Assembly (NCBI GenBank): GCA_013359125.1 | Contig: JABWCR010000011.1 | Location: forward strand, 1 to 64,000 | DNA: 64,000 nucleotides | DNA from: Armatimonadota bacterium | Lineage (GTDB): Bacteria; Armatimonadota; Fimbriimonadia; Fimbriimonadales; GBS-DC | Direction: 5' to 3' | Translations under genes and position numbers: made by a program | Part shown: positions 1 through 64,000 of the stretch, one piece after another | How the letters are laid out: each line of letters begins with the position of its first letter | Position numbering within the stretch: the stretch's first letter is position 1 | The notes under the pieces: generated by a model | What the model was told of the DNA's origin: nothing | The model's input: only the letters and a program-made list of their open reading frames with translations | Database searches by the model: none

Positions 1-936
1 GACATAGACGGACCGAGCTGTTGCGCAGCCGTCCGGTTTTGGGAGAGAGACTAGGAGAATTCGAGGGTACTCGTTCCCCAGATGCTCGATTTGGCTAGGG
101 GGCAGGTTCGCGAACTGAAAGCGATTTTGAACGGGATCGTATGTCTCGAAGGTCTTCGTTTCGTTGGACGGGTTAGTGGTCTGTAGACCGCCGACGATCT
201 GAACCTGGCCGCTCGGCAAGACGGTCGGCGTGGGATACCATCTCTTTTCGATCATGCCTACACCCGGATAACCGTCGCCAGGCCCCCCGAGTATCCCCGA
301 CCAGCCGTAACTTGCACCGCTAGCCCATCCGGCAGCCGTCCAAGTGAAGGCGGCTCGTATGCCATGGATCGAATTATCCGTGTCTTTTTGTTGCCCGCCG
401 GCCACGAAGAGCTTGCCGTCCGGAAGGTTGGCGTGTCCGCTGCAGAAGATGTTGCCGTCGTTAAGAAAGTCGGTAAGACTCGGAATTGGGTCAGGACAGA
501 ACGTAACGTAGCCGTAGCGCCGTCTGGCCGTTTCGAAGATCGAGTCGCCGCTCCACAAGAGGAGAGGCGTATAGTTGGGCCGGGCCACCCCGTCGTTCCA
601 TGTTGGATTCACGCCCACGCCCCAAAGCAGGACGCTGCCCCTTGGAACCGTCTGCCCCGACGCTTGCCAAGTCTGCGGCGCTACCACCGCGTGAATGCCG
701 TAAGTCTGAGACTCGGCCATGTCGTAGAACAACGGCCTATTCGGGTACGGCGGCGCAACGTCATAGTCGGTCGTCATCCCGCTGCCGGGCGGCACGTTCG
801 GTCTAAAATAGACCCTCCGCCACCGCGCGGGCGTCTCCTCTCCCTCTAGCGCAGGGCTGAGAAAGCTCCAACTGCCCGCCTGGGCCAGCGCTTCGGCACA
901 GAGGAAAATAAAGAGCGGTATGAACGATCGTTGCAT
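1..936 (-). CDS. Galactose oxidase/glyoxal oxidase-like kelch protein, C-terminus outside window
   Basis: The minus-strand frame is open from an ATG at 936 to the window edge (312 codons) with no stop, so this is the N-terminal part of a longer protein. It begins with a signal peptide (about residues 1-19, ending ALAQ). It then carries repeats typical of the galactose/glyoxal oxidase beta-propeller, namely FCSGHANLPDGKLFVAGG and further on RWYPTPTVLPSGQVQIVGG. In that family such blades surround a copper-radical active site. The catalytic Tyr/His residues lie mostly in the missing part, so enzymatic activity cannot be judged. A non-enzymatic secreted kelch protein is the alternative. A purine-rich stretch (GAGGCGG) lies about 13 nt upstream. 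It is divergent from the SpoIID-like gene. Confidence 0.75.
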   Translation of the reverse strand, partial: MQRSFIPLFIFLCAEALAQAGSWSFLSPALEGEETPARWRRVYFRPNVPPGSGMTTDYDVAPPYPNRPLFYDMAESQTYGIHAVVAPQTWQASGQTVPRGSVLLWGVGVNPTWNDGVARPNYTPLLLWSGDSIFETARRRYGYVTFCPDPIPSLTDFLNDGNIFCSGHANLPDGKLFVAGGQQKDTDNSIHGIRAAFTWTAAGWASGASYGWSGILGGPGDGYPGVGMIEKRWYPTPTVLPSGQVQIVGGLQTTNPSNETKTFETYDPVQNRFQFANLPPSQIEHLGNEYPRILLVSLPKPDGCATARSVYV

Positions 937-1044
937 GTTCACCGTTGCCGCCTCATCGTTTCAACTTAGCGATATTGTACGCCGCATCTCGGCTCCTTGA
1001 CTCCATCGCTGTCAGACTGTTCGCCAACGCCGTCTAAGACAGGT

Positions 1045-1050
1045 TATACT
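1045..1050 (+). promoter_or_regulatory. Likely -10 (TATACT) for the SpoIID-like gene
   Basis: TATACT follows GGT and lies 37 nt before the ATG at 1088, so the predicted leader is about 30 nt and includes a GGAGAGGAG ribosome site. The same GGTTATACT string occurs before the lipoprotein gene at 29240. No convincing -35 box is seen at standard spacing. Confidence 0.5.
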
Positions 1051-1087
1051 TTCTTGGGGGTATCGCCCCTAGGAGAGGAGACCCGAT

Positions 1088-2896
1088 ATGCTATCGATCT
1101 GTTTGAGCTTGGTAGTTTTGGCGAATGCCGATGTAACCATAACCGCGTACGACGCCCAGACGCACCAAGCGATACGAGGCGACGCGATCGTACAATCCGC
1201 CGATGGCGAACATACCGTAAGGCTGGGCGAAACGATCAAAACCTCGGGCGAAATCGTGGTCGGCGTCCTAGCCGAAGGCTATCATCCCTCAATCTCGGCC
1301 TTTGCGCCCGATGGCGAACTGCGCATCGCCTTCTACCTAGAACCCAAAAATCCCCCGGTCGAAACCACCCATCAATGGATCGACGCGCGCCGCAGCCCTG
1401 GCGGCAGCCTCGTAATGGGCTTCCTGACGGACCAAGACACCGGCGCCCCTATCGCTGGCGCCCTTGTAACATCCGGTGGACAGAAAACCCATAGCAACGA
1501 GAACGGCTTCTTCTGGTACGTCGCGCCCGCAGGCAACGGTTGGGATACCGTCCGCATCGAGCATCCCCGCTACGCAACCCTCACAAGAACCTCTATCCCC
1601 GTCTGGCCGGGCGGAGACTGGACTATGCGCATCCGACTAACCCCAGGCTCCGGCAGCATGATCGATCGCGAAGCGCACAACTTGATCGAACCCAAAAAGG
1701 AGAGCGCGGCGCCCAACGACGACGCCGGAATTCAAGTCGCCTCCGTTGGCTTCCCGCTCAACATCCGGGTAGGACGCAACTGCCCAACGTCCCGAACCTG
1801 CACCACGGTCGAGGTGCATCCCATGGAGAACTACGTCAAGCGCGTGCTCGCCTCCGAGTGGTACTCCTGTTGGGGCAGCCTGACCAACGGCATGAACTCG
1901 CTGAGGGCGGGCGCCGTCTCCGTGCGCAGCTACGGCCTGTGGTACGTCTACAATCCGCTCGACGCCAACTACGACATCTGCGACACCACCAGCTGCCAAG
2001 TCTTCGGAACCAGCACCTCCACCAACGCCAATAACGCTGTCGATCAAACGCCCCGCTACATCTTGCTCCTATCTTCTGGCACCGTGGCGCGGTCGGAATA
2101 CTCGGCGGAGAACAACAACTCCGGCTGTGGCGACGGATACACCGGCACGGGCACATCATGGCCTTGCATAGCCGACCCTGTCTGCACGGGCTTTTCCAGC
2201 TTTGGGCACGGGCGCGGGCTGTGCCAATGGGGCTCGGCGCGATGGGCGGCCGGCACGCGAATCTTGACCTCGTCTCCCTGCGCCGCGGGCACGACGCACG
2301 GACACGGAACCAAGACCTGGCAACAAATCCTGGCGCACTACTACCCGCAATACACGCTGGTGCAGGCGGCTTCGGCCACCCTCAACGGTGTTACAAGCGT
2401 ACCCTTCAATGTTAAGCGCGGAACGCGCCCCCGCCTCGATTTTAGCCTGACCGCGACAGAGGCCTTCCCCCTAATGTTAGGCGCATCGATCCGGCCTTCC
2501 AGCGGCGGCAGTTACGTGTCCGATCCGCCCAACGACCGCAAGTTGACCGTTCCGGCGGGCGCGTCCGTACAGCCCAGGCTCTTTACCGTTCCGGCCAACC
2601 AGCCGACCGGTCTGCACGACGGCCTGACCGCGCTCTGGTTCGACCGAAACAACAACGGCCTGATCAACACGGGCGACATCGTGCTCTCGTCGGCCAACTA
2701 TACGGCGCTGATGAACGTGCGGGTGAACGTAGCGGGCGATGTGGACTTTGACGGCTGCGTGGACGACATCGACCTTTCGCGCGTCTTGTCGGCCTTTGGC
2801 CAAAGCGGCGTCCTGCCCGAAGATCAAAACTACGACGGCATCGTCGACGACCTCGACCTGGCCATCGTGCTGTCTAACTTTGGGGTGGGGTGTTAG
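1088..2896 (+). CDS. Secreted SpoIID/LytB-domain protein with carboxypeptidase-regulatory-like and dockerin-like domains
   Basis: 602 residues. A short signal peptide (1-14) is followed by a carboxypeptidase-regulatory-like beta domain (about 105-180). The SpoIID-type domain (about 220-430) is marked by ENYVKRVLASEW, RAGAVSVRSYG and GHGRGLCQWG, then a beta domain. Residues about 555-602 hold two EF-hand-like loops (DVDFDGCVDDIDL, DQNYDGIVDDLDL), as in dockerins. SpoIID is a lytic transglycosylase on peptidoglycan in sporulating Firmicutes; here a non-sporulation wall role is more likely. The SpoIID region is unusually rich in cysteines, suggesting disulfides and export. The start at 1088 has a strong GGAGAGGAG site. 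Only 8 bp separate its stop from the convergent HNH gene. Confidence 0.85.
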   Translation: MLSICLSLVVLANADVTITAYDAQTHQAIRGDAIVQSADGEHTVRLGETIKTSGEIVVGVLAEGYHPSISAFAPDGELRIAFYLEPKNPPVETTHQWIDARRSPGGSLVMGFLTDQDTGAPIAGALVTSGGQKTHSNENGFFWYVAPAGNGWDTVRIEHPRYATLTRTSIPVWPGGDWTMRIRLTPGSGSMIDREAHNLIEPKKESAAPNDDAGIQVASVGFPLNIRVGRNCPTSRTCTTVEVHPMENYVKRVLASEWYSCWGSLTNGMNSLRAGAVSVRSYGLWYVYNPLDANYDICDTTSCQVFGTSTSTNANNAVDQTPRYILLLSSGTVARSEYSAENNNSGCGDGYTGTGTSWPCIADPVCTGFSSFGHGRGLCQWGSARWAAGTRILTSSPCAAGTTHGHGTKTWQQILAHYYPQYTLVQAASATLNGVTSVPFNVKRGTRPRLDFSLTATEAFPLMLGASIRPSSGGSYVSDPPNDRKLTVPAGASVQPRLFTVPANQPTGLHDGLTALWFDRNNNGLINTGDIVLSSANYTALMNVRVNVAGDVDFDGCVDDIDLSRVLSAFGQSGVLPEDQNYDGIVDDLDLAIVLSNFGVGC

Positions 2897-2904
2897 AGGG
2901 GGTT

Positions 2905-3801
2905 CTATGGCTTATAAAGCACAGTTCGTTCAATGTGCTTGTTGATTGCCAACGGCTCGACCCTTCCGTTCGGGAAAGCAAACGCAAGGGTCGCATAGTC
3001 GAAAGGGGCCAAGGTCTTGTGGACTACAGTATGGTGATTCGGGCAGAGCAGAATCATGTTCTCCAAACTGTCGTCTCCGCCCCTCGAAAGATAAACAATG
3101 TGGTGCGCCTCGCTTGCCTCAACGCCATAAACGACACGACCATCAAAGCCGCACAGCTGGCACTGGTCGCCATAAAGACGGCGCAATTTATCTACTAACG
3201 ATCGATCTTGAGCAGCCGCCATCAACTCGTCTGTTCGAGCGTCCGAATACTGCGCAGACGACTCTCTCAGCACAGATTGAAGCCGCTTTTGCCCTAGATA
3301 GACCGCCATCTCTAAAATCCGCTCATCCGGTACGGCTCTTGCACGCGGTTCCAGCGTGAGACGCTCCGCAAACTTCTCCAGCAAAATAGACCCTTCGGGC
3401 TTTACCGACCTAATCGACTGAAACCGCTGAGGCAAGCTGTAACGGTTGCTACCCTCTGCGTTGCCGGTATCAAGCGGCAAGAGTCGAACTAGATCGAACA
3501 AATCGTTCTGATCTTGGTCGTCGACCCGAAAGTACGTCGATTTGCCAACGTCCCCCATGACCCGATATGGCCCGTACTTGTACCCAGGTCTGTTGATCGT
3601 TTTGGCGGCGACCACCAACATGGCCGCCAAGCGATACTCAGTCTGGCCCGTGGCGCCGATCACCTTGGTGAACAGCCAAAGCCTCTCGCCGACATTGATC
3701 CGATTGTGAAGCGCGGGCTGCCTTGAGTTGTAATGAAAGCCCGCCCCGCGTTCCAAATCCGGCCAGTAATTGTCAGGATGCCAATAGGCGATCAAATCCA
3801 T
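2905..3801 (-). CDS. HNH endonuclease with N-terminal putative recognition domain
   Basis: 298 residues from the ATG at 3801; a longer frame to 3912 is open but adds only a tail without family features. The C-terminal HNH domain (about 205-265) shows CQLC at 214-217, EAHHIVYLSRGG around His233-234, Asn248, and LCPNHH with Cys253 and His256-257, which is a complete metal-binding and catalytic set. The N-terminal 110 residues (YWHPDNYW, then a beta-rich stretch) are not a family I can name; they could be a DNA or base-sensing domain, as in solitary modification-dependent nucleases. No methyltransferase lies next to it. A TATAAT lies 10 nt upstream of the ATG and the dispersed repeat copy A lies about 95 nt upstream. 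Confidence 0.8.
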   Translation of the reverse strand: MDLIAYWHPDNYWPDLERGAGFHYNSRQPALHNRINVGERLWLFTKVIGATGQTEYRLAAMLVVAAKTINRPGYKYGPYRVMGDVGKSTYFRVDDQDQNDLFDLVRLLPLDTGNAEGSNRYSLPQRFQSIRSVKPEGSILLEKFAERLTLEPRARAVPDERILEMAVYLGQKRLQSVLRESSAQYSDARTDELMAAAQDRSLVDKLRRLYGDQCQLCGFDGRVVYGVEASEAHHIVYLSRGGDDSLENMILLCPNHHTVVHKTLAPFDYATLAFAFPNGRVEPLAINKHIERTVLYKP

Positions 3802-3811
3802 GGTCTGGCGA

Positions 3812-3817
3812 ATTATA
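3812..3817 (-). promoter_or_regulatory. -10 TATAAT for the HNH gene (near-leaderless)
   Basis: A perfect TATAAT on the minus strand ends 10 nt before the ATG at 3801. Transcription would start 3-4 nt before or at the start codon. No Shine-Dalgarno is present. It also argues for 3801 rather than 3912 as the start. Confidence 0.6.
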
Positions 3818-3895
3818 CAGCGACCTGCCTGCAAAATGAGAATGTCAGAGCGCAACGTCCGTCTTCGGACCATCCACATAGCCGGAGAACGGCTT

Positions 3896-3940
3896 TGAAC
3901 GGGAATCCGCAAAAATGTAGCACAAAACTGAGCACGAATC
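3896..3940 (+). repeat. Dispersed 45-bp repeat, copy A
   Basis: One of five copies of an approximately 45-bp element with a conserved GAACGG 5' end, a TGTAGCACAA core and a GAG(C/T)ACGAATC 3' end. This copy lies between the divergent HNH gene and the small zinc-protein gene at 4065. Confidence 0.85.
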
Positions 3941-4064
3941 GACCCCTTGTCAAACCCCGTGCGGAATACCGGCTAAGCCTATAGCCCGCCTCAAACCAAT
4001 AATCAATCCTGAGGCGTTCGGACGCAACTTGGCCGAGATTCACAAGGAAGTGAGGGAACCAGAC

Positions 4065-4283
4065 ATGGCGGGGCGAGAACTGAGGGTGGTGCGGCTCCTC
4101 GAGCCGGAGCTGTGCATGAACTGTCGATTTGCGCACATTGCCAACGTCGAAATGACCGACGGGCGCGTGCAGCGCATGCTCTATTGCAGAAGGCTGGATT
4201 GCGACAACTGGGACTACGCCTCGGCGGAACCTGCGGTCAAGGTGGACTGGTCTAACGAAGCAGAAGATTATGAAGCCCGTTAA
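4065..4283 (+). CDS. Small four-cysteine (probable zinc-binding) protein
   Basis: 72 residues. Cys17-x2-Cys20 and Cys41-x4-Cys46 could form a zinc knuckle; the rest is charged and has no signal or membrane segment. The ATG at 4065 is preceded by GAGGGA at 7 nt spacing and is preferred over a TTG at 4029. I do not recognise the family. It is followed by a small basic ORF that overlaps it by 14 nt and then a cyclophilin gene, so the three may be co-transcribed. Confidence 0.65.
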   Translation: MAGRELRVVRLLEPELCMNCRFAHIANVEMTDGRVQRMLYCRRLDCDNWDYASAEPAVKVDWSNEAEDYEAR

Positions 4284-4461
4284 ACGATGGATCCGTAGAA
4301 TGGCCGAACGAAGGGCGCCCAGACTGAAAGCCGCTTGGGAGCAATGGGCCGAGCCGGCCGTCCTTGAACCCGAACTTCAAAGGATTACCCAGGCTGCAGA
4401 GAAATTCAAGCAAACCGTCCGAAACGCTCGACCGTCTATTCGACAGCGCAGACGGGTATAA
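4270..4461 (+). CDS. Small basic hypothetical protein
   Basis: 63 residues, strongly basic (many Arg/Lys) with a helical pattern. It starts with ATG inside the end of the zinc-protein gene (14-nt overlap) and ends 10 nt before the cyclophilin start, so it fills the interval exactly. This packing and an AGAAG sequence upstream favour a real gene. Lack of any recognisable domain and possible chance occurrence in GC-rich DNA keep confidence low. Confidence 0.4.
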   Translation: MKPVKRWIRRMAERRAPRLKAAWEQWAEPAVLEPELQRITQAAEKFKQTVRNARPSIRQRRRV

Positions 4462-4462
4462 C
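4457..4462 (+). promoter_or_regulatory. Possible -10 (TATAAC) for the cyclophilin lipoprotein gene
   Basis: GGTATAAC ends 9 nt before the ATG at 4472, the same layout as the leaderless promoters elsewhere in this window. The last base of the hexamer is off-consensus, so this is tentative. Confidence 0.35.
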
Positions 4463-4471
4463 AGTGTCGAA

Positions 4472-5038
4472 ATGAAGCGGTTATCCACGATCGTCGGTCT
4501 CGTTCTATTGGCGGCGCTCTTGCTCTTCCCCCAGGGTTGCGGCGGCATCGGCGGTCAGATTCCTCTGGGCAACCGAGTTCGATTCACCATTGCCGGCAAA
4601 GGCGACATCGTGATGGTCTTGTACAAAGATCACGCCCCCAATACGGTCGAGAACATGATCACCTTGGTCAATAACAGGTTCTACAACGCCATCAAGTTCC
4701 ATCGCATCGTGCCCGGGTTTGTCGCACAGGCGGGCGACCCCAACACCAAGTCCCTGGACTTGGACGATAACCGTATCGGCACGGGCGGGCCGGGATACAC
4801 TATCCCGTTCGAGGAGAACAGTCTGCGACACTTGCGCGGGTCGGTTTCTATGGCTCGGCGAGAGGGTCGCAACACGGCGGGCAGCCAGTTTTTCATCTGC
4901 TACAACGATCAGCCCACGCTCGATGGCGACTATTGCGTGTTCGGACACGTGATCGAAGGCATGAACGTAGTGGACAGTCTAGTCCGAGGGGACATTATCC
5001 TGCACGCGGTGGTCGAAGTCGGCGAATGGGTTGATTAA
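4472..5038 (+). CDS. Cyclophilin-type peptidyl-prolyl isomerase, lipoprotein
   Basis: 188 residues. The ATG at 4472 gives a lipoprotein signal (hydrophobic stretch, then PQGC with the lipidated Cys about residue 23); starting upstream at 4364 would bury this signal. The cyclophilin domain follows: FHRIVPGFVAQAGDP, then GSQFFICYNDQPTLDGDYCVFG. These carry the active-site Arg, Phe, Gln and the QFFI motif. It would catalyse cis-trans isomerisation of prolyl bonds in exported proteins, anchored in the membrane. It ends with a 4-bp tail-to-tail overlap with the CoA-binding gene. Confidence 0.92.
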   Translation: MKRLSTIVGLVLLAALLLFPQGCGGIGGQIPLGNRVRFTIAGKGDIVMVLYKDHAPNTVENMITLVNNRFYNAIKFHRIVPGFVAQAGDPNTKSLDLDDNRIGTGGPGYTIPFEENSLRHLRGSVSMARREGRNTAGSQFFICYNDQPTLDGDYCVFGHVIEGMNVVDSLVRGDIILHAVVEVGEWVD

Positions 5039-5565
5039 CGGCCGCGACGGCTGGAGATCAGCTCGGTGTTCATCCCCACCCAATGAAGGCTGCCGTTAAA
5101 GCGCCCGTGCTCGATCTTTAAGCAGCGATCCATCACGACGTCCATGCCCGCGGCCTCGGCAATCAGCGCCGCCTCCAGGCTGACCACGCGCAATTGCAGC
5201 CATAGCGCCTTTGCGCCGATCTGTACTGCGTCGCGGGCGATCTCGGGGCATTGATCGGCTCGGCGGAACACCTCGACCACATCGGGCGCCTCGGGCAGCT
5301 GCAACAGGCTCGGATAGCATTTTTCGCCCAAAATCTCCGTTTCGTTCGGGTTGACAGGGATGATTTGATAACCCTCGTGCTTGAGATACGAGGCCACAAA
5401 GGAGCTGGGCCTTTGCGGATTGCCGCTAAGCCCGACAATGGCAACTGTTTTGGCAGTCGCTAGGATGCGTCGAATGGTGTCCGGGTTCTGATACTTCTCC
5501 CTCTGTTCGGGTGTCAGAACGGAGTTCATCGTAAGGCTGCAGGCCAGGCTTTCGGTCGCGCTCAT
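5035..5565 (-). CDS. CoA-binding domain protein (YccU-like)
   Basis: 176 residues from the ATG at 5565 (a TTG two codons earlier and an ATG at 5529 are also possible). The Rossmann-type CoA-binding fold shows TVAIVGLSGNPQRPS near the N-terminus, then GYQIIPVNPNE and LWLQLRVVS, a pattern found in the small stand-alone CoA_binding_2 proteins. These bind CoA or acyl-CoA; the cellular role is poorly defined. No clear Shine-Dalgarno is seen. Confidence 0.85.
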   Translation of the reverse strand: MSATESLACSLTMNSVLTPEQREKYQNPDTIRRILATAKTVAIVGLSGNPQRPSSFVASYLKHEGYQIIPVNPNETEILGEKCYPSLLQLPEAPDVVEVFRRADQCPEIARDAVQIGAKALWLQLRVVSLEAALIAEAAGMDVVMDRCLKIEHGRFNGSLHWVGMNTELISSRRGR

Positions 5566-5633
5566 AGTCAAAGGGGAGTCTACCTGTTGCCCGGCGCAGG
5601 AAACCCAAGGAGGAGTATTGAACCATTATCCCC

Positions 5634-6569
5634 ATGATCACGCGAAGAGAACTGCTCAAAGGAGCCTTGGTAACCGCCGCGGCGACCATCCTGCCCATCG
5701 ACTTGAAAGCCGCTCAGCGAAAGCGGGCTTTGCGAATCGCCCACCTCACCGACATACACGTTCAGCCCGAATTGAATGCCGGGCCGGGCATGGCGCACGC
5801 GCTGAAGCATGCCCACAACCTTAAGGACAAGCCGAATCTCATCTTAACGGGCGGCGATCTGATCATGGACTGCTTTGCAACGGGATACGATCGCGCCAAG
5901 CTTCAATGGGACCTGTTTATGAAAGTGCTTGCGGACAACACGAATCTGCCCGTTGTGCACTGCATCGGCAACCACGACGTTTGGGGCTGGGACAAGCGCG
6001 AGAGCAATGCCGACCATGCTTCCAAAGCCGTCAAAAAGTGGGCGACCGACCTGCTGAAAATGCCCCGCCCCTATATGAGCGTCGAGCGAGCTGGATGGAA
6101 GATGATCGTGCTGGACAGCACGCATCCTAACGGCGCAGGCTACATTGGAAAGTTGGACGAGGAGCAGTTCGACTGGCTGAAACAAGAGTTAGAGCGCACG
6201 CCCGCTAGGACGCCCATTCTGATTCTCTCGCACATCCCGATTCTGTGCGCTTCGGCCTATTTTGACGGCGATCTGGCCAAGGGCGACAACTGGCAGGTGC
6301 CGGGCTCATGGATGCACATCGACGCCCGCCGGATTATCGAACTGTTCGTCAAGCATCCAAACGTCAAGGTTTGCCTGAGCGGCCACATTCATCAATACGA
6401 CAAGGTGGAGTATCGCGGGATTACTTTCCTCTGCAACGGCGCGGTGTCGGGCGCGTGGTGGAAAGGCGATTACATCGGCACGCCGCCGGGATACGGGGTG
6501 GTCGATCTCTATGACGACGGCACGGTCGAAAATCAATACATCCTGACCGGTTGGAAAGCCGCCAGCTAG
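5634..6569 (+). CDS. Tat-exported calcineurin-like metallophosphoesterase
   Basis: 311 residues. The N-terminus TRRELLKGALVTAA is a twin-arginine signal, so the folded enzyme is probably exported with its metals. The metallophosphoesterase signatures are present in order: LTDIHVQPE (D-x-H), GGDLIMD (GD), GNHDVWG (GNHD), SHIPIL (H) and GHIHQYD (GHxH). These bind two metal ions and hydrolyse phosphomono- or diesters. The natural substrate cannot be told from sequence. An AAGGAGGAG lies 18 nt upstream of the ATG, farther than usual; an in-frame TGA at 5619 excludes any upstream start. Confidence 0.88.
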   Translation: MITRRELLKGALVTAAATILPIDLKAAQRKRALRIAHLTDIHVQPELNAGPGMAHALKHAHNLKDKPNLILTGGDLIMDCFATGYDRAKLQWDLFMKVLADNTNLPVVHCIGNHDVWGWDKRESNADHASKAVKKWATDLLKMPRPYMSVERAGWKMIVLDSTHPNGAGYIGKLDEEQFDWLKQELERTPARTPILILSHIPILCASAYFDGDLAKGDNWQVPGSWMHIDARRIIELFVKHPNVKVCLSGHIHQYDKVEYRGITFLCNGAVSGAWWKGDYIGTPPGYGVVDLYDDGTVENQYILTGWKAAS

Positions 6570-7228
6570 CGACCGATAACGACCGTGAACTCGCCCTTTT
6601 GGTCAGGGGCCGAGAACTTTTCGACGGCCTGCGCCAGCATGCCGCGATAGATCTCCTCGTGCTGTTTGGTCATCTCTCGGCAGACGGCAACCGGTCGGTC
6701 GCCCAAGGCTGATAAAGCGTTGGCCAGCGTCTTACCAATACGATAGGGCGACTCAAAAAAGACGACCGGCCCAGGCTCGTCCTTATACTGTTCGAATATT
6801 GCCCGCTGTTGTCCGTCCTTGCGCGGCAAAAACCCTAAAAACCGATAGAACTGAGCCGCGAAGCCCGATACGGAGAGCGCCGCCGAGACCGCGCTGGGGC
6901 CGGGCAACGGCGAGACGGTCAAGCCTTCCGAAAGCGCAGCCAGGACCAGTTTTGCTCCCGGATCGGAGACGCCCGGCGTGCCGCCATCGGTAATCAGCGC
7001 GATCGTCTCGCCGTTCCGAAGCCGCTCGATCAATGATTCGATCCGGCTCTCGGTCGAGTGTTCGTGGAAGCTGATCAACGGCGTCTTGATCTCGTAGCGA
7101 GCGAGGAGTTTGCGGCTGTGCCGGGTGTCTTCGGCGGCGATCAGGTCGGCCTCTTGAAGCGTTCGCAGCGCGCGCAGGGTCATGTCCTCCAAGTTGCCGA
7201 TTGGTGTCGCGACCACATAAAGGGGCAT
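6566..7228 (-). CDS. rsmI: 16S rRNA (cytidine1402-2'-O)-methyltransferase RsmI
   Basis: 220 residues from the ATG at 7228 (MPLYVVATPIGNLEDMTLRA), the usual N-terminus for this family. The SAM-binding tetrapyrrole-methylase fold shows AAEDTRHSRKLL, LITDGGTPGVSDPG and FFESPYRI, all typical of RsmI. It methylates the ribose of C1402 in the decoding centre of 16S rRNA; normally paired with RsmH, which is not in the window. Its ATG lies only 31 bp from the divergent trpA ATG. A TAAACT hexamer ends 5 nt before the start and no Shine-Dalgarno is present. Confidence 0.95.
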   Translation of the reverse strand: MPLYVVATPIGNLEDMTLRALRTLQEADLIAAEDTRHSRKLLARYEIKTPLISFHEHSTESRIESLIERLRNGETIALITDGGTPGVSDPGAKLVLAALSEGLTVSPLPGPSAVSAALSVSGFAAQFYRFLGFLPRKDGQQRAIFEQYKDEPGPVVFFESPYRIGKTLANALSALGDRPVAVCREMTKQHEEIYRGMLAQAVEKFSAPDQKGEFTVVIGR

Positions 7229-7233
7229 GGCCG

Positions 7234-7239
7234 AGTTTA
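7234..7239 (-). promoter_or_regulatory. -10 (TAAACT) of leaderless rsmI promoter
   Basis: GGTAAACT on the minus strand, then 5 nt (CGGCC), then the ATG of rsmI. The GH29 gene at 57085 has almost the same string, GGTATACT-CGGCC-ATG. Upstream promoter contacts would fall inside trpA. Confidence 0.55.
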
Positions 7240-7246
7240 CCTGGGG

Positions 7247-7252
7247 TAGACT
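7247..7252 (+). promoter_or_regulatory. -10 (TAGACT) of leaderless trpA promoter
   Basis: GGTAGACT, then 7 nt, then the trpA ATG at 7260. It is back to back with the rsmI -10 with 7 bp between the hexamers, so the -35 region of each lies in the other gene. Confidence 0.55.
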
Positions 7253-7259
7253 TGCCGCC

Positions 7260-8051
7260 ATGATCCGCGAGCGGTTTGAGGCCTGTCGACAAAAGGCAGA
7301 AGGGGCTCTAATCGTCTATGTAACCGCGGGCGATCCGAACCTAGAAGCCCTGCCGGACATCTTGCAAGCCGTCGATCAGGCAGGCGCGGATTTGATCGAG
7401 GTCGGCATCCCGTTCAGCGACCCTCTGGCCGATGGCCCCATTATTCAGGCCGCCGCGCATAGGGCGCTGCAAGCAGGCGCAACCTTGCAGCGAGTATTGC
7501 AAACGATCGCCGCGCGTTCGGCTTCCATCTCTGCGCCCCTCATTGCCATGACCTATTACAATCCGCCGCTTCAGTATGGTCTCGAACGGTTTGCACGCGA
7601 GGCTTCAGAAGCAGGTTTCGCGGGCGTCATCATGACCGACCTGCCGCCGGACGAAGCGGGCGAATGGTTGTCCGTGAAGGGCGACTTGGACCCCATATTC
7701 CTGCTCGCTCCGACCAGCAGCCCGGAAAGGATCGAAAAGGTCGTCCAGTTCGGCGGCGGCTTTGTCTACTGCGTCTCTCGCACTGGCGTAACGGGCACGA
7801 CCGAAAAACCCTGGGACGAGGCAAAGGCCCTGGTCGCAAGGACGCGCTCCATGACCGATCTGCCGCTGGCTGTCGGATTCGGAATCTCTACGCCCGAGCA
7901 CGCGGCCGAGATCTGCCAATTTGCCGACGGCGCGGTGGTCGGTAGTCGCATTGTGGAACTGATCGCTCGAACGAACGACTGGTCGCAAGTATCGAACGAA
8001 GTCTCGCGGCTTAAGAAGGCGACCGTTAAAGCAGCAGCGCCTCCGTCTTAG
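7260..8051 (+). CDS. trpA: Tryptophan synthase alpha chain
   Basis: 263 residues from the ATG at 7260; an ATG at 7227 is open but would overlap rsmI. The family hallmark DLIEVGIPFSDPLADGP contains the catalytic Glu47 and Asp58, and later VYCVSRTGVTG and GFGIST motifs bind the indole glycerol phosphate phosphate group. It cleaves indole-3-glycerol phosphate to indole and glyceraldehyde 3-phosphate in complex with TrpB. No other trp gene is adjacent, so the pathway is dispersed. Its 3' end overlaps the convergent moeA by 26 bp. Confidence 0.95.
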   Translation: MIRERFEACRQKAEGALIVYVTAGDPNLEALPDILQAVDQAGADLIEVGIPFSDPLADGPIIQAAAHRALQAGATLQRVLQTIAARSASISAPLIAMTYYNPPLQYGLERFAREASEAGFAGVIMTDLPPDEAGEWLSVKGDLDPIFLLAPTSSPERIEKVVQFGGGFVYCVSRTGVTGTTEKPWDEAKALVARTRSMTDLPLAVGFGISTPEHAAEICQFADGAVVGSRIVELIARTNDWSQVSNEVSRLKKATVKAAAPPS

Positions 8052-9204
8052 CGCCCTTTGGCAAGGGGCTGCCGACCGGTACGACCATGAGCGCATCGGC
8101 CATGACCAGCGCTGTTTGAGCGTGCGACCCTTGATGCCCCGCCGAGGTCGCCACCAACCCTTCTTCCGTCAACTGCAGACGCACACGAGCATACTCCTCG
8201 CGTCCGTGCGGATCGGGAAAATCCTCGCCCGCGATCACCGGGGCGCGGCGCAGGTGCACGTTGGTATGACCGGCCAATTTGCGCAGCGCCGGTCGAACAA
8301 ACAGATGAAACGTCGCGAACGCCGAGACCGGATTGCCAGGCAAGCCGAAGAAGAAAGCGTCTCTCACTTTGCCGAATGCAAGCGGCTTTCCGGGTTTTAC
8401 GGCAACCTTGTGCAGTGCGATCTCGCCCAAACGCTCTACGGCGCTCTTGACAAAGTCCCGATCCCCTACCGACGCGCCGCCGACCGTAATCACGCAGTCT
8501 GCGCTCTGGGCAGCCCGCTCTAACGCTTCAATGGTGCGATCGAGATCGTCCGGCGCCCGCTCTATCAGCGTTACTTTGCATCCAATTTGTTCGCAAAGCG
8601 CTTGAAGCATCGGCGAATTGCTGTCCCTGATTTGACCAAAATCTGGGCTGGTCTCGATATCCGTCAGTTCGTCGCCTGTGGACACGATTGCGATTCTCGG
8701 TCGCGCGCGCACCGGGACCTCTCCGTATCCATGCGTAGCTAACAGACCGATCATCGCCGGCGCGATCTCGCTGCCTTTTGAGGCAATGAGCGTACCGGCG
8801 CGGAGTTCTTCGCCCCGTCTTCGAATGTTTGTGCCCGAACGCAGCGCCTCATTGACGATGAGAGCATCGTCCTCGATGACCGCGTCTTCCTGCATCAAGA
8901 CGGCGTCGGCGTTGAGGGGAATCGGCCCGCCGGTATAGATTCGCGCGGCGCATCCGGCTTCAAGTTCAGTCATCTCGCTCGCCCCGGCTGCAACGACTCC
9001 AACTAACGTCAATTTGCCAGGAAGATCGGCCGTCCGCACCGCGTAGCCGTCCACGGCCGAGTTGTCGAAAGCGGGCTGATCGAGCGTTGCGGTTAAGTCC
9101 GTCGCCAACGCGCGACCAATGGCCTCAGAAAGGGAGCAAATCTCCGGCTCGAGGGGTGCAACAGATTGAAGAATGAGCTGAATCGCCTCTGGGACGGTCA
9201 GCAT
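8026..9204 (-). CDS. moeA: Molybdopterin molybdenumtransferase MoeA
   Basis: 392 residues. MoeA features: FDNSAVDGYAVR near residue 46, IYTGGPIPLNADAVLMQED, a central MoCF-type domain with ISTGDEL-like (VSTGDELTD), GGASVGDRDFV and FFGLPGNPVSAFATFHLFVRP, and a C-terminal beta domain. It inserts molybdate into adenylylated molybdopterin to make Mo-cofactor. It is the last gene of a minus-strand run behind the zinc-ribbon gene (12 bp gap). No other moa/mob genes are in the window. Confidence 0.94.
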   Translation of the reverse strand: MLTVPEAIQLILQSVAPLEPEICSLSEAIGRALATDLTATLDQPAFDNSAVDGYAVRTADLPGKLTLVGVVAAGASEMTELEAGCAARIYTGGPIPLNADAVLMQEDAVIEDDALIVNEALRSGTNIRRRGEELRAGTLIASKGSEIAPAMIGLLATHGYGEVPVRARPRIAIVSTGDELTDIETSPDFGQIRDSNSPMLQALCEQIGCKVTLIERAPDDLDRTIEALERAAQSADCVITVGGASVGDRDFVKSAVERLGEIALHKVAVKPGKPLAFGKVRDAFFFGLPGNPVSAFATFHLFVRPALRKLAGHTNVHLRRAPVIAGEDFPDPHGREEYARVRLQLTEEGLVATSAGHQGSHAQTALVMADALMVVPVGSPLPKGAKTEALLL

Positions 9205-9216
9205 GATTCTGGCGAC

Positions 9217-9489
9217 CTACTCGTTTTCTGGCTCTAACTCCAGGCCGCCAAAGCCCTCTTCGTCATCGTCATCGGTGTCGCCGGTTCCAACCTCCAAGGC
9301 TTCCAAGCCGACCTCGATCGGCTCTTTTGCCTCAACTTCATCTTCTTCTGCCAGCAGGTCGGCCTCGGGCGATGCCCATTGGCGAGGATGTCTATTTCTA
9401 CAGGTTTCGCAGACGAAGGTTACCTTGACGTCGGACAGCCAGGCGGGTACTTTTGAAATTGTGCTGCCGCATTCGGCGCATAAAGCCAT
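9217..9489 (-). CDS. Small zinc-ribbon protein with acidic tail
   Basis: 90 residues. Two CxxC pairs (CAEC near residue 4 and CETC near residue 29) form a zinc ribbon; residues about 45-90 are strongly acidic (Glu/Asp-rich, with four Asp in a row). The ATG has an AAGGAGGAG Shine-Dalgarno that overlaps the stop of the upstream membrane gene, which suggests translational coupling. I cannot assign a function; small zinc-ribbon proteins with acidic tails often bind proteins involved in transcription or translation, which is only a guess. Confidence 0.75.
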   Translation of the reverse strand: MALCAECGSTISKVPAWLSDVKVTFVCETCRNRHPRQWASPEADLLAEEDEVEAKEPIEVGLEALEVGTGDTDDDDEEGFGGLELEPENE

Positions 9490-9492
9490 TCT

Positions 9493-9732
9493 CTACTCCT
9501 CCTTGGGAGCCGACTTTGACGCCTTGGCGGCCTTATCGCGCAGATACTGCTTGTGCGACATAATGCCGTTGATCACCATGATCGCCGCGGCGACAAAGTA
9601 GTAAAGCGTTAACTTCGGATCGGGGGCCTGACCGGGATCGACGATCGAGGCATTGCCTCTGGCCAGCCCGATCGTGCCGATCGCGACCAGCACGACCGCG
9701 ATCCAAAAATAAGTGTTCTTCCACCAGCCCAT
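9493..9732 (-). CDS. Small two-helix membrane protein
   Basis: 79 residues. Two hydrophobic helices (about 8-25 and 43-60) with a Lys/Ala-rich C-terminal tail that should face the cytoplasm. Not a family I recognise. A TATACT lies 10 nt before the ATG. Its stop is 3 bp upstream of the zinc-ribbon ATG, so the two genes and moeA form a minus-strand unit. Confidence 0.65.
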   Translation of the reverse strand: MGWWKNTYFWIAVVLVAIGTIGLARGNASIVDPGQAPDPKLTLYYFVAAAIMVINGIMSHKQYLRDKAAKASKSAPKEE

Positions 9733-9742
9733 AAGGATGGAG

Positions 9743-9748
9743 AGTATA
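9743..9748 (-). promoter_or_regulatory. -10 (TATACT) for the small membrane protein operon
   Basis: GGTATACT on the minus strand ends 10 nt before the ATG at 9732, predicting a leader of about 3 nt. This would drive the membrane-protein, zinc-ribbon and moeA genes. Confidence 0.5.
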
Positions 9749-9795
9749 CCTGACCACCGACAGGATAAAAGGGCGTCAGAGCGAAACTCAAGCCT

Positions 9796-11004
9796 ATGCG
9801 CTGTTTCGTCGCTCTTCTAATCTGCGTTGGGATTAGCGTCTGTCAGTCTCCTAAGCCGATCTTTGACGGCCGATCCTTGACCGGGTGGAGATCGCCGGAT
9901 AAAAGCGGCCAGCCTTACTTTGTAGAAGACGGCGCCCTCGTCTGTCCGCCGGGCGGAGCGCGGCTGTTCACAGAAGAAACGTATGCCGACTTTGCGCTTC
10001 AACTGGAGTTCAAAATGCAAAGCGGCGGCAACAACGGCATCGCGATCAGAACGCCGTGGGGCGGACATGCCAGCACGGAAGGCATCGAGATACAACTCTT
10101 GGACGACGACGCGCACAAGAACGCAGGGCCGACCGAGATTTGCGGCGCGGTCTATGGCATCGTTGGCGCAAAGCGAGGCGCCTCCAAGCCTGCGGGGCAA
10201 TGGAACCGTATCGAGATTCGCGCTCAAGGCAGACGCATTGCGGTCGTTCTGAACGACAAGCCGATCGTCGATGCAAACTTGAACGAGGTCGCGAACCGCC
10301 GCCTGTTGGCAGAGCGACCCGGTTTCTTGCAGGAGCGCGGACACATCGGCTTTCTAGGCCACGGCAGCCGCACCGAGTTTCGCAACATCCACATCGCACA
10401 GTTGCCTCCCTCGCCGCCGGATGGATTCGTCAGTTTGATGAACGAGCGCCATTGGCAAGGCTGGATCGGCCGCCTGCCCGATATTGAGGCTATGAGCCCG
10501 GCTGACCGCGCCAAAGCACAAACCGAAGCCGATGCGGTCATGCGCGAAAATTGGAAATTCGTCGATGGCGAACTCCGCTACACGGGCAAAGGCCGCAACC
10601 TCGTCAGCGCCAAGGAATACCGCGACTTTGAACTCGTGATCGATTGGAAGATCTCGACGGGCGGCGACAGCGGAATCTATCTGCGCGGCTCGCCCCAAAT
10701 CCAGATATGGGACAACCCGGTCGGCTCGGGCGGCCCGTTCAACAATGCCAAAAACCCCAACAACCCCAGCAAGAAAGCCGACAATCCGCCAGGAGAGTGG
10801 AACCGATTCAGGATACTCCTCATCGACGACCGGGTTACGGTCTTCTTAAACGACCAGCTGATCGTTAAGAACGTCCAGTTCGAAAACTATTGGGACAAAG
10901 AAAAGCCTCTGCCCGAATCGGGCCGGATCGAGCTTCAGCACCACGGAAATCCCTTGACGTTTCGCAACATTGCCATCCGCGAGATAGCGCCGACCAAGCC
11001 GTGA
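9796..11004 (+). CDS. Secreted protein with two DUF1080 (3-keto-disaccharide hydrolase-type) domains
   Basis: 402 residues. Signal peptide about 1-18 (ending VCQS). Two tandem concanavalin-like DUF1080 domains: the first about 22-195 (IFDGRSLTGWR, GGNNGIAIRTPWGG, EIQLLDD), the second about 205-400 (NERHWQGWIG, GGDSGIYLRGSPQIQIWD, GRIELQHHG). The family includes enzymes that hydrolyse 3-keto-glycosides and carbohydrate-binding proteins; it is abundant in Planctomycetes, Verrucomicrobia and Armatimonadota. Substrate is unknown. Its TGA overlaps the birA GTG (GTGA). Confidence 0.88.
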   Translation: MRCFVALLICVGISVCQSPKPIFDGRSLTGWRSPDKSGQPYFVEDGALVCPPGGARLFTEETYADFALQLEFKMQSGGNNGIAIRTPWGGHASTEGIEIQLLDDDAHKNAGPTEICGAVYGIVGAKRGASKPAGQWNRIEIRAQGRRIAVVLNDKPIVDANLNEVANRRLLAERPGFLQERGHIGFLGHGSRTEFRNIHIAQLPPSPPDGFVSLMNERHWQGWIGRLPDIEAMSPADRAKAQTEADAVMRENWKFVDGELRYTGKGRNLVSAKEYRDFELVIDWKISTGGDSGIYLRGSPQIQIWDNPVGSGGPFNNAKNPNNPSKKADNPPGEWNRFRILLIDDRVTVFLNDQLIVKNVQFENYWDKEKPLPESGRIELQHHGNPLTFRNIAIREIAPTKP

Positions 11005-11657
11005 CCGGGCTGCGGTTGGCCGAGGTCGATTCCACCCAGCGTATCGCCGCGGAGTTGGTCCGAGCGGGCGAACGAACTTATCGATACGTGCTGGCCGATC
11101 ATCAAACTGCGGGGCGCGGGCGACGCGGCGCGATCTGGCACAGCCGCCCAGGTTCCTCATTCTGCGCGTCCTTCATGCTGTGGAGACCGTTCGAACCGAG
11201 GGTCCTGCTGGCGGCCTGGGCGGCGCTGGTTGCGGCAGAGAAGTTGCCATTGGCCGATGTGCGTTTAAAATTCCCCAACGATCTGATGCTCATGGAGCGC
11301 AAACTGGGCGGATGCTTGGTAGAGATGTGCGGCGAGACCGCCATCGTTGGAGTTGGGATCAACCTTCGAATCGGCGCCTGTCCGCCTGATTTGGGCGTTA
11401 GTTTGGAAGAGGCAGGAGCTTTCGTCGATCCAGTGGAATTGGCCGAGGCGATAGCCGACGGGCTGGAGGCTGCAGACAAAGACTGGATCGAGCGTTGGCG
11501 AGCGCGGGACTGTAGCGCGGGTAGACGCTATCGGGGCCAAGAGACTGGGCAAGAGGGCGTCGCGCTGGGCGTGGACGAAGCCTTGCGATTGGTTATCCAG
11601 GCCGATGACGGCCAAGTCGTTTCCACCCATTTGGCCGAAGGTACAATCGACCGATGA
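11001..11657 (+). CDS. birA: Biotin--[acetyl-CoA-carboxylase] ligase, short form
   Basis: 218 residues from a GTG that overlaps the previous stop by 4 nt. The biotin ligase core shows EVDSTQ, DHQTAGRGRRGAIWHS (the GRGRRG biotinyl-AMP loop) and LKFPNDLML followed by KLGGCLVE. It activates biotin as biotinyl-5'-AMP and attaches it to the carrier-protein lysine. There is no N-terminal helix-turn-helix, so it should not act as a repressor like E. coli BirA. The C-terminal SH3-like domain is short. The gene overlaps argC by 4 nt (ATGA). Confidence 0.92.
   Translation: MTGLRLAEVDSTQRIAAELVRAGERTYRYVLADHQTAGRGRRGAIWHSRPGSSFCASFMLWRPFEPRVLLAAWAALVAAEKLPLADVRLKFPNDLMLMERKLGGCLVEMCGETAIVGVGINLRIGACPPDLGVSLEEAGAFVDPVELAEAIADGLEAADKDWIERWRARDCSAGRRYRGQETGQEGVALGVDEALRLVIQADDGQVVSTHLAEGTIDR
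11642..11647 (+). promoter_or_regulatory. -10 (TACAAT) of internal leaderless argC promoter
   Basis: GGTACAAT, then 6 nt, then the argC ATG at 11654, lying inside the end of birA. It would allow argC to be transcribed on its own. The mtaB start at 45865 has the same GGTACAAT-N6 layout. Confidence 0.5.
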
Positions 11658-12676
11658 TTAGGACGATCGTGGTGGGCGCGACCGGATATGCCGGTTCGGA
11701 ACTGACGCGCCTCCTGATCGGCCACCCCGAAGTCGAGATCGTCGCGCTGACTTCTCGCTCCGAGGCTGGCAAGCCTCTGGCCAGTCTGCTGCCTCAATTC
11801 TCCGGCGCTCCCCTGCCCGAGCTGACGACCTTTGACCCGAAGAGCGTCCGCGCGGACTTGGTCTTTCTAGCCACCGAGAACGGCTACGCCATGACCGTCG
11901 CCCAGGACATCCTCTCTCAAGGCGCCCGAATAGTGGACCTCTCTGCCGACTTTCGTCTGCACACGGCTAACGATTACAAGGATTGGTACGGCCTCGACCA
12001 CGCCGCGCCCGATCTGCTGGAAGAAGCGGCCTACGGCCTTCCCGAATTGGCCGATAGATCGATGCTGAGCAAGGCGAGAATCATCGCCAATCCTGGCTGC
12101 TATCCCACGGCCTCTGCGCTGGCGCTGGCGCTCATGGTCCGCGCAGGATTGGCCAAGCCCCAGACGCTCCTAATCGACGCCAAGTCCGGCGTTTCTGGCG
12201 CCGGTCGGGCCAGAATCGAGGTCGATTATCTCTTTACCGAATTGACCGAAAGTTTCAAAGCGTACGGCGTCCAAAAGCACCGCCATACCATCGAGATCGA
12301 GCAGTCTCTAGGCGTTGAGGCCCTCCGATTCACCCCTCACTTGGTTCCCATGAAGCGGGGGATCTTGGCGACCTGCTATGCTCGTCCCAGCAAGAGCGCA
12401 ACTGCCGATGAACTGCACGCTCTTTACAAAGAGGCGTATGCGAACGAGCCGTTCGTTCAAGTAAGGCCTCTGGGCCAGTTTCCAACCACGAGAGAGGTCG
12501 CGCACACCAACCGATGCGACATTGGAGTTTGGGCGGACGAGCGGGCCGAATGGCTGATTGCGATCTCGGCGACCGACAACCTAATCAAAGGCGCCGCAGG
12601 GCAGGCGGTGCAAAACATGAACCTAATGTTCGGCCTGCCGGAGACGACCGGTCTGCCTATTGTTGCTCCGGTCTGA
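11654..12676 (+). CDS. argC: N-acetyl-gamma-glutamyl-phosphate reductase
   Basis: 340 residues. N-terminal NADP Rossmann motif GATGYAGSELTRLL, and the active-site signature IANPGCYPTASALAL with the catalytic Cys. A conserved KSGVSGAGR and a HRHTIEIEQ segment follow. It reduces N-acetylglutamyl phosphate to the semialdehyde in arginine biosynthesis. Other arg genes are not adjacent. Its 3' end overlaps convergent queG by 20 bp. Confidence 0.96.
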   Translation: MIRTIVVGATGYAGSELTRLLIGHPEVEIVALTSRSEAGKPLASLLPQFSGAPLPELTTFDPKSVRADLVFLATENGYAMTVAQDILSQGARIVDLSADFRLHTANDYKDWYGLDHAAPDLLEEAAYGLPELADRSMLSKARIIANPGCYPTASALALALMVRAGLAKPQTLLIDAKSGVSGAGRARIEVDYLFTELTESFKAYGVQKHRHTIEIEQSLGVEALRFTPHLVPMKRGILATCYARPSKSATADELHALYKEAYANEPFVQVRPLGQFPTTREVAHTNRCDIGVWADERAEWLIAISATDNLIKGAAGQAVQNMNLMFGLPETTGLPIVAPV

Positions 12677-13670
12677 TCTCTAACGCCCACCTCGCTGCAT
12701 CTCGCACGCCCTCGTCCTCATCTTCGGTCAGCGCGCTCAGACGGTCTCTCAAATCTGGCCGATTCTTGGCTGCAATGGCTCCGTTTCGTACAATCCCGGC
12801 GCGCTTGGCCCGTTTGATGGCCGAGCCTTGAAAACGCGCGCGAAAATCCTCCTCCGAAAGCGCAAGAATCTGCTCGAGCGTCATGTCTAACGGTTCAGAA
12901 GCGATCTGCTCGTCGGTCGCTGGCGCCGCTCGCATCGGTTGCGAAGCGCGGGCTTGGTTGAACGGGCAGACGTCTTGGCAAACGTCGCAGCCGAATATCC
13001 AATCGCCCATCTTTGGCTTCAACTCATCGTCTATGGGGCCTCGGTGTTCGATGGTCAGATAACTGATACAGCGGCTCGAATCGACGCGATAAGGTTCCAC
13101 AATCGCTCCCGTCGGGCAGGCATCGATGCAGGCGCGGCACGTTCCGCAACCGCCGACGGCAGGCTTGTCCGGCTCCAATTCCAGCGAAGTCAGCATCACG
13201 CCCAAGAAGAACAGCGACCCCCGCTTCGAGTCGATCAGGCAACTGTTCTTGCCGTACCAGCCGATGCCCGCAAGCAGGCCCAAATCCCGTTCTAAGATGG
13301 GCGCCGAATCGACGCAGATGCGATAGTCGGCCTCAACGCCTATGGCTGCTTGAACCCTTCGGAATTTTTCGCGAACGACCTTGTGATAATCCTTGCCCCA
13401 TGCGTATTGGGCGATCCGATGCTCCTTGCCGCGCGGTTTGCCCTGAGCGTAAGAAAGCGCGGCCACAATGGCGCTCTTGGCCGTAGGCAAAAGGCTCTTT
13501 GGGTCGGCCCGTAGCGCCTTCCATCGATGCATGTAGCCCATCGTCGCGGCATAACCGTCCGCGAGCCATTGGTGGAACTTATCTAAGTTGGGCGGCGCGT
13601 CGACCGGCGCGATGCCCGCCTGATCAAAGCCTTCCGCCAGGCAGGCATCGATCGCCCTCTGCTTGAGCAC
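12657..13670 (-). CDS. queG: Epoxyqueuosine reductase
   Basis: 337 residues from a GTG with a GGAGGAG site 6 nt upstream. Two [4Fe-4S] motifs: CGTCRACIDACPTGAI and GCDVCQDVCPFN, and the family block RCISYLTIEHRG. This cobalamin-dependent enzyme reduces epoxyqueuosine to queuosine in tRNA. A short HEAT-like C-terminal helix pair (RDRLSALTEDEDEGVRDAARW) is typical of the longer QueG forms. It lies 3 bp behind the ABC-2 permease gene on the same strand. Confidence 0.95.
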   Translation of the reverse strand: MLKQRAIDACLAEGFDQAGIAPVDAPPNLDKFHQWLADGYAATMGYMHRWKALRADPKSLLPTAKSAIVAALSYAQGKPRGKEHRIAQYAWGKDYHKVVREKFRRVQAAIGVEADYRICVDSAPILERDLGLLAGIGWYGKNSCLIDSKRGSLFFLGVMLTSLELEPDKPAVGGCGTCRACIDACPTGAIVEPYRVDSSRCISYLTIEHRGPIDDELKPKMGDWIFGCDVCQDVCPFNQARASQPMRAAPATDEQIASEPLDMTLEQILALSEEDFRARFQGSAIKRAKRAGIVRNGAIAAKNRPDLRDRLSALTEDEDEGVRDAARWALEIRPEQQ

Positions 13671-13673
13671 GGC

Positions 13674-15272
13674 TCACTCCTCCCAGCCCAATCGCGCCAG
13701 CGCATAGGAACCCCAAACGATAGGAGCAAGCGCGCAAAAAAGCGAGGCTACGATGAGCCAAACAATACCGGCCGCCCAAACCCAGTAGTAGTCCGACGCG
13801 CGCGCAAACTCGAAATTCGCGCCAATGTAACTGGCGCCGTAGGCGATCAGCCCGACCGCCAGCACATAGGCCGAAAAGCTGACAAAGCCCCACAGCAACG
13901 CCCAAAAGCTGACGCGCTGGCCAGGATGATCCCAATCAAACTTTGGAAATGCCGCCGAAATCCCAACGCCGATGCCCGCTAGCGCCGAGCCGGCAAGCAA
14001 AGCGGCTGCAAATGCGCCTAACGACAACCAAAACGGAATGGCGAACAGAATCGAATAGAACAAGAGCCCTGCCCACGCCGAACCGACGCAAACCAGAATG
14101 GTGGAAAGCTGCTTGGCCAAGAGCGCGACCAACGGCGTTGCAGGCGACGACTGAATCAGCCAGTAGGCTCTTCCATCCAGACCCACCGACGAGAGCGCCA
14201 GCACGCTGGTCTGAAGATAGAGCATTCCACCGATCAGCGCGAAAGTAACGGTCGTGATCAGATCGGACGAGCCGCGCATCGGAAACTTCAACTCTAGCGC
14301 AAGCGGCAATCCAAGCAGAAGCAGAGGCGTCAAGGTCTGATAGAGCGTCATCGGATCCCGCCGTAGCAATCTCAACTCCTTGACCACCAATGCCGAGAGC
14401 GCCGAACGCCTGTGCCTTTCGGTCAGCGCAGACGACACCTTGCCCTCTTTCAGTTGCGCAGCCTTCTCAAACGCATCGGGATTGTCGTAGATTCGCTCGC
14501 CAAGCATGATCGACAAAAGATAGGCAAAGACGCCGAATCCGATCAAGAGCGCCGTTCCCAATAGCACATGCGACCAACTGCCGATCGAGAATCCGAGCGC
14601 GGCCTTCGCGGCCCAGTCCGCAGGCGTGTATTCGAAAGAGGGCGGCATCGGCAGGCGATCAAAGCGCAAAACCGATTCGAGATCGCCGACGCTTCCGATC
14701 AACCCGATCAGTAGCGCCACCGGTACGCCCAGTTGGAGCGCCGCTAAGGCCTGCCGCACTCGGCCGGGACCGACCAGCAGCGTCAGCCCAAAAATCAGAG
14801 CCGACCCGACCAAAGCGATCGTCGCCGTGTAAATCAGCCACAAGAATCCTGTAAAGACCCACCCGACTGCGCTCAAACCTAGTGCGCTCCCGATCGCCGC
14901 CCAGGAGGCGATCAGCACAGGAAGAAACACGCGACCGCCGACGAATAGTCCGTCGATCAGCTTGATCGCGACGGTCAACTTAAGCGGCGTCGGCGACGAC
15001 CTCAACCACTGAATGTCGGGCGATAGGAACAGCGTCGAGAAAAGCTGAGGCGCGCCGCTCGCCAGCATCAGCGCGCCCAAATAGAGAAAAGCGCTCTGCA
15101 CCATCCGATGGGTGATCGCATCCCGCGCGACAAATCGTATCTCCCAAGCCAGAACAAAGATCAACCCTGCCCAGCCAATGCCCAAGCCGATCCAAATCCA
15201 TCGCTGCCGCCACGACGCCTGAGCGACGGTGTTGACCGCCATGCGATACCGGGAGGACAACAGCGCGGTCAT
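13674..15272 (-). CDS. ABC-2-type transporter membrane protein
   Basis: 532 residues from the ATG at 15272; the frame is open much farther upstream but that part is antisense-like to the epimerase gene. At least 11 hydrophobic segments are visible, with a polar loop around residues 250-300 and a conserved-looking VVKELRLLRRDPMTLYQ segment typical of large ABC-2-type exporter permeases. No ATP-binding subunit is next to it, so the partner must be elsewhere. It begins 2 bp after the epimerase stop. Confidence 0.75.
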   Translation of the reverse strand: MTALLSSRYRMAVNTVAQASWRQRWIWIGLGIGWAGLIFVLAWEIRFVARDAITHRMVQSAFLYLGALMLASGAPQLFSTLFLSPDIQWLRSSPTPLKLTVAIKLIDGLFVGGRVFLPVLIASWAAIGSALGLSAVGWVFTGFLWLIYTATIALVGSALIFGLTLLVGPGRVRQALAALQLGVPVALLIGLIGSVGDLESVLRFDRLPMPPSFEYTPADWAAKAALGFSIGSWSHVLLGTALLIGFGVFAYLLSIMLGERIYDNPDAFEKAAQLKEGKVSSALTERHRRSALSALVVKELRLLRRDPMTLYQTLTPLLLLGLPLALELKFPMRGSSDLITTVTFALIGGMLYLQTSVLALSSVGLDGRAYWLIQSSPATPLVALLAKQLSTILVCVGSAWAGLLFYSILFAIPFWLSLGAFAAALLAGSALAGIGVGISAAFPKFDWDHPGQRVSFWALLWGFVSFSAYVLAVGLIAYGASYIGANFEFARASDYYWVWAAGIVWLIVASLFCALAPIVWGSYALARLGWEE

Positions 15273-15274
15273 GG

Positions 15275-16111
15275 TCAAACCGTGCAGATGCGAAACGCTT
15301 CTTCCATGCCTTTTATAGGATCGCCTTTGGGGATGAACTCTTGACCGATGTAGCCTCTGTGTCCGGTATCGGCGATGGCGCGAGCGACGGCGGCGTAGTT
15401 CAGCTCTTGATTCGCGCCGATCTCGTTGCGACCAGGATTGCCCGCCGTGTGATAGTGGGCGATGAACTCGTGCTGGGCGCGTATCGTGCGGATCACATCG
15501 CCCTCCATGATCTGCATGTGATAGATGTCGTAAAGCAGTTTGACCCTTGGCGAGCCGACCAGCTTGCACATCTTGACGCCCCACTCGGTGGTGTCGGCAT
15601 GATAGTCGCGGTGATCGACCTTGCTGTTCAGCGGCTCCAAGGCGAGCGTGATCCCTTCGCGTTCGGCCATCGGCGCAAGCCGCTTCATACAGGCGGCCAT
15701 GTTCTCGATTCCCGCCTCGTCCGCCATGCCGCGACGGTTGCCCGAAAAGCAAATCAAGATAGGGATGCCGTACTTCTTCGCCTTCTCGATGTTTTTGGCG
15801 ACCTCGTCCTCAATTCGCGCATGCTCTTTCGGATCGTTCATGCCATTGCCGATCGAGGCATGGCCTCCCATCGTAACGATCTCCAAGCCGGCGGTTTTGA
15901 TGTCGTCCCAATGCTGTTCGGGCGCTAGCTCCAAGCCGCTGTAGCCGATGCGCTTGGCCTCGCCGATCAGTCGCTTCGGCTCCATGCTGCCGTAGCACCA
16001 CCAGCAAAGGTCTTGCTTTAGCCTAGGCGCCTCCGGTTGGGCGATAGCGGGCTTAACGGCAAACCCGGCGGCGGCCATCGCGCTGGTAACGATAAACTCC
16101 CTTCGGTTCAT
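15275..16111 (-). CDS. Tat-exported sugar-phosphate isomerase/epimerase (hydroxypyruvate isomerase-like)
   Basis: 278 residues. The ATG at 16111 gives MNRREFIVTSAMAAAG, a twin-arginine signal. The xylose-isomerase-like TIM barrel shows GYSGLELAP, LEPLNSKVDH (Glu metal ligand), LLYDIYHMQ (Asp/His) and YIGQEFIPKG (Glu). The overall pattern matches hydroxypyruvate isomerase and related epimerases. The export signal suggests action in the periplasm on a sugar from outside, as in many DUF1080-rich genomes. Substrate unproven. Confidence 0.88.
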   Translation of the reverse strand: MNRREFIVTSAMAAAGFAVKPAIAQPEAPRLKQDLCWWCYGSMEPKRLIGEAKRIGYSGLELAPEQHWDDIKTAGLEIVTMGGHASIGNGMNDPKEHARIEDEVAKNIEKAKKYGIPILICFSGNRRGMADEAGIENMAACMKRLAPMAEREGITLALEPLNSKVDHRDYHADTTEWGVKMCKLVGSPRVKLLYDIYHMQIMEGDVIRTIRAQHEFIAHYHTAGNPGRNEIGANQELNYAAVARAIADTGHRGYIGQEFIPKGDPIKGMEEAFRICTV

Positions 16112-16184
16112 AACGGCCTTATTCGACTTCGCGCAGCAGTTTCCCGCCAAAGGACGCAGCCAATGAACATCGAACCTAATAATC

Positions 16185-16904
16185 ATGGAACGACCCGTCG
16201 CGCTGATCACCGGCGCAACCCGAGGAATAGGCCTCGCCATTGCCAAAACCATGGCCCAAGAAGGCTATCGTCTCGCGCTGGCCTCGCGACTCAAGGCAGC
16301 CGATCTCTCGCAATTCGATGGCGACGGCCATGCGGCGTTCGTGCTGGACTTGGCCGAACCGGGCACGGGCAAACGACTATATGCCCAGGCGAACGAGACC
16401 ATGGGTCGTATCGATCTCTTGGTCAACAATGCCGGAATCTATGAGCCTTCGAAGATAGAGGACGATAGCGCCATGTCGGCTTGGCGGCGAATTTTCGAAG
16501 TCAATCTGTTCAGCGCCGTCGAACTGTGCGCGCGCGCAGCCAAAAGCATGGCGAAGGGCGGAAAGATCGTCAACATTGCCTCGCGAGCAGGGTTCAGAGG
16601 CGAAGCGGGACACTCGGCCTACGCGGCTTCTAAGGCCGCACTGATCAACCTAACCCGCAGCCTCGCGGTCGAACTCGCGCCCAAGGGCATAGGCGTTGCC
16701 TGCGTTGCGCCAGGCTGGGTCGAGACCGCCATGGCCCGACCCGGAATGGCGGAAAGGGCCGACAAGATCGTTGCCGAAATCCCAGTGGGCCGCATCGCTT
16801 CGCCCCAAGACGTGGCCAACGTCGTGAAATTCTTGGCTTCGAGCGAAGCGGACTACCTGACAGGCGTTACCATCGACGTCAACGGCGGCTCCTACTTCCA
16901 CTGA
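16185..16904 (+). CDS. Short-chain dehydrogenase/reductase (FabG-like)
   Basis: 239 residues. TGATRGIGLAIA cofactor motif, LVNNAGIYE, the catalytic Ser in KIVNIASRAGF, and Tyr-x3-Lys in SAYAASKAALINLTRSLA, then PGWVETAM. The C-terminus DYLTGVTIDVNGG is FabG-like. It would act as an NAD(P)-dependent oxidoreductase; the substrate could be 3-oxoacyl-ACP or a sugar/alcohol. No fatty-acid genes are adjacent, so I do not assign fabG. It ends 2 bp before the DUF2203-GalK gene. Confidence 0.92.
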   Translation: MERPVALITGATRGIGLAIAKTMAQEGYRLALASRLKAADLSQFDGDGHAAFVLDLAEPGTGKRLYAQANETMGRIDLLVNNAGIYEPSKIEDDSAMSAWRRIFEVNLFSAVELCARAAKSMAKGGKIVNIASRAGFRGEAGHSAYAASKAALINLTRSLAVELAPKGIGVACVAPGWVETAMARPGMAERADKIVAEIPVGRIASPQDVANVVKFLASSEADYLTGVTIDVNGGSYFH

Positions 16905-16906
16905 TC

Positions 16907-18448
16907 ATGGCCGAGTTTCCTAGGCTGTTCACCGTTTCTGAGGCCGAAGCGCTGATGCCTCAACTCGGAGTCTTGCTCAAAAGGCTGCAAAAGGCCGCTG
17001 GGAAAGCGAGAGCCCATTACGAAGCCGACCTGCGCTCCGTGGTCAAAACGAGCCTGACCAACGGCCATTCGAAACCGAAGAAGCGGCGCCCGATCGTTCG
17101 CGAGATCGAGGAGATCGTGCGCGCAGTGCATCTTCATGGCGCGGTGGTCAAGGATTTGGAGATGGGCTTGGTCGACTTCCCGCACCAGCGCGGCAACCAG
17201 GTCGTATTCCTCTGTTGGAAGCTCGGCGAGCCCTCCATCCGTTACTGGCACGAGCTAGACAGAGGATTTGCCGAGCGCAAGCCGGTCGCACAGCCGCCCA
17301 ACAAAGCGATGGCCGACACGGTCATCGATGCCTTTGTGCGCCGTTACGACAAACCGACCCACTTGGCCTGGGCGCCCGGTCGCGTGAATCTCATCGGTGA
17401 GCATACCGATTACAACGAGGGCTATGTCATGCCCCTAGCCATCAATCGCTATCTCATGGCAGCGGCCAAAGTGAACGAAGAAGGGCTGCTTCGCGGCTTC
17501 TCCAGCATCGACCAAAACCAACCCTCGCTCAACCAGATCGAGCATCGCATGAACGATGTGCCGCTCGAACCGCCGAACGATTGGAGCAAATATGCCCTTG
17601 GCGTTGCCAAAATGCTGTCAAAGGACGGTGCGCAACTGAGCGGCCTCGACTTTGCTGTCGAATCGTCGCTGCCCATCGGCGCGGGTCTTAGCTCGTCGGC
17701 AGCGATCGAGGCCGTTTTTGCGCTGCTCTGGAACGAGATCGACCGCCTGGAACGCTCGCCGACCGAATTGGCCAAGCTTTGCCAGCAGGCCGAGCGCGAC
17801 TACGTCGGATTGAACTGCGGCATCATGGATCAACTAGCAGTACTGGCTTCCAGAGAGGGCTTTGCAATGCTGATCGATACCCGCGACCTGTCGTTGCGCT
17901 TTGCTCCCATCCCAAAGTCTTGGCTCATCGTGGTCGCCGATACCGGAACGCCCCGAGAACTGACCGCTTCCGCCTACAACGAGCGAGTGAAGGCCTGCCG
18001 AAAGGCTGCCAAAGCCCTCAAAAAGAAATCTCTGAGAAACGCATCGCTGGACGATCTGGAGAAGCTGGAGGCCGAACTTTTGCCCTTCGCGCGCCATGTG
18101 ATCACCGAAAACGACCGAGTTTTGGCCTTTGCGGCGGCGCTGCAGGCCGGCGATTCGGCCCAGGCTGGGGCGCTCATGGCCGAATCGCATCGTTCGCTAA
18201 GAGACGACTACAAAGTCTCCAGTCCTGCGCTCGACGCAATGGCCGAGGCGTGCTGGCAAGCGCCGGGCTGCATCGGAGCGCGAATGACGGGCGCCGGATT
18301 TGGCGGCGCATGCGTATCCCTGGTCGAGGCCGCGCAACTCCACGACTTTATAACCAGCGCGGAAAAGGCGTACAAGAAGGCTATGCCGCATAGACCGTCG
18401 CTGCAAGTCTGCCAATCGGTCGGCAGCGCGGGCATCGTGGAACTGTAA
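16907..18448 (+). CDS. galK: DUF2203-galactokinase fusion protein
   Basis: 513 residues. Residues 1-130 are a DUF2203 domain (FTVSEAEALMPQLGVLL; EMGLVDFPHQRGNQVVFLCW; WHELDRGFAERKP). From about residue 135 (an in-frame ATG at 17309) a full galactokinase follows: GRVNLIGEHTDYNEGYVMP, LPIGAGLSSSAAIE and MTGAGFGGACVSLV, the three GHMP signatures. Galactokinase phosphorylates galactose at C1 in the Leloir pathway. The joint has no stop codon and no ribosome site before the internal ATG, so a real fusion is likely. A lost stop from an assembly error is the alternative. Confidence 0.88.
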   Translation: MAEFPRLFTVSEAEALMPQLGVLLKRLQKAAGKARAHYEADLRSVVKTSLTNGHSKPKKRRPIVREIEEIVRAVHLHGAVVKDLEMGLVDFPHQRGNQVVFLCWKLGEPSIRYWHELDRGFAERKPVAQPPNKAMADTVIDAFVRRYDKPTHLAWAPGRVNLIGEHTDYNEGYVMPLAINRYLMAAAKVNEEGLLRGFSSIDQNQPSLNQIEHRMNDVPLEPPNDWSKYALGVAKMLSKDGAQLSGLDFAVESSLPIGAGLSSSAAIEAVFALLWNEIDRLERSPTELAKLCQQAERDYVGLNCGIMDQLAVLASREGFAMLIDTRDLSLRFAPIPKSWLIVVADTGTPRELTASAYNERVKACRKAAKALKKKSLRNASLDDLEKLEAELLPFARHVITENDRVLAFAAALQAGDSAQAGALMAESHRSLRDDYKVSSPALDAMAEACWQAPGCIGARMTGAGFGGACVSLVEAAQLHDFITSAEKAYKKAMPHRPSLQVCQSVGSAGIVEL

Positions 18449-18501
18449 ACCGGTAAGATTGCAGGGCCATATTGGGCATAACGCCCAAGCCGCGCCAATC
18501 G

Positions 18502-18507
18502 TATAAT
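18502..18507 (+). promoter_or_regulatory. -10 (TATAAT) of leaderless sigma-factor promoter
   Basis: A perfect TATAAT lies 7 nt before the ATG at 18515, so the transcript should start at or next to the A of the start codon. No Shine-Dalgarno is present. A TTGGGC at 18472-18477 is too far (24 bp) for a normal -35. Confidence 0.6.
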
Positions 18508-18514
18508 AGATGCT

Positions 18515-19174
18515 ATGGCTTTAGGGACGAGCAACGCGATGACAATGGATGGCTGGCAACGTCCAGCAGAGGCCGCACCGCTGAGCGCCGAAAGCGACGA
18601 ACGCTTGGTGGTGAGAGCCAGAGCGGGCGAAGAGCCCGCGCTGGAGGAACTCTTCTACAGATATCGCCAGCCCGTCTTCCGCTTCGTGATGCGGATGGTC
18701 AATAGCAAGGACGACGCCGAGGACGTAACGCAAGACGTCTTTATCCGCGTCTACGAGCACCTCAAGTCGTTTCGAGAGGAGTGCCGTTTTAGCACTTGGA
18801 TTCTAAGGATCGCCGCCAACCTCTGTACGGACCGAGCGCGATCCAGACAACGGCAGACGCAATTGCTGCAACAAGAAGCGACCGATCGCTTAGAGTGGAT
18901 GACCCATCCGCACGCGCCCGACCCGGTCGAGCTGGCCCATGGCGACCAAGTCAGCGCAACGGTCCGACGAGCCTTAAACGCTCTGCCCGACCACCACAAA
19001 ATGATGATCGTGCTGCGAGACCTGGAAGAAAAACAGTATGAAGAGATCGCCGAAATGCTGGGCTGTACGATCGGCGGCGCAAAACTGAGAGTACTGAGGG
19101 CAAGGCGAGCGCTGAAAGCGCGCCTGACGCCCCTGCTGGAACAAATAGGAGAGATGGAAAATGTTCGTTTGTAA
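18515..19174 (+). CDS. ECF-family RNA polymerase sigma factor
   Basis: 219 residues. Region 2 (RQPVFRFVMRMVNSKDDAEDVTQDVFIRVYEHL) and region 4 (LPDHHKMMIVLRDLEEKQYEEIAEMLGCTIGGAKLRVLRARRAL, of which only the pattern matters) are complete, with the usual acidic linker. It recruits RNA polymerase to stress or envelope promoters. ATGs at 18539 and 18545 are also possible starts; 18515 is favoured by the TATAAT 7 nt upstream. It overlaps the anti-sigma gene by 14 nt, a typical sigma/anti-sigma arrangement. Confidence 0.93.
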   Translation: MALGTSNAMTMDGWQRPAEAAPLSAESDERLVVRARAGEEPALEELFYRYRQPVFRFVMRMVNSKDDAEDVTQDVFIRVYEHLKSFREECRFSTWILRIAANLCTDRARSRQRQTQLLQQEATDRLEWMTHPHAPDPVELAHGDQVSATVRRALNALPDHHKMMIVLRDLEEKQYEEIAEMLGCTIGGAKLRVLRARRALKARLTPLLEQIGEMENVRL

Positions 19175-19754
19175 GCTTGCGCAAAGGCATCTGGACGACG
19201 ATCAAGCCCCGCGCTGGGCCAGCAACCACTTGGCCAAGTGCGCCCATTGCCAAGCAGAAGCCGATACGATCCATAAGGTCTCGCGCCTGGTCAAACTCTC
19301 CGAAGAGCCGCCCGCCAGCGAACTGAGTTGGAGCCAAGTGCGAAGCAAACTCAACATTCAGCCAGCGCCGGTTCGATCAAGAAGTCGCTTCGTTTGGGGC
19401 GGCATGGTCGGTGCGACCGCAGCGCTGGCCGCCGCCGTCTTCTTCTTCAATCAAAACGCTTACGAGCCGGTCGCTGCGTCAAAACCGATCGAGGTCGCAT
19501 CCACCGAGTCGATCGCCGCGCCCAAACTGGATAAGGCAACGCCCGTCGTCAAGACCGCGGCCTCAACGCCCGACAAGCCTAAGTCATCCATCTCCATTCG
19601 ACGCCACAAGCCCTCGCCGCCGATAACCAAAAAAGCCGAGGCGCCGGTAGTCGTGGCCGCCCTTCCCTTGGAACCGATCGATAACGGGGCAGAGGACGTT
19701 CAGTATCTGACGCTGACCCTCGCCTCTGGAGAGAACCATGTCTTTTCGTTCTAA
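19161..19754 (+). CDS. Zinc-type anti-sigma factor, single-pass membrane
   Basis: 197 residues. N-terminal His23-x3-Cys27-x2-Cys30 (NHLAKCAHC) is the ZAS zinc motif of anti-sigma factors. One transmembrane segment follows (about 76-94), then a Pro/Lys/Ser-rich extracytoplasmic part. It should hold the upstream sigma factor inactive at the membrane. It overlaps the sigma gene by 14 nt and the pseudoprotease gene by 17 nt, so the three are translated as a unit. Confidence 0.82.
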   Translation: MFVCKLAQRHLDDDQAPRWASNHLAKCAHCQAEADTIHKVSRLVKLSEEPPASELSWSQVRSKLNIQPAPVRSRSRFVWGGMVGATAALAAAVFFFNQNAYEPVAASKPIEVASTESIAAPKLDKATPVVKTAASTPDKPKSSISIRRHKPSPPITKKAEAPVVVAALPLEPIDNGAEDVQYLTLTLASGENHVFSF

Positions 19755-20889
19755 TCTTGTTCGCTGGACAGCCATCTTAGTCTTGCCCGTCGCGGCCTCC
19801 TTCGCGCAAGGCGCAAGGTTCGATTTTGACTTCTCGACGCTTAAAGCCGTCGAATCGAAGATCGAACTGCGCCATGGCAACGCGGCCGCAATCGTCAACG
19901 CCATAGGGGGCCTGCAAGACCCCGACCTGGCCGCCCTCGAAGCGTTTCAAAATGCCAACCGCGTCATCGTCGAGCGGGCTATGCCGAGCGTGGTGGCCGT
20001 GCGCGTCGAGCGAGGCCAACTGCCGACGCGCAACATGTTGCCGAACAAGGCGCTCGCATTGGAGAGCAGCGGCTTCGTGATCGATTCAAAAGGTCTCGTG
20101 CTTTGCACCGCCGAAGGCGCGGTCGGACAAGGTCCGTTCCGAATCACCTTCAACGACGGGCGCGAGTATGTCGCTCGCAAGCTGGGCGCAGATGAACTGG
20201 TCAGCAATCTGGCGCTGCTCGAGTTGGAAGGCGCGACCAATCTGACCGCGCTCAACCTGGGCAACTCGGACCGTGCCAGGCCGGGCGACTTTGCGATCTT
20301 GGTCGGAGGCAGCCGCGCCGGATACACCTCGAGCGTTACGATAGGCACCATCGCAGGCGTAGACCGCATGGCGATCGACCCGCAAAAAGGACGCTTTATG
20401 CCGCTGATCCAATTTAACGGCTTGGTCGGCGCGGGCGAGCCGGGCAGCCCCATTTTGAACGCGCGCGGAGAAGTGATCGGCGTCCTCAGCGGCGCCCTGG
20501 CCGCGCTCGATCCCGATGGCCGACCGCTCAACATGCAGACGCAGACCATCGCTAGCACCGGATTCGCCGTGCCGTCCAACATGGTAACGCGGGTGGTCGA
20601 CCAGATAAAGCGCACGGGCAAAGTTCAGTACGCCGTATTGGGGCTTAAGTATAACAACGCCCCTCGAGGCGGCGCGCTCGTGCTCGAAGTCGTCGTTGGC
20701 GGACCGGCGGCCAAAGCGGGCATCAAGGCCGAGGACGTGATCGTTGAGTTTGACGGGCGCTCCACGCCAAACGTGGCCGAACTGACCAAGATGCTCTATG
20801 CGGCCCGCCCCAACAGCCAAGTTACCATAACCGTGCTCCGTAACGGCGTTCGCCAGCCGGTTACCGTTCGGCTTGGCGTCGCGCCTTAA
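19738..20889 (+). CDS. HtrA-like pseudoprotease with PDZ domain
   Basis: 383 residues. Signal peptide about 1-23 (ending SFAQ). A trypsin-like HtrA fold spans about 75-285 and a PDZ domain about 300-380 (GGALVLEVVVGGPAAKAGIKAED region). Aligned with DegP, the catalytic His is Glu126 (KGLVLCTAEGAV), the Asp is Asn157 (VSNLALLEL) and the Ser is Pro235 (GAGEPGSPILN). All three catalytic residues are missing, so it should bind but not cut. In this operon it probably senses or scaffolds envelope signals for the anti-sigma factor. That role is inference. Confidence 0.88.
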   Translation: MSFRSNLVRWTAILVLPVAASFAQGARFDFDFSTLKAVESKIELRHGNAAAIVNAIGGLQDPDLAALEAFQNANRVIVERAMPSVVAVRVERGQLPTRNMLPNKALALESSGFVIDSKGLVLCTAEGAVGQGPFRITFNDGREYVARKLGADELVSNLALLELEGATNLTALNLGNSDRARPGDFAILVGGSRAGYTSSVTIGTIAGVDRMAIDPQKGRFMPLIQFNGLVGAGEPGSPILNARGEVIGVLSGALAALDPDGRPLNMQTQTIASTGFAVPSNMVTRVVDQIKRTGKVQYAVLGLKYNNAPRGGALVLEVVVGGPAAKAGIKAEDVIVEFDGRSTPNVAELTKMLYAARPNSQVTITVLRNGVRQPVTVRLGVAP

Positions 20890-22358
20890 GGGAGTTCTTC
20901 TTCTCCGCTTCCGGCTGCCGACTCTACGGCAGCCCTGCGCACCATTCTAACGCGCCTCAACCGGGCGCCGTCCGTCTCTTCGACGACAAATCGCCACTCC
21001 TCGTCGCACACCTCTTCTCCCGGTTGGGGCTGGCGACCGAACAGACCGAACACATAGCCGCCCAAAGTATCGAACTCTTCTGACGAGAGCGTCGAATCGA
21101 GCTGATGGTTCACGTCGTCTAAATGCAGATGCGCATCGACCAAGAATGAGTCGTCCTCCTCGATGACGATGGGCGAACGAAGCTCGGCATCGTATTCGTC
21201 CTGTATCTCGCCGACGATCTCTTCCAACAGATCCTCCAGCGTTACGACGCCCGCGGTGCCCCCATACTCGTCCTGAACGATGGCCATGTGTACCCGAAGG
21301 CGGCGGAACTCCTCCAGCAGTTCGCTCACCTCCTTGCTTTCCGGCACAAAGTGGGGCGCCCGCATGATGCGTATCAGCGAAATGTCCTGCTGGCCTTCGC
21401 AGACGGCCAACAGGTCCTTAACGTGCACGATGCCCACGATCTTGTCGATCGTGCTCTCAAAAATGGGAATGCGCGAGTGGCCCGTCTCGCGAACCAGTTT
21501 CACGACTTCCGACGCGGTGGCAGAAACGGCAACGCAGCGCATGTCCACTCGAGGCGTCATCACCTCTCGCGCTATGGTGTCGGTAAACTCGAAGATAGAG
21601 TGGATCATCTCCTTCTCTTCCTCTTCGATCACGCCTTGCTCTTCGCTCGCTTCGACCAGTATCTTCAGCTCTTCCTCGCTGATAACGGGGGCGGGGTGCT
21701 GTGCAGCAACGCCGAACGGCTTGAGCGAAAGCCTCGTAATCGCGTTTACAAACCACAGCAACGGCGACATCAGCGTCATCAGAACAACCATCGGCCTCGC
21801 CACCCACAGTACTACCGCTTCCGGTTTGGCCACAGCGATGCTCTTAGGAACGATCTCGCCGAAAACAATGCTGGCCAAGCTGACGATGAGCGTAACGATC
21901 GCAACCGCCAGCCAGCTCAGATTCACGTTGTATTGAACTTCGGCCGGACGCAAAAGGACGTGAAGCGGACCGGCCAGCGTCGTAGCCGCAACGGCAGAGG
22001 CAAAGAAGCCGACCATGGTCGTGCCGATCTGCACGGTCGAAAGGAAGCGCGTCGGCTCTCTCTTCATGTCGTCCAAGATCGGCGCCAAACGGTGTTTCTT
22101 TTCCACCAACGATTTGATCCAACTGTGCCGGACCGAGATTAAGGCAACCTCGGTCAAGGCAAAGAGCGCGTTGGCCAGCAACATGGCGACCAGCAAAACG
22201 ATGCTGGAGAACATGCCGAACGATGGAGCGTCAGTCGCCCCGCTTGGCTGTCCGTAGGCGAACCAAACGAGAGCGCCTGCCGCAACGGCAATGATCGATG
22301 CGCGCCTTAACGCGCTTCGACGTTGTGGCGGTTCAGAGTTTTCAGATATGCGTTCCAT
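20886..22358 (-). CDS. CNNM/CorC-family membrane protein with CBS pair
   Basis: 490 residues. Signal/TM segments, then a DUF21 (CNNM) transmembrane domain (about 50-230), a CBS pair (EVMTPRVDMRCV ... GIVHVKDLLAV; VQDEYGGTAGVVTLEDLLEEIVG) and a C-terminal CorC_HlyC domain (about 400-480). Such proteins transport or regulate Mg2+/Co2+. It is the last gene of a minus-strand run with the DgkA-PAP2, YbeY and PgpH-like genes, a common arrangement. It overlaps the convergent pseudoprotease gene by 4 bp. Confidence 0.93.
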   Translation of the reverse strand: MERISENSEPPQRRSALRRASIIAVAAGALVWFAYGQPSGATDAPSFGMFSSIVLLVAMLLANALFALTEVALISVRHSWIKSLVEKKHRLAPILDDMKREPTRFLSTVQIGTTMVGFFASAVAATTLAGPLHVLLRPAEVQYNVNLSWLAVAIVTLIVSLASIVFGEIVPKSIAVAKPEAVVLWVARPMVVLMTLMSPLLWFVNAITRLSLKPFGVAAQHPAPVISEEELKILVEASEEQGVIEEEEKEMIHSIFEFTDTIAREVMTPRVDMRCVAVSATASEVVKLVRETGHSRIPIFESTIDKIVGIVHVKDLLAVCEGQQDISLIRIMRAPHFVPESKEVSELLEEFRRLRVHMAIVQDEYGGTAGVVTLEDLLEEIVGEIQDEYDAELRSPIVIEEDDSFLVDAHLHLDDVNHQLDSTLSSEEFDTLGGYVFGLFGRQPQPGEEVCDEEWRFVVEETDGARLRRVRMVRRAAVESAAGSGEEELP

Positions 22359-22379
22359 TTATTTGTGCGCGAGCCCTCC

Positions 22380-23162
22380 TTATGTGGGCGAAACCACCCA
22401 GTAGACAAAAGCCGCCAAAGCGACGCCCAAAAGCGCGCCCAAAACGACCTCCTGCAACGAATGCACCTTGGCCTCCACTCGGCTTTGTGCGACCAAAAGC
22501 GCCAGCACAAGAGCCAGAATAGTGGCCAACAGATTGCTTGAAATGATGATGATGGCAACGGCGAAGAAGAAGCCCAAGGCCGCATGGCCGCTCACCGTAC
22601 CGCCATGAAACAACTGAATCTGACCCCGCATGGTGAGCGCCTTGACCAAAGAGACGACAACTAAGATGACGATCGCCCCTATGGTCAGCCCCACCCCCCA
22701 AGTGGTCGGCACCGCGCTTTCGAACCGCAACCGAATCTGCTCCAGCCTCAAATCGCCCAAAAAAAGCACCCACGCCACCACCAGCGCGTTGATCGTCGCC
22801 ACCAGCACCGCGCCAGCGGCGATGTCCTTGGCCAGTTTTGCCAGAGGATGAAACTCCTGGGTTACCATATCCACCACGGCCTCGACCGCCGTGTTAAACA
22901 TCTCGGCGATCAGGATGATAGAGATGGTGAAGATCAGCACCAGCAGTTCTTGCCGATTGAGGCGGAAGAACAGTCCCAGCATCAGCGCCAGCGCCAGGCT
23001 AAAGAAGTGCACGCGCATGTGCTTCTGCGTGCGAACGGCGTGAATGACGCCTTCCAACGCAAACCGAAAGCCGCCAAAGGGGTTCTGAGCCTGCTTGATA
23101 GCGGCGTCGATTTGTTCGGGCGGATCGTCGGATCTGCGTTCCGACTCGGATGGATCAATCAT
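22380..23162 (-). CDS. Diacylglycerol kinase-PAP2 phosphatase fusion
   Basis: 260 residues. The first half is DgkA-like: FRFALEGVIHAVRTQKHMR, then EMFNTAVEAVVDMV and HPLAKLAKDIAAGAVLVA, which carry the ATP/metal-binding Glu and Asp. The second half is PAP2-like: GGTVSGHAALGFF and SRVEAKVHSLQEVVLGALLG give the SGH and SRxxxxxH phosphatase motifs, but the first KXXXXXXRP motif is not clear. It could recycle undecaprenol or phosphatidic-acid intermediates for the wall. It overlaps ybeY by 8 nt. Confidence 0.88.
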   Translation of the reverse strand: MIDPSESERRSDDPPEQIDAAIKQAQNPFGGFRFALEGVIHAVRTQKHMRVHFFSLALALMLGLFFRLNRQELLVLIFTISIILIAEMFNTAVEAVVDMVTQEFHPLAKLAKDIAAGAVLVATINALVVAWVLFLGDLRLEQIRLRFESAVPTTWGVGLTIGAIVILVVVSLVKALTMRGQIQLFHGGTVSGHAALGFFFAVAIIIISSNLLATILALVLALLVAQSRVEAKVHSLQEVVLGALLGVALAAFVYWVVSPT

Positions 23163-23658
23163 AGTGCCGCGAATACCATTCAGGATCAGCGTCTATTCCG
23201 ACCTTGGCCAGCGCTTCGGTCGCCAGTCGGTTCATTGTGCGTCTACCTTTCGCCGTGTCGTCGTCATACCCTATCAAATGCAACGTCCCGTGCAGGCATA
23301 GCATCAGCAGTTCGGTCTGAACCGAATGTCCCGCTTGTACGGCTTGTCTCCTAGCCATATCGACTGAGACGGCCACATCGCCAAGTTGCAACGGAAGAGA
23401 GGTTGGGCTGTCCGGCCAAGCCGCGCCCGGCTCAAGATCGTATAACGGGAAACTCAGCACATCGGTCGCCTCATCTTTAGACCTATATTGCCGGTTGAGC
23501 GAGCGAATCTGCCGATCGTCGGTGAAAAGAAAGCTGACAACGCCTCCGCGACCTTCCAATAGCGTCGAGATCGCCGATTGCAAAAGACCCTTGCTCAACT
23601 CGCGGGGCAGCCCCTTGGCCTCCACGACCACCGAGCTACTGGCTGTCGATGTAGGCAT
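23155..23658 (-). CDS. ybeY: Endoribonuclease YbeY, with third zinc ligand changed
   Basis: 167 residues. The YbeY pattern is clear: SLNRQYRSKDEATDVLSFP (with the conserved Arg) and HGTLHLIGYDDD. In YbeY the metal is held by three His of HGxLHLxGYDH; here the third is Asp. Asp can bind zinc, so activity may remain. YbeY matures 16S rRNA 3' ends and takes part in ribosome quality control. It overlaps the PgpH-like gene by 23 nt and lies before the DgkA fusion, a typical order. Confidence 0.93.
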   Translation of the reverse strand: MPTSTASSSVVVEAKGLPRELSKGLLQSAISTLLEGRGGVVSFLFTDDRQIRSLNRQYRSKDEATDVLSFPLYDLEPGAAWPDSPTSLPLQLGDVAVSVDMARRQAVQAGHSVQTELLMLCLHGTLHLIGYDDDTAKGRRTMNRLATEALAKVGIDADPEWYSRHYD

Positions 23659-25117
23659 AATCCTCGCTCATCGCTCCCGCATAATCGACTCTCTGGTGAT
23701 GGATGGCCGACAAAGTCTTAATAAAGGCCTCTTTGATCTTGGGCAGATCGCCAAAACTCAGTTCGCTATCGTCCAATTGTCCGTCCGATCGTCGCATCTC
23801 GACCAAATCCTGAACTAGATTCGAAATCCGAGACGGCGTGGGCGCCTCAAGGCATCGACCGGCCGCTTCGACCGTATCGGCCAAAAGCACGAGAGCGGCC
23901 TCCTTCGTCCGGGGCTTCGGCCCCTCATAGCGAAAATGCTGCTCTAAAATCGGATCCGGCTCGCCGCTGCCAATGGCTTGATGATAAAAATAGGTGATCA
24001 GGCAGGTGCCGTGATGCTGGCCGATGATTTCGCAAACCCGCAAGGGAAGCCTGTTCTCGTGCGCCAGTTCGACGCCGTCCTTGACATGAGCGGCAATGAT
24101 CACGGCGGAAAGATTGGGCGTTAACTTGCCGTGCGTGTTGTAACCGACTTGATTCTCAATAAAGAACCCGGGGCGCTTCAGCTTGCCAATATCGTGATAG
24201 AGGCCGCCTACCCGTGCGAGCAAGGGATCGGCGCCGATCGCCAGTGCGGCCGCCTCGGCCATCATCGCCACGTTTTGACTGTGAGCAAAAGTGCCGGGCG
24301 CCTCCTCTCGAAGCTGCTTGAGCAGATTCGAATCGGGCGAAGAAAGCTCATAAAGCGCCATAGGGGTGTCCAGGCGGAAAGGACGCTCCAAAAGCGCAAT
24401 GCCCAGCCAAAAGAGCGCGGTCGCGGCCACGCCGGCCAACCCGCCCCAGGCCGCGCCGATCAAGATTGTCTTGGCATCGTGTCCTGCGTCGCCCACCACA
24501 AACGCGCTCAATGCCGCCATCGACGCCGTCAGCGCGATCGCGCCTCTTATCAAACCAGACCGATTTTTGAGCGGCGACATCACCAGCACGCTCGTCCAGG
24601 CTGCGCCGCACGAGACAATGATCTGGGCCTCGGTAAACGAGCCGGACGCGGCCAAGCCTAAACTCCCAATCGCCACCATTACAATCGCTAGCGAGGGGCT
24701 CATCAGAGCCCCGATCAGCATTGCGCCGGCGGGCAGGCCCGCAACGATCAAGACGCCAAGCGTCGGGTTGTTGGCCGCCTCGCCCAAGGCCGTGGAAACC
24801 GCGCGCACCGCCAAAAGGGAGATCGTTGCCACAAGGCCCAGCAGAGCCAGCGCCAGGTTGTCTCGCCAGATCGATGGTCTTAGCCGCTTCAGAAAGTAGG
24901 CGAACAACAGAATCTCTCCAAAGCCGACCAGGCCGCGCTTAGCCCAATCCCAAGACGTTAGAGGCGCATCTCCATTGAGCGCGATAAGGGAAACCAGCAG
25001 CCATCCCAAGAGCAGAAACCGCATCGTGCTGCGACGATCGAACGACGCAGGCCGAATGTACTGAAAGGGATGCCTGAAAAAGCCAGAACCCGTACCGACT
25101 TCCAATCGCTTTTTCAT
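23636..25117 (-). CDS. PgpH/YqfF-like membrane HD phosphohydrolase
   Basis: 493 residues from the ATG at 25117 (an ATG-like start at 25168 adds only a basic tail). The N-terminal half has about seven hydrophobic helices; the C-terminal half is an HD domain: FAHSQNVAMMAEAAALAIG, GGLYHDIGKLKRP (the HD pair) and IIAAHVKDGVELA, IIGQHHGT. Related PgpH proteins degrade c-di-AMP. It lacks the large extracellular domain of Listeria PgpH and is shorter. Its operon with ybeY, dgkA and a CorC-like gene matches the usual synteny. Confidence 0.88.
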   Translation of the reverse strand: MKKRLEVGTGSGFFRHPFQYIRPASFDRRSTMRFLLLGWLLVSLIALNGDAPLTSWDWAKRGLVGFGEILLFAYFLKRLRPSIWRDNLALALLGLVATISLLAVRAVSTALGEAANNPTLGVLIVAGLPAGAMLIGALMSPSLAIVMVAIGSLGLAASGSFTEAQIIVSCGAAWTSVLVMSPLKNRSGLIRGAIALTASMAALSAFVVGDAGHDAKTILIGAAWGGLAGVAATALFWLGIALLERPFRLDTPMALYELSSPDSNLLKQLREEAPGTFAHSQNVAMMAEAAALAIGADPLLARVGGLYHDIGKLKRPGFFIENQVGYNTHGKLTPNLSAVIIAAHVKDGVELAHENRLPLRVCEIIGQHHGTCLITYFYHQAIGSGEPDPILEQHFRYEGPKPRTKEAALVLLADTVEAAGRCLEAPTPSRISNLVQDLVEMRRSDGQLDDSELSFGDLPKIKEAFIKTLSAIHHQRVDYAGAMSEDYAYIDSQ

Positions 25118-25188
25118 AGAGGGGGAATGCGCGGAACGACAGGAAAGCCTATGGCCGTTCCTGCCCAATCAGCGCGCAAAATTGCAGA

Positions 25189-25359
25189 TTACTTCTTTCG
25201 ACCGCGGCGTTGCTTGGCGCGGCGCTTGCGCTCGCTCGGTTTCTCGTACGTCGCATGACGCTTGTAATCCTGAAGAATCCCGCTCTGTTCCAGCTGTTTC
25301 TTGAACCGCTTCAGAGCGCTGTCCAGCGATTCGTTCGGTCTTACTTGAATTTGAGCCAA
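25189..25359 (-). CDS. rpsU: 30S ribosomal protein bS21
   Basis: 56 residues, starting with TTG at 25359 (VRPNESLDSALKRFKKQLE then a basic tail KRRAKQRRGRKK). The start is fixed by AAGGAGG 7 nt upstream and matches the family's N-terminus. bS21 sits at the platform of the 30S subunit near the mRNA exit and helps initiation. It is too short for a 60-residue ORF cutoff. It sits 71 bp upstream of the PgpH-like gene and has its own strong promoter, and often heads such an operon. Confidence 0.95.
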   Translation of the reverse strand: MAQIQVRPNESLDSALKRFKKQLEQSGILQDYKRHATYEKPSERKRRAKQRRGRKK

Positions 25360-25428
25360 ACTCTCGGCCTCCTTGGTTGTGCTCGGACGCTGCCATAGAT
25401 TATCGGCACATGGCGCCCAAGGCCACTA

Positions 25429-25458
25429 ATTGTAACTCGAATCAGAGGCAAATGTCAA
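25429..25458 (-). promoter_or_regulatory. Sigma70-type promoter of rpsU
   Basis: On the minus strand TTGACA (25458-25453) and TACAAT (25434-25429) are separated by 18 bp, the best -35/-10 match in the window. The leader is about 62 nt and ends with AAGGAGG. It is divergent from msrB. Confidence 0.75.
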
Positions 25459-25502
25459 GGGAGCCCGAGAATCCGAAGGAACCGACCGGCCCAAATCTGC
25501 GT

Positions 25503-25508
25503 TAAAAT
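25503..25508 (+). promoter_or_regulatory. -10 (TAAAAT) of leaderless msrB promoter
   Basis: TAAAAT lies 7 nt before the ATG at 25516 and there is no Shine-Dalgarno, so the transcript should begin at the start codon. The same layout as the sigma-factor gene at 18515. Confidence 0.55.
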
Positions 25509-25515
25509 AATCGCT

Positions 25516-26076
25516 ATGAAAATCGTGTCGGCGTTCATCATCGGGGCGCTCGCTGTCGCATTGATCGCCCAACAGACCGCACAAGACTCCAAACCTCAAC
25601 AACCCAAGGAGGCGCCCAAAGTGAGCAAGCCTAAGGTTTCCAAGACCGATGCCGAATGGCGCAAAAGCCTAACGCCCGAGCAGTACGAGATATTGCGAAA
25701 GAAAGGCACCGAACGCGCGTTCACCGGCAAGTATTGGAACCATAAGGAGGACGGCTCCTACCTGTGCGCAGGATGTCGGACCGAGTTGTTCAAATCGAAC
25801 ACCAAGTACGACTCGGGATGCGGCTGGCCCAGTTTCTACGAGGCTTTGGACAAAGAAAAGGTTATCTACCGCGAAGATCGCAGCTTCGGCATGAAGCGCA
25901 TCGAGGTGCTTTGCGCGACTTGCGATGGGCATTTGGGCCATGTTTTCGACGACGGTCCGAGACCCACAGGCCTTCGATACTGCATCAATTCGGCCGCGCT
26001 GGACTTCAAAAAAGCCGATGCCAAAAAGGCCGAGCCAAAGAAGCCCGAAAACAAGAAGCAACCAGCTAAGAAGTAG
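25516..26076 (+). CDS. msrB: Exported peptide-methionine (R)-S-oxide reductase
   Basis: 186 residues. An N-terminal signal/anchor (1-19) is followed by a Lys/Pro/Gln-rich linker. The MsrB domain (about 45-165) shows CAGCRTELF and [12 protein letters not shown] (two zinc CxxC pairs) and RYCINSAAL with the catalytic Cys. A low-complexity Lys/Ala/Pro tail follows (about 165-186), which could bind the wall or nucleic acid. It repairs oxidised methionine in exported proteins. Charged tails outside the catalytic core are unusual. Confidence 0.93.
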
Positions 26077-26078
26077 GC

Positions 26079-27149
26079 CTAATCGAGCAACACGACCTTC
26101 GCATCGACGGCTTTTGCCAACCGCCGGGCCAGCTCCGCCACGCCCGGCGCCTCCGTTTCGCGATGCCCCGCGTCGATCAGGCCTATCTTCAGCTGTTCGG
26201 CTTCTATCGTCTGATGGTGGCGCGCCTCGCCGGTAACCAGCGCGTCAGCCCCGGCCGCCTTGGCCGCACGCAAGTAGTCGCCTCCCGAACCGCCCAAAAC
26301 CGCCACCCTCTTGATGCGAGCCGGAGGCCGGCCATAAGCGCGAACAGCTGGCTGATCCAGGCACAATCCGACATATTCGGCCAATTGCTCAAGATTTACG
26401 GACTTGGGCAGGCTGCCGACGCGCCCCATAGGGAACAGTTTAGGCTGTTCCAGCCGGTAAACGTCATAGGCGACCTCTTCATAGGGGTGCGCGGCAATCA
26501 TCGCGCTCACAATACTGCCTAGCTGCCGTTCGTCCACGATCATCTCGATCCGATGCTCCCTGACTTTCTCGATTTTGCCCGCCTTGCCAATATGAGGGCG
26601 CGCAGCTTTGCCGGGGCGAAACGTTCCAACGCCTTCGCTATAAAAGGCGCATCGTTCGTAGTTGCCGATCAAGCCCGCTCCAGCCTCCGACATCGCGCCG
26701 ATCACCTTGCTAGTCGAACGAGCAGGCACAAAGACGGCGATTTTTAACTGACCCATCCGTCCGCCCTCGCCAAAGGGTTCGACTTTCTGCAATCCGATCG
26801 CCTGGGCCAGGGCATCGTTCACGCCGCCCACAGCATTGTCCCAATTGGTGTGCGCCGCTATCAGGCTGATGCCTAAATGCACGCAATCGCGCACGGCCAG
26901 ATGAACCGGATCAGCGTTGAGCAGCGAGGTTAGCGGCCTATAAATGAGCGGATGATGGACGACCAAAGCCCGACATTCCGCCTCGTGGCACTTTCCAATC
27001 TTCGCCTTATCGGGGTCCATGGCAACGCCTACCGACGAAACGATCTGGTCTGGATCGCCGATCTGAAGCCCGACCGGATCGCCAGGCATCGCGATCGACC
27101 AGGGCGCAATCGCGTCGATAACATCGAGCAACTCGCGAACGCGGATCAT
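26079..27149 (-). CDS. Nif3-like dinuclear metal centre protein (GTP cyclohydrolase 1 type 2 homologue)
   Basis: 356 residues from the ATG at 27149 (MIRVRELLDVIDAIAPW). GDPVGLQIGDP, VHHPLIYRP (metal His pair), AHTNWDNAVGGVNDALA, and the C-terminal HHQTIEAEQLKIGLIDAGHRETE carry the metal ligands of the Nif3/YbgI family. A central inserted domain about 130-240 (PII-like, GHRIEMIVDERQL type) is found in many members. The biochemical role is not settled. It is convergent with msrB with a gap of only 2 bp. Confidence 0.9.
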   Translation of the reverse strand: MIRVRELLDVIDAIAPWSIAMPGDPVGLQIGDPDQIVSSVGVAMDPDKAKIGKCHEAECRALVVHHPLIYRPLTSLLNADPVHLAVRDCVHLGISLIAAHTNWDNAVGGVNDALAQAIGLQKVEPFGEGGRMGQLKIAVFVPARSTSKVIGAMSEAGAGLIGNYERCAFYSEGVGTFRPGKAARPHIGKAGKIEKVREHRIEMIVDERQLGSIVSAMIAAHPYEEVAYDVYRLEQPKLFPMGRVGSLPKSVNLEQLAEYVGLCLDQPAVRAYGRPPARIKRVAVLGGSGGDYLRAAKAAGADALVTGEARHHQTIEAEQLKIGLIDAGHRETEAPGVAELARRLAKAVDAKVVLLD

Positions 27150-27173
27150 GCTCCATAGTTCCTCATCCTTAGG

Positions 27174-27295
27174 TATAATCCTTGCCCAGTCCGAAAGCCG
27201 CCAGGATTGCGGCGCTTTGCGCCGAATAGTGGGTCGAAAGACTCGAGCGGGAAGACCCGGCGAGCAGAGGCTAACAAGGAGGTTGTTCAACAATC
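27174..27295 (+). promoter_or_regulatory. Promoter and structured 5' leader of the beta-barrel gene
   Basis: TATAAT at 27174-27179 is followed by about 110 nt of leader. It can fold into hairpins: CGGCGC-UUU-GCGCCG, GGGUC-GAAA-GACUC (a GNRA tetraloop) and CGGG-AAGA-CCCG, with a competing GCCGC/GCGGC pairing. The AAGGAGG ribosome site and ATG come right after. I cannot match it to a known riboswitch class. It may be a regulatory leader for an envelope protein. Confidence 0.5.
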
Positions 27296-27832
27296 ATGGG
27301 TCGAAAACTTATCTGCCTGACAATGGCGGCGCTGCTCTGCGCGACCGGCGTTGCCCGAGCGCAAGACACCTTTTTTGGCGATCTGCGAGTGCGCGCCGGA
27401 GCCTTTTTCCCGAGCGACAGCACCCTGACCAATCTGAACAAGACCTGGTTTGGGGTGGGCGTCGCCTACGTCATGCCCAGCATTCCCTTGCTCGGTGCCA
27501 TGCAGACCGAACTCGCTGTTGACGTCTTCACGCACAGCGCGGGCGGTTCGCGAGGAACCGTAACCCCGATCACCATCAACATCGTCTACTCCGAGCCGAC
27601 TTCCGTCGTCCCGACGCGCCTCATGGTGGGCGCTGGCGCATACGTGATCGATGCCGTGGGCGCCAGTAAGACCATCTTTGGCGGACGCGTAGGCCTTAAC
27701 TTCGGCTTTGCCGGCGAATGGACGCTCGATGTAAACTACGACTTTACCGAGAAACTCACCCAGGTAACCACAGGCGGCACCGTTCAATTCCGCGGCTCCG
27801 GCCTCTCCGTGATGCTCGGTCGCCGATTCTGA
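27296..27832 (+). CDS. Probable outer-membrane beta-barrel protein
   Basis: 178 residues. Signal peptide about 1-22 (ending ARAQ). The mature part alternates hydrophobic and polar residues in strands with many Gly, and ends GLSVMLGRRF, a C-terminal Phe as in outer-membrane barrel proteins. It resembles small OmpW/OmpX-type barrels (KTIFGGRVGLNFGFAGEWTLD). Function is unknown. AAGGAGG lies 11 nt upstream of the ATG and it is preceded by a structured leader. Confidence 0.7.
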   Translation: MGRKLICLTMAALLCATGVARAQDTFFGDLRVRAGAFFPSDSTLTNLNKTWFGVGVAYVMPSIPLLGAMQTELAVDVFTHSAGGSRGTVTPITINIVYSEPTSVVPTRLMVGAGAYVIDAVGASKTIFGGRVGLNFGFAGEWTLDVNYDFTEKLTQVTTGGTVQFRGSGLSVMLGRRF

Positions 27833-27859
27833 TCGGGAGATGAAGAGGCGCGGACACCC

Positions 27860-28807
27860 ATGATCAACCGCGCTCCGCTAAAGATCTTTGCAGGTACGGC
27901 GCACCACGAGTTCGGTCTCGAGGTGTGCCGAATCTTGCAGACCGAGCTGGGCCACTGCACCATCAAGCGCTTCCAGGACGGCGAGACCTACGTCAAATAC
28001 GAAGAATCGGTCAGAGGCGCAGACTGCTACATCATCCAGCCCACCTCGCCGCCCACCGACACCAACCTGATGCAGCTGCTGATCCTGCTCGATGCATTGC
28101 GTCGAGCCTCCGCCGCCCGCATCACGCCCGTTATCCCCTATTTTGGCTATGCCCGACAAGAGAAGAAAGAGCTGCCGCGAGAGCCGATCACGGCCAAACT
28201 GGTCGCCGATCTGATCCATGCGGCCGGCGCCCAGCGCATCATCACCATGGACCTGCACGCCGACGCGATCCAAGGCTTTTTCAATATGCCGGTCGACCAC
28301 CTCACAGCCGAGAAGCTCTTCGCCGAGCACTTTGCCGAATTGGCCGACCGCGATATTGTCTTCGTCTCGGTGGACGAAGGCCGTGTTAAGAAAGTGCGCA
28401 AAGTTGCGGGACGCCTGAACGCCCCAATCGCAGTCGGATACAAGCACCGGGACGGCCACGACAATTCGGAAGTAACGCACCTGGCAGGAGACGTTCGAGG
28501 CAAAATCCCGATCATCGTCGAGGACATCATCACCACGGGCGGAAGCGTCAACCAATGCGTGGACACTCTCCTGGCCCACGGCGCCTTGCCCGAGGTGCGC
28601 GTGGCGGCCACTCACGCCGTATTGATGCCCCAAGCAAAAGAACGCCTCTCCCGTCCGGAAATTGCCAACATCGTTGTTACCAACACTTTGCCGCTGACGC
28701 CCGATCAAACCATCGACAAAATGAGCGTTCTCTCCGTCGCGCCCCTCTTTGCAGAGGCGATCTACCGAGCGCATCACGATCTCTCCATCTCCTCGCTCTT
28801 CGATTAA
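27860..28807 (+). CDS. prs: Ribose-phosphate pyrophosphokinase
   Basis: 315 residues. IFAGTAHHEFGLEV, RFQDGETYVKYEESVRG, PYFGYARQEKK (flexible loop), ITMDLHADAIQGFF (metal His) and IIVEDIITTGGS (PRPP/ribose-5-phosphate binding) are all present. It makes PRPP from ribose 5-phosphate and ATP for nucleotide, His and Trp synthesis. It lies 27 bp behind the beta-barrel gene and its stop touches the ATG of the VOC gene. Confidence 0.95.
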   Translation: MINRAPLKIFAGTAHHEFGLEVCRILQTELGHCTIKRFQDGETYVKYEESVRGADCYIIQPTSPPTDTNLMQLLILLDALRRASAARITPVIPYFGYARQEKKELPREPITAKLVADLIHAAGAQRIITMDLHADAIQGFFNMPVDHLTAEKLFAEHFAELADRDIVFVSVDEGRVKKVRKVAGRLNAPIAVGYKHRDGHDNSEVTHLAGDVRGKIPIIVEDIITTGGSVNQCVDTLLAHGALPEVRVAATHAVLMPQAKERLSRPEIANIVVTNTLPLTPDQTIDKMSVLSVAPLFAEAIYRAHHDLSISSLFD

Positions 28808-29185
28808 ATGCGGCCGCCCATCGACCAGGCGATCGCCTTCTACCCGACCAATAAACTGCAAGAAACCCGGCAATTCTACGAAGAAACCGTAGGATTGCGC
28901 GTCGTCGTCGATCAAGGCGACTGCGTCATTCTTGAAGTCTGCCCCAACGCTTATATCGGTTTCTGCCGCAACGACAATCCGCCTGGAGAGGACCATCGCA
29001 TCGTGTTCACCCTCGTGTCAAATGAAGTCGACGCCTGGCACGAGCGGCTATCGCAAGCAGGCGCCGAAATCCTCTTCCCGCCTAAAGACAACCCGAAATA
29101 CCGAATCTACAACTTCTTCGCCAAGGACCCGAACGGCTATCTGCTGGAAATCCAGCGGTTTTGGGACGACAACTGGCGCGAGTAG
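28808..29185 (+). CDS. VOC-superfamily (glyoxalase/bleomycin-resistance-like) protein
   Basis: 125 residues. The paired beta-alpha-beta-beta-beta pattern is present, with FYEETVGLRVV near the N-terminus and YNFFAKDPNGYLLEIQRFW at the end, which carries the usual metal-ligand Glu. The metal site on the first half is not clear. VOC proteins include lyases, dioxygenases and antibiotic-binding proteins, so the substrate cannot be named. The ATG follows the prs stop directly. Confidence 0.85.
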   Translation: MRPPIDQAIAFYPTNKLQETRQFYEETVGLRVVVDQGDCVILEVCPNAYIGFCRNDNPPGEDHRIVFTLVSNEVDAWHERLSQAGAEILFPPKDNPKYRIYNFFAKDPNGYLLEIQRFWDDNWRE

Positions 29186-29198
29186 CCTGAACTTGGGT

Positions 29199-29204
29199 TA
29201 TACT
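29199..29204 (+). promoter_or_regulatory. Likely -10 (TATACT) for the lipoprotein gene at 29240
   Basis: GGTTATACT as at 1045, with a leader of about 28 nt holding AAGGAGG. No good -35 is visible. Confidence 0.45.
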
Positions 29205-29239
29205 CTCTCCTAATTCACGCTGTTCGAAAGGAGGAACAG

Positions 29240-30301
29240 ATGCATCGAGCCCTGTTTGCCGTCTCAGTCGCGGTCCTATTGATAGGCTGCGCCGATACCC
29301 AAACCCAAAAACCCAAGTTTAAGAGTTTCGATTCCAGTCGCACCATGGTTAAGCTGAACATTACGATCCCGGTTACGGGCGAGCGCCATTACGTAGTCGA
29401 TTGCTCAAAAGTGAATCCTGGAGACACCGTCCGCACCCAGGGCGGCGAGCCGCCAAGAGCCTGGCTCTACTTTAGCGAGGACGTAACGTTTCAATCCGTA
29501 CGATACAACGGACCGATCATGGACGACGTTCCGATGGAGGGACCCGCCTTCATGCGTTCCTGGGGATTCCAGTACATCTCGGACGACCTCGATGGGGATA
29601 ACCAGGTCAGCAACTCTGTCAACATGACCATGGAGTTTCGAGAGTGGAGCGGCTTCCAATGCGATACGCCGGGCGATTCATGGTTCACCATTGACTTACA
29701 AAACTTGCCCGACAATGCATGGGTGGGCGTCGGCATTGGCTTTGTCGGCGGCGGCGTTCACATCCCCGGTCCGTGCTACGTGTCGATGAACTTTAACGAC
29801 GAGCGCGTAGGGCCCGTGACGACAACCGGGAGAAGCGGCGATTCTAAGAGAACGAGCAACCAGAGCCTCTGGATCGATGATCCCGACTTCGGCTTCTGCC
29901 AATTGACGGACATGATCAGCGGCTCCCTCGCCCTAACGATCGCAGGCTCTCACAACGTGATCTTCCGTGTGAGCAACGACGCCCTTGCCCAGATGCCTTT
30001 CTTAACCGTAGGACTGAACGATGACGGATTCAACGACCGTTACTACGCCGAGCGCCTCTGGCGGTATGAGGACGAGGATGTGCACTATTTCTCGAAGCAT
30101 TTCTGGGGAGACGGCTTCTATAATGTCCGTTCGATACCGATGCTGAAGAAACTCGGTTTCTTCAGTGTAGGCAGTTTCGATCCAGAGAATCCAGAGATTG
30201 TCGACATCGACCTGAGATCCGGCGATGTGAACGGCGACAACGTCGTGGACGATACCGATCTCGCGATCGTTCTGACCAACTTCGGTCTGTCGGGCGACTA
30301 A
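29240..30301 (+). CDS. Lipoprotein with C-terminal dockerin-like tail
   Basis: 353 residues. Lipobox LLIGC near residue 17. The central part is beta-rich and not recognised. The C-terminus (GDVNGDNVVDDTDLAIVLTNFG) carries one EF-hand-like Ca2+ loop, like the tail of the SpoIID protein at 1088. AAGGAGG lies 8 nt upstream of the ATG. It is likely an outer-membrane or surface lipoprotein of unknown function. A strong hairpin follows the stop. Confidence 0.8.
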   Translation: MHRALFAVSVAVLLIGCADTQTQKPKFKSFDSSRTMVKLNITIPVTGERHYVVDCSKVNPGDTVRTQGGEPPRAWLYFSEDVTFQSVRYNGPIMDDVPMEGPAFMRSWGFQYISDDLDGDNQVSNSVNMTMEFREWSGFQCDTPGDSWFTIDLQNLPDNAWVGVGIGFVGGGVHIPGPCYVSMNFNDERVGPVTTTGRSGDSKRTSNQSLWIDDPDFGFCQLTDMISGSLALTIAGSHNVIFRVSNDALAQMPFLTVGLNDDGFNDRYYAERLWRYEDEDVHYFSKHFWGDGFYNVRSIPMLKKLGFFSVGSFDPENPEIVDIDLRSGDVNGDNVVDDTDLAIVLTNFGLSGD

Positions 30302-30311
30302 TCGGCCAAAA

Positions 30312-30338
30312 GGCTGAGGGCCTTTTTGGCCCTCAGCC
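30312..30338 (-). terminator. Terminator hairpin overlapping gap 3' end
   Basis: Perfect 11-bp stem (GGCTGAGGGCC / GGCCCTCAGCC) with a TTTTT loop. On the minus strand it is followed by TTTT, so it ends the gap transcript; the gap stop codon lies in its arm. It may also stop readthrough from the convergent lipoprotein gene, though no T-tract follows on the plus strand. Confidence 0.7.
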
Positions 30339-31337
30339 GGCCATCATCTTCGCCAAATCCGCCACGCGACAGCTGTAGCCCCACTCGTTGTCGTACCAAG
30401 CCAACACCTTGACCATGTTCTCCTGCATCACCATGGTATAGGCCGAATCGACGATGCTGGAGCGCGAATCGCCTCGAAAGTCCGAAGAGACCAACTCCTC
30501 GTCGCAAACGCCCAAGATGCCCTTCAGCCGACCGTTAGCCGCCTCTCGAAAGGCCTGGTTGACCTCGTCCGCCGTAACGCTCCGACCGACCTGAACCACC
30601 AGATCGACCGCGCTGACGGTCAATGTGGGCACCCGCATCGCATAGCCGTGCATCTTGCCCTTCAACTCGGGCATCACTAAACTAACCGCTTTCGCCGCTC
30701 CTGTGGTCGTCGGGATAATGCTCGCAGCCGCCGCCCGCGCTCGCCTCAAATCCTTGTGCGCCTGATCCTGAATGCGCTGATCGTTGGTGTACGCATGAAT
30801 CGTGGTCATAAAGCCTTTTTCAATGCCAAATCGGTCTTGCAAGACTCTGCACACCGGCGCCAAGCAGTTGGTCGTGCACGATGCGTTCGAGACGATACGG
30901 TGCTCGGCGGCCTTATACATGTCCTCGTTCACGCCCAATACGATCGTAACGTCCTCATTCTTGGCTGGTGCGGTGATAATCACGCGCTTCGCGCCCGCGG
31001 TCAAGTGCGCCTTGGCCTTCTCGGCGTCGGTAAACGCGCCCGTGCCTTCGACGACGATCTCCGCGCCCAAATTGCCCCAAGGAATGTTGGCCGGATCCTT
31101 CTCTGCAAAAATCCTGATCTGATCGCCATCGATCTTGATCGTGCCGTCTCCCGCCGATACGTCGCCTTGATAAATGCCATATGTAGTGTCGTACTTGAAC
31201 AGGTGCGCGTTGGTGGCGGCGTCCGTTAGATCGTTCACGCCCACCACATCGAACTGTCCCCGATACTTCTCCAACATGGCGCGAAGCGTCAACCGCCCGA
31301 TCCGCCCAAATCCATTGATTCCTATCTTAACCGCCAT
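30333..31337 (-). CDS. gap: Glyceraldehyde-3-phosphate dehydrogenase
   Basis: 334 residues. NAD fold [15 protein letters not shown] and the active-site [13 protein letters not shown] with the catalytic Cys; later [22 protein letters not shown] and [15 protein letters not shown]. It oxidises glyceraldehyde 3-phosphate in glycolysis. The ATG has GGAGGAC upstream. The stop codon is inside a terminator hairpin. No pgk or tpi is adjacent. Confidence 0.96.
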
Positions 31338-31392
31338 CGTCTTGTCCTCCGTTTAGCGCTTGTTGGCAATTCTACCTGACCCCTTCCAGCGG

Positions 31393-31398
31393 TATACT
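31393..31398 (+). promoter_or_regulatory. Likely -10 (TATACT) for the S55 protein gene
   Basis: GGTATACT lies 33 nt before the GTG at 31432, with GGAGG at 31421-31425 between. A TTGGCA at 31363-31368 is 24 bp away, too far for a normal -35. Confidence 0.5.
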
Positions 31399-31431
31399 CA
31401 GCCCAGCAAATCTGCCAGCCGGAGGCTTACA

Positions 31432-34400
31432 GTGAGGCTGATCGCTCTACATCTCGCGCTCTTTAGCGCCCTTCTCGTTGCTTATGGCCAGAATCTTCCG
31501 CCCGACGCAATGCCCGTCTCGCAGGTTCGCCCTGGAATGAAGGGCTATGGGCTGACCGTCTTCAAGGGCCACACCGTCGAACGCTTCGATGTAGAGATTA
31601 TCGGCGTCTTGCACAATACGAACGTAGGGCGACCGCTCGTTCTGATCAAAATGAGCGGCGGACCGATCACCGAGCGAGGCGCGAACATCATCCAAGGCAT
31701 GAGCGGCAGCCCGATCTATATCAACGGCAAATGCTTGGGCGCTGTGGCGTATGGCTTAGGATTTCCCAAGGAGCCGCAAGGATTGGTCACGCCGTTAGAG
31801 GACATGCTTGAAGCCCTCGACCCGAGACTTGAAAGCAAGCCGGTCTCCGACATCCGCCTAAAGAGCCCGATTCAGATAGCAGATCAAACTATATCGCGCA
31901 TCGCTATCGCAACGGTGAGGCCAGACGACTTAGCGAACAACGTGGCCTGGTTTCGACCGCTCTTTACACCCCTCTCAGTCTCCGGCCTCTCGCCTCGGCG
32001 TCTGGCCGAGCTTTCAACCTTCTTGGAACCATACGGCTTAAAGCCAATGCTAGGTTTAGGCGGTACAGGCGCCCATGTGCCGACTCCCGTTGCCCCAGGC
32101 TCGGCCGTCGCCGGTTCGCTGGCCACCGGCGATGTCGATCTTTCCGCCATCGGCACCCTCACTTACATTACAGGCAACAAGATGGTCGCTTTTGGCCATC
32201 CTTTTTTAGGTGTCGGCCATATCGAAATGCCCCTCTCGGCCGCCTCGATCGTCGATGTCTACCCGACGATGAGCGCATCGGCAAAAATGGGCAACGTTGC
32301 GCAACGCATTGGAACGATTTTTAACGATCGCGCGTTCGGCGTCGCAGGCGAGTTCGGCAGAAACCCGCGCACGGTCAAGATGACTGTAACCGCCCGCGAC
32401 GCATCGACCGGCCGCTCGGCCCGGCTTGTTTCCGAAATCGCCTATCATCCTCAAATCACCAACTTCTTCTTCAGCATAATCGGCGCCGAAGCGCTCGACC
32501 GCGTTCGATACGGCATGGAGAACACGACCGTCCGAGCCAAGTTCAAACTAACGACCGATACGATCGGCGCCATCGAACGCGAGAACGTCTTCTTCTCCAA
32601 TGGCGGGGCATCCGTCGCCTTTCAAGAAGTCGGACAGCTGCTGTCGCTCTTGTCGACCAATCCCTCTTACGAGGTCCGCCCCGTCAGTCTCGAAATGGAG
32701 ATCGAAGCCCTCAGCGCTCGAAACACTGCCGCCATCGAAAGAATCTCTGTAGAAAAAGCCGTCTATCGCCCGGGCGAAACCATAAAGGCAACCATTGCGC
32801 TCAGACCCTTTGGCGGCGTGTCGCAAACCATAGTCCAGACCCTCGAGCTGCCCAAAAATCTGCCCAATGGCCGATACTCGCTGCTTGCTCGAGGCGGTTC
32901 CGCGCCAGTCATGGGAGGACTGCCGCCGGGCATCATGGGCGGACCGCCTCCACAAAACCTGCCTCAAGCCTTGGCGCGTTTCAAAGAAAGAGAGCGCAAC
33001 GACCAAATGACTCTCGCCTTGATGCTCAACTCCTTCGCCATAAACGTGGACGGGGTGCGATGGACCCATCTTCCGCCCCTCCTGAGCGAGATCGCCAGAA
33101 ATCCAACGACTAGCGCGTTGTCCGTCGAGCGAGAAGAAATCAAAGTCGCCGCAGACACAAACTACGTCATGTCGGGCATGGCCGTCGTCTCCATACAGGT
33201 ACAAAAGGAAGACCTAACCGAACGCCCTCAGCGTCCCGCTATGCAATCGCCCGAAGGAATGCCCGTTCCGCCCCCCGGCGAATTCGGCGCCCAACCGCCT
33301 CCGACGATCATGATGGACGAAGAAGATTTCGCAGCCTGGCCCAACCCCTGGTCGCCTTACTTTCAACCGCCTCCAACGCCTGTTCCTCCCCCCGCTCCTC
33401 CAATGGAGCAGCCCGTGTCGCGCCGCCTCAATCGCTGGTCGCCGACCAACATCGAGACGCTCGGCCGAGGGCGATTCTTTGGTGCGAGCATCAATGCGGA
33501 GGGAGTCATTGCCCCCGGCACGGAAATGACGATGCTCTGGGAACGCCCCGAGCCGAATCTCTACAGCATCGCGGTCGGACGCGACGGCAAACCCTACTTG
33601 GGCGGCCTCGGCACGCTCTATCGATTAGAGCCCGAACGGTCGATCCCCGTCGGCACGGCGCCTGGACAAGCGCTGCTGTGCATGGCTGTAGCGCAAGACG
33701 GAGCCATCTTTGTCGGCACAGGGCCAAAAGGCCAAATCTGGCGGATGGACGGCGCCAATCGCTTCTGGATGGCTCACGAGACCGGCGCCCGATATGTCAA
33801 CGCGCTCTTGTGGGCTAACGGTTCGCTCTATGTCGCCACTGGCTCGCCCGCCCGGCTGTTGCGCATTCGGGAAAACCAGATCGAAGAACTCGCCCGCGGC
33901 GACGAAGGGCACTTCACAAGCCTTGCGACTTGGGGCGAAGACGTCGTCTTCGGCGCATCCGACAGCGGCGCGGTCCGATTGCTTCGGCGGGGATTGGTCT
34001 CGACGCTCTTTCACACGCCCGAGCCGAACGTGGCAGCGCTCACATTCGACTCCAAAGGTTCGCTCTATGCCGGTACGCATCCCAGAGGCATGGTCTATCG
34101 ATACGAGACGAGCGGACGCCTAACGCCGCTTACCCCGCGCCCCGGCCCAGCCGTCCGATCGCTCTGGACCGACGACCAGAGAATCTGGGCGGGCAGTCAG
34201 TCAGGCATCGCCTTTTGCAATGCGACCGGCGAACCACAATGGCAGTTCGTCTCCCAACCGCCCAACATAGAAACCTTCGCCGCGACCCCATACCTGGGCA
34301 AAGCGATCGCCATCACAGGCGCAGGCATCGCCATGGAGAGAAACGCCCGAGAGCCAATATACGAATCGCCCGTGCACGACGCCAAGCAGGCCGCCGATTG

Positions 34401-35373
34401 GGGCAAGATCGAATGGCGCGGCGGCAAAGGCGTCGAAATCCAGACGCGAACGGGCAACACGCCGCTGCCCGACGCCGAATGGTCCACATGGTCTCGAATC
34501 TATGCAGACCCCGACGGTTCTGTAATCGAAAGCCCCGACGCCCGCTACCTGCAATACCGCGTTCGATTCACCGACCGCTCCGCAACCGCGTCCAACGTCT
34601 CGGTCGCTTACATCCCCCGCAACCAACCGCCCAAGATCGAATGGCGAGAACCCCAAGAACAGGCCGCCGTCAGCGGCAAAGCGACGCTTCACTGGCAGGC
34701 CAGCGATCCCGATAACGATCAGCTCGCCTTTGAAGCCTTCTATTCTACGGACGACGGCAAGACCTGGACGCGCATCGAAAGCAAACCGACCGCCACCAAC
34801 GACAAGCCGCAAACGCCTCCCAATGCGCTCCAGCGTCAGATAGATCAGGACCCGCGCATGTCGCCCGCCCTCCGAGCCGAGATCATGACCGACGCCGGTA
34901 TGTCCGAGCCGCCCCCCGACAGCGGTCGTCGCGCCTCGATTGCCTGGGATACGGAAAAACTCCCCGACGGCGCCTATCGACTGAAAGTCTCGGCCACCGA
35001 CCGGCCCAGCGTCGCCGTCGGATTCGAAAAGGTCGAAAAAACGCTCGAAAAAGTGATCGTCTGCAACGCGCCGCCCAAGATCATAGCGAGCCTGATCGAA
35101 ATCGATGCCGAAGGCCGAGCCAAAGTCTCCGGACGCGCTTGGCAACTGATCGGCGACCAACCCAGCGACCTGGCGCCCATCGCCTCCGTCCAATTCAAGG
35201 TGAACAACGGCGATTGGTACGCCGCCGAGGCGCTCGACCGCTTCTTCGATTCGGGCAGCGAGGCGTTCGAGTTCACGACCGACCAACTGCCCAAAGGCAA
35301 GAGCACGATCGCCGTCAAAGCCTTCGGCGCATCGGGCAAATCTGCCACCTACGAAGTCAAGGTCGAGCGGTGA
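31432..35373 (+). CDS. Giant secreted SpoIVB/S55-type peptidase with propeller-like and Ig-like domains
   Basis: 1313 residues from the GTG at 31432 (GGAGG 6 nt before). Signal peptide about 1-19. The S55 domain (about 25-420) has the serine motif GMSGSP (Ser91) and, later, AFGHPF (His). In this family of large proteins the Ser motif comes before the His motif. A Pro-rich linker (about 610-665) precedes a propeller-like region (about 700-1020; repeated VGTGPKGQIWRMDG and YVATGSPARLLRI-type blades) and Ig-like beta domains at the end. Likely a secreted protease with binding repeats. The repeats may bind substrate or the wall. It overlaps the AcuC-like GTG by 4 nt. Confidence 0.85.
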   Translation: MRLIALHLALFSALLVAYGQNLPPDAMPVSQVRPGMKGYGLTVFKGHTVERFDVEIIGVLHNTNVGRPLVLIKMSGGPITERGANIIQGMSGSPIYINGKCLGAVAYGLGFPKEPQGLVTPLEDMLEALDPRLESKPVSDIRLKSPIQIADQTISRIAIATVRPDDLANNVAWFRPLFTPLSVSGLSPRRLAELSTFLEPYGLKPMLGLGGTGAHVPTPVAPGSAVAGSLATGDVDLSAIGTLTYITGNKMVAFGHPFLGVGHIEMPLSAASIVDVYPTMSASAKMGNVAQRIGTIFNDRAFGVAGEFGRNPRTVKMTVTARDASTGRSARLVSEIAYHPQITNFFFSIIGAEALDRVRYGMENTTVRAKFKLTTDTIGAIERENVFFSNGGASVAFQEVGQLLSLLSTNPSYEVRPVSLEMEIEALSARNTAAIERISVEKAVYRPGETIKATIALRPFGGVSQTIVQTLELPKNLPNGRYSLLARGGSAPVMGGLPPGIMGGPPPQNLPQALARFKERERNDQMTLALMLNSFAINVDGVRWTHLPPLLSEIARNPTTSALSVEREEIKVAADTNYVMSGMAVVSIQVQKEDLTERPQRPAMQSPEGMPVPPPGEFGAQPPPTIMMDEEDFAAWPNPWSPYFQPPPTPVPPPAPPMEQPVSRRLNRWSPTNIETLGRGRFFGASINAEGVIAPGTEMTMLWERPEPNLYSIAVGRDGKPYLGGLGTLYRLEPERSIPVGTAPGQALLCMAVAQDGAIFVGTGPKGQIWRMDGANRFWMAHETGARYVNALLWANGSLYVATGSPARLLRIRENQIEELARGDEGHFTSLATWGEDVVFGASDSGAVRLLRRGLVSTLFHTPEPNVAALTFDSKGSLYAGTHPRGMVYRYETSGRLTPLTPRPGPAVRSLWTDDQRIWAGSQSGIAFCNATGEPQWQFVSQPPNIETFAATPYLGKAIAITGAGIAMERNAREPIYESPVHDAKQAADWGKIEWRGGKGVEIQTRTGNTPLPDAEWSTWSRIYADPDGSVIESPDARYLQYRVRFTDRSATASNVSVAYIPRNQPPKIEWREPQEQAAVSGKATLHWQASDPDNDQLAFEAFYSTDDGKTWTRIESKPTATNDKPQTPPNALQRQIDQDPRMSPALRAEIMTDAGMSEPPPDSGRRASIAWDTEKLPDGAYRLKVSATDRPSVAVGFEKVEKTLEKVIVCNAPPKIIASLIEIDAEGRAKVSGRAWQLIGDQPSDLAPIASVQFKVNNGDWYAAEALDRFFDSGSEAFEFTTDQLPKGKSTIAVKAFGASGKSATYEVKVER

Positions 35374-36461
35374 GCGCGCGCTTCTTCTTTCATCCCGATA
35401 CGGCAAAGTACGACTTTGGCCCGCGCCATCCTCTGCGCCCCGAGCGCTACGGTCGGACTTTTCAATTGCTCGAATGCCATGGCTTCTGGGCCGATCGCGC
35501 TCAGGACCCTGCGCGCCTGGCAACGCGCCAAGAACTGGAAACCGTGCACGACCCGGCCTACATCGATGCCGTGATCGAGGCGAGCCAAACGGGCAAAGCC
35601 GCGTCCGACTATGGCCTGGGCTACCACGGCGACAATCCTCCCTTCATCGGTATGCACCATGCCGCCAGCGCCTACTGCGGCGCAACGCTGGCAGCCGCAG
35701 ACGCTGTAGTGGAGGGCGCGCAGACAGCCGTCAACATCGGAGGCGGTCTGCACCATGCACAACGGGCGCTGGCCTCGGGATTCTGCATATACAACGATCC
35801 GGCGCTGGCCGTCCGCCGCCTGCAATCGCGATTCGCCCGGGTGGCCTACATCGACATCGACCTGCACCACGGCGACGGCGTGCAGGCGCTCTTTTACGAC
35901 GATCCAACCGTGATGACGCTCTCGATTCACGAATCCGGGCGGTGGCTCTATCCGGGCACGGGCTTTGTCTCCGAAAGGGGCGAAGGCACGGGCGTCGGCA
36001 CATCGCTCAATCTGCCTATGGCGCCCTGCACGCCGGACGACATTTGGCAAGAGGCGCTCTTCCAGTTCGGTCTGCCGGCGGTAGAGCGCTTTAAGCCCGA
36101 CGCCATCGTGCTCCAAATGGGCTGCGATCCGCACCATCTTGACCCGCTAGGGCATCTGAGCCTCACCGCGCAAGGCTGGCTGGAAGCCGTGCGTCGAGTG
36201 CGAGACTGGCGACTGCCGACGGTCGCGCTGGGCGGCGGAGGCTATAACATGAGTACGGTTCCGCGCATGTGGGCGGCGGCCATGGCCCTGCTCGATGGAG
36301 TCGAACTGCCCGACGAGACGCCGACCGACTGCCCGCTTCGAGATGAGATTCCAACCCTGTTCGACCACGCCCCCTTCGATCTATCCCCCGCACAAATCGC
36401 TGTAGCGAAGGAACATTGGCTAAAAGTGCGGGACGAACTCCGCTCCCTCGGCCTGCCCTGA
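35370..36461 (+). CDS. AcuC-like histone deacetylase-superfamily protein
   Basis: 363 residues from a GTG overlapping the previous stop (GTGA). Deacetylase motifs: GGGLHHAQRALASGFCIYND (with His-His), YIDIDLHHGDGVQALFY (Asp, His metal ligands), and LQMGCDPHHLDPLG (second Asp), then GGGGYN with the catalytic Tyr. It may deacetylate acetyl-lysine, like AcuC, or acetylpolyamines. No acs gene is adjacent. Its end meets the inverted repeat copy B. Confidence 0.9.
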   Translation: MSARFFFHPDTAKYDFGPRHPLRPERYGRTFQLLECHGFWADRAQDPARLATRQELETVHDPAYIDAVIEASQTGKAASDYGLGYHGDNPPFIGMHHAASAYCGATLAAADAVVEGAQTAVNIGGGLHHAQRALASGFCIYNDPALAVRRLQSRFARVAYIDIDLHHGDGVQALFYDDPTVMTLSIHESGRWLYPGTGFVSERGEGTGVGTSLNLPMAPCTPDDIWQEALFQFGLPAVERFKPDAIVLQMGCDPHHLDPLGHLSLTAQGWLEAVRRVRDWRLPTVALGGGGYNMSTVPRMWAAAMALLDGVELPDETPTDCPLRDEIPTLFDHAPFDLSPAQIAVAKEHWLKVRDELRSLGLP

Positions 36462-36504
36462 TTCGTGCTCAAAATTGTGCTACAAAATCAAGAAATCCCG
36501 TTTG
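36460..36504 (-). repeat. Dispersed 45-bp repeat, copy B (inverted)
   Basis: The only minus-strand copy of the family. It starts inside the last base of the AcuC stop. With copy C (36557-36600) it makes an inverted pair about 52 bp apart. Confidence 0.8.
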
Positions 36505-36517
36505 TCCAACCTGGAAC

Positions 36518-36535
36518 GCCAGGCTCCCGCCTGGC
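36518..36535. repeat. GC-rich hairpin unit between repeat copies B and C
   Basis: GCCAGG-CTCCCG-CCTGGC is a perfect 6-bp stem. Similar GC-rich units are common in intergenic regions of such genomes. It sits in the loop of the B/C inverted pair. Confidence 0.65.
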
Positions 36536-36556
36536 AAAACGCCGGGAACCGCGAGC

Positions 36557-36600
36557 CGAACGGGAATCTGCGCAAATGTAGCACAATTTGAGTACGAATC
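36557..36600 (+). repeat. Dispersed 45-bp repeat, copy C
   Basis: CGAACGGGAATC, then TGTAGCACAA, then GAGTACGAATC. It lies 28 bp before the TTG start of the GMC gene and is inverted against copy B. Confidence 0.85.
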
Positions 36601-36628
36601 GAGATCCAAAAAAATCGAGAGGGTAAGA

Positions 36629-38374
36629 TTGAACGCCATCGAACAAACCCTCCGAGCAGTCGCCGAAGCCGTCCTCTCCGACCGAGACGCCGCCAAGGTC
36701 GATCTCGACGCCCTCGCCGACCGCATGGCGCAGATAGCCGACGCAAACCCCAACATCGGCCCCAGAACCCGGCTAAAGAGGCTCCTCAAACTCATATCCA
36801 GCCGTCTCGGCATGGCCCTCTTAGGCGCCTACGGTCCGTTCGCCAGCCAACCCCTTTCAGCCCGACGCCAGACCCTGATGAGATGGTCCACAGGACGACC
36901 CTTGCAAAGAACCGCTTTTCAAGCCCTCAAACGCCTAGCCCTCTTTGCTGCCTACGGTTGCGAACCCTCGCTCTGGCCGATCGGCTACGAGCCGCTAGAA
37001 CCGTCCGCCGGCTTCGACCTTGAAACCTCCGACCTCCCAAGCGAAGCCGACTTCATCGTGGTCGGCTCCGGCGCGGGCGGATCGGTCGCCGCCGCCGCGC
37101 TCGCCCAAGCAGGCTTCGATGTCTGCGTCTTAGAATCCGGCATCAACCCCCGACAGCTGGGCCTGAACGAGGCTGACGGCTTCCATCAGCTCTTTCTGGG
37201 CGGCGGCGCCCTGACCACGAGAGACCTGAGCGTCTCTATCCTGGCCGGAGGCGCATTGGGCGGGGGCACCACCGTCAATTGGCTCACCTGCTACCGCCCG
37301 CCGACCCTCGATCAATGGGAGCGCGATTCCGGCCTTCCCAAGCGGAAAATCGAGGAACAAATAGAGCGCATCGAATCGCGACTGGAAGTCAACGACAATC
37401 CGGTCGAACTCAACCTCTCCAACCTTGCCCTGCAAAGAGGCTGCCAAAATCTCGGCTGGAGCGTCCATAGATTGCGGCGCAACGGTACAAACTGCGCCGA
37501 TCGGTGCGCGCCCTGCACGTTTGGCTGTCCTTACGGTGCCAAACAGAGCGCCCCGCTCACCTATCTCAAGGACGCCTGCGCCCACGGAGCCAAAATCGTC
37601 TGCGACGCTCCTGCCAAACGCATTCTCTTCAACCGAGACCGCGCTACGGGCGTAGAGCTTTCAAATGGAGAACAAGTCATGGCCAGACGAGGCGTTGTGA
37701 TCGCCTGCGGCGCCATCGAATCGCCCGCGCTCCTCCTCCGATCGGGTCTCAGAGGTATCGGCGCGAACCTCAGCCTGCACGTTACGACAGCAACCTTCGC
37801 CCAGTACGATGATCCGGTCAGCGCATTCTGGGGCGCGCCGCAAGCCGTCGCCTGCGACCAGTTCCTCGACGAAGGCATCCTGATCGAGACTCCCGCTCTC
37901 TATCCTGGCTTTGCCGCCGCCGCGTTCCCTTGGCCGGGCGATCCTCTCGAGCCAGGATTGGCCGTCTTCCTCTCGATCATTGCAGACGCGGGCGAGGGAC
38001 GGATTACGCTCGATCGCCATGGCCAAGCGGTCATCGACTATCGACCGGGAACAAGAACTTCCGAACGACTATTGAAAGGCATAGAGGAAATGATCCGGCT
38101 TCACGAGGCCGCGGGCGGGCGCAACATCCGGACGCTTCATCAGCCGCCAACCGACAGGCCCGGCAAGATCGTTCCCAACCGCATTGGCCTCTTCAGCGCG
38201 CACCAGATGGGATCGTGCAGCCGAGCGGTCGATGCTCTGGGCCGCGCCAAAGGCAAAGACGGCCTCTTCATCGCCGACGCAAGCCTCTTCCCAACCTCGC
38301 TCGGCGTCAATCCGATGATCACCGTCATGGCGCTGGCCGCCTATGTGGCCGAAGACATCGTCGCCTCATCCTAA
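36629..38374 (+). CDS. GMC-family FAD-dependent oxidoreductase
   Basis: 581 residues, TTG start at 36629 with GAGAGGG 5 nt upstream. A helical N-terminal region (about 1-135) precedes the FAD motif IVVGSGAGGSVAAAAL (143-158). Then CADRCAPCTFGCPYGAKQS holds a Cys cluster as in long-chain alcohol oxidases, and the C-terminus has SADASLFPTSLGVNPMITVMALAAY-like (IADASLFPTSLGVN). The family oxidises alcohols or sugars; long-chain fatty alcohol oxidase is the nearest match. The N-terminal helical part is similar to the small subunit of gluconate dehydrogenase-type enzymes, which is a weak guess. Confidence 0.87.
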   Translation: MNAIEQTLRAVAEAVLSDRDAAKVDLDALADRMAQIADANPNIGPRTRLKRLLKLISSRLGMALLGAYGPFASQPLSARRQTLMRWSTGRPLQRTAFQALKRLALFAAYGCEPSLWPIGYEPLEPSAGFDLETSDLPSEADFIVVGSGAGGSVAAAALAQAGFDVCVLESGINPRQLGLNEADGFHQLFLGGGALTTRDLSVSILAGGALGGGTTVNWLTCYRPPTLDQWERDSGLPKRKIEEQIERIESRLEVNDNPVELNLSNLALQRGCQNLGWSVHRLRRNGTNCADRCAPCTFGCPYGAKQSAPLTYLKDACAHGAKIVCDAPAKRILFNRDRATGVELSNGEQVMARRGVVIACGAIESPALLLRSGLRGIGANLSLHVTTATFAQYDDPVSAFWGAPQAVACDQFLDEGILIETPALYPGFAAAAFPWPGDPLEPGLAVFLSIIADAGEGRITLDRHGQAVIDYRPGTRTSERLLKGIEEMIRLHEAAGGRNIRTLHQPPTDRPGKIVPNRIGLFSAHQMGSCSRAVDALGRAKGKDGLFIADASLFPTSLGVNPMITVMALAAYVAEDIVASS

Positions 38375-38507
38375 CGCCGTGCGGCCGATGATCGGAACCT
38401 TCTGCCTGGCCGACGTTTCTAAAGCCGTCGCCAAAGCCCCGCCCAAGTTCCCAGACCAAAAGCCCTAAGAGAGTTTTTTGTCCTGGGATTTTGACCGGCT
38501 CGTTTGC

Positions 38508-38551
38508 CGAACGGGGTTTTTTGAAATGTAGCACAAAACTGAGTACGAATC
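38508..38551 (+). repeat. Dispersed 45-bp repeat, copy D
   Basis: CGAACGGGG, a run of T, then TGTAGCACAA and GAGTACGAATC. It lies 44 bp before the rhomboid ATG. The rest of the 220-bp interval 38375-38594 holds no clear gene; only a 29-codon ORF from a GTG at 38379. Confidence 0.85.
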
Positions 38552-38594
38552 AGACCGGCGGGCTAAGCCCAGGTAGACTCTTGGGCACGCAGAC

Positions 38595-39266
38595 ATGCTG
38601 ATACCGCTCCGAGACCACAATCCGACTCGGCACTTTCCCATCGTTACGGTTTCGCTGATCGCCATCAACGTCGCCGTGTTCGCGCTGATCAACCTAAGGG
38701 GGGATCAGGCGGCGCACTTGGCCTATTCGATGGTGCCTGCCGAGATAGCGGGCAAGGTCGAGAAGACCATCCCTGCCCCGCCGCCCATGGTCAGCATCTT
38801 CACCTCTATGTTCCTGCACGGCGGATGGATGCACATCATCTTCAACATGTGGACGCTCTGGATATTTGGCAACAACTTAGAAGACGCTCTAGGGCGGGGC
38901 AAGTACCTTGCGCTTTACGTCTTCTGGGGCTATCTGGCGGCCTGGTCGCATATTGCGTTCAATTGGGATTCGGTCATCCCCACGGTGGGCGCCAGCGGCG
39001 CGATCGCAGGGGTGATGGGCGCCTATCTGGTGCTCTTCCCTCATGCTCGGATCGACTGTATGCTGACCTTCTTCGTGATCACCTTTGTCGAGGTGCCGGC
39101 GATCTTCTTCCTGATTTTCTGGATCACCTTGCAATTCTTCCAGGGCAATCCGGGCGTGGCCTACCTTGCGCACATCGGCGGCTTTGTGGCCGGCTGGCTC
39201 ACATTAAAGATTGCGGGCGGACAGCGCATTCTTGGCCATCGAATCCACTACGATCATGACGACTAA
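38595..39266 (+). CDS. Rhomboid-family intramembrane serine protease
   Basis: 223 residues, at least six hydrophobic helices. The catalytic Ser is in VGASGAIAGVMGA and the His in AYLAHIGGFVAG; FLHGGWMHIIFNMWTLWIFG is the L1/TM2 block. It cleaves transmembrane substrates. A TAGACT hexamer lies 15 nt before the ATG and no Shine-Dalgarno is present. It overlaps the DUF5693-like gene by 11 nt. Confidence 0.94.
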   Translation: MLIPLRDHNPTRHFPIVTVSLIAINVAVFALINLRGDQAAHLAYSMVPAEIAGKVEKTIPAPPPMVSIFTSMFLHGGWMHIIFNMWTLWIFGNNLEDALGRGKYLALYVFWGYLAAWSHIAFNWDSVIPTVGASGAIAGVMGAYLVLFPHARIDCMLTFFVITFVEVPAIFFLIFWITLQFFQGNPGVAYLAHIGGFVAGWLTLKIAGGQRILGHRIHYDHDD

Positions 39267-41064
39267 CCGAAACTTCTTGGGGGCGTGGGTCGCACTGTTG
39301 CTGTTGGCATCGACCGTCGCCGCCATGATGGCTCTGTTTGCGCGATTCCGGGTTGAGCAGGCCAATCGTGCGGTCGAGATCGTTCTAGATTGGGCGCAGG
39401 TGGAGGAGTTGGCGCTGGCGCGCGGCGAGAGCCCGTCGGAAACCTTGATCGCGTTTGGCAGGCCGTTAGCGGTCGCCGTGCCAGAGGCGACGCTGGCCGA
39501 CTGGGGCCTAAGGCTGGATTCAGGCGTTTTCGACCTGCCCCCAGATCGATATGAGCAAGCAAAGGCAGTCCTGAGCTTCAAGACCGCGGTCCATGAGACA
39601 AGGCCCGACCAGTTATCGACCTGGATTTCGAGCGGCGACCAACAGTTCTGGGTGATTGGCGAATCGGTCGGCAGTATCGGCGTCGGTCTCGACCCGCGAG
39701 CTGTCAGCGAGGTCAAAAAGGCGGGCTGTCGCTTGGTCGCTCGAATCGAGAACTTTGCAGGAGCGACCGAAAGCAGCATCAGCGAAGCGCTAGCGTTGGT
39801 CAAGGCGCAGGGCGCATACCTAGTGATCTTTGGCCGAGACGAGGTATTAGGCAGTCCCGACGCCCTCGAAGCGACTGCCGAAGCCCTGGCCAAGCACGGA
39901 TTGTTGTACGGCACGGTGGAGTTTGGCAAACAGGCGGGCGATGCGAATCTGGCTAAAATGGCCTTCGACCAAACCGTGCGCGTGCACAGCGTAACGTCGG
40001 GCGAACTGGTCTACATGCGCTCTCCAGCCTTGATCGAGCGCTATTCTAGAGCGGCTCAGGAGAGGAATATTCGGGCGTTGCTAACGCGCTTTCCGATGGG
40101 TGGGATGAAGCAGCCCGACGCGCCAATGGAGTTTGTACGGCAATTGACCTCCGCCCTTTCGCAAAACGGAATGGACGGCTCGGGCAAGCCCGCCCGCCCG
40201 TACGAAAAGTTGCCCCAACAGCCTTGGAGCAAGCCCCTTATTGCGCTTGGCATCGGGGCCGCAGGCGGTTTGCTGCTGGTTCGGCTATTCGGCCTGCCGG
40301 CATGGCTGCTGATCGTTGTGCCTTTGGTTTCAGGCGGTCTGGCCATGCACCCCATGGGCATCAAACTGCTAGCCTTGGGCGGTGCGATCGCGTTTCCCAC
40401 GGTCGGCTTTCTAACTGTCCGCCCCGATCGGTCGCGCTGGCTCGTTTCGGATGCCGCCTCGGTCATCGCCTGCGCGCTGTTAGGCGCCATTCATGTCGCG
40501 GCGCTGATGAACGGAGACCGAATCTTCATCAAGGCAGATCAGTTTGCAGGCATCAAGATTGCGCTGATGGCGCCGGTGCTGTTAGTCGGCCTGGCCTATG
40601 CGCCCATCGCCACCGGCGAGGCGAACCCGTGGAGGCGGCTGTTGGATTCACCTATCGTTTGGCGGACGGCGATCGTGCTGTTGGGCATGATGGTCGTGGT
40701 GGGCGTGATGACCTTGCGGGCGGGCAACGAGGCGGCCGACGCGGTACCGGGCTGGGAGCTTCAGCTGCGCTCGCTGTTGGAGAAAGCCTTAAGCGTGCGC
40801 CCCCGCACCAAGGAGTTCTTGATCGGGATTCCGGCTTTGTTCGTCATGCTGTCGCTCTGGCGGTCGGGCAGGGCCAACTGGCTGCCTTTGTGGGGGATGC
40901 TGGCGGCTATCGGCATGGCATCGATGGTAAACACCTTCTGCCATCTGCACACGCCCCTTTGGGTTTCGGCGGCGCGGACGGGATGGGGGATTGCGATCGG
41001 TTCGGCGCTGGGCCTGATCGCCGTTGCGATCTTAGCTCGCTATCGGCCCAAGGCTTCGTCGTAA
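39256..41064 (+). CDS. DUF5693-like polytopic membrane protein
   Basis: 602 residues from the ATG at 39256. One N-terminal helix (10-28), an extracytoplasmic domain of about 300 residues with a TIM-like alternation (GCRLVARIENFA, YLVIFGRDEVLG), then about 9 helices. This arrangement matches the DUF5693 family, which often sits near polysaccharide pyruvyl-transfer genes. The role is unknown, perhaps in cell-surface polysaccharide. Its end overlaps the convergent GT4 gene by 25 bp. Confidence 0.72.
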   Translation: MTTNRNFLGAWVALLLLASTVAAMMALFARFRVEQANRAVEIVLDWAQVEELALARGESPSETLIAFGRPLAVAVPEATLADWGLRLDSGVFDLPPDRYEQAKAVLSFKTAVHETRPDQLSTWISSGDQQFWVIGESVGSIGVGLDPRAVSEVKKAGCRLVARIENFAGATESSISEALALVKAQGAYLVIFGRDEVLGSPDALEATAEALAKHGLLYGTVEFGKQAGDANLAKMAFDQTVRVHSVTSGELVYMRSPALIERYSRAAQERNIRALLTRFPMGGMKQPDAPMEFVRQLTSALSQNGMDGSGKPARPYEKLPQQPWSKPLIALGIGAAGGLLLVRLFGLPAWLLIVVPLVSGGLAMHPMGIKLLALGGAIAFPTVGFLTVRPDRSRWLVSDAASVIACALLGAIHVAALMNGDRIFIKADQFAGIKIALMAPVLLVGLAYAPIATGEANPWRRLLDSPIVWRTAIVLLGMMVVVGVMTLRAGNEAADAVPGWELQLRSLLEKALSVRPRTKEFLIGIPALFVMLSLWRSGRANWLPLWGMLAAIGMASMVNTFCHLHTPLWVSAARTGWGIAIGSALGLIAVAILARYRPKASS

Positions 41065-42095
41065 ATCTTGGCCGTCTCGACAGCGACTTTGCGAATGTCG
41101 AAACGGGCGAGGTCTTGCAAGGCTTGCTCGGCCATTCTCTGCGCGGCGTCTCTATCGGCCAACGACCTGCAAACTGCCTTGCCGATCGATTCGGCGTCTT
41201 CTGGCTCAGACAGCAGACCGTTGCGGCCGTCCTGCACGACCTCTGCCAGTCCGCCGACGTTGGCCGCGATGGCCGGAACGCCGCACTGCATCGCTTCTAA
41301 CAGCGCCAGACCTTGGCCTTCCTGTCGCGCGGGCGCGATAAAGACATCGGCTGACATGTAAAGTTCGGCGATCTCGCTCCAATACCCAAAGAAGCGCACC
41401 TGGCCCGAGCGGCTGGAGGCGGCCGCTGTCTTGACCAGCCTTGAGTTTTCGGGGCCTTCGCCAGCCACCCACAGTTCGGCGTCGGGAAACTGCTTCCAAA
41501 CCTCTTCCATCGCCTTGATCGCCAGGTCAAACCCCTTCTCGGGCACAAATCGACCGGCGACCAGCACCACCGGGCGATCCATCGGTACGTGGAAGGCTGC
41601 TCTGGCCTTTTCTCGGTCGGGACGATTGCTCAGATCGCCCAAGTCGATCCCGCCGAACGTGCGCCGGAGGCGATCGGACGGCGCTCCCAACTCTTTCAGC
41701 CTGGCTTCGACCGATTGGGAAAGGGTGATGGTGAGCGTCGCGCAATTGGCGATCCAGCGCATGCTTTTCCGAATCAGGGGATTTCGCTCTAGAAGCAGAT
41801 GGTGTACCGTCCAGACCCAAGGCCGCTCGTCTCTCAGCGCCCAGGCGGCCACCCAGCCCGCTCGGGCGCCGTGAGCATGGATGATCGGGATGCCTTCCGC
41901 ACGCTTAAGGAGCGCTTTGACCGCCTTGCGGTCGGCTATGGGCGACGGTCGGTCGGCAATGAATTCGGGTCCGGCAAGGATGGTCTCATAGCCGGAATCG
42001 GGCAGGTACTTCAAGAGTCCTTCGACGTGCTTTCTCATGCCGCCCGCCATCGGGCGCGCCACAATCAGGACCTTCCTTTCGCTTGCTTCGCTCAT
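41040..42095 (-). CDS. GT4-family glycosyltransferase
   Basis: 351 residues. KVLIVARPMAGGMRKHVEGLLKYL, VVLVAGRFVPEKGFDLAIKA and the C-terminal APARQEGQGLALLEAMQCGVPAIAANVGG block with the Glu-x7-Glu pattern define a GT-B, GT4 retaining transferase. Substrate is unknown; likely exopolysaccharide or lipid glycosylation. GATAAT lies 8 nt upstream of the ATG. Confidence 0.92.
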   Translation of the reverse strand: MSEASERKVLIVARPMAGGMRKHVEGLLKYLPDSGYETILAGPEFIADRPSPIADRKAVKALLKRAEGIPIIHAHGARAGWVAAWALRDERPWVWTVHHLLLERNPLIRKSMRWIANCATLTITLSQSVEARLKELGAPSDRLRRTFGGIDLGDLSNRPDREKARAAFHVPMDRPVVLVAGRFVPEKGFDLAIKAMEEVWKQFPDAELWVAGEGPENSRLVKTAAASSRSGQVRFFGYWSEIAELYMSADVFIAPARQEGQGLALLEAMQCGVPAIAANVGGLAEVVQDGRNGLLSEPEDAESIGKAVCRSLADRDAAQRMAEQALQDLARFDIRKVAVETAKIYDEALGR

Positions 42096-42103
42096 CTTTG
42101 CTT

Positions 42104-42109
42104 ATTATC
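42104..42109 (-). promoter_or_regulatory. -10 (GATAAT) of leaderless GT4 promoter
   Basis: GATAAT ends 8 nt before the ATG at 42095 without a Shine-Dalgarno. It lies in the end of the moxR gene region. Confidence 0.45.
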
Positions 42110-43061
42110 GGGGAACTGGCGCGGCTTCCAACACCGCTAAGGTTACCGCATCGGGCGTTGCGCCTTCGATTTCGGCCTCGGGGCGCAGGATTAAGCGATG
42201 CCGTAGCACGGCGGGCGCGGCTCGCTTCACATCGTCCGGGATGACAAAGGGGCTGCCGCGCATGGCAGCGAACGCCTTGGCAGAGCTGAGCAGCGCGATG
42301 GAAGCCCGCGGGCTGGCGCCGACCATCGCTCTCTCGTGCACGCGCGTGCGGCGCGCCAAATCAACAATATAGGAGACGATTGCCGGATCGATCGCGACCG
42401 AATCGACCGCCGCGCGCGCCTCGGCTAATCCTTGACCATTGGAAACCGGGACCAGTCCGGCCTCTTCCAATTTTTGCGGCCGAAATCCAGAGTGGCGCTT
42501 CTGCAGAATCGCCTCTTCCTCTGCTTTGGCCGGATAGTCGATCACGATCTTCATCAGGAATCGGTCCACCTGGGCTTCGGGCAGAGGATAGGTGCCCTCG
42601 TATTCGATGGGGTTTTGAGTGGCCAGCACAATGAACGGGTCGGGCATGGGGTAAGCAACGCCGTCAATGGTCGCCTTGCGCTCCTCCATAGCCTCCAAAA
42701 GCGCAGCTTGAGTCTTGGGCGGCGTGCGATTGATCTCGTCGGCCAGCAACAGGTTGGCAAAGATCGGGCCCTTTCGTACCCGAAACTCGCCGGTGTCGGC
42801 ATGGTAGACCGTGCTGCCCACGATGTCGGACGGCATCAGATCGGGCGTAAACTGGATTCGGGCGGTCTCAAACTGGAAGCAGTAGCCAATGGAACGCGCC
42901 AACAATGTTTTGGCCAATCCGGGCGCGCCCTCTAACAAAACATGCCCGTCGGACAACAGACAGGCAATCGCCTCTTCGATGACCGTCGCCTGACCCACGA
43001 TCACCTTAGCCAACTCGGCGCGGATGCGCAGAGTCATCTCGGCAACGTTTTCGACGGTCAT
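42105..43061 (-). CDS. MoxR-family AAA+ ATPase
   Basis: 318 residues from the ATG at 43061. Walker A GAPGLAKT, Walker B LLLADEINRTPP, sensor motif ATQNPIEYEGTYPLPEAQVDRF, and the lid domain. MoxR ATPases act as chaperones with von Willebrand/DUF58 proteins, which are not adjacent here; the gene stands between a radical SAM gene and a GT4. It is 9 bp from the GT4 start. Confidence 0.94.
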   Translation of the reverse strand: MTVENVAEMTLRIRAELAKVIVGQATVIEEAIACLLSDGHVLLEGAPGLAKTLLARSIGYCFQFETARIQFTPDLMPSDIVGSTVYHADTGEFRVRKGPIFANLLLADEINRTPPKTQAALLEAMEERKATIDGVAYPMPDPFIVLATQNPIEYEGTYPLPEAQVDRFLMKIVIDYPAKAEEEAILQKRHSGFRPQKLEEAGLVPVSNGQGLAEARAAVDSVAIDPAIVSYIVDLARRTRVHERAMVGASPRASIALLSSAKAFAAMRGSPFVIPDDVKRAAPAVLRHRLILRPEAEIEGATPDAVTLAVLEAAPVPR

Positions 43062-43102
43062 CTTGGGCTGTCTTTCGACGCAAGCGCGATGTTTCCTATC
43101 TT

Positions 43103-43900
43103 TCAGCCACGGTCGTAGCAATCGATACAGAGCCCCTGCGATTCGCCTATCTGCCGCAGAACGATTGGGAACTGCTCTCTTGTCAGCGCGCTTTGTCCCA
43201 TGCCGATGCTCTCTAAGCGCTGCTGATAGGCTTTGCGGAAGTATGCAAGATGGCGCAGACTGCCGCAAACGACTCGCTTCGCCCCACTATCCGCGACAGC
43301 CTTGCAATATCGCCATATCATCGATTCGTTGTCCATCGCGCCAGGCAGGAGGGGCGCCATAAAGACGTTTACGGCAACGCCTTTGGCCGTTAGACGCTCG
43401 ATGGCCTTGAGCCTCGACTGTGCGCTGGGCGCATAGGGTTCGAGCGTCTTTCGGACCCGGTCGTCATGAGTGGGCAGCGAAAAATTGATGCGAATGTCGG
43501 ACATCGAGGCTATCAGATCGGCGTCCTGAAGCACGATGGGCGAGCGCGTTGTGATCGAAACCGTGTAGGGCAGCCACGACAACTCTTCAAGCAATCCGCG
43601 AGTGATGCGATATCGCTTCTCCAAAGGCTGATAAGAGTCGGTCGCGGTGCCAAAGGCAATCCGCGATCCGAAGGGCGCCCTTTTCAACTCGTGGCGAAGG
43701 ACTTCTCTCGCGTTAATCTTGACCCTGGCCCATTGTCCCCAAGGAACGGCGTCCTCCTGGCCCCGCTTGACCCTAATGACAGGCACGTAGCAGTAGAGAC
43801 AACCGAACGCGCAGCCTTCGTAAGGGTTTAGCGTAAAGTCGGCAAAGTCCATCGGGCAGCGATGGAGCAGCGACTTGCACCGAATCTCCTCGATGATCAT
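43103..43900 (-). CDS. SPL-like radical SAM protein
   Basis: 265 residues from the ATG at 43900 (a TTG three codons earlier is possible). CAFGCLYCY is the CxxxCxxC [4Fe-4S] motif; FTLNPYEGC before it and ITTRSPIVLQDADLI are typical of the spore photoproduct lyase-like/Rv2578c-type radical SAM family. Function is unknown; some members repair DNA. The palindrome at 43899-43920 overlaps its start and -10 and may be an operator. Confidence 0.85.
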   Translation of the reverse strand: MIIEEIRCKSLLHRCPMDFADFTLNPYEGCAFGCLYCYVPVIRVKRGQEDAVPWGQWARVKINAREVLRHELKRAPFGSRIAFGTATDSYQPLEKRYRITRGLLEELSWLPYTVSITTRSPIVLQDADLIASMSDIRINFSLPTHDDRVRKTLEPYAPSAQSRLKAIERLTAKGVAVNVFMAPLLPGAMDNESMIWRYCKAVADSGAKRVVCGSLRHLAYFRKAYQQRLESIGMGQSALTREQFPIVLRQIGESQGLCIDCYDRG

Positions 43901-43920
43901 GGTAGACAAAAGTCTACCAT
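43899..43920. promoter_or_regulatory. Palindromic operator on the -10 of the SPL-like gene
   Basis: Perfect 9-bp arms ATGGTAGAC and GTCTACCAT around AAAA. On the minus strand the right arm contains GGTAGACT (TAGACT -10, 43916-43911), 10 nt before the ATG. A repressor bound here would block the promoter. The symmetry is like SOS-type operators but matches no published box I know. Confidence 0.6.
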
Positions 43921-43923
43921 ACT

Positions 43924-44544
43924 TTAGCGGATCATTTCATAGAACCAGGCTTGCTGAATGCGAGGAATCTCGTCGAACGCGATCCCAACCGAGGCGCCTT
44001 CTCCATCCAGCGTCTTGTGCTTCACCGAAGCTACGGTCTCGACCCGTCCCTTGTGCCCTAACAGAAAGAACCGCATCTCTAACTTGTCTGGAATCTGGCC
44101 TCCCGGCGCCAGCAGTTTCATTCCGTGTCGGCTAATGTCGACCGCGATGGCCTCTCTCCAGTTCTCGGCCTCGCTGCCGTGCTCGCGATATTCGATCGGA
44201 ATGTAACAGACGAACCGGGGGATCGTGCGTCGCTCGACCGTCGGCGCAGCGGCGCGAAAGTCAAAATGATAATCCTCTTCGGTGAACTCGCCCAAGGCCG
44301 CGGCGACGGTGTAGGTGCCCTGCCGGCTTTCCATGGTAACGGTGGCCGGCGTGCCGGGGCAGATCAAATGGATGGGATAGGTTTCGGGCTTGACCTGCTT
44401 GGCCCGGACGACCACGCCGCTCCTGTCGAGCATCTTGACAATGCCCGTGATTTCGAGGCCGTGATTGTTCAGCTTGATGTCCGCTCGGATAGTTGCGCTC
44501 ATGATGTTGCTCCCGTGGATGGCTTCCTTGTCCATTCTTGGCAT
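43924..44544 (-). CDS. PilZ-domain protein
   Basis: 206 residues. The C-terminal PilZ domain (about 100-200) shows ERRTIPRFVCYIPIEY (the RxxxR pattern with spacing like PilZ) and AVDISRHGMKLLAPG (D/NxSxxG). The N-terminal half is a similar beta-rich YcgR-N-like domain. It likely binds c-di-GMP and adjusts motility or polysaccharide synthesis. The start at 44544 has AAGGAG at 7 nt; an ATG at 44502 also has a GGGAG site. Confidence 0.82.
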   Translation of the reverse strand: MPRMDKEAIHGSNIMSATIRADIKLNNHGLEITGIVKMLDRSGVVVRAKQVKPETYPIHLICPGTPATVTMESRQGTYTVAAALGEFTEEDYHFDFRAAAPTVERRTIPRFVCYIPIEYREHGSEAENWREAIAVDISRHGMKLLAPGGQIPDKLEMRFFLLGHKGRVETVASVKHKTLDGEGASVGIAFDEIPRIQQAWFYEMIR

Positions 44545-44578
44545 TGGGGCGCTCCTTGGTTACCGGTAAGAACGCGGG

Positions 44579-45865
44579 CTAAACGAGCGAGACGATCTCG
44601 CCGACGCATCCATCGGCGCTGGTCTCGCGGATGACGGCCATTGCAGAGCGGCCCAAGTAGGCGTCCGCTCCAGGCGCCTCTATCTGCAGATAGTGATCGC
44701 TGGTGCCGGACAGCAGGCCGCTTCGCTTAGAGCGCGTCTCGACCAAGAGCCTCTCTTCTCGGCCCAAGAATCGCGCGTTGTACCGCTGAGCGGCCTCGCG
44801 AGACTGGGCAATCAGGCGCTTGGATCGCTCTTCTTTGACGCTATCCTGAACGCTATCGGCCATGTCCGCAGCGGGCGTGCCCGGTCTGGGCGAAAATCGA
44901 AAGGCGTGCGTGCGGCAAAACTGGGCTTCTTCGACCACTCTTATCGTGTTCTGGAAGGCCGCTTCGTCTTCTCCCGGAAACCCGACCATGATGTCGGTAC
45001 TGATCGAAAAATCGGGGATTCTGCGGCGCAGGCGGCTGCACAATTCAAGATAGAACGGCTGATCGTAGGGTCGATTCATTCGGCCCAACACGCCGGTATC
45101 TCCGCTCTGCAGAGGGATATGTAGGTGAGGGCAAAGCTTCGGATTTTCTGCGATCAGATCGATCAATTCCTCGGTGATTAGGGTCGGCTCTATCGAGCTG
45201 ATTCGAATTCGCTCGATGCCGGGGATCTCGGCTAATAGGCGGATCAAACCAGTCAGGTCGGGGCCACTGCTGCCATTGTGCGGACCATAATCGCCGATCA
45301 ACACGCCGGTAAGCACCAACTCCTTGTAGCCGAGAGCCGCCATTTGGCGTGCCTCTTCCAAAAGTTCGGCGAACGGCAGGCTTTGCATGACAGGGCGCGT
45401 AAAAGGTATCGAGCAAAACGCGCAATGGACGCTGCAACCGTCCTGGACCTTTAGCACGGCGCGATGGCGCGATGGTGTTCGATACAACGGCTCTTCGCGC
45501 GCTTGCAGATTCTCGGCAAGCTGGGGATACTCGGCCAACACGCGGTCGAGAGTCTTGAGCTTTTCGGGGTTGGGCACGACGAGCGACGCTTCGGGCAAGC
45601 TCTCGCCTCGGATGAGAGCGAACTGGCCATAGCAACCGGTCAGCACCACCTTCGCCTCTGGATTGGCGCGGGCGGCGCGTCGAACGGTCTGCCGCGACTT
45701 CGCCTCGGCTTGCTGGGTTACAGAGCAACTGTTGATGACATAGATGTCGGCGGGCTGGTCGAACGGCACAATATCGAACCCCCTCTCCTCGAAAGAGGCG
45801 AGGATTCGCTGCGTCTCGTACTGATTGACCTTGCATCCAAGGGTTGTGAAAGCCGCGGTCGGCAC
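44579..45865 (-). CDS. mtaB: tRNA t6A37 methylthiotransferase MtaB
   Basis: 428 residues from a GTG. TTLGCKVNQYET and INSCSVTQQAEAKSRQ hold the first cluster Cys, CSVHCAFCSIPFTRP is the radical SAM CxxxCxxC, and GFPGEDEAAFQ plus a C-terminal TRAM-like part follow. It converts t6A37 to ms2t6A in tRNA-Lys. TACAAT lies 6 nt before the GTG with no Shine-Dalgarno. It lies 20 bp behind the large fusion gene. Confidence 0.95.
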   Translation of the reverse strand: MPTAAFTTLGCKVNQYETQRILASFEERGFDIVPFDQPADIYVINSCSVTQQAEAKSRQTVRRAARANPEAKVVLTGCYGQFALIRGESLPEASLVVPNPEKLKTLDRVLAEYPQLAENLQAREEPLYRTPSRHRAVLKVQDGCSVHCAFCSIPFTRPVMQSLPFAELLEEARQMAALGYKELVLTGVLIGDYGPHNGSSGPDLTGLIRLLAEIPGIERIRISSIEPTLITEELIDLIAENPKLCPHLHIPLQSGDTGVLGRMNRPYDQPFYLELCSRLRRRIPDFSISTDIMVGFPGEDEAAFQNTIRVVEEAQFCRTHAFRFSPRPGTPAADMADSVQDSVKEERSKRLIAQSREAAQRYNARFLGREERLLVETRSKRSGLLSGTSDHYLQIEAPGADAYLGRSAMAVIRETSADGCVGEIVSLV

Positions 45866-45871
45866 GGCGCA

Positions 45872-45877
45872 ATTGTA
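45872..45877 (-). promoter_or_regulatory. -10 (TACAAT) of leaderless mtaB promoter
   Basis: GGTACAAT on the minus strand, then 6 nt, then the GTG of mtaB. Same layout as argC (11642). A GTG start at the 5' end of a leaderless message is plausible. Confidence 0.5.
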
Positions 45878-45884
45878 CCAAACG

Positions 45885-48800
45885 CTAAGCGGCCTTGGCG
45901 CCGTACTGCTCCTGGATCACTTCGTCCAGCGGCCCGCCGCACAATATCGCTCGCTCGACCCCTGCTTGGGGCAGGCCTCCGACCAGTTCGATGTCGGGGC
46001 AGTCTTCGGCGTCGATCCCCTGTTCGGCAAACCAGGCTCCAAGCGTCTGAATGTCGGCATCTGGGTCGAACGAGAGCAGTTGAAGCGCTGCCGGACGTTC
46101 GTTCGCGGTTAGGTAGCTCAGCACGACCGACTGCCAACTTTCAGGGCTCTTCCAATCAGGCGCGGCGAACCATGTAGGCTTGACGCTCAGAATCGCGCTG
46201 TAAGCGTTCATCGTGGCCTGGGCGCTCTTTTCCCAAGAGTACCGATCTCGGATCAGTCTCTTGCGAGCTTCGCGTTTGGGATCGTCGGGCGCTTCGGCGA
46301 GAGCTTGCTCTATCGCCGTGCGGATAGAGGATGGGTCTTGCGGGTCGCAGACATAGGCCAGTTCGCCCAAGTACTCCTCTTCGGCGCCACGGTTGCCCAC
46401 GACGACCGGCGTTCCAAACGAGGCGGCTTCCAGGTTGACCAGGCCGGGGGTCTCGGACCAACTGGGCAGCGCGTGAACCTTAGCCGCGGCATAGGCCGAC
46501 GCTAGCATGTCCGGCGCCAGTTCGCCTACAAAATGGACCTTGTCGCCCGCCCACTTCTTACAAAGCTGAGCATAATCGGGGTCGGATTCCTTGCCCGATA
46601 TGACGAGCGGTATGTCGGTGTCGCGCAGCGCCCAGATCAGCATCGATTGGTTCTTGTTCGGTTCGATTCTCGCCGCGCACAGCACAAAGTTGGTAACTCC
46701 AAACCGGTCCGTAAATGCTTTGGGATCGGCATTTTGGAGCCATTGCAGATCGACGGCGTTGGGAACGACCTGATAAGGCTTGTTGATCGACCCGAGGGCG
46801 CCGCGCAACTGCTCGGCTTCTGTTTCAGCGTTGGGCAACAGTACGCTGGCCGATTCGACAACGGCGCGCTGAAAGTCGCGAATCTGCCGAGGCTCCTCGA
46901 TCGGGCTCAGTTGCGCATCGAATTGTCCATCAAGCCAGGCTGTTAATGCATTGCCAAGCTGATCTGGATCATCGAGCGCAAAAATCTGCCTCTTTGCAGC
47001 GTCGGCTCGGGCCAGCTCGGTGTAATTCCAAAAGATGGTCGAAAGAGCGACGGGTTTGTTCAGATTCTGAAGCAGTTCCAACTTTTCCGGGTGAAACGTG
47101 CTGAACAGATGCACCAGATCGTACTCTTCGACCGGCAGCTTGAGGGCGATCGAAACGTCGGCCAGACAGCCATGTTCGCGCAAGGCGCGGAGGGTAGCGA
47201 ACATCTGAGTCTCGCCGCCGCCCATCATGTTCAAAGCGTTCGCATGAGGCACAAAGAGCGCGCGCATCTTGGGCTTAAACCGCTCGCTGCGCCAGCCGAA
47301 CGCGTAAAGTCCGTCCGTTCCCGCATCCAGCAGATGGGCGGTCGACTCGAAATCGGCCCGCTGCGCAGGATCCGAGATCGATCGGATAAAGAAGTCGTTG
47401 CCCCCAAGCCGGGAGGCCAGCTTGGGAAGCCAGGCCGGAGCAGGACGTTCGAACGCGACCCTCAAGAACTCTTCGGCAGAAGGCGGAACCAACTCATCGC
47501 CCTTCCAACCTTGCGATAGACGGAGTTCGGCCAGTTTCATGCAAGCGGCCAATCGACTGAGACCACCCGCGAGAGAGAGCAGGAATCCTCTAGCGCCGTC
47601 AAGTTTCCCGTTCGTCTCGTCGTAGTAGAACGAGAAGTGTTCATAGAAGGCCCGGGCCATTTCTCTCCAGTCAAGCCTGACATCCGCTAAATCCAGTTTT
47701 TCAGCCTCGCTGGAGGAGTACCGATTCATCTTTTCAAAGTAGCGGTCTAAAGATGGGACGGTAAAGTGGACGATGGCCGCTTCGGGGTCGTCCGCCGGAA
47801 GAGCGTCTACCTGGCCGCGAGCCTCAACGCCCTCGTGCGCCCGGGGACGCCATTCGAACGTACCCTTGCGAAGCAGCATCGGCGCTTTGTAGCCCGGCCA
47901 CCATTGGCCGGAATGTTGAATCCACTGCCCCAAAAAGTGATTGCGGTAAGGAAGCCTGACGCCGGTAACGTCGTCTGCCGCAGAATCGATATAGGCTCGG
48001 ATGCGCTGCGCCATCTTAGGCGTCATGCGCTCATCGGCGTCCAGGTAGAGAATCCAGTCGTTCGACGCATGTTGAGCGCTTTCGTTCCGAGCCGCGTCAA
48101 AGTTGAGGATTCTGGGATGGCTGAGAACGCGGGCGCCCATCGAGGCCGCAATCTCGCGCGTTCGATCGTCGCTTTCCATATCCATCACAATCGCTTCGTC
48201 GGCAAAGCCCTCGACCGATTTTAGGCAGTCGGCAATGTTCGCCTCTTCGTTAAGCGTATGGACGATGACGCTTAAGCCTTTCGAACCCCAGACGGTTGGA
48301 GGCGGCAGAGCGATCGGACGAGCGACGGAGTATCCGGAACACTCTGCAACAAAGATTTCGTCGCCCTCGCCGGCAGTCGGAGCAATTTCAAACTCCTGCC
48401 AAGTCTTGGGCAGGTTCTTCGAACGGACTTGACCGTAGAGGCCGACCTGATCGAAGCGGCTCTGAAGCAGCGCGCGGTATTCATCGATCGTCATAAGGGC
48501 TACGTGATGCGGATCTGGATAGTTGATGTAGACGACCTTGTTGGGCGTCGATATCAGCAGCAGGCCGCCTGGCTTCAACACTCTGCCGATCTCGGCGAAC
48601 CAGCTCTCCATCTGATCGACCGGGATGTGCTCGACCACCTCCATCGAGACGACCGCATCGAAGGAAGCGTCTTCAAAAGGCAATCGAGAATCGGCGCAAT
48701 GCACGCGCTCGATCTTTGGGTCCGGATAGGTCTCGTTGCCATAAGCCAAAGGATGAGGATCGGCGTCCACCGCAACGACCTTCTCCGCCGTCCGTGCCAG

Positions 48801-49322
48801 AAACTTTGCGCCGTAGCCGATCCCGCAGCCCAAATCCAGCACGCGCATACCCTTTACTCTCTCTGCAGCAAAGAGATAACGCTTGGCGCTGTGGATGTAA
48901 AGCTCGTTCCAAGCAATGCCCGGCGCCACTCGGTTCTCTCCCGCATAGGCACTCAAATCCTGGCTCTGCTGAAAGTCTGCCGAGACGATAGGTTGTTGCG
49001 CCAGGCTCGGATTGCGCTGGTACTCCCCTAACAACTCAGAAATCGCGTCGACGACCTTTTGATCGAACGCATGCCCCAAACGGTCGAACGGCTCGGGAGC
49101 GTGAACGCGCAACTGATCGCCCTCGTTGACCAAGCCTAGAAACTGAACGACAAAGCGACGATTGGACGATGGATCGTAGAAAAAAACGTCCGCCGTGTAG
49201 ACCGCCTCGCGATCCTTCTCCAACCTCACGCGGCTAACGCGAGCATCGGGGCACGACGCAAAGAACTCCTCCGCGTCTTGTCGAGTATAGGGAATGTAGG
49301 GGTTCCAATCGCTTGCCGACAT
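45885..49322 (-). CDS. Three-domain methyltransferase-GT2-GT4 fusion
   Basis: 1145 residues from the ATG at 49322 with AAGGAG 6 nt upstream. N-terminal unknown domain (1-130); class I SAM methyltransferase with motif VLDLGCGIGYG (161-171) and VVEHIP; GT2-type A-fold (about 349-545) with SVIVHTLNEEANI and LDADER (428-433); a linker to about 690; then a GT4-type B-fold with ARIEPNKNQSML and LPSWSETPGLVNLEAASFGTPVVVGN; and a C-terminal tail. It probably builds and methylates a surface glycan. No close alternative. Confidence 0.88.
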   Translation of the reverse strand: MSASDWNPYIPYTRQDAEEFFASCPDARVSRVRLEKDREAVYTADVFFYDPSSNRRFVVQFLGLVNEGDQLRVHAPEPFDRLGHAFDQKVVDAISELLGEYQRNPSLAQQPIVSADFQQSQDLSAYAGENRVAPGIAWNELYIHSAKRYLFAAERVKGMRVLDLGCGIGYGAKFLARTAEKVVAVDADPHPLAYGNETYPDPKIERVHCADSRLPFEDASFDAVVSMEVVEHIPVDQMESWFAEIGRVLKPGGLLLISTPNKVVYINYPDPHHVALMTIDEYRALLQSRFDQVGLYGQVRSKNLPKTWQEFEIAPTAGEGDEIFVAECSGYSVARPIALPPPTVWGSKGLSVIVHTLNEEANIADCLKSVEGFADEAIVMDMESDDRTREIAASMGARVLSHPRILNFDAARNESAQHASNDWILYLDADERMTPKMAQRIRAYIDSAADDVTGVRLPYRNHFLGQWIQHSGQWWPGYKAPMLLRKGTFEWRPRAHEGVEARGQVDALPADDPEAAIVHFTVPSLDRYFEKMNRYSSSEAEKLDLADVRLDWREMARAFYEHFSFYYDETNGKLDGARGFLLSLAGGLSRLAACMKLAELRLSQGWKGDELVPPSAEEFLRVAFERPAPAWLPKLASRLGGNDFFIRSISDPAQRADFESTAHLLDAGTDGLYAFGWRSERFKPKMRALFVPHANALNMMGGGETQMFATLRALREHGCLADVSIALKLPVEEYDLVHLFSTFHPEKLELLQNLNKPVALSTIFWNYTELARADAAKRQIFALDDPDQLGNALTAWLDGQFDAQLSPIEEPRQIRDFQRAVVESASVLLPNAETEAEQLRGALGSINKPYQVVPNAVDLQWLQNADPKAFTDRFGVTNFVLCAARIEPNKNQSMLIWALRDTDIPLVISGKESDPDYAQLCKKWAGDKVHFVGELAPDMLASAYAAAKVHALPSWSETPGLVNLEAASFGTPVVVGNRGAEEEYLGELAYVCDPQDPSSIRTAIEQALAEAPDDPKREARKRLIRDRYSWEKSAQATMNAYSAILSVKPTWFAAPDWKSPESWQSVVLSYLTANERPAALQLLSFDPDADIQTLGAWFAEQGIDAEDCPDIELVGGLPQAGVERAILCGGPLDEVIQEQYGAKAA

Positions 49323-49417
49323 AGGGCGCTCCTTGCGGCGATCGCCGCGAAGTCTCAATGATAGTTTTCGGCAAACTTGACGCGCTTTTGCAGGGATTGC
49401 TGGAAAGCCGCTTCGAG

Positions 49418-49423
49418 TAGAAT
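49418..49423 (+). promoter_or_regulatory. -10 (TAGAAT) of leaderless LuxC-like gene
   Basis: TAGAAT lies 8 nt before the ATG at 49432. TTGCTG 15 bp upstream is a possible weak -35. Confidence 0.45.
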
Positions 49424-49431
49424 GACGAAAG

Positions 49432-50520
49432 ATGAGCCTCTCCATCGCCCGCGTCGTCTCAAGCCTGGCCAAGGTCGGCGACCTCTATCGAGCGCAGGGT
49501 CTGCCGCCGGAACCGAGCGGCCTGGCTTTTCCCGTCGCCATGGTCAAACCGATGCTGGATCGGTTAGCGGAGGATTTGACCGAGGATCGGCTCCGGGCGA
49601 TCTTGAGAACGGTGGTCGGCGATCCCGTGCGATTGGACGGGCCTGCCGACGGCTGGCGGGCTTCGGGCTATCTGAAAGTCTTGCACGTTCTTCCGGCGAC
49701 GCCTTTGGTGGGATGGACCAGCCTGATCTCTGCCGTTTTGGTAAAGAGCCGCTCTTTGGTTAAGCTTTCCCGCAGGGAGCCGTACTACACGGCCGCCTTT
49801 TTGAATCTGTTGCAAGAAGCGGATACAGAATTGCGCAACTGGATCGAAATCGTCGACAGCGCCGAGGACGGGATGAACGATGCAGACGCCGTTGTGGCCT
49901 ATGGACGCGATGCGACCATCGAGCGTCTGCGCGGCATGGTCAAGGGCGAGACGCCGTTCTTTGCCTATGGTTCCCGCTTCTCGGTGGCAATTGTTAACCA
50001 AAACGCGCCTGAGGACGCGGCAGCAAGGCTTGCAACCGACGTTGTCCGGCTCTACCAGTCCGGCTGCCTGTCGCCCGCGATCTGTTTGACCGATTTGCCC
50101 ATCACCGATCGCTTGGCAGAGGCTTTGGACGCAGAAACAAAGCGATTCCCCGCTCGCCCGACCTTGGGCGAGGCGACCGCCGTCCGCAGAGAACGAGAAG
50201 CGGCGCTGTTCGACCCCAATCGGTCGGCCCTCGGCCCGGACGATCTTTCGTGGACGATTATTCAGAGCCGCTCGCCGCAGTTCGAGGCGATCGGCGCGTT
50301 CAACCTTTTGCAGGTATGCCCTTTGGAAGCGCGAACGGTTATACCGTGGCAGAAGGTGCAGGCCATTGCGGTCGAGGGCATAGCCCCCGATTGGCTGGCG
50401 GGCCTGTCGCCTTCGCGAATCTGTCGGGCGGGGGAGATGCAAATGCCCGGTTTGGATTGGCCAGAAAACGGCCGAAGCTTAGTGCGAGACCTGATTCGGT
50501 GGACGGCGGTCGAGCGATGA
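49432..50520 (+). CDS. LuxC-like acyl-CoA/acyl-protein reductase
   Basis: 362 residues, shorter than LuxC (about 480). FFAYGSRFSVAIV (177-189) and DVVRLYQSGCLSPAICL with Cys212 in the nucleophile position match the LuxC/ALDH-like family. It would reduce acyl-CoA or acyl-enzyme to aldehyde. No luxE or luxAB nearby. It overlaps the M50-like gene by 4 nt, so they may act together on membrane lipids or hydrocarbon synthesis, which is a guess. Confidence 0.8.
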   Translation: MSLSIARVVSSLAKVGDLYRAQGLPPEPSGLAFPVAMVKPMLDRLAEDLTEDRLRAILRTVVGDPVRLDGPADGWRASGYLKVLHVLPATPLVGWTSLISAVLVKSRSLVKLSRREPYYTAAFLNLLQEADTELRNWIEIVDSAEDGMNDADAVVAYGRDATIERLRGMVKGETPFFAYGSRFSVAIVNQNAPEDAAARLATDVVRLYQSGCLSPAICLTDLPITDRLAEALDAETKRFPARPTLGEATAVRREREAALFDPNRSALGPDDLSWTIIQSRSPQFEAIGAFNLLQVCPLEARTVIPWQKVQAIAVEGIAPDWLAGLSPSRICRAGEMQMPGLDWPENGRSLVRDLIRWTAVER

Positions 50521-51215
50521 GAGGCGATCAGAAGGCGATGGCGGGCGCGGGGGTTCTGACGCTGCTGTTCCACATGACGCCCGGCCTCAATCTATTGGGA
50601 CTGCCGTTCATCTACCTATCGACCCATGCGCACGAGCTCTTCCATGCAGCGGCGGCGGTGTTGACAGGCGGCTCGGCGCACTACATCAAGGTGTTCGCCA
50701 ACGGCAGCGGCGTAACGCCGGTTACGGGCGGATTCTTGCCGGTCATCGCATCGGCGGGCTATGTGGGCAGCGCGCTGTTGGGCGGCGCGCTGATCTACTT
50801 CGGCCGCACGGCTCAGGGCGCGAGGGCGGCGCTGGCCTGGATGTGCGCGATCTTGGCGGTAAGCCTGGTCTTTTGGGTGCGGGGCGATCTGGTCGGTGTG
50901 CTTTCGGCCCTCTTCTGGATTGCGCTGCTGGCCTATGTCGTGCGTTATTGGCGCTCGGCGGCGGTGATCTTGGCCGCTCAGTTCGTAGGGCTTCAACTCT
51001 GTCTTTACGGCTTGCAGGCTTTCTTCGTTCTGCTGCGAATTACGGCCTATACGGGTCTCCATAACGATGCGAAGCTGATGGAGCGGGCCACGCTGTTGCC
51101 GGCCGTCTTTTGGGCGACGGCATGGGCCCTATTCTCGATCGTGATGATGGGCCTGACCTTGCGTCGGGCCTGGCGCGAACCCGCGCCAAGGGGGAAAAAT
51201 GTCTTATTCGAATGA
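50517..51215 (+). CDS. M50B-like membrane metalloprotease-related protein
   Basis: 232 residues, about six helices. AHELFHAAAAV (HExxH, His39-Glu40-His43) in the first helix pair matches the Peptidase_M50B-like family. No obvious third ligand (NPDG) is visible, so protease activity is not assured. It overlaps the LuxC-like gene (ATGA) and the DUF4870 gene by 17 nt. Confidence 0.78.
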   Translation: MRGDQKAMAGAGVLTLLFHMTPGLNLLGLPFIYLSTHAHELFHAAAAVLTGGSAHYIKVFANGSGVTPVTGGFLPVIASAGYVGSALLGGALIYFGRTAQGARAALAWMCAILAVSLVFWVRGDLVGVLSALFWIALLAYVVRYWRSAAVILAAQFVGLQLCLYGLQAFFVLLRITAYTGLHNDAKLMERATLLPAVFWATAWALFSIVMMGLTLRRAWREPAPRGKNVLFE

Positions 51216-51537
51216 AGAACGACTTTGGGCGCTGTTGGTGCATCTGCTATCGATCGTGAGTTCGATCATCGCGCCCCTGTTGGTCTATTTGATCTTCAAA
51301 GAGAGCGCGTTCGTGCGCTACCATGCGCTACAGGCATTGCTGTTTCAGATTGCGCTGTGGTGCCTTGGAGCCGTATTTGTGATCATGAGCTTCTGCTTGA
51401 TCGGGATACCGTTTCTGATCGCGCTCATCCCGGTGCAACTGATCTGGCCCATTTACGCCGGGGTCAAGGCGAACTTCGGCGAGCTGTACGAGTATCCGGT
51501 CGTGGGCTCCATCGCCCGCCGCTCGGTAGGCATCTAG
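51199..51537 (+). CDS. DUF4870-family membrane protein
   Basis: 112 residues, three helices. SNEERLWALLVHLLSIVSSIIAP and FVRYHALQALLFQ are typical of DUF4870 (Tic20-like). Function is unknown. It overlaps the M50-like gene by 17 nt. AAGGGGG-type SD lies just before the ATG. Confidence 0.88.
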   Translation: MSYSNEERLWALLVHLLSIVSSIIAPLLVYLIFKESAFVRYHALQALLFQIALWCLGAVFVIMSFCLIGIPFLIALIPVQLIWPIYAGVKANFGELYEYPVVGSIARRSVGI

Positions 51538-51556
51538 AACGTCAGTCCAAGCCCTG

Positions 51557-51600
51557 CGAACGGAATTTTTGCAAATGTAGCACAACTCTGAGTACGAATC
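51557..51600 (+). repeat. Dispersed 45-bp repeat, copy E
   Basis: CGAACGGAA, then TGTAGCACAA, then GAGTACGAATC. It lies in a convergent intergenic region (after DUF4870, before the end of the Ig-repeat gene), so the family is not always at promoters. Confidence 0.85.
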
Positions 51601-51636
51601 TTGACGAAACGTCAGACTTCCGCCGGGCAATCGGTC

Positions 51637-51661
51637 GGGAGGGCGAGCGTCCCCGCGAGCC
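51637..51661 (+). repeat. Short GC-rich dispersed unit
   Basis: GGGAGGGCGAGCGT followed by CCCCGCGAGCC. Read in frame it encodes REGERPREP, a peptide seen in spurious ORFs of several phyla, which marks a dispersed intergenic repeat from my memory. It lies 36 bp after copy E. Confidence 0.5.
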
Positions 51662-51688
51662 ATGACCACTTGCTCGATGCCTTGCGCT

Positions 51689-53236
51689 CTAATGTCCGCC
51701 TGGCGGGTTAGGGGTAGTGATAGGCGATTCGACCTTGGCCTTGACCACGATATTGATGTAGCTCGGCTTGGTCTGACGACCGCCCGAATCGACCGCGATC
51801 AGCTTATATTTGGTCGTCTTCTTGGGAGATACCTCGGCAAATCCGATCGGATCGTTGTTGTTCACAGACGGCTCAACGATGACCGTGGCCGCGTTCAGCG
51901 CTTCCCAACTGAGCCGCACCGTCTCGCCCTCGTTGATCTCCAAAGTAGAAGCCTCGAACCGCACGATTCGCGCATCGGTCGGCTCTAACACCTTTACGGT
52001 CAGCTTCTTCTCCGCCATCAGACCGGCGGTGTTCTTAGCGCGAAGGCTATACTCGGTCGTCTTGGTCGGACGGTGCTCAAAGATCGGCGTGTCGGGATCG
52101 ATTTGCTGTCCGGGCGGGCTAATGATCACGGTCGTGGCGTTCTTGACCGAGAACTGAAGCTGAACCGGCTCGCCCGCGTAAACTTCGGGCACATCGGCGG
52201 CAAATTTGACGATCTCGGGCGCGGCGGGCGGCGGCGCAGCGGTTACCGTGATCGGATACTCCTTCGTGATGCGGCCATAGCGATTCTCGGCAGTGATCTT
52301 GATCGTCGTATTGCCGTTGGGGACAAACTCGAACGAGCCGAATCGAATGCGAGAGCGGTCCGTGATAAGCCCTGGTTCAGGTTCGATCACCAGCCGGTCG
52401 GCGTTTCGGGCTTGCCACCGAATCTCAACCTTTTCGCCTGCCACCACCGTTTCGGGCGATATGGCAAAATCCATGATCTCGACCGGTTGAGGCCTCATAA
52501 AGTACCCAATCAGCGGAATCAAAAGCAGTAGCAACAAGGCAACCAGCCCGGACGGACTAATGAGAGAACGGCGCTCCAATTGACCTTGAAAAGTCGCGCT
52601 GAGATAAGGATTGTCGACCGAGCGCGCGCTGACGGTGAAGCCGAAGAGCTTAGTGGGCGCAATGACCGGTCGATTGACCGAGCGAGCTCGCAAGTAGACG
52701 CTGCTCGACTCGCCCGGCTTAAGCATCGCCCGTTCGGTCTCGAACTCAAAGACGCATTCGTCCTCCGGCTCGTTGGCAAAGAGCTGCAAATTCTGCTCGG
52801 TGTTGCCCAAGTTTTGCAACCGCGCCTCAAACTCGGCTTCGGGCTTAAAGTAGCTCATGGTCTGACGCTTGGGGTCCAGTTCGAGCGTCAAGAGGTTGTA
52901 GGGATTGATGACGAGGTTGGCCTGTGCTAGTTCGGTCTGTCCGTTCTCCAGCGATCGGGCTTTGATGACAAAGGGATAGACGCCCGCTCGACTTTCGCTG
53001 GATCGCGGAGGGCGAATGAGAATCTTCTCTCGGGATTCTGCGCCCGGTTCCAATCCGACGCTGGGCACTGGGATGGCGCACCATTCGGTATCCAACCCTT
53101 CGACCTCTAAGGAGACCTGATCTCGCTGCTCGCCCAGGTTGCGAATGAGCACGGCGATCTGGGCTGCGCCGCCCGGTTCGACTCGAGCCTCTTCTTCGGC
53201 CAGCTCAATCTTTATCTGCGATCCGTTGCCGCTCAA
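51689..53236 (-). CDS. Ig-repeat single-pass membrane protein
   Basis: 515 residues, TTG start at 53236 with GGGGAGG 8 nt upstream. Residues 1-220 form two CARDB/NEW3-like beta domains without an N-terminal signal, then a transmembrane segment (229-247), then three Ig-like domains (each about 85 residues; repeated VVAGEKVEIRWQARNA, VYAGEPVQLQFSVKNA, INEGETVRLSWEALNA). N-terminal domains would be in the cytoplasm if the helix is a simple anchor. Function is not known; divergent from a decarboxylase. Confidence 0.75.
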   Translation of the reverse strand: MSGNGSQIKIELAEEEARVEPGGAAQIAVLIRNLGEQRDQVSLEVEGLDTEWCAIPVPSVGLEPGAESREKILIRPPRSSESRAGVYPFVIKARSLENGQTELAQANLVINPYNLLTLELDPKRQTMSYFKPEAEFEARLQNLGNTEQNLQLFANEPEDECVFEFETERAMLKPGESSSVYLRARSVNRPVIAPTKLFGFTVSARSVDNPYLSATFQGQLERRSLISPSGLVALLLLLLIPLIGYFMRPQPVEIMDFAISPETVVAGEKVEIRWQARNADRLVIEPEPGLITDRSRIRFGSFEFVPNGNTTIKITAENRYGRITKEYPITVTAAPPPAAPEIVKFAADVPEVYAGEPVQLQFSVKNATTVIISPPGQQIDPDTPIFEHRPTKTTEYSLRAKNTAGLMAEKKLTVKVLEPTDARIVRFEASTLEINEGETVRLSWEALNAATVIVEPSVNNNDPIGFAEVSPKKTTKYKLIAVDSGGRQTKPSYINIVVKAKVESPITTPNPPGGH

Positions 53237-53251
53237 TCCGTTCGCCTCCCC

Positions 53252-53282
53252 TTAGACCGGCTACGATTCTGTCTTGTATAAT
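53252..53282 (+). promoter_or_regulatory. Promoter of the PLP decarboxylase gene
   Basis: TTAGAC (53252-53257) and TATAAT (53277-53282) with 19 bp between; the ATG follows 14 nt after the -10. Confidence 0.6.
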
Positions 53283-53296
53283 AGGCGAAAGTCAAG

Positions 53297-54709
53297 ATGC
53301 CCGAATCGATAGACGCGCCACGGCTGTCCCTCACATCGTCGGAGATGCGCCGCCTGGCAGACCATGTGGTCGCGCTCGTGATAGAACGTTTCGACACAAA
53401 GAGCGATTCCCCTATCGGCAAGCGACCGACCAAAGCGGAATTAGAAGGACTGTTCGCCGAGCCGCTTCCGGCCAAAGGCGACGATCCTATGCGTCTGATC
53501 GATCAGGCCGTCGAGCAGGCGTTCGGCAACACGATCCGCGTCGATCATGCCCGATACTTTGCCTTTGTGCCCGCTCCGAACCACTTTGTCGGCGCGATGG
53601 CGGACGCTCTTTGCGCGGGCTTCAACGCCTTTGCCGGCACATGGATGGTGGGCGCAGGCGCCGCTCAAGTCGAGCTGACCGTCATGGAGTGGCTGAGACA
53701 GATCGTTGGGATGCCGGACGGCGCGGGCGGACTGCTGGTGAGCGGCGGCTCGATGGCAAACCTAACCGCGCTGGTGGCGGCCAGAGAGGCCGTGCTGGGG
53801 GAGGATTTTGGCCACGGGGCGGTTTATCTGTCCGACCAAACCCATTCGAGCGCGATCAGGGCTTTGAAGGTCGCGGGGTTTGCCCAAAGACAGATCAGGG
53901 TCTTGCCAAGCGACAAGAGCTTTCGATTGCCGTTTAGCGCGTTGCAGGCTGCTGTCAGCGAAGATCGAGCGGCAGGGTTGTGCCCTTTCTGCGCGATCTT
54001 GAACGCGGGCACGACTAACACAGGCGCGGTCGACGACTTTGAGACGATCGTGCCATGGGCAAGGTCGGAGGGACTCTGGATTCATGCGGACGCGGCCTAT
54101 GGCGGATTGGCGGCCGTATCGCCCAATCAGAAGCCCAAACTGGCCGGATTGGGCGAGGTCGATTCGATGGCGATCGATCCGCACAAGTGGCTCTATGCGC
54201 CGATAGAGTGCGGCGGCGTGCTGATGCGCGATTTTTCTTTGCTTAAGCGCGCCTTCAAGATCCTGCCGGACTACCTTTTGGACAAAGAGCGAGACGCGGG
54301 CGAGGTCGATTTCTGCGACCATGGCATTCAGCTTTCAAGGTCGTTTAGAGCGTTCAAAGTATGGCTAATGCTGAAGACCTTTGGGGTCGAGGCGTTTGCA
54401 GAATCGGTGGATCACAACGTGCGGCTGGCAGAGGTCGCGGGCGAGCGATTGGTCGCTAAGGGGTTCGAACTGGCGGCGCCCCCCAGCTTGGGGATCGTAG
54501 CGTTTTGGCATCCAGAAGCCGACAGCGCCGCGCATCGTCGAGCGGTCGATCGCCTCATCGAGGATGGTTTCGCCATGGCCAGCTCGACTCAGCTGAAGGG
54601 TCGGACGGCCTTGCGAATGTGTACGCTCAGCCCTCTTGCGACTAAAGAGGATGTTGAGCAGACGGTCGATAAGTTGGCTCAGTTCGTTCTGGCGTCTCGC
54701 AGCCACTGA
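53297..54709 (+). CDS. PLP-dependent group II decarboxylase
   Basis: 470 residues. Aromatic-L-amino-acid decarboxylase fold: [44 protein letters not shown] and [17 protein letters not shown] with the PLP Lys. It would decarboxylate an aromatic or other amino acid (Tyr/Trp/DOPA/Glu) to an amine. Length is normal. A possible product is tyramine, tryptamine or beta-alanine. It overlaps the convergent prepilin gene by 31 bp. Confidence 0.92.
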
Positions 54710-55449
54710 ACATGGCCGTCCAAGAAGAGGCGGTTCCTCCCTCCAAAATGCACCGCTTTGCCCCGTAAGTTAGGATTGACGGGAGCGATGGCTGGGAAGT
54801 AGGGATCGACGGTCAGTTCCACGTCCGATAGACTCTCCGGAAAGCCAACGATGGGGTTCTGCGCCAGCTGCAGATCGACAATCGCGCGATCGGGAAGCTT
54901 GCCCCAGAGGTTGTCCAAGGGTACGGGATCGTCGGCTCGGTCAAATCGCCAAATCCAGTAGCGCGCGCCGTTCTGTTCAACCTGGATCAGCCTGCCTAGG
55001 TCGGTCGATTCGACGCTCGGGCAGTTCCAAATCGCTCTCTCGACCGAGTAAGGCTTTAGGACAAGAGCGGCCCATCCCGCGCGAGGGTCGCTGGACGGCC
55101 AATCGCTCCACGGACGATAGCCGAGCGCCGTTTTAAGGTCGCGGCGATCGGGCATCAAGCCCGCATGATCGTCCAAATAGAGCGACCAGGCAACGCCAAC
55201 CTGCCTAAGATTGGACGAGCAGACCGAACGGCGGGCCGTCTCGCGGCTTCTCGCTAGAACAGGCATCGCAATAGCGGCCAAAATCGCGATGATCGCGATC
55301 ACGACCAGAAGCTCGATAAGGGTGAAGCCGTCAGCCCTTGACGATATTGGGACTGACCTCGATCTGAACTTTGTCGCGCACGGCGTTGGTAATGATGCAG
55401 TAGCCGTCGGCTTTATGAGCGATGTCGTTAGCGAGCGCGATCTGTTCAT
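54679..55449 (-). CDS. H-X9-DG type prepilin
   Basis: 256 residues from the ATG at 55449. The processing motif [21 protein letters not shown] lies at about residue 41, which is far for a prepilin. No ATG, GTG or TTG lies closer, because the gene starts inside osmC; a rare start or the long leader must be used. The C-terminus has H-x9-DG ([12 protein letters not shown]). Such pseudopilins/prepilins are common in Planctomycetes and Armatimonadota and may build surface structures. It overlaps osmC by 119 bp in another frame. Confidence 0.72.
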
Positions 55450-55786
55450 CGGTAGCGTCGGCGGCGAGCCGGATGGTCGGGCTGATCTCTACACGGGTAA
55501 ACACGAACATGCCCGTCCGCTGTTCCACTTGCCCCTTGGCTTCGGTCTCGATGCCTTCGAAAGGCAGCTTCCTGTTGGCCGCGATGATGCCAAAGGTGAT
55601 GCTATAGCAGGCCGCGATCGCCGAGGTGAGAAGTTCTTCGGGATTTGTGCCTTCGTTCGTACCGCCGAACTCGCTGGGAACGCCCAGCGCCGCTGTATGT
55701 CCTGATCGGATGGAGTGGGAAACGCCTTGACCGTCCCGGCCCCCTATCCACTTGACTTTGACTAAATATTCATGTGCTGTCGACAT
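55331..55786 (-). CDS. OsmC-family organic hydroperoxide reductase-like protein
   Basis: 151 residues. [19 protein letters not shown] holds the first reactive Cys, and [13 protein letters not shown] the second, both typical of OsmC/Ohr. It reduces organic peroxides with lipoyl or other thiols. TAAAAT lies 6 nt before the ATG at 55786 and no Shine-Dalgarno is visible. It is upstream of and overlaps the prepilin gene. Confidence 0.92.
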
Positions 55787-55792
55787 GGACCG

Positions 55793-55798
55793 ATTTTA
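55793..55798 (-). promoter_or_regulatory. -10 (TAAAAT) of leaderless osmC promoter
   Basis: GGTAAAAT, then 6 nt, then the ATG of the OsmC-like gene. It lies at the 3' end of the GH29 gene. Confidence 0.5.
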
Positions 55799-57085
55799 CC
55801 TCTTGGGCAGAAACGGGTGAGCCTGGATCAGCCGGAGCATCGGATCGCTCAGCGTTTCGACCAGACGCACGCGAACGGCATCGGCTTCCAGATTTTCAAA
55901 TCGGTGAATGCGTTTGTGGCCGATGGCGGAGCCTTCGGCGATTGTCTGCCACTGGCCGTTAACGCGGGCTTCCAGCGCATATCTTCGAACTCGCTCGCCG
56001 CGCGCGATCTCTTCCATCAGCACGATGTGCCCTATGGGCGTCTTGCCGCGCAGCAGAAGAGTCTCATCGGTGCGAGCGCCCTGCTTGGTCGCCAGCGGGA
56101 TAGAAAACAACCGCTTGATCTCGTTGCCCATCTCCTCGCCGCGCTTGAAGTCGGCTTCGGGGATCAAGCCGGTCGGATCGGGCGTGTGGTTGAGCAAGAA
56201 GACCGCCCCATGACCGACCGAGCGGTAATACATCTCCATAAGCGCGTCAAGGCTTTTTAGGGTTTTTTCGTTGTCCGTTCGCCAAAACCAGGTGTTGCGG
56301 ATTCGGGCGTCGCATTCGTTCGGCAGCCAGCGGTCGCCATCAGGATCGCCGTCGGCCGCAGTGTAGTCGCCCCATTTCTTAGCGCCGGAGCGAACCGAGT
56401 TCCATGCGGGGTAGGGGGCATAACCGTCCTCGTTGCCGACCCAGCGGATGGTGGCTTGCGGACCCTGAAAGATCACGGCGTTCGGCGCGTGTTTCTCTAG
56501 AATGTCTCCCACATCGAACACAAGGCTGCCGTCGAACCAGACTTCCATCATATCGCCGTAGTTGGAGAGCAGCTCGGTCAGTTGGCGGCGATAGAGCCTT
56601 TCGTAATCGGCTTGTTTTGCCGGATCTTTGGCCCGGCCTCCAACATTGGCGCCGTGATAGTCGTCTCGCGGCGAGAGGTAGACCCCTAAGCCCAGTCCAT
56701 GCTTCTTGCAAGAGGCGGAGACATCCTTCATCACATCGCCCTTGCCGCCTTTCCATGGCGTGTTCTTAACGCTGTAATCGGTCGTATCGGTCTGCCACCA
56801 GCAAAACCCACCCTGGTGCTTAGCGACAAAGACGAGATACTTTGCGCCCATCGCCTTTGCGGCGCGCGCCCATTGGTCGGTGTCGAGCCTCTCTGGGTTT
56901 AGCTCGGAAAGGGGCGTCTTAAGGGTGTCGCCCTCAGAATCTTGCCAAGTGTTGGGGGCAAAATGGATGAACGTCCCGATCTCCATATCGTGCCACTTGT
57001 ACTGCACTTTGGTTGGGATCGCGATCCGCCTGCCATCTACTTCGATGGGGGAGGCCAACTTGGGCGGGTGGGTGCGCTGAAACAT
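55796..57085 (-). CDS. GH29 alpha-L-fucosidase
   Basis: 429 residues, no signal peptide. FIHFAPNTWQDSEGD, VFVAKHQGGFCWWQT, GVYLSPRDDYHG and EVWFDGSLVFDVG with the nucleophile Asp. Residues about 330-429 form a beta-sandwich tail with IGHIVLMEEI and GKTPIGH. It cuts alpha-L-fucose from glycans. TATACT lies 5 nt upstream of the ATG. The catalytic acid/base is not assigned from sequence alone. Confidence 0.92.
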   Translation of the reverse strand: MFQRTHPPKLASPIEVDGRRIAIPTKVQYKWHDMEIGTFIHFAPNTWQDSEGDTLKTPLSELNPERLDTDQWARAAKAMGAKYLVFVAKHQGGFCWWQTDTTDYSVKNTPWKGGKGDVMKDVSASCKKHGLGLGVYLSPRDDYHGANVGGRAKDPAKQADYERLYRRQLTELLSNYGDMMEVWFDGSLVFDVGDILEKHAPNAVIFQGPQATIRWVGNEDGYAPYPAWNSVRSGAKKWGDYTAADGDPDGDRWLPNECDARIRNTWFWRTDNEKTLKSLDALMEMYYRSVGHGAVFLLNHTPDPTGLIPEADFKRGEEMGNEIKRLFSIPLATKQGARTDETLLLRGKTPIGHIVLMEEIARGERVRRYALEARVNGQWQTIAEGSAIGHKRIHRFENLEADAVRVRLVETLSDPMLRLIQAHPFLPKR

Positions 57086-57090
57086 GGCCG

Positions 57091-57120
57091 AGTATACCTT
57101 TGGCTTACTTTTGGGCTAAA
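57091..57120 (-). promoter_or_regulatory. Leaderless promoter of the GH29 gene
   Basis: TTTAGC and TATACT on the minus strand with 18 bp between, then 5 nt (CGGCC), then the ATG at 57085. Same layout as rsmI (GGTAAACT-CGGCC-ATG). Confidence 0.55.
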
Positions 57121-57212
57121 CAGGAACTACGTAGAAACCGAAAATATTCGTGGGAACAAAACCCTTGCGCGGCGCGTAAAGTTAATTGAAGCGAGAAGCA
57201 ATTACGGCAATG

Positions 57213-57251
57213 GGCGGTGATGGTCTTTGCCCTCCTTTCACCATCACCGCC
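57213..57251. terminator. 12-bp hairpin between GH29 and YqgF-like genes
   Basis: Arms GGCGGTGATGGT and ACCATCACCGCC with a 15-nt loop. A T-run (ACTTTTTAT) follows on the plus strand but no plus-strand gene ends here; on the minus strand, it follows the stop of the YqgF-like gene without a T-tract. It may end the minus-strand operon or an unknown plus-strand RNA. Confidence 0.55.
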
Positions 57252-57256
57252 ACTTT

Positions 57257-57670
57257 TTATCCGAGGCGGCTCGCTTCGTCGTCGGTTATCTTTTTCAATC
57301 TCAGCAGCATCGCCCATGCGGCGTAGGCATCGATCGGTTCCGGCGGGGTCAAGAGGCCGCGAGGGATCCATCTTCGCCACCCTTTGGGCGGATTGCGCTC
57401 AAAATAGAGCTTTCGCGCCTCCAGCGTGGTGCCATGCTCGTCGGCCATTTTCCACTCGATCGACGTTTCTTGCCGGATCTTCTTGGAGTGAGAGCCTGAA
57501 CCAAGGATGAGGCGGTCTGGCGCGAACTGCTTCATCAGGGATCCAAGCGCATCGTTTAGGCTTTCCCGATCCACGACGCCGAGGTAGAGAGGAGTCTGCG
57601 GATCCTCCCAATCGACGATCGCGATGCCGCACTTTTGACTGCCGGGATCGACGGCCAAGGCTCGGCTCAT
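57257..57670 (-). CDS. YqgF/RuvX-fold protein
   Basis: 137 residues. ALAVDPGSQKCGIAIVD with the DxG Asp and LYLGVVDRESLNDALGSL, DRLILGSGSH match the RNase H-like YqgF family. The end IDAYAAWAMLL carries the last Asp. RuvX matures 16S rRNA; this form is diverged, so its role is uncertain. It overlaps the 1094-residue gene by 4 nt, last in the operon. Confidence 0.75.
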   Translation of the reverse strand: MSRALAVDPGSQKCGIAIVDWEDPQTPLYLGVVDRESLNDALGSLMKQFAPDRLILGSGSHSKKIRQETSIEWKMADEHGTTLEARKLYFERNPPKGWRRWIPRGLLTPPEPIDAYAAWAMLLRLKKITDDEASRLG

Positions 57671-60600
57671 CGAATCTCTAAAGCTCCGGAGGTTCCGGGC
57701 GAGGCAAGCCGAATCATGAGCCACTTGTTCTCTGCGTCGAAGGCGAATCCGGATCGGAGCGGCGCTAAATCGAAGATGAGGCGATCCAAGTCGTTGGCTT
57801 TAGGAATCTCTTGACCGTTGTACTGGACGGCGGCAGGCTCCGAGCCGCTGGCAACCAGAACGAAGGCTGCGGGCAAAGAATGGGCGTAGCCCAATTCGAT
57901 GATGAGGGCGCCATCGATCTCTTGGGCGCGGCGCAATCCTGGCGCTGTGATCGTTCTGTCCGCAGTTGCTACCGATCTTGGCTCGATTTCTATACCGGCC
58001 AGCAATGCGACGTTGGGCGCCAGCAGGCGCGGGTTGAGGTCCCAGTGATACTCTTCTTCGCCTTTGACGATGCTGTATGCATCGGGATAGAAGCCTTGGT
58101 TCTCGGGATGCTTTTGGGTCGTGTACGCCTGCTGTTGAACGCCGGACAGGGCGATAGCCTCTGCAAGTGTGCGCCAATCAAGGCTGTTGTCGAGTTCGGC
58201 CAATCGGAACAGAGCGCGAGCATAGGCCAAGCCGCACCATTGCACGGCCACTCCGAACCAGGCTTGGCCCGTTAGCCATGTGGCGCCAAAAGCCGGAATG
58301 GTCGCGCCGCGCATGATAGGCCGGTCGTTCATCGACCAGCAATAGACGAAAGGCAGACCGCTGAGCGCCCATCGCCGGGCAGAGGACAAGTGAATTGGAT
58401 TGCCCGTTACGGCATAGGCGTTTAGACAGGCGGTCAGTGCCCGCTCGGCCGCCAAAATGTCGGGCACGGAAAGCGTCAGCTCCCAGGTTTGCGCGCCGTC
58501 GGGCCTTGATAGACCGTCGAGGAAGTCGAGCGCTTTGTTCGCGCTTTCTAAGACCGAGCGATCGCCCAACATCAGGCGCGATTGCCACAGAAGTCCTGCG
58601 TTTTGACCACAAAGCCCGCTGCCGGTTCTTTGCCCGCCAGAGAGCGCCTTGTGCCGCTCGCTTTCCGGCTTCCAGTCCCAACTTCCGTCCGGTTTTTGGC
58701 TCTTTTCCGTTTCCTTTGCTTGAGATTGGAGATTCTTGAGCGTTCTGTGCAACCCGCCCAAATAGAAGGCGGCTTGCCATCCAGGCGGATTGGGCACGGC
58801 AGACCGAACTTGATCGATAGCCCGTTGGCGGCGCATATCGGTCTCGGACAGAGCGTGCGCCAAAACCCAAAGCGGCGCCGCGACGGTCGGATCGTAATAG
58901 GTTGGGCCGGTGTTGGTGTGCTTCCAACCGCGCTGGTCGGCCACCCATGCAGCCAACAGGCCGTCAATGCTGAGTTCGACCGCCCTCATTCCGGTTCTTT
59001 CGGCCGCAGGAGGACGCGCAACGCCATAGAGCTTGGAGTACGCCTCAAACGCCTCGGTGATCGACCGCGCTTGAGAGTTGACATGGACGGTCGCCTTTAG
59101 AGTCATCGCCTCGCCAAAAGCGAGCCGGAAAGGCTGTTTGGCCGTAAGAGCGTTTTCGTCGATCCATCCGGGCGGACTGGGCGCAAACAGCGCGAGGCGG
59201 TGATGCGCGCCCGTCCACGGCCCGATTTCGTCTGGCGCGGGCGAATAGAACAGGGCGCTGGGAGTGCGGCTGCTCCCCGCGTACGTTTGCCACGGCTCCC
59301 AATGCATCATAAAGAGGCTCGGACCGCTGCGCACGGCCATCAGCGGCATCGTTATCTTGTACGGGTGCGGCGCCAACCGAAGGTCGTTCGGAGGAGAGAC
59401 GTTCTTGGAAGATGAGGAGCCTTCGTCTGCAGTAAGCCACTCTAAGCCGGGGAAGACGGCCTCGCTCTTTTGAGCTCCGAACGAGCCGTCGCCTGCTCTC
59501 CAATCGGGAAAGCGAAACGAGTAGATGTCTGCCGTCTGGGACGCGGTCATTCGAGCCGAACACTCGACCTGGCCGTTGACAAGTTTGTATTCGAGCGTGG
59601 CGCGACCAATGGGGCCGAGCGTACCGGAGACGGTCAGACTGGGCATGACGGGGTCGGCCTGAACATTGGTGATGCGGAACGGATGGAACTTGGGGACGCC
59701 GCCCTGGCCTGTCAGGCTGGCGGTCGCCAAAGGCGAAGAGGCCGCCACCAGCGACCAACGCCCTGCAAGCCGAACATAGAGCCGTGCCGCTCCGCCTTGA
59801 GCGGACGGGCTGACGATCAGACGGTAGCGGTCGTTCTGCGCAATGCCATGCCGATTGTTGACAACGCCGACCTTGCCTGTTTCGGCTAGGTTCTGAGGCA
59901 AAGAGGCGATCGAAAGGGTAAGAGAAACCGCGTCTGCGCCAGCGTCCGAGCGCAATCGAAAGAGAAGATTCGGGTCGGTCGAGGGGACGACTCGGAACAG
60001 ATAGTGAGCCGTCGCGCCGGGCGAGATGGGGCGGTTCTCTGGTTCCTTATGAGGCGTTACGCGCATGTTCGCGCCTGGAAAGGCATGGAGTTCAAGTCGG
60101 CTGCTAGAGTATGTGCCAAGTCCCGTGTTAGTAACGGCGACCACAATATCGGCGCCCTCCCCCGGTTGCACAACGGCGCGTTGGGACTGGGCATAGGCGA
60201 TCTTTAGCCTTGGCTGGAAGCCGTAATGAACGGCGCGCTCTTTGTTGGGGCCTTCCAATCGGATGCTAGATGCGCCCGGAAAGGCATATCGAACCGCGCG
60301 CGCTCCGCGGCCTATGGTGAACGTTTGCGGCTCGCCTTGCTCGGGCCGGATGGAATAGAAACCCGGTTCGGGCAGAATCAGTACGCCCTCAGGTGGAAGC
60401 CGGTTGGGGTCGAGCGTCTTGGCTAAGCGGTCTGTCAGTCGAACGATCTGCGGCTCGGCGATATAGAACCAATCGTAGTTGCTGTTTGCCTTTGCGTGCG
60501 CCGAGAGCACGATGGTGAGCGGCTTGCCTTGAAACTCATCAAGATCGATCGAGATCGGTCGCCAGCCGCTTTCGGACAGGTCGGCGCTCAGATCCTCTTG

Positions 60601-60951
60601 ACCATTGAGAAATATGGAGAAGCGAACGCCGTCAAATCCTTTAGGGTCGGTCTGCTGGATGGCGGCATCGTCCATGCCTGCCCACAGGAATAAAACGACT
60701 TTCTCGCCCGGTTTTGCCGCCGGAAGGGTCGTTTTCCATTCGGCGGTCGCAGGTCGATTGGTCGGATGGAGCATCGCGGCCTGCTTCTCGACGCCTGCCG
60801 ATACGGTCCGACCCCATCGAAAGGGCTGCAATGCGTTTTCGACACGGGCGGCGGCGGGATCAAGAGCATGTAAAACGGATGCCGCATCCGGTCTTTGGGC
60901 ATTAAGTGCGAGCGAAAGGACAAAGCACAAGACGAGGGGGCACAACCGCAT
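57667..60951 (-). CDS. Large secreted multi-domain protein, toroid-like C-terminal half
   Basis: 1094 residues from the ATG at 60951. Signal peptide about 1-19 (LSLALNAQ). An N-terminal jelly-roll-like part (about 50-180), a CARDB/NEW3-like beta domain (about 270-360; VVQPGEGADIVVAVTNTG), a mid region, and an (alpha/alpha) toroid-like region (about 690-990) with repeated helices and Trp/His-rich loops (GQRTGSGLCGQNAGLLWQSRL, PDGAQTWELTLSV). This could be a polysaccharide lyase or hydrolase or a cyclase-like fold. Family not recognised. Coupled to ABC-like membrane proteins upstream. Confidence 0.7.
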   Translation of the reverse strand: MRLCPLVLCFVLSLALNAQRPDAASVLHALDPAAARVENALQPFRWGRTVSAGVEKQAAMLHPTNRPATAEWKTTLPAAKPGEKVVLFLWAGMDDAAIQQTDPKGFDGVRFSIFLNGQEDLSADLSESGWRPISIDLDEFQGKPLTIVLSAHAKANSNYDWFYIAEPQIVRLTDRLAKTLDPNRLPPEGVLILPEPGFYSIRPEQGEPQTFTIGRGARAVRYAFPGASSIRLEGPNKERAVHYGFQPRLKIAYAQSQRAVVQPGEGADIVVAVTNTGLGTYSSSRLELHAFPGANMRVTPHKEPENRPISPGATAHYLFRVVPSTDPNLLFRLRSDAGADAVSLTLSIASLPQNLAETGKVGVVNNRHGIAQNDRYRLIVSPSAQGGAARLYVRLAGRWSLVAASSPLATASLTGQGGVPKFHPFRITNVQADPVMPSLTVSGTLGPIGRATLEYKLVNGQVECSARMTASQTADIYSFRFPDWRAGDGSFGAQKSEAVFPGLEWLTADEGSSSSKNVSPPNDLRLAPHPYKITMPLMAVRSGPSLFMMHWEPWQTYAGSSRTPSALFYSPAPDEIGPWTGAHHRLALFAPSPPGWIDENALTAKQPFRLAFGEAMTLKATVHVNSQARSITEAFEAYSKLYGVARPPAAERTGMRAVELSIDGLLAAWVADQRGWKHTNTGPTYYDPTVAAPLWVLAHALSETDMRRQRAIDQVRSAVPNPPGWQAAFYLGGLHRTLKNLQSQAKETEKSQKPDGSWDWKPESERHKALSGGQRTGSGLCGQNAGLLWQSRLMLGDRSVLESANKALDFLDGLSRPDGAQTWELTLSVPDILAAERALTACLNAYAVTGNPIHLSSARRWALSGLPFVYCWSMNDRPIMRGATIPAFGATWLTGQAWFGVAVQWCGLAYARALFRLAELDNSLDWRTLAEAIALSGVQQQAYTTQKHPENQGFYPDAYSIVKGEEEYHWDLNPRLLAPNVALLAGIEIEPRSVATADRTITAPGLRRAQEIDGALIIELGYAHSLPAAFVLVASGSEPAAVQYNGQEIPKANDLDRLIFDLAPLRSGFAFDAENKWLMIRLASPGTSGALEIR

Positions 60952-60958
60952 GACTCTA

Positions 60959-62530
60959 TTATTCGGCGTTGACGTTGGGCCTCCTTGATATTTGGACGAG
61001 CGCGTACAAAAGGATAGCGAGACTAATTCCGGCATAGAGGGCATTGATCGCCAGCGACTGGCCGGTGATCAGAGGCCTGAGCGGATTTAACCAAAACGGC
61101 GCTTCGACTATAACGCGATACGGCGCGGGGATGATCGCAGTAAGGCGTTCCAAGAAGAGCGCGAAGCCCATGCACGCTACGACGAATCCAGACATGAACC
61201 AGCCGGCCCGCTCGGCATGCCATCGGGCATTAACGCTATTGATCGCCGGCTCGGCTCTCAAGTTAAGTCCGACGTTGTTCTTAAGATATCCCAAGGTGAA
61301 GGCGAGATGAAAGCAGACATGCACGACGGAAGCGCAGAAGAGCGAAAGAATTCCGTCCCTGTCGGGCGCCCATCTGGTGGCGCGATAAATGGCCTCGACA
61401 ACGATGAACGCCGTTCCTAGGCTGGCCGCCGCGATCCACATCGCGCCTTTGAGCGGCTGCTTGATTCGACCCATGAGAGGCCCTTTGAGCCCGAACGCAT
61501 AAGGCATCGCAAGAGGCATGATGATTGCGTCGAGCAGGATCAAGCAGAAGAGATAGGACCACCGCGCAGCGGTCTCGGCCTCGGCGGAGGATCGAACAGC
61601 GCCAGAAGCATACCAGTAGGCGTTGAAGTATGCGGCTAGCCAGAGCAGGATCAACCCAAATCGCCTGCAAAAGGCGTAAGAACGGTCGTTCCATTCGCCC
61701 AATCGCTGGCCCGCTGCATGGATAGCCCAGATACAAAAACCCATCATCAGCAGGAGAGTCGGCACGATCAGGGGGAAAGAAAGCCCGCCCACAGTTGCGG
61801 CGTAGTTCTTGGACAGAGAAGCCAGCGGCGCTATCCATTGGTGGATGGGCAATGGAACGGCTCGTCCAGCCATCGCCATAGTCAGCGGATAGATAAATCC
61901 AACGATAACGATCGCGAGAATAACCGAACCGAACACCGGCGTTTGCCTCTTTTCCTTTAGAGTCTTGCCTGAGATATCCGCACCCAAGCCCTCCGTGTCC
62001 GCCTCTGGATAGCACTCGTGGTGAGCAAGGTCTCGAATGACGATCGCCAGCATCATGATCGAGCCCAGCCAGATGATGAGAAGCGATTGGACGTACTCGA
62101 TTACGGGAAAGATCGTGGTCTTGCAGATGGCGACGCCCGCTGGAAGGCTGCACAAAAGCGCAATGCCGATCAATGCGGCGCCCGTCAGCCACCGAGCCAG
62201 AAGCACCGCGCGAGCAGGCAGTCCCGTGATGACCAGATGACTAAAGAGTCCTCGCCCAAAATCGGCCTCGAAGAGCGATCGGCCGACCATCGGCACGATT
62301 GCGAGCATGAGAATGCCTTGAACGACGATCGTACCATGATAGACCCAAGCAAGAACGTCGAGGATTCGATCCGTGCCCTGCGCCCTCGGCCAAGCATAGG
62401 TCATCGCCAGAACGACGATCGCGGCGACAGCGGACGCTGCGGAAATGACGAGAAGAACGTCCCAGAACGCCTTGCCCCGCAACTGGCGCTTAAAGTCGTA
62501 GACGAACAGTTCTAGCGCGGCGCCCATCAT
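60959..62530 (-). CDS. ABC-2-type membrane protein, second of operon
   Basis: 523 residues, ATG at 62530 overlapping the previous stop (ATGA). About 12 helices; the pattern FEADFGRGLFSHLVITGLPARAVLLARWLTGAAL is typical of ABC-2-type permeases of the YhaP/GldF kind. A cytoplasmic loop of about 40 residues follows (HHECYPEADTEGLG). No ATPase is seen in the window; it could lie upstream of the right edge. Confidence 0.72.
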   Translation of the reverse strand: MMGAALELFVYDFKRQLRGKAFWDVLLVISAASAVAAIVVLAMTYAWPRAQGTDRILDVLAWVYHGTIVVQGILMLAIVPMVGRSLFEADFGRGLFSHLVITGLPARAVLLARWLTGAALIGIALLCSLPAGVAICKTTIFPVIEYVQSLLIIWLGSIMMLAIVIRDLAHHECYPEADTEGLGADISGKTLKEKRQTPVFGSVILAIVIVGFIYPLTMAMAGRAVPLPIHQWIAPLASLSKNYAATVGGLSFPLIVPTLLLMMGFCIWAIHAAGQRLGEWNDRSYAFCRRFGLILLWLAAYFNAYWYASGAVRSSAEAETAARWSYLFCLILLDAIIMPLAMPYAFGLKGPLMGRIKQPLKGAMWIAAASLGTAFIVVEAIYRATRWAPDRDGILSLFCASVVHVCFHLAFTLGYLKNNVGLNLRAEPAINSVNARWHAERAGWFMSGFVVACMGFALFLERLTAIIPAPYRVIVEAPFWLNPLRPLITGQSLAINALYAGISLAILLYALVQISRRPNVNAE

Positions 62531-63444
62531 CGGGCCGCCTCCGAGACCGGGACTCGTTCGCTCTTGCGGAGAGAGGATTTGACTGCGGACGCGCAATGCT
62601 TGAACAAGAGATAATTGAGAAACAGATAGACAGGAACCATGACGAAACCGATCTTGGGGCTGATGACCGCTGTAAAAGCGACCAGCACCGGCGGACAGAG
62701 CCAGCCGATCCAATCGACGAACCAAACGATGGAGAACGGATTGTCGATTTCAAGCCAATGGAACTTGATCCAATACCAAAGGAACGCGACCGTCGCGTAG
62801 GCAACCAGACCGCCAAAAACGGCAAGGGTTTGAGCCTCGCTTACCGTCCGGCCGTTGATGCTGAAACGCTCCATGATGAGAGTCGCTTGGATGTACCCCA
62901 ACCCAGCGATAAGGCTGACTAGAACCGTGGCCGAAAGGCCTCGAAGAAACGGAAGGTGGATCAGGCTCAGCACGATGCCAAAGGCAAAAATGAGAATCGC
63001 CAGGTGGAGCGCGGTGATCAGCGCGGGCACAAGCTTGCCCACAACGATCTGTTCGGGCTCCAGCCGAGTGAGGGACACTGCGCCGATCGTGCGCGCGATG
63101 CGCTCTCTCGCAAAGCTGCCGCGCCTCTGCCCTTCGTGCCCCAACCGGAAGATTACAAAGATGGCGGCCCATACGATGATCTGAATGCCTCCCACGGGCG
63201 AGGCAATAACGGGCGACCTCGCGCTGCCCCCTCCATATACCAGCCACAGCGCGCTCGCGACATAGATCAGCCAAACCGCTGCCCAGAAAGGATAGATCCA
63301 CTTCATCTTCCAAGGCATGATCGCATTGACCGACTGGAGAGCCGGTTTATCGAGCGCCACCGAAGGAAAGTGGTACCAGGATTGCGGATTGTCCTCGAAG
63401 TACTTCTGTTTAAGCCGAACCGCCTTCTCCAACAACGCCCTCAC
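62527..63444 (-). CDS. ABC-2-type membrane protein, first of operon
   Basis: 305 residues from a GTG overlapping the upstream stop (GTGA). About 6-7 helices; RRGSFARERIARTIGAVSLTRLEPEQIVVGKLVPALITALH resembles the ABC-2 permease block before the third helix. It pairs with the next gene. Confidence 0.7.
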   Translation of the reverse strand: MRALLEKAVRLKQKYFEDNPQSWYHFPSVALDKPALQSVNAIMPWKMKWIYPFWAAVWLIYVASALWLVYGGGSARSPVIASPVGGIQIIVWAAIFVIFRLGHEGQRRGSFARERIARTIGAVSLTRLEPEQIVVGKLVPALITALHLAILIFAFGIVLSLIHLPFLRGLSATVLVSLIAGLGYIQATLIMERFSINGRTVSEAQTLAVFGGLVAYATVAFLWYWIKFHWLEIDNPFSIVWFVDWIGWLCPPVLVAFTAVISPKIGFVMVPVYLFLNYLLFKHCASAVKSSLRKSERVPVSEAAR

Positions 63445-64000
63445 GGTAAAGTCGCCTCCAGCATCGCTGTATGGACATTGGAAGGCAAGCCCTCAATGCC
63501 TGCAACTCTTGCCGTTACAGATATTGAGCGGGCGTGAGTTGGAAAGGTCGGCCTGGCCGCACCTTCTTGGCCGAACAGCTTTGACTGCCCCGGCTCCAGT
63601 CGATCGGCCAGGTGGACGTTTACATTGTTCGCATTGAGCGAGACCCCGGTCAGCGTTGCACGGGTGTCGTTATCGATCCGGACTACTTGAGAGAGGCCTT
63701 TGTTGTCGGAAACGCGCTCCACTCGTATTGCGCCTCCTAGGTCGATGGCCTGCTCGACTCGAAACGAGACCTCGGCCACGGTCGCGTTGTAGCCTTCCAC
63801 CACAGTTTCGCTGCCCTCGTTGACGCTGACTCTTTGCGTGCGGGAAGCGAAGAAAGCGCCGGAGTAATCGACCACTGCGTCGGCAGGGAACGTCTTTCGC
63901 CATTCGCCGCGGGGGGCTAACCATCTGATTTCCCCGCTAGATAGATAGATAGGCGAATCGGCGGATCCAATAAGGCGAAGCTCTGGCGCTCCGGCGGTTT
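63441..64000 (-). CDS. C-terminal part of an unknown beta-rich protein
   Basis: The frame is open from the right window edge to the TGA at 63441-63443 (about 185 codons), so the gene begins outside the window; the GTG at 63875 is internal. The sequence is beta-rich and polar (GEIRWLAPRGEWRKTFPADA, then many Val/Thr/Asn) with no membrane segment. Unknown; probably the accessory or soluble part of the same export operon. Coupled to the next gene by GTGA. Confidence 0.7.
   Translation of the reverse strand, partial: TAGAPELRLIGSADSPIYLSSGEIRWLAPRGEWRKTFPADAVVDYSGAFFASRTQRVSVNEGSETVVEGYNATVAEVSFRVEQAIDLGGAIRVERVSDNKGLSQVVRIDNDTRATLTGVSLNANNVNVHLADRLEPGQSKLFGQEGAARPTFPTHARSISVTARVAGIEGLPSNVHTAMLEATLP

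Follow-up and report, generated by a model that had tools for sequence, protein, structure and literature searches.

A conserved HtrA-like pseudoprotease encoded with an ECF sigma factor and its anti-sigma factor in Fimbriimonadales

DegS and AlgW are the textbook examples of HtrA proteases that act as sensors and initiate sigma-factor release by cutting. In the window analysed here, a stretch of 64,000 nucleotides from a Fimbriimonadia genome (Armatimonadota), an HtrA-like gene overlaps the anti-sigma gene that follows an ECF sigma factor gene, and none of the three residues of the catalytic triad is found in its product. The locus therefore raises the question of what an HtrA fold devoid of its catalytic residues does beside an anti-sigma factor, and how long it has been there.

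The operon and its promoter

The three overlapping genes proposed in the initial annotation were all confirmed. The sigma and anti-sigma genes share 14 bases, and the anti-sigma and HtrA-like genes share 17:

18515..19174, + strand: ECF sigma factor, 219 aa (Pfam Sigma70_r2 E 1e-19, r4_2 E 3e-12)
19161..19754, + strand: anti-sigma factor (sequence, hydropathy, a weak NCBIfam antisigma match at E 8e-6, and orthologues at the same place)
19738..20889, + strand: HtrA-like pseudoprotease, 383 aa (Trypsin_2 and PDZ_2; AF2 model and Foldseek matches given below)

The first two genes encode an ECF sigma / membrane anti-sigma pair. The sigma factor has regions 2 and 4 only, and its closest named relative, 62% identical, is from the MAG TGS_ARM5. 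The adjacent anti-sigma factor is a single-pass protein of the ZAS type, with the motif HX3CX2C (HLAKCAHC), a single hydrophobic segment at about residues 77-97 according to hydropathy, and then a Pro/Ala-rich periplasmic part. This zinc motif is missing from the anti-sigma factors of most other families of the order (e.g. at loci L131 and L111), where the operon is unchanged. The operon lies between a gene for a DUF2203-galactokinase fusion, on its upstream side, and a CNNM/CorC-type gene that converges on it from downstream. The former is one open frame (16907-18448, + strand) directly 5' of the operon, in which DUF2203 (residues 6-127) is apparently fused to a galactokinase-type GHMP kinase (residues 142-478).

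The promoter first proposed is not supported. A TATAAT hexamer (18502-18507) had been read as a leaderless promoter, but TATAAT is present in only 1 of 73 upstream regions, against 1.65 expected, and it was rejected as a conserved promoter. Relatives carry [AT]AAC-N16-CGTC instead. Of the 73 regions 5' to the sigma gene, 66 contain this pattern, against about 0.34 expected from simple base shuffles. The window has a degenerate copy of it with a 17-base spacing and CGTA, and TATAAT overlaps the -10 part of this copy:

18477..18503, + strand: probable ECF-type promoter, CATAAC-N17-CGTATAAT (CGTA)

A leaderless or near-leaderless transcript start is still plausible, and the probable ECF-type promoter suggests that the operon may be autoregulated by its own sigma factor. 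Given that the window copy is degenerate and that the pattern is not enriched genome-wide in the window's genome (50 matches, versus 102 for the reversed control), no regulon was inferred.

An HtrA fold without its catalytic triad

At its N-terminus, the third protein has a segment that resembles a signal peptide, recognized from the sequence, followed by a helical region, a trypsin-like domain and a PDZ domain (Trypsin_2 at residues 111-249 and PDZ_2 at residues 301-379, both over the Pfam cut-off). It thus appears to be a secreted protein and not a membrane-anchored one. The residues that occupy the three catalytic positions were identified by aligning it with five canonical HtrAs, of which two are encoded in the window's own genome:

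20113..20115, + strand: Glu126 codon, catalytic His position
20206..20208, + strand: Asn157 codon, catalytic Asp position
20440..20442, + strand: Pro235 codon, catalytic Ser position

The AF2 model of the protein, built from a 65-member alignment, showed a confident HtrA fold (mean pLDDT 84.6), with DegP and DegQ as its best solved Foldseek matches (E about 1e-27), which indicates that the residues were lost and the fold was not. The AF2 models are of single chains. The PDZ groove and the pseudo-active cleft were judged from sequence and secondary structure only. By fold, then, the protein belongs to the HtrA/DegP family; by its triad, it does not belong there as an enzyme. It lacks the triad and scores 93 bits against the DegS model, compared with a cut-off of 423, which places it outside the DegS/AlgW class of site-1 proteases, and its HtrA fold also separates it from the RseB/MucB class of shields. 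A shifted alignment that restores the triad was ruled out by the alignments with canonical HtrAs, by a model made from canonical HtrAs alone, which found no His at the His column wherever that column could be mapped, and by two AF2 models with the HtrA fold. Besides the window's protein, a very divergent member was modelled separately and again gave this fold (pLDDT 88.8, best match E 1.7e-18).

We then asked how far the operon extends across the order Fimbriimonadales, represented by one genome per species (113 genomes). The sigma factor had matches at E<=1e-20 in 111 of these genomes, and the orthologue was usually well separated from its paralogues, with mostly 156-297 bits against at most 119 bits. 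No such match was found in G054 and G055, the smallest genomes listed for the order (1.5 Mb), from which the operon is apparently missing. In the downstream DNA of some 75 genomes, the gene order sigma factor, anti-sigma factor, HtrA-like protein was present in all 70 sufficiently complete loci, in addition to the window, and in each of the three loci where an HtrA-like gene was not detected, a contig boundary lies close downstream. In 69 of 69 loci, translation of the HtrA-like gene starts at a codon within the anti-sigma gene.

Across this set, the catalytic His column contained His in 0 of 17 proteins of the window's family (window included) and in 0 of 56 from the other families of the order, while the residues found at each of the three columns vary. 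The His position is taken by Glu or Asp in 17/17 members of the window's family and mostly by Ser, Glu or Asn elsewhere. At the Asp position, the other families have Gly, Gln or other residues, and Asp itself in 7 of the 56 proteins. The Ser position is Pro, Gln or Ser in the window's family (11, 3 and 3 proteins, respectively) and mostly Gly or Ala in the others. At a threshold of E<=0.001, Pfam detected Trypsin_2 in just 25 of the 65 members and PDZ in 64 of them. The initial annotation had read the same three substitutions in a protein that keeps its fold and PDZ domain, had proposed structure prediction against DegS and DegP and a search of homologues as checks, and had named intact-triad homologues at the same place as a refutation. 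Alignment, AF2, Foldseek and the homologues all bear that reading out, and no homologue with an intact triad was found among the operon proteins of the order.

In the other families, a conserved E-x-R-x-E replaces the usual QTDA on the strand that precedes the former nucleophile, and its Glu residues are nearly invariant (for example, protein residues 149-153 of the gene at 2669-3661 on the minus strand of locus L105). This motif may mark a repurposed binding site.

Close pairs of the HtrA-like proteins gave dN/dS values of 0.035-0.27 (12/14 pairs that allowed estimation), which indicates that these are working proteins. A recent pseudogene is ruled out by these low values together with the uninterrupted open frames. 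To look outside the order, the surroundings of the next best sigma factors in the rest of Armatimonadota were analysed (20 regions), and 8 of them, from family clusters f13 and f19, contained the same operon. In the HtrA-like proteins of these 8, His is replaced by Asp or Glu and Asp by Asn, while Ser is kept. His and Asp were therefore lost first and Ser later, in line with a single old loss. In a quick maximum-likelihood tree, a fully supported branch divides the operon proteins from canonical HtrAs; the tree has some long end branches, and placement among the operon groups is unsure. A recent loss in one lineage is ruled out, because His and Asp are already gone from the same operon outside the order, and the tree agrees. 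Given the order-wide synteny, the universal loss of the catalytic His and the purifying selection, there is strong support for reading the window's HtrA-like protein as a pseudoprotease that is dedicated to its sigma/anti-sigma pair as a partner.

The anti-sigma tail and the PDZ loop

The sequences offer a candidate ligand on the anti-sigma factor and a candidate binding loop on the HtrA-like protein:

19704..19751, + strand: conserved anti-sigma C-terminal tail codons (YLTLTLASGENHVFSF-COOH), distinguished by the terminal SF, the identity of the last five residues and the codon-position pattern
20638..20646, + strand: L301-G302-L303, the PDZ carboxylate-binding loop, with Gly302 invariant

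In the window's family, the anti-sigma factor ends in [VI]xSF, with Ser-Phe in 14/14 proteins, and a YLP-like segment lies further upstream in the tail. Anti-sigma factors from the order's other families mostly end in VxxGG (V-V-x-G-G); ahead of this end they have conserved E/A/G at positions -12, -14 and -18 and, at -27 to -30, aliphatic residues. Those from outside the order retain a YV[IL]-like segment near the end. The gapless identity of the last five residues is 52-64% across families, compared with about 10% in the low-complexity linker (0.64 versus about 0.09 in the window's family). All positions in these statistics are counted back from the stop codon, which makes them independent of the anti-sigma gene starts, as these were not individually fixed.

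Six or seven codons at the end of the anti-sigma gene also encode the start of the HtrA-like protein, so that their apparent conservation is inflated and must be discounted. Two observations bear on how much of it belongs to the anti-sigma frame. Most differences in the final five codons are at the third positions of that frame, both in the window's family (0.45 versus 0.30 and 0.15) and in the other families (0.54 versus 0.42 and 0.18); these third positions are the second positions of the HtrA frame within the overlap. In addition, the positions conserved in the other families between -11 and -30 fall outside the overlap with the HtrA start. A Shine-Dalgarno sequence is an unlikely cause of the terminal GG, given that the two glycines are encoded by GGC/GGT and that these codons follow the HtrA start codon instead of preceding it.

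On the side of the HtrA-like protein, Gly302 is found in 65/65 orthologues and is one of only two invariant columns. The carboxylate loop is likewise present in the PDZ domains of canonical HtrAs, which makes its retention an unspecific feature, and GG is not typical as a PDZ ligand. In the window, the pseudoprotease keeps this loop and its candidate ligand ends in Phe. DegS and AlgW bind or are activated by peptides ending in YQF, YYF or WVF (PMC8545111), and the Omp85/BamA-like protein of the window's genome ends in SIGQVF. The resemblance of the window's HVFSF tail to the C-terminus of an outer-membrane protein is a lead, and it is absent in the GG families. It is plausible that the pseudoprotease binds the anti-sigma factor, for which a conserved free C-terminus and a retained carboxylate loop provide indirect support.

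A proposed role in binding and its alternatives

The loss of the cutting residues in a gene that selection has nonetheless retained suggests that the third protein works by binding, probably to the conserved tail of the inhibitor, rather than by cutting. We favour, with a probability of roughly 0.55, the reading in which this is an envelope-stress operon and the pseudoprotease is the periplasmic partner of the anti-sigma factor, gripping its tail and gating its proteolysis. The anti-sigma factor would hold the sigma factor through its cytoplasmic domain, and the pseudoprotease would recognize the short C-terminal tail at the end of a disordered periplasmic linker, most likely through its PDZ domain (via the free carboxylate), its pseudo-active cleft, or both. 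When bound, it would act as a sensor and a gate that either shields the tail from an ordinary site-1 protease or presents the tail to it. An M50 site-2 protease would then free the sigma factor, which would transcribe its own operon. Shielding as the direction of control is our inference, as are the signal and the site-1 protease that would take part. The difference in the tail between families (SF versus GG) counts against a model in which the tail is gripped.

Candidates for the proteases that this reading calls for are present. M50 site-2 protease homologues were found in 21/21 genomes searched, and the window's genome also has S41 proteases (six matches) and two intact HtrAs. The sigma factor may therefore still be released by proteolysis, with the pseudoprotease perhaps gating this step, and the 'non-proteolytic switch' put forward in the initial annotation is not supported as stated.

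These intact HtrAs also bear on an unlikely alternative, in which the pseudoprotease is a positive partner that, like MamO, forms mixed oligomers with an active, anti-sigma-cutting HtrA or activates it allosterically. MamE-dependent processing requires MamO but not the triad of MamO (PMC4794232), and one of the two intact HtrAs lies in a paralogous sigma/anti-sigma operon. However, in the window's genome the active HtrA genes lie outside the pseudo-HtrA operon, and the conserved anti-sigma tail suggests direct contact, although a whole complex could also contact the tail.

It is quite improbable that the protein is an output of the operon, a co-transcribed periplasmic holdase made under envelope stress with no signalling role. 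HtrAs have a protease-independent chaperone activity, inactive variants still protect cells (PMC11642142), and the operon is preceded by an ECF-type motif. It also counts against the favoured reading that a pseudo-HtrA might act in the envelope and have no contact with the anti-sigma factor. Its constant order-wide place beside the anti-sigma gene, with the start codon embedded in 69/69 loci, and the conserved anti-sigma tail instead favour a stoichiometric partner. That the tail is a degradation tag for a tail-specific (S41) protease or for the PDZ domain of an active HtrA, independent of the pseudoprotease, is very unlikely, since, despite the six S41 matches and a terminal aromatic residue like that of outer-membrane-protein C-termini in the window's family, it does not account for the retention, in this operon, of a dead HtrA whose PDZ domain is intact.

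The favoured reading, a pseudoprotease that grips the anti-sigma tail, can be compared with several known systems. In the RpoE-RseA-RseB-DegS system of E. coli and the AlgU-MucA-MucB-AlgW system of Pseudomonas, there are likewise an ECF sigma factor, a single-pass anti-sigma factor, a periplasmic PDZ protein of the HtrA fold and an M50 protease. The system of the window differs from these in that its HtrA-like protein has no triad and is apparently secreted, and in that the conserved tail is on the C-terminus of the anti-sigma factor itself. In both systems, the anti-sigma factor is shielded by a protein that is not a protease, RseB or MucB (PMC8545111; PMC8103513). A role akin to theirs is possible by analogy for the pseudoprotease, although RseB does not have the HtrA fold. 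At the mycobacterial sigE / rseA-htrA-tatB locus, an HtrA gene adjoins an ECF anti-sigma gene (PMC10027907), an adjacency shared with the window's operon. MamO is a magnetosome HtrA pseudoprotease under selection, alongside active HtrAs (PMC4794232); it keeps His and Asp (with Thr for Ser), binds metal through a di-histidine and is unconnected to sigma factors, so that the likeness is only the general one of a dead HtrA. The signalling domain of FoxA, a non-protease, binds the C-terminal part of the anti-sigma factor FoxR and protects it from proteolysis (PMC11637429), but FoxA is a TonB-dependent transducer of unrelated fold.

Non-protease shields, HtrA genes beside anti-sigma genes and dead HtrAs are thus each known, and no report of a dead HtrA combined with an anti-sigma factor was found in the searchable open-licence literature, a limited sample in which the single full-text match concerned a Pro-Pro endopeptidase. 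Work on ECF and anti-sigma factors in Armatimonadetes was likewise not found in open-licence full texts. A dead HtrA that is lineage-wide, under selection and encoded beside an anti-sigma factor suggests that sensing and binding can be kept while cutting is dropped. The operon would thereby provide a natural system for separating HtrA binding from catalysis in envelope-stress signalling, and it supplies a specific candidate ligand in the short conserved C-terminal tail of the anti-sigma factor.

A more detailed version of tail binding is tentative and on balance doubtful. The outer-membrane-protein-like tail of the anti-sigma factor might occupy the PDZ domain of the dead HtrA, and unfolded outer-membrane proteins might compete for that site, release the tail and expose the anti-sigma factor. 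If true, this would be a competition-based stress sensor, in which a classic protease sensor has been turned into a pure ligand-binding switch.

The window's genome also provides an internal control. On contig G000:C1 (locus L057), a paralogous operon encodes a second sigma factor, a second ZAS anti-sigma factor and an HtrA with two PDZ domains and an intact His-Asp-Ser triad, so that an active version of the arrangement is available to this genome; its other intact HtrA is on G000:C9. In three relatives of the family (L045, L047 and L055), the paralogous sigma/HtrA pair lies near the pseudo-HtrA gene. The ZAS anti-sigma factor of the paralogous operon (L057, 3041-5941) ends in PTFGF.
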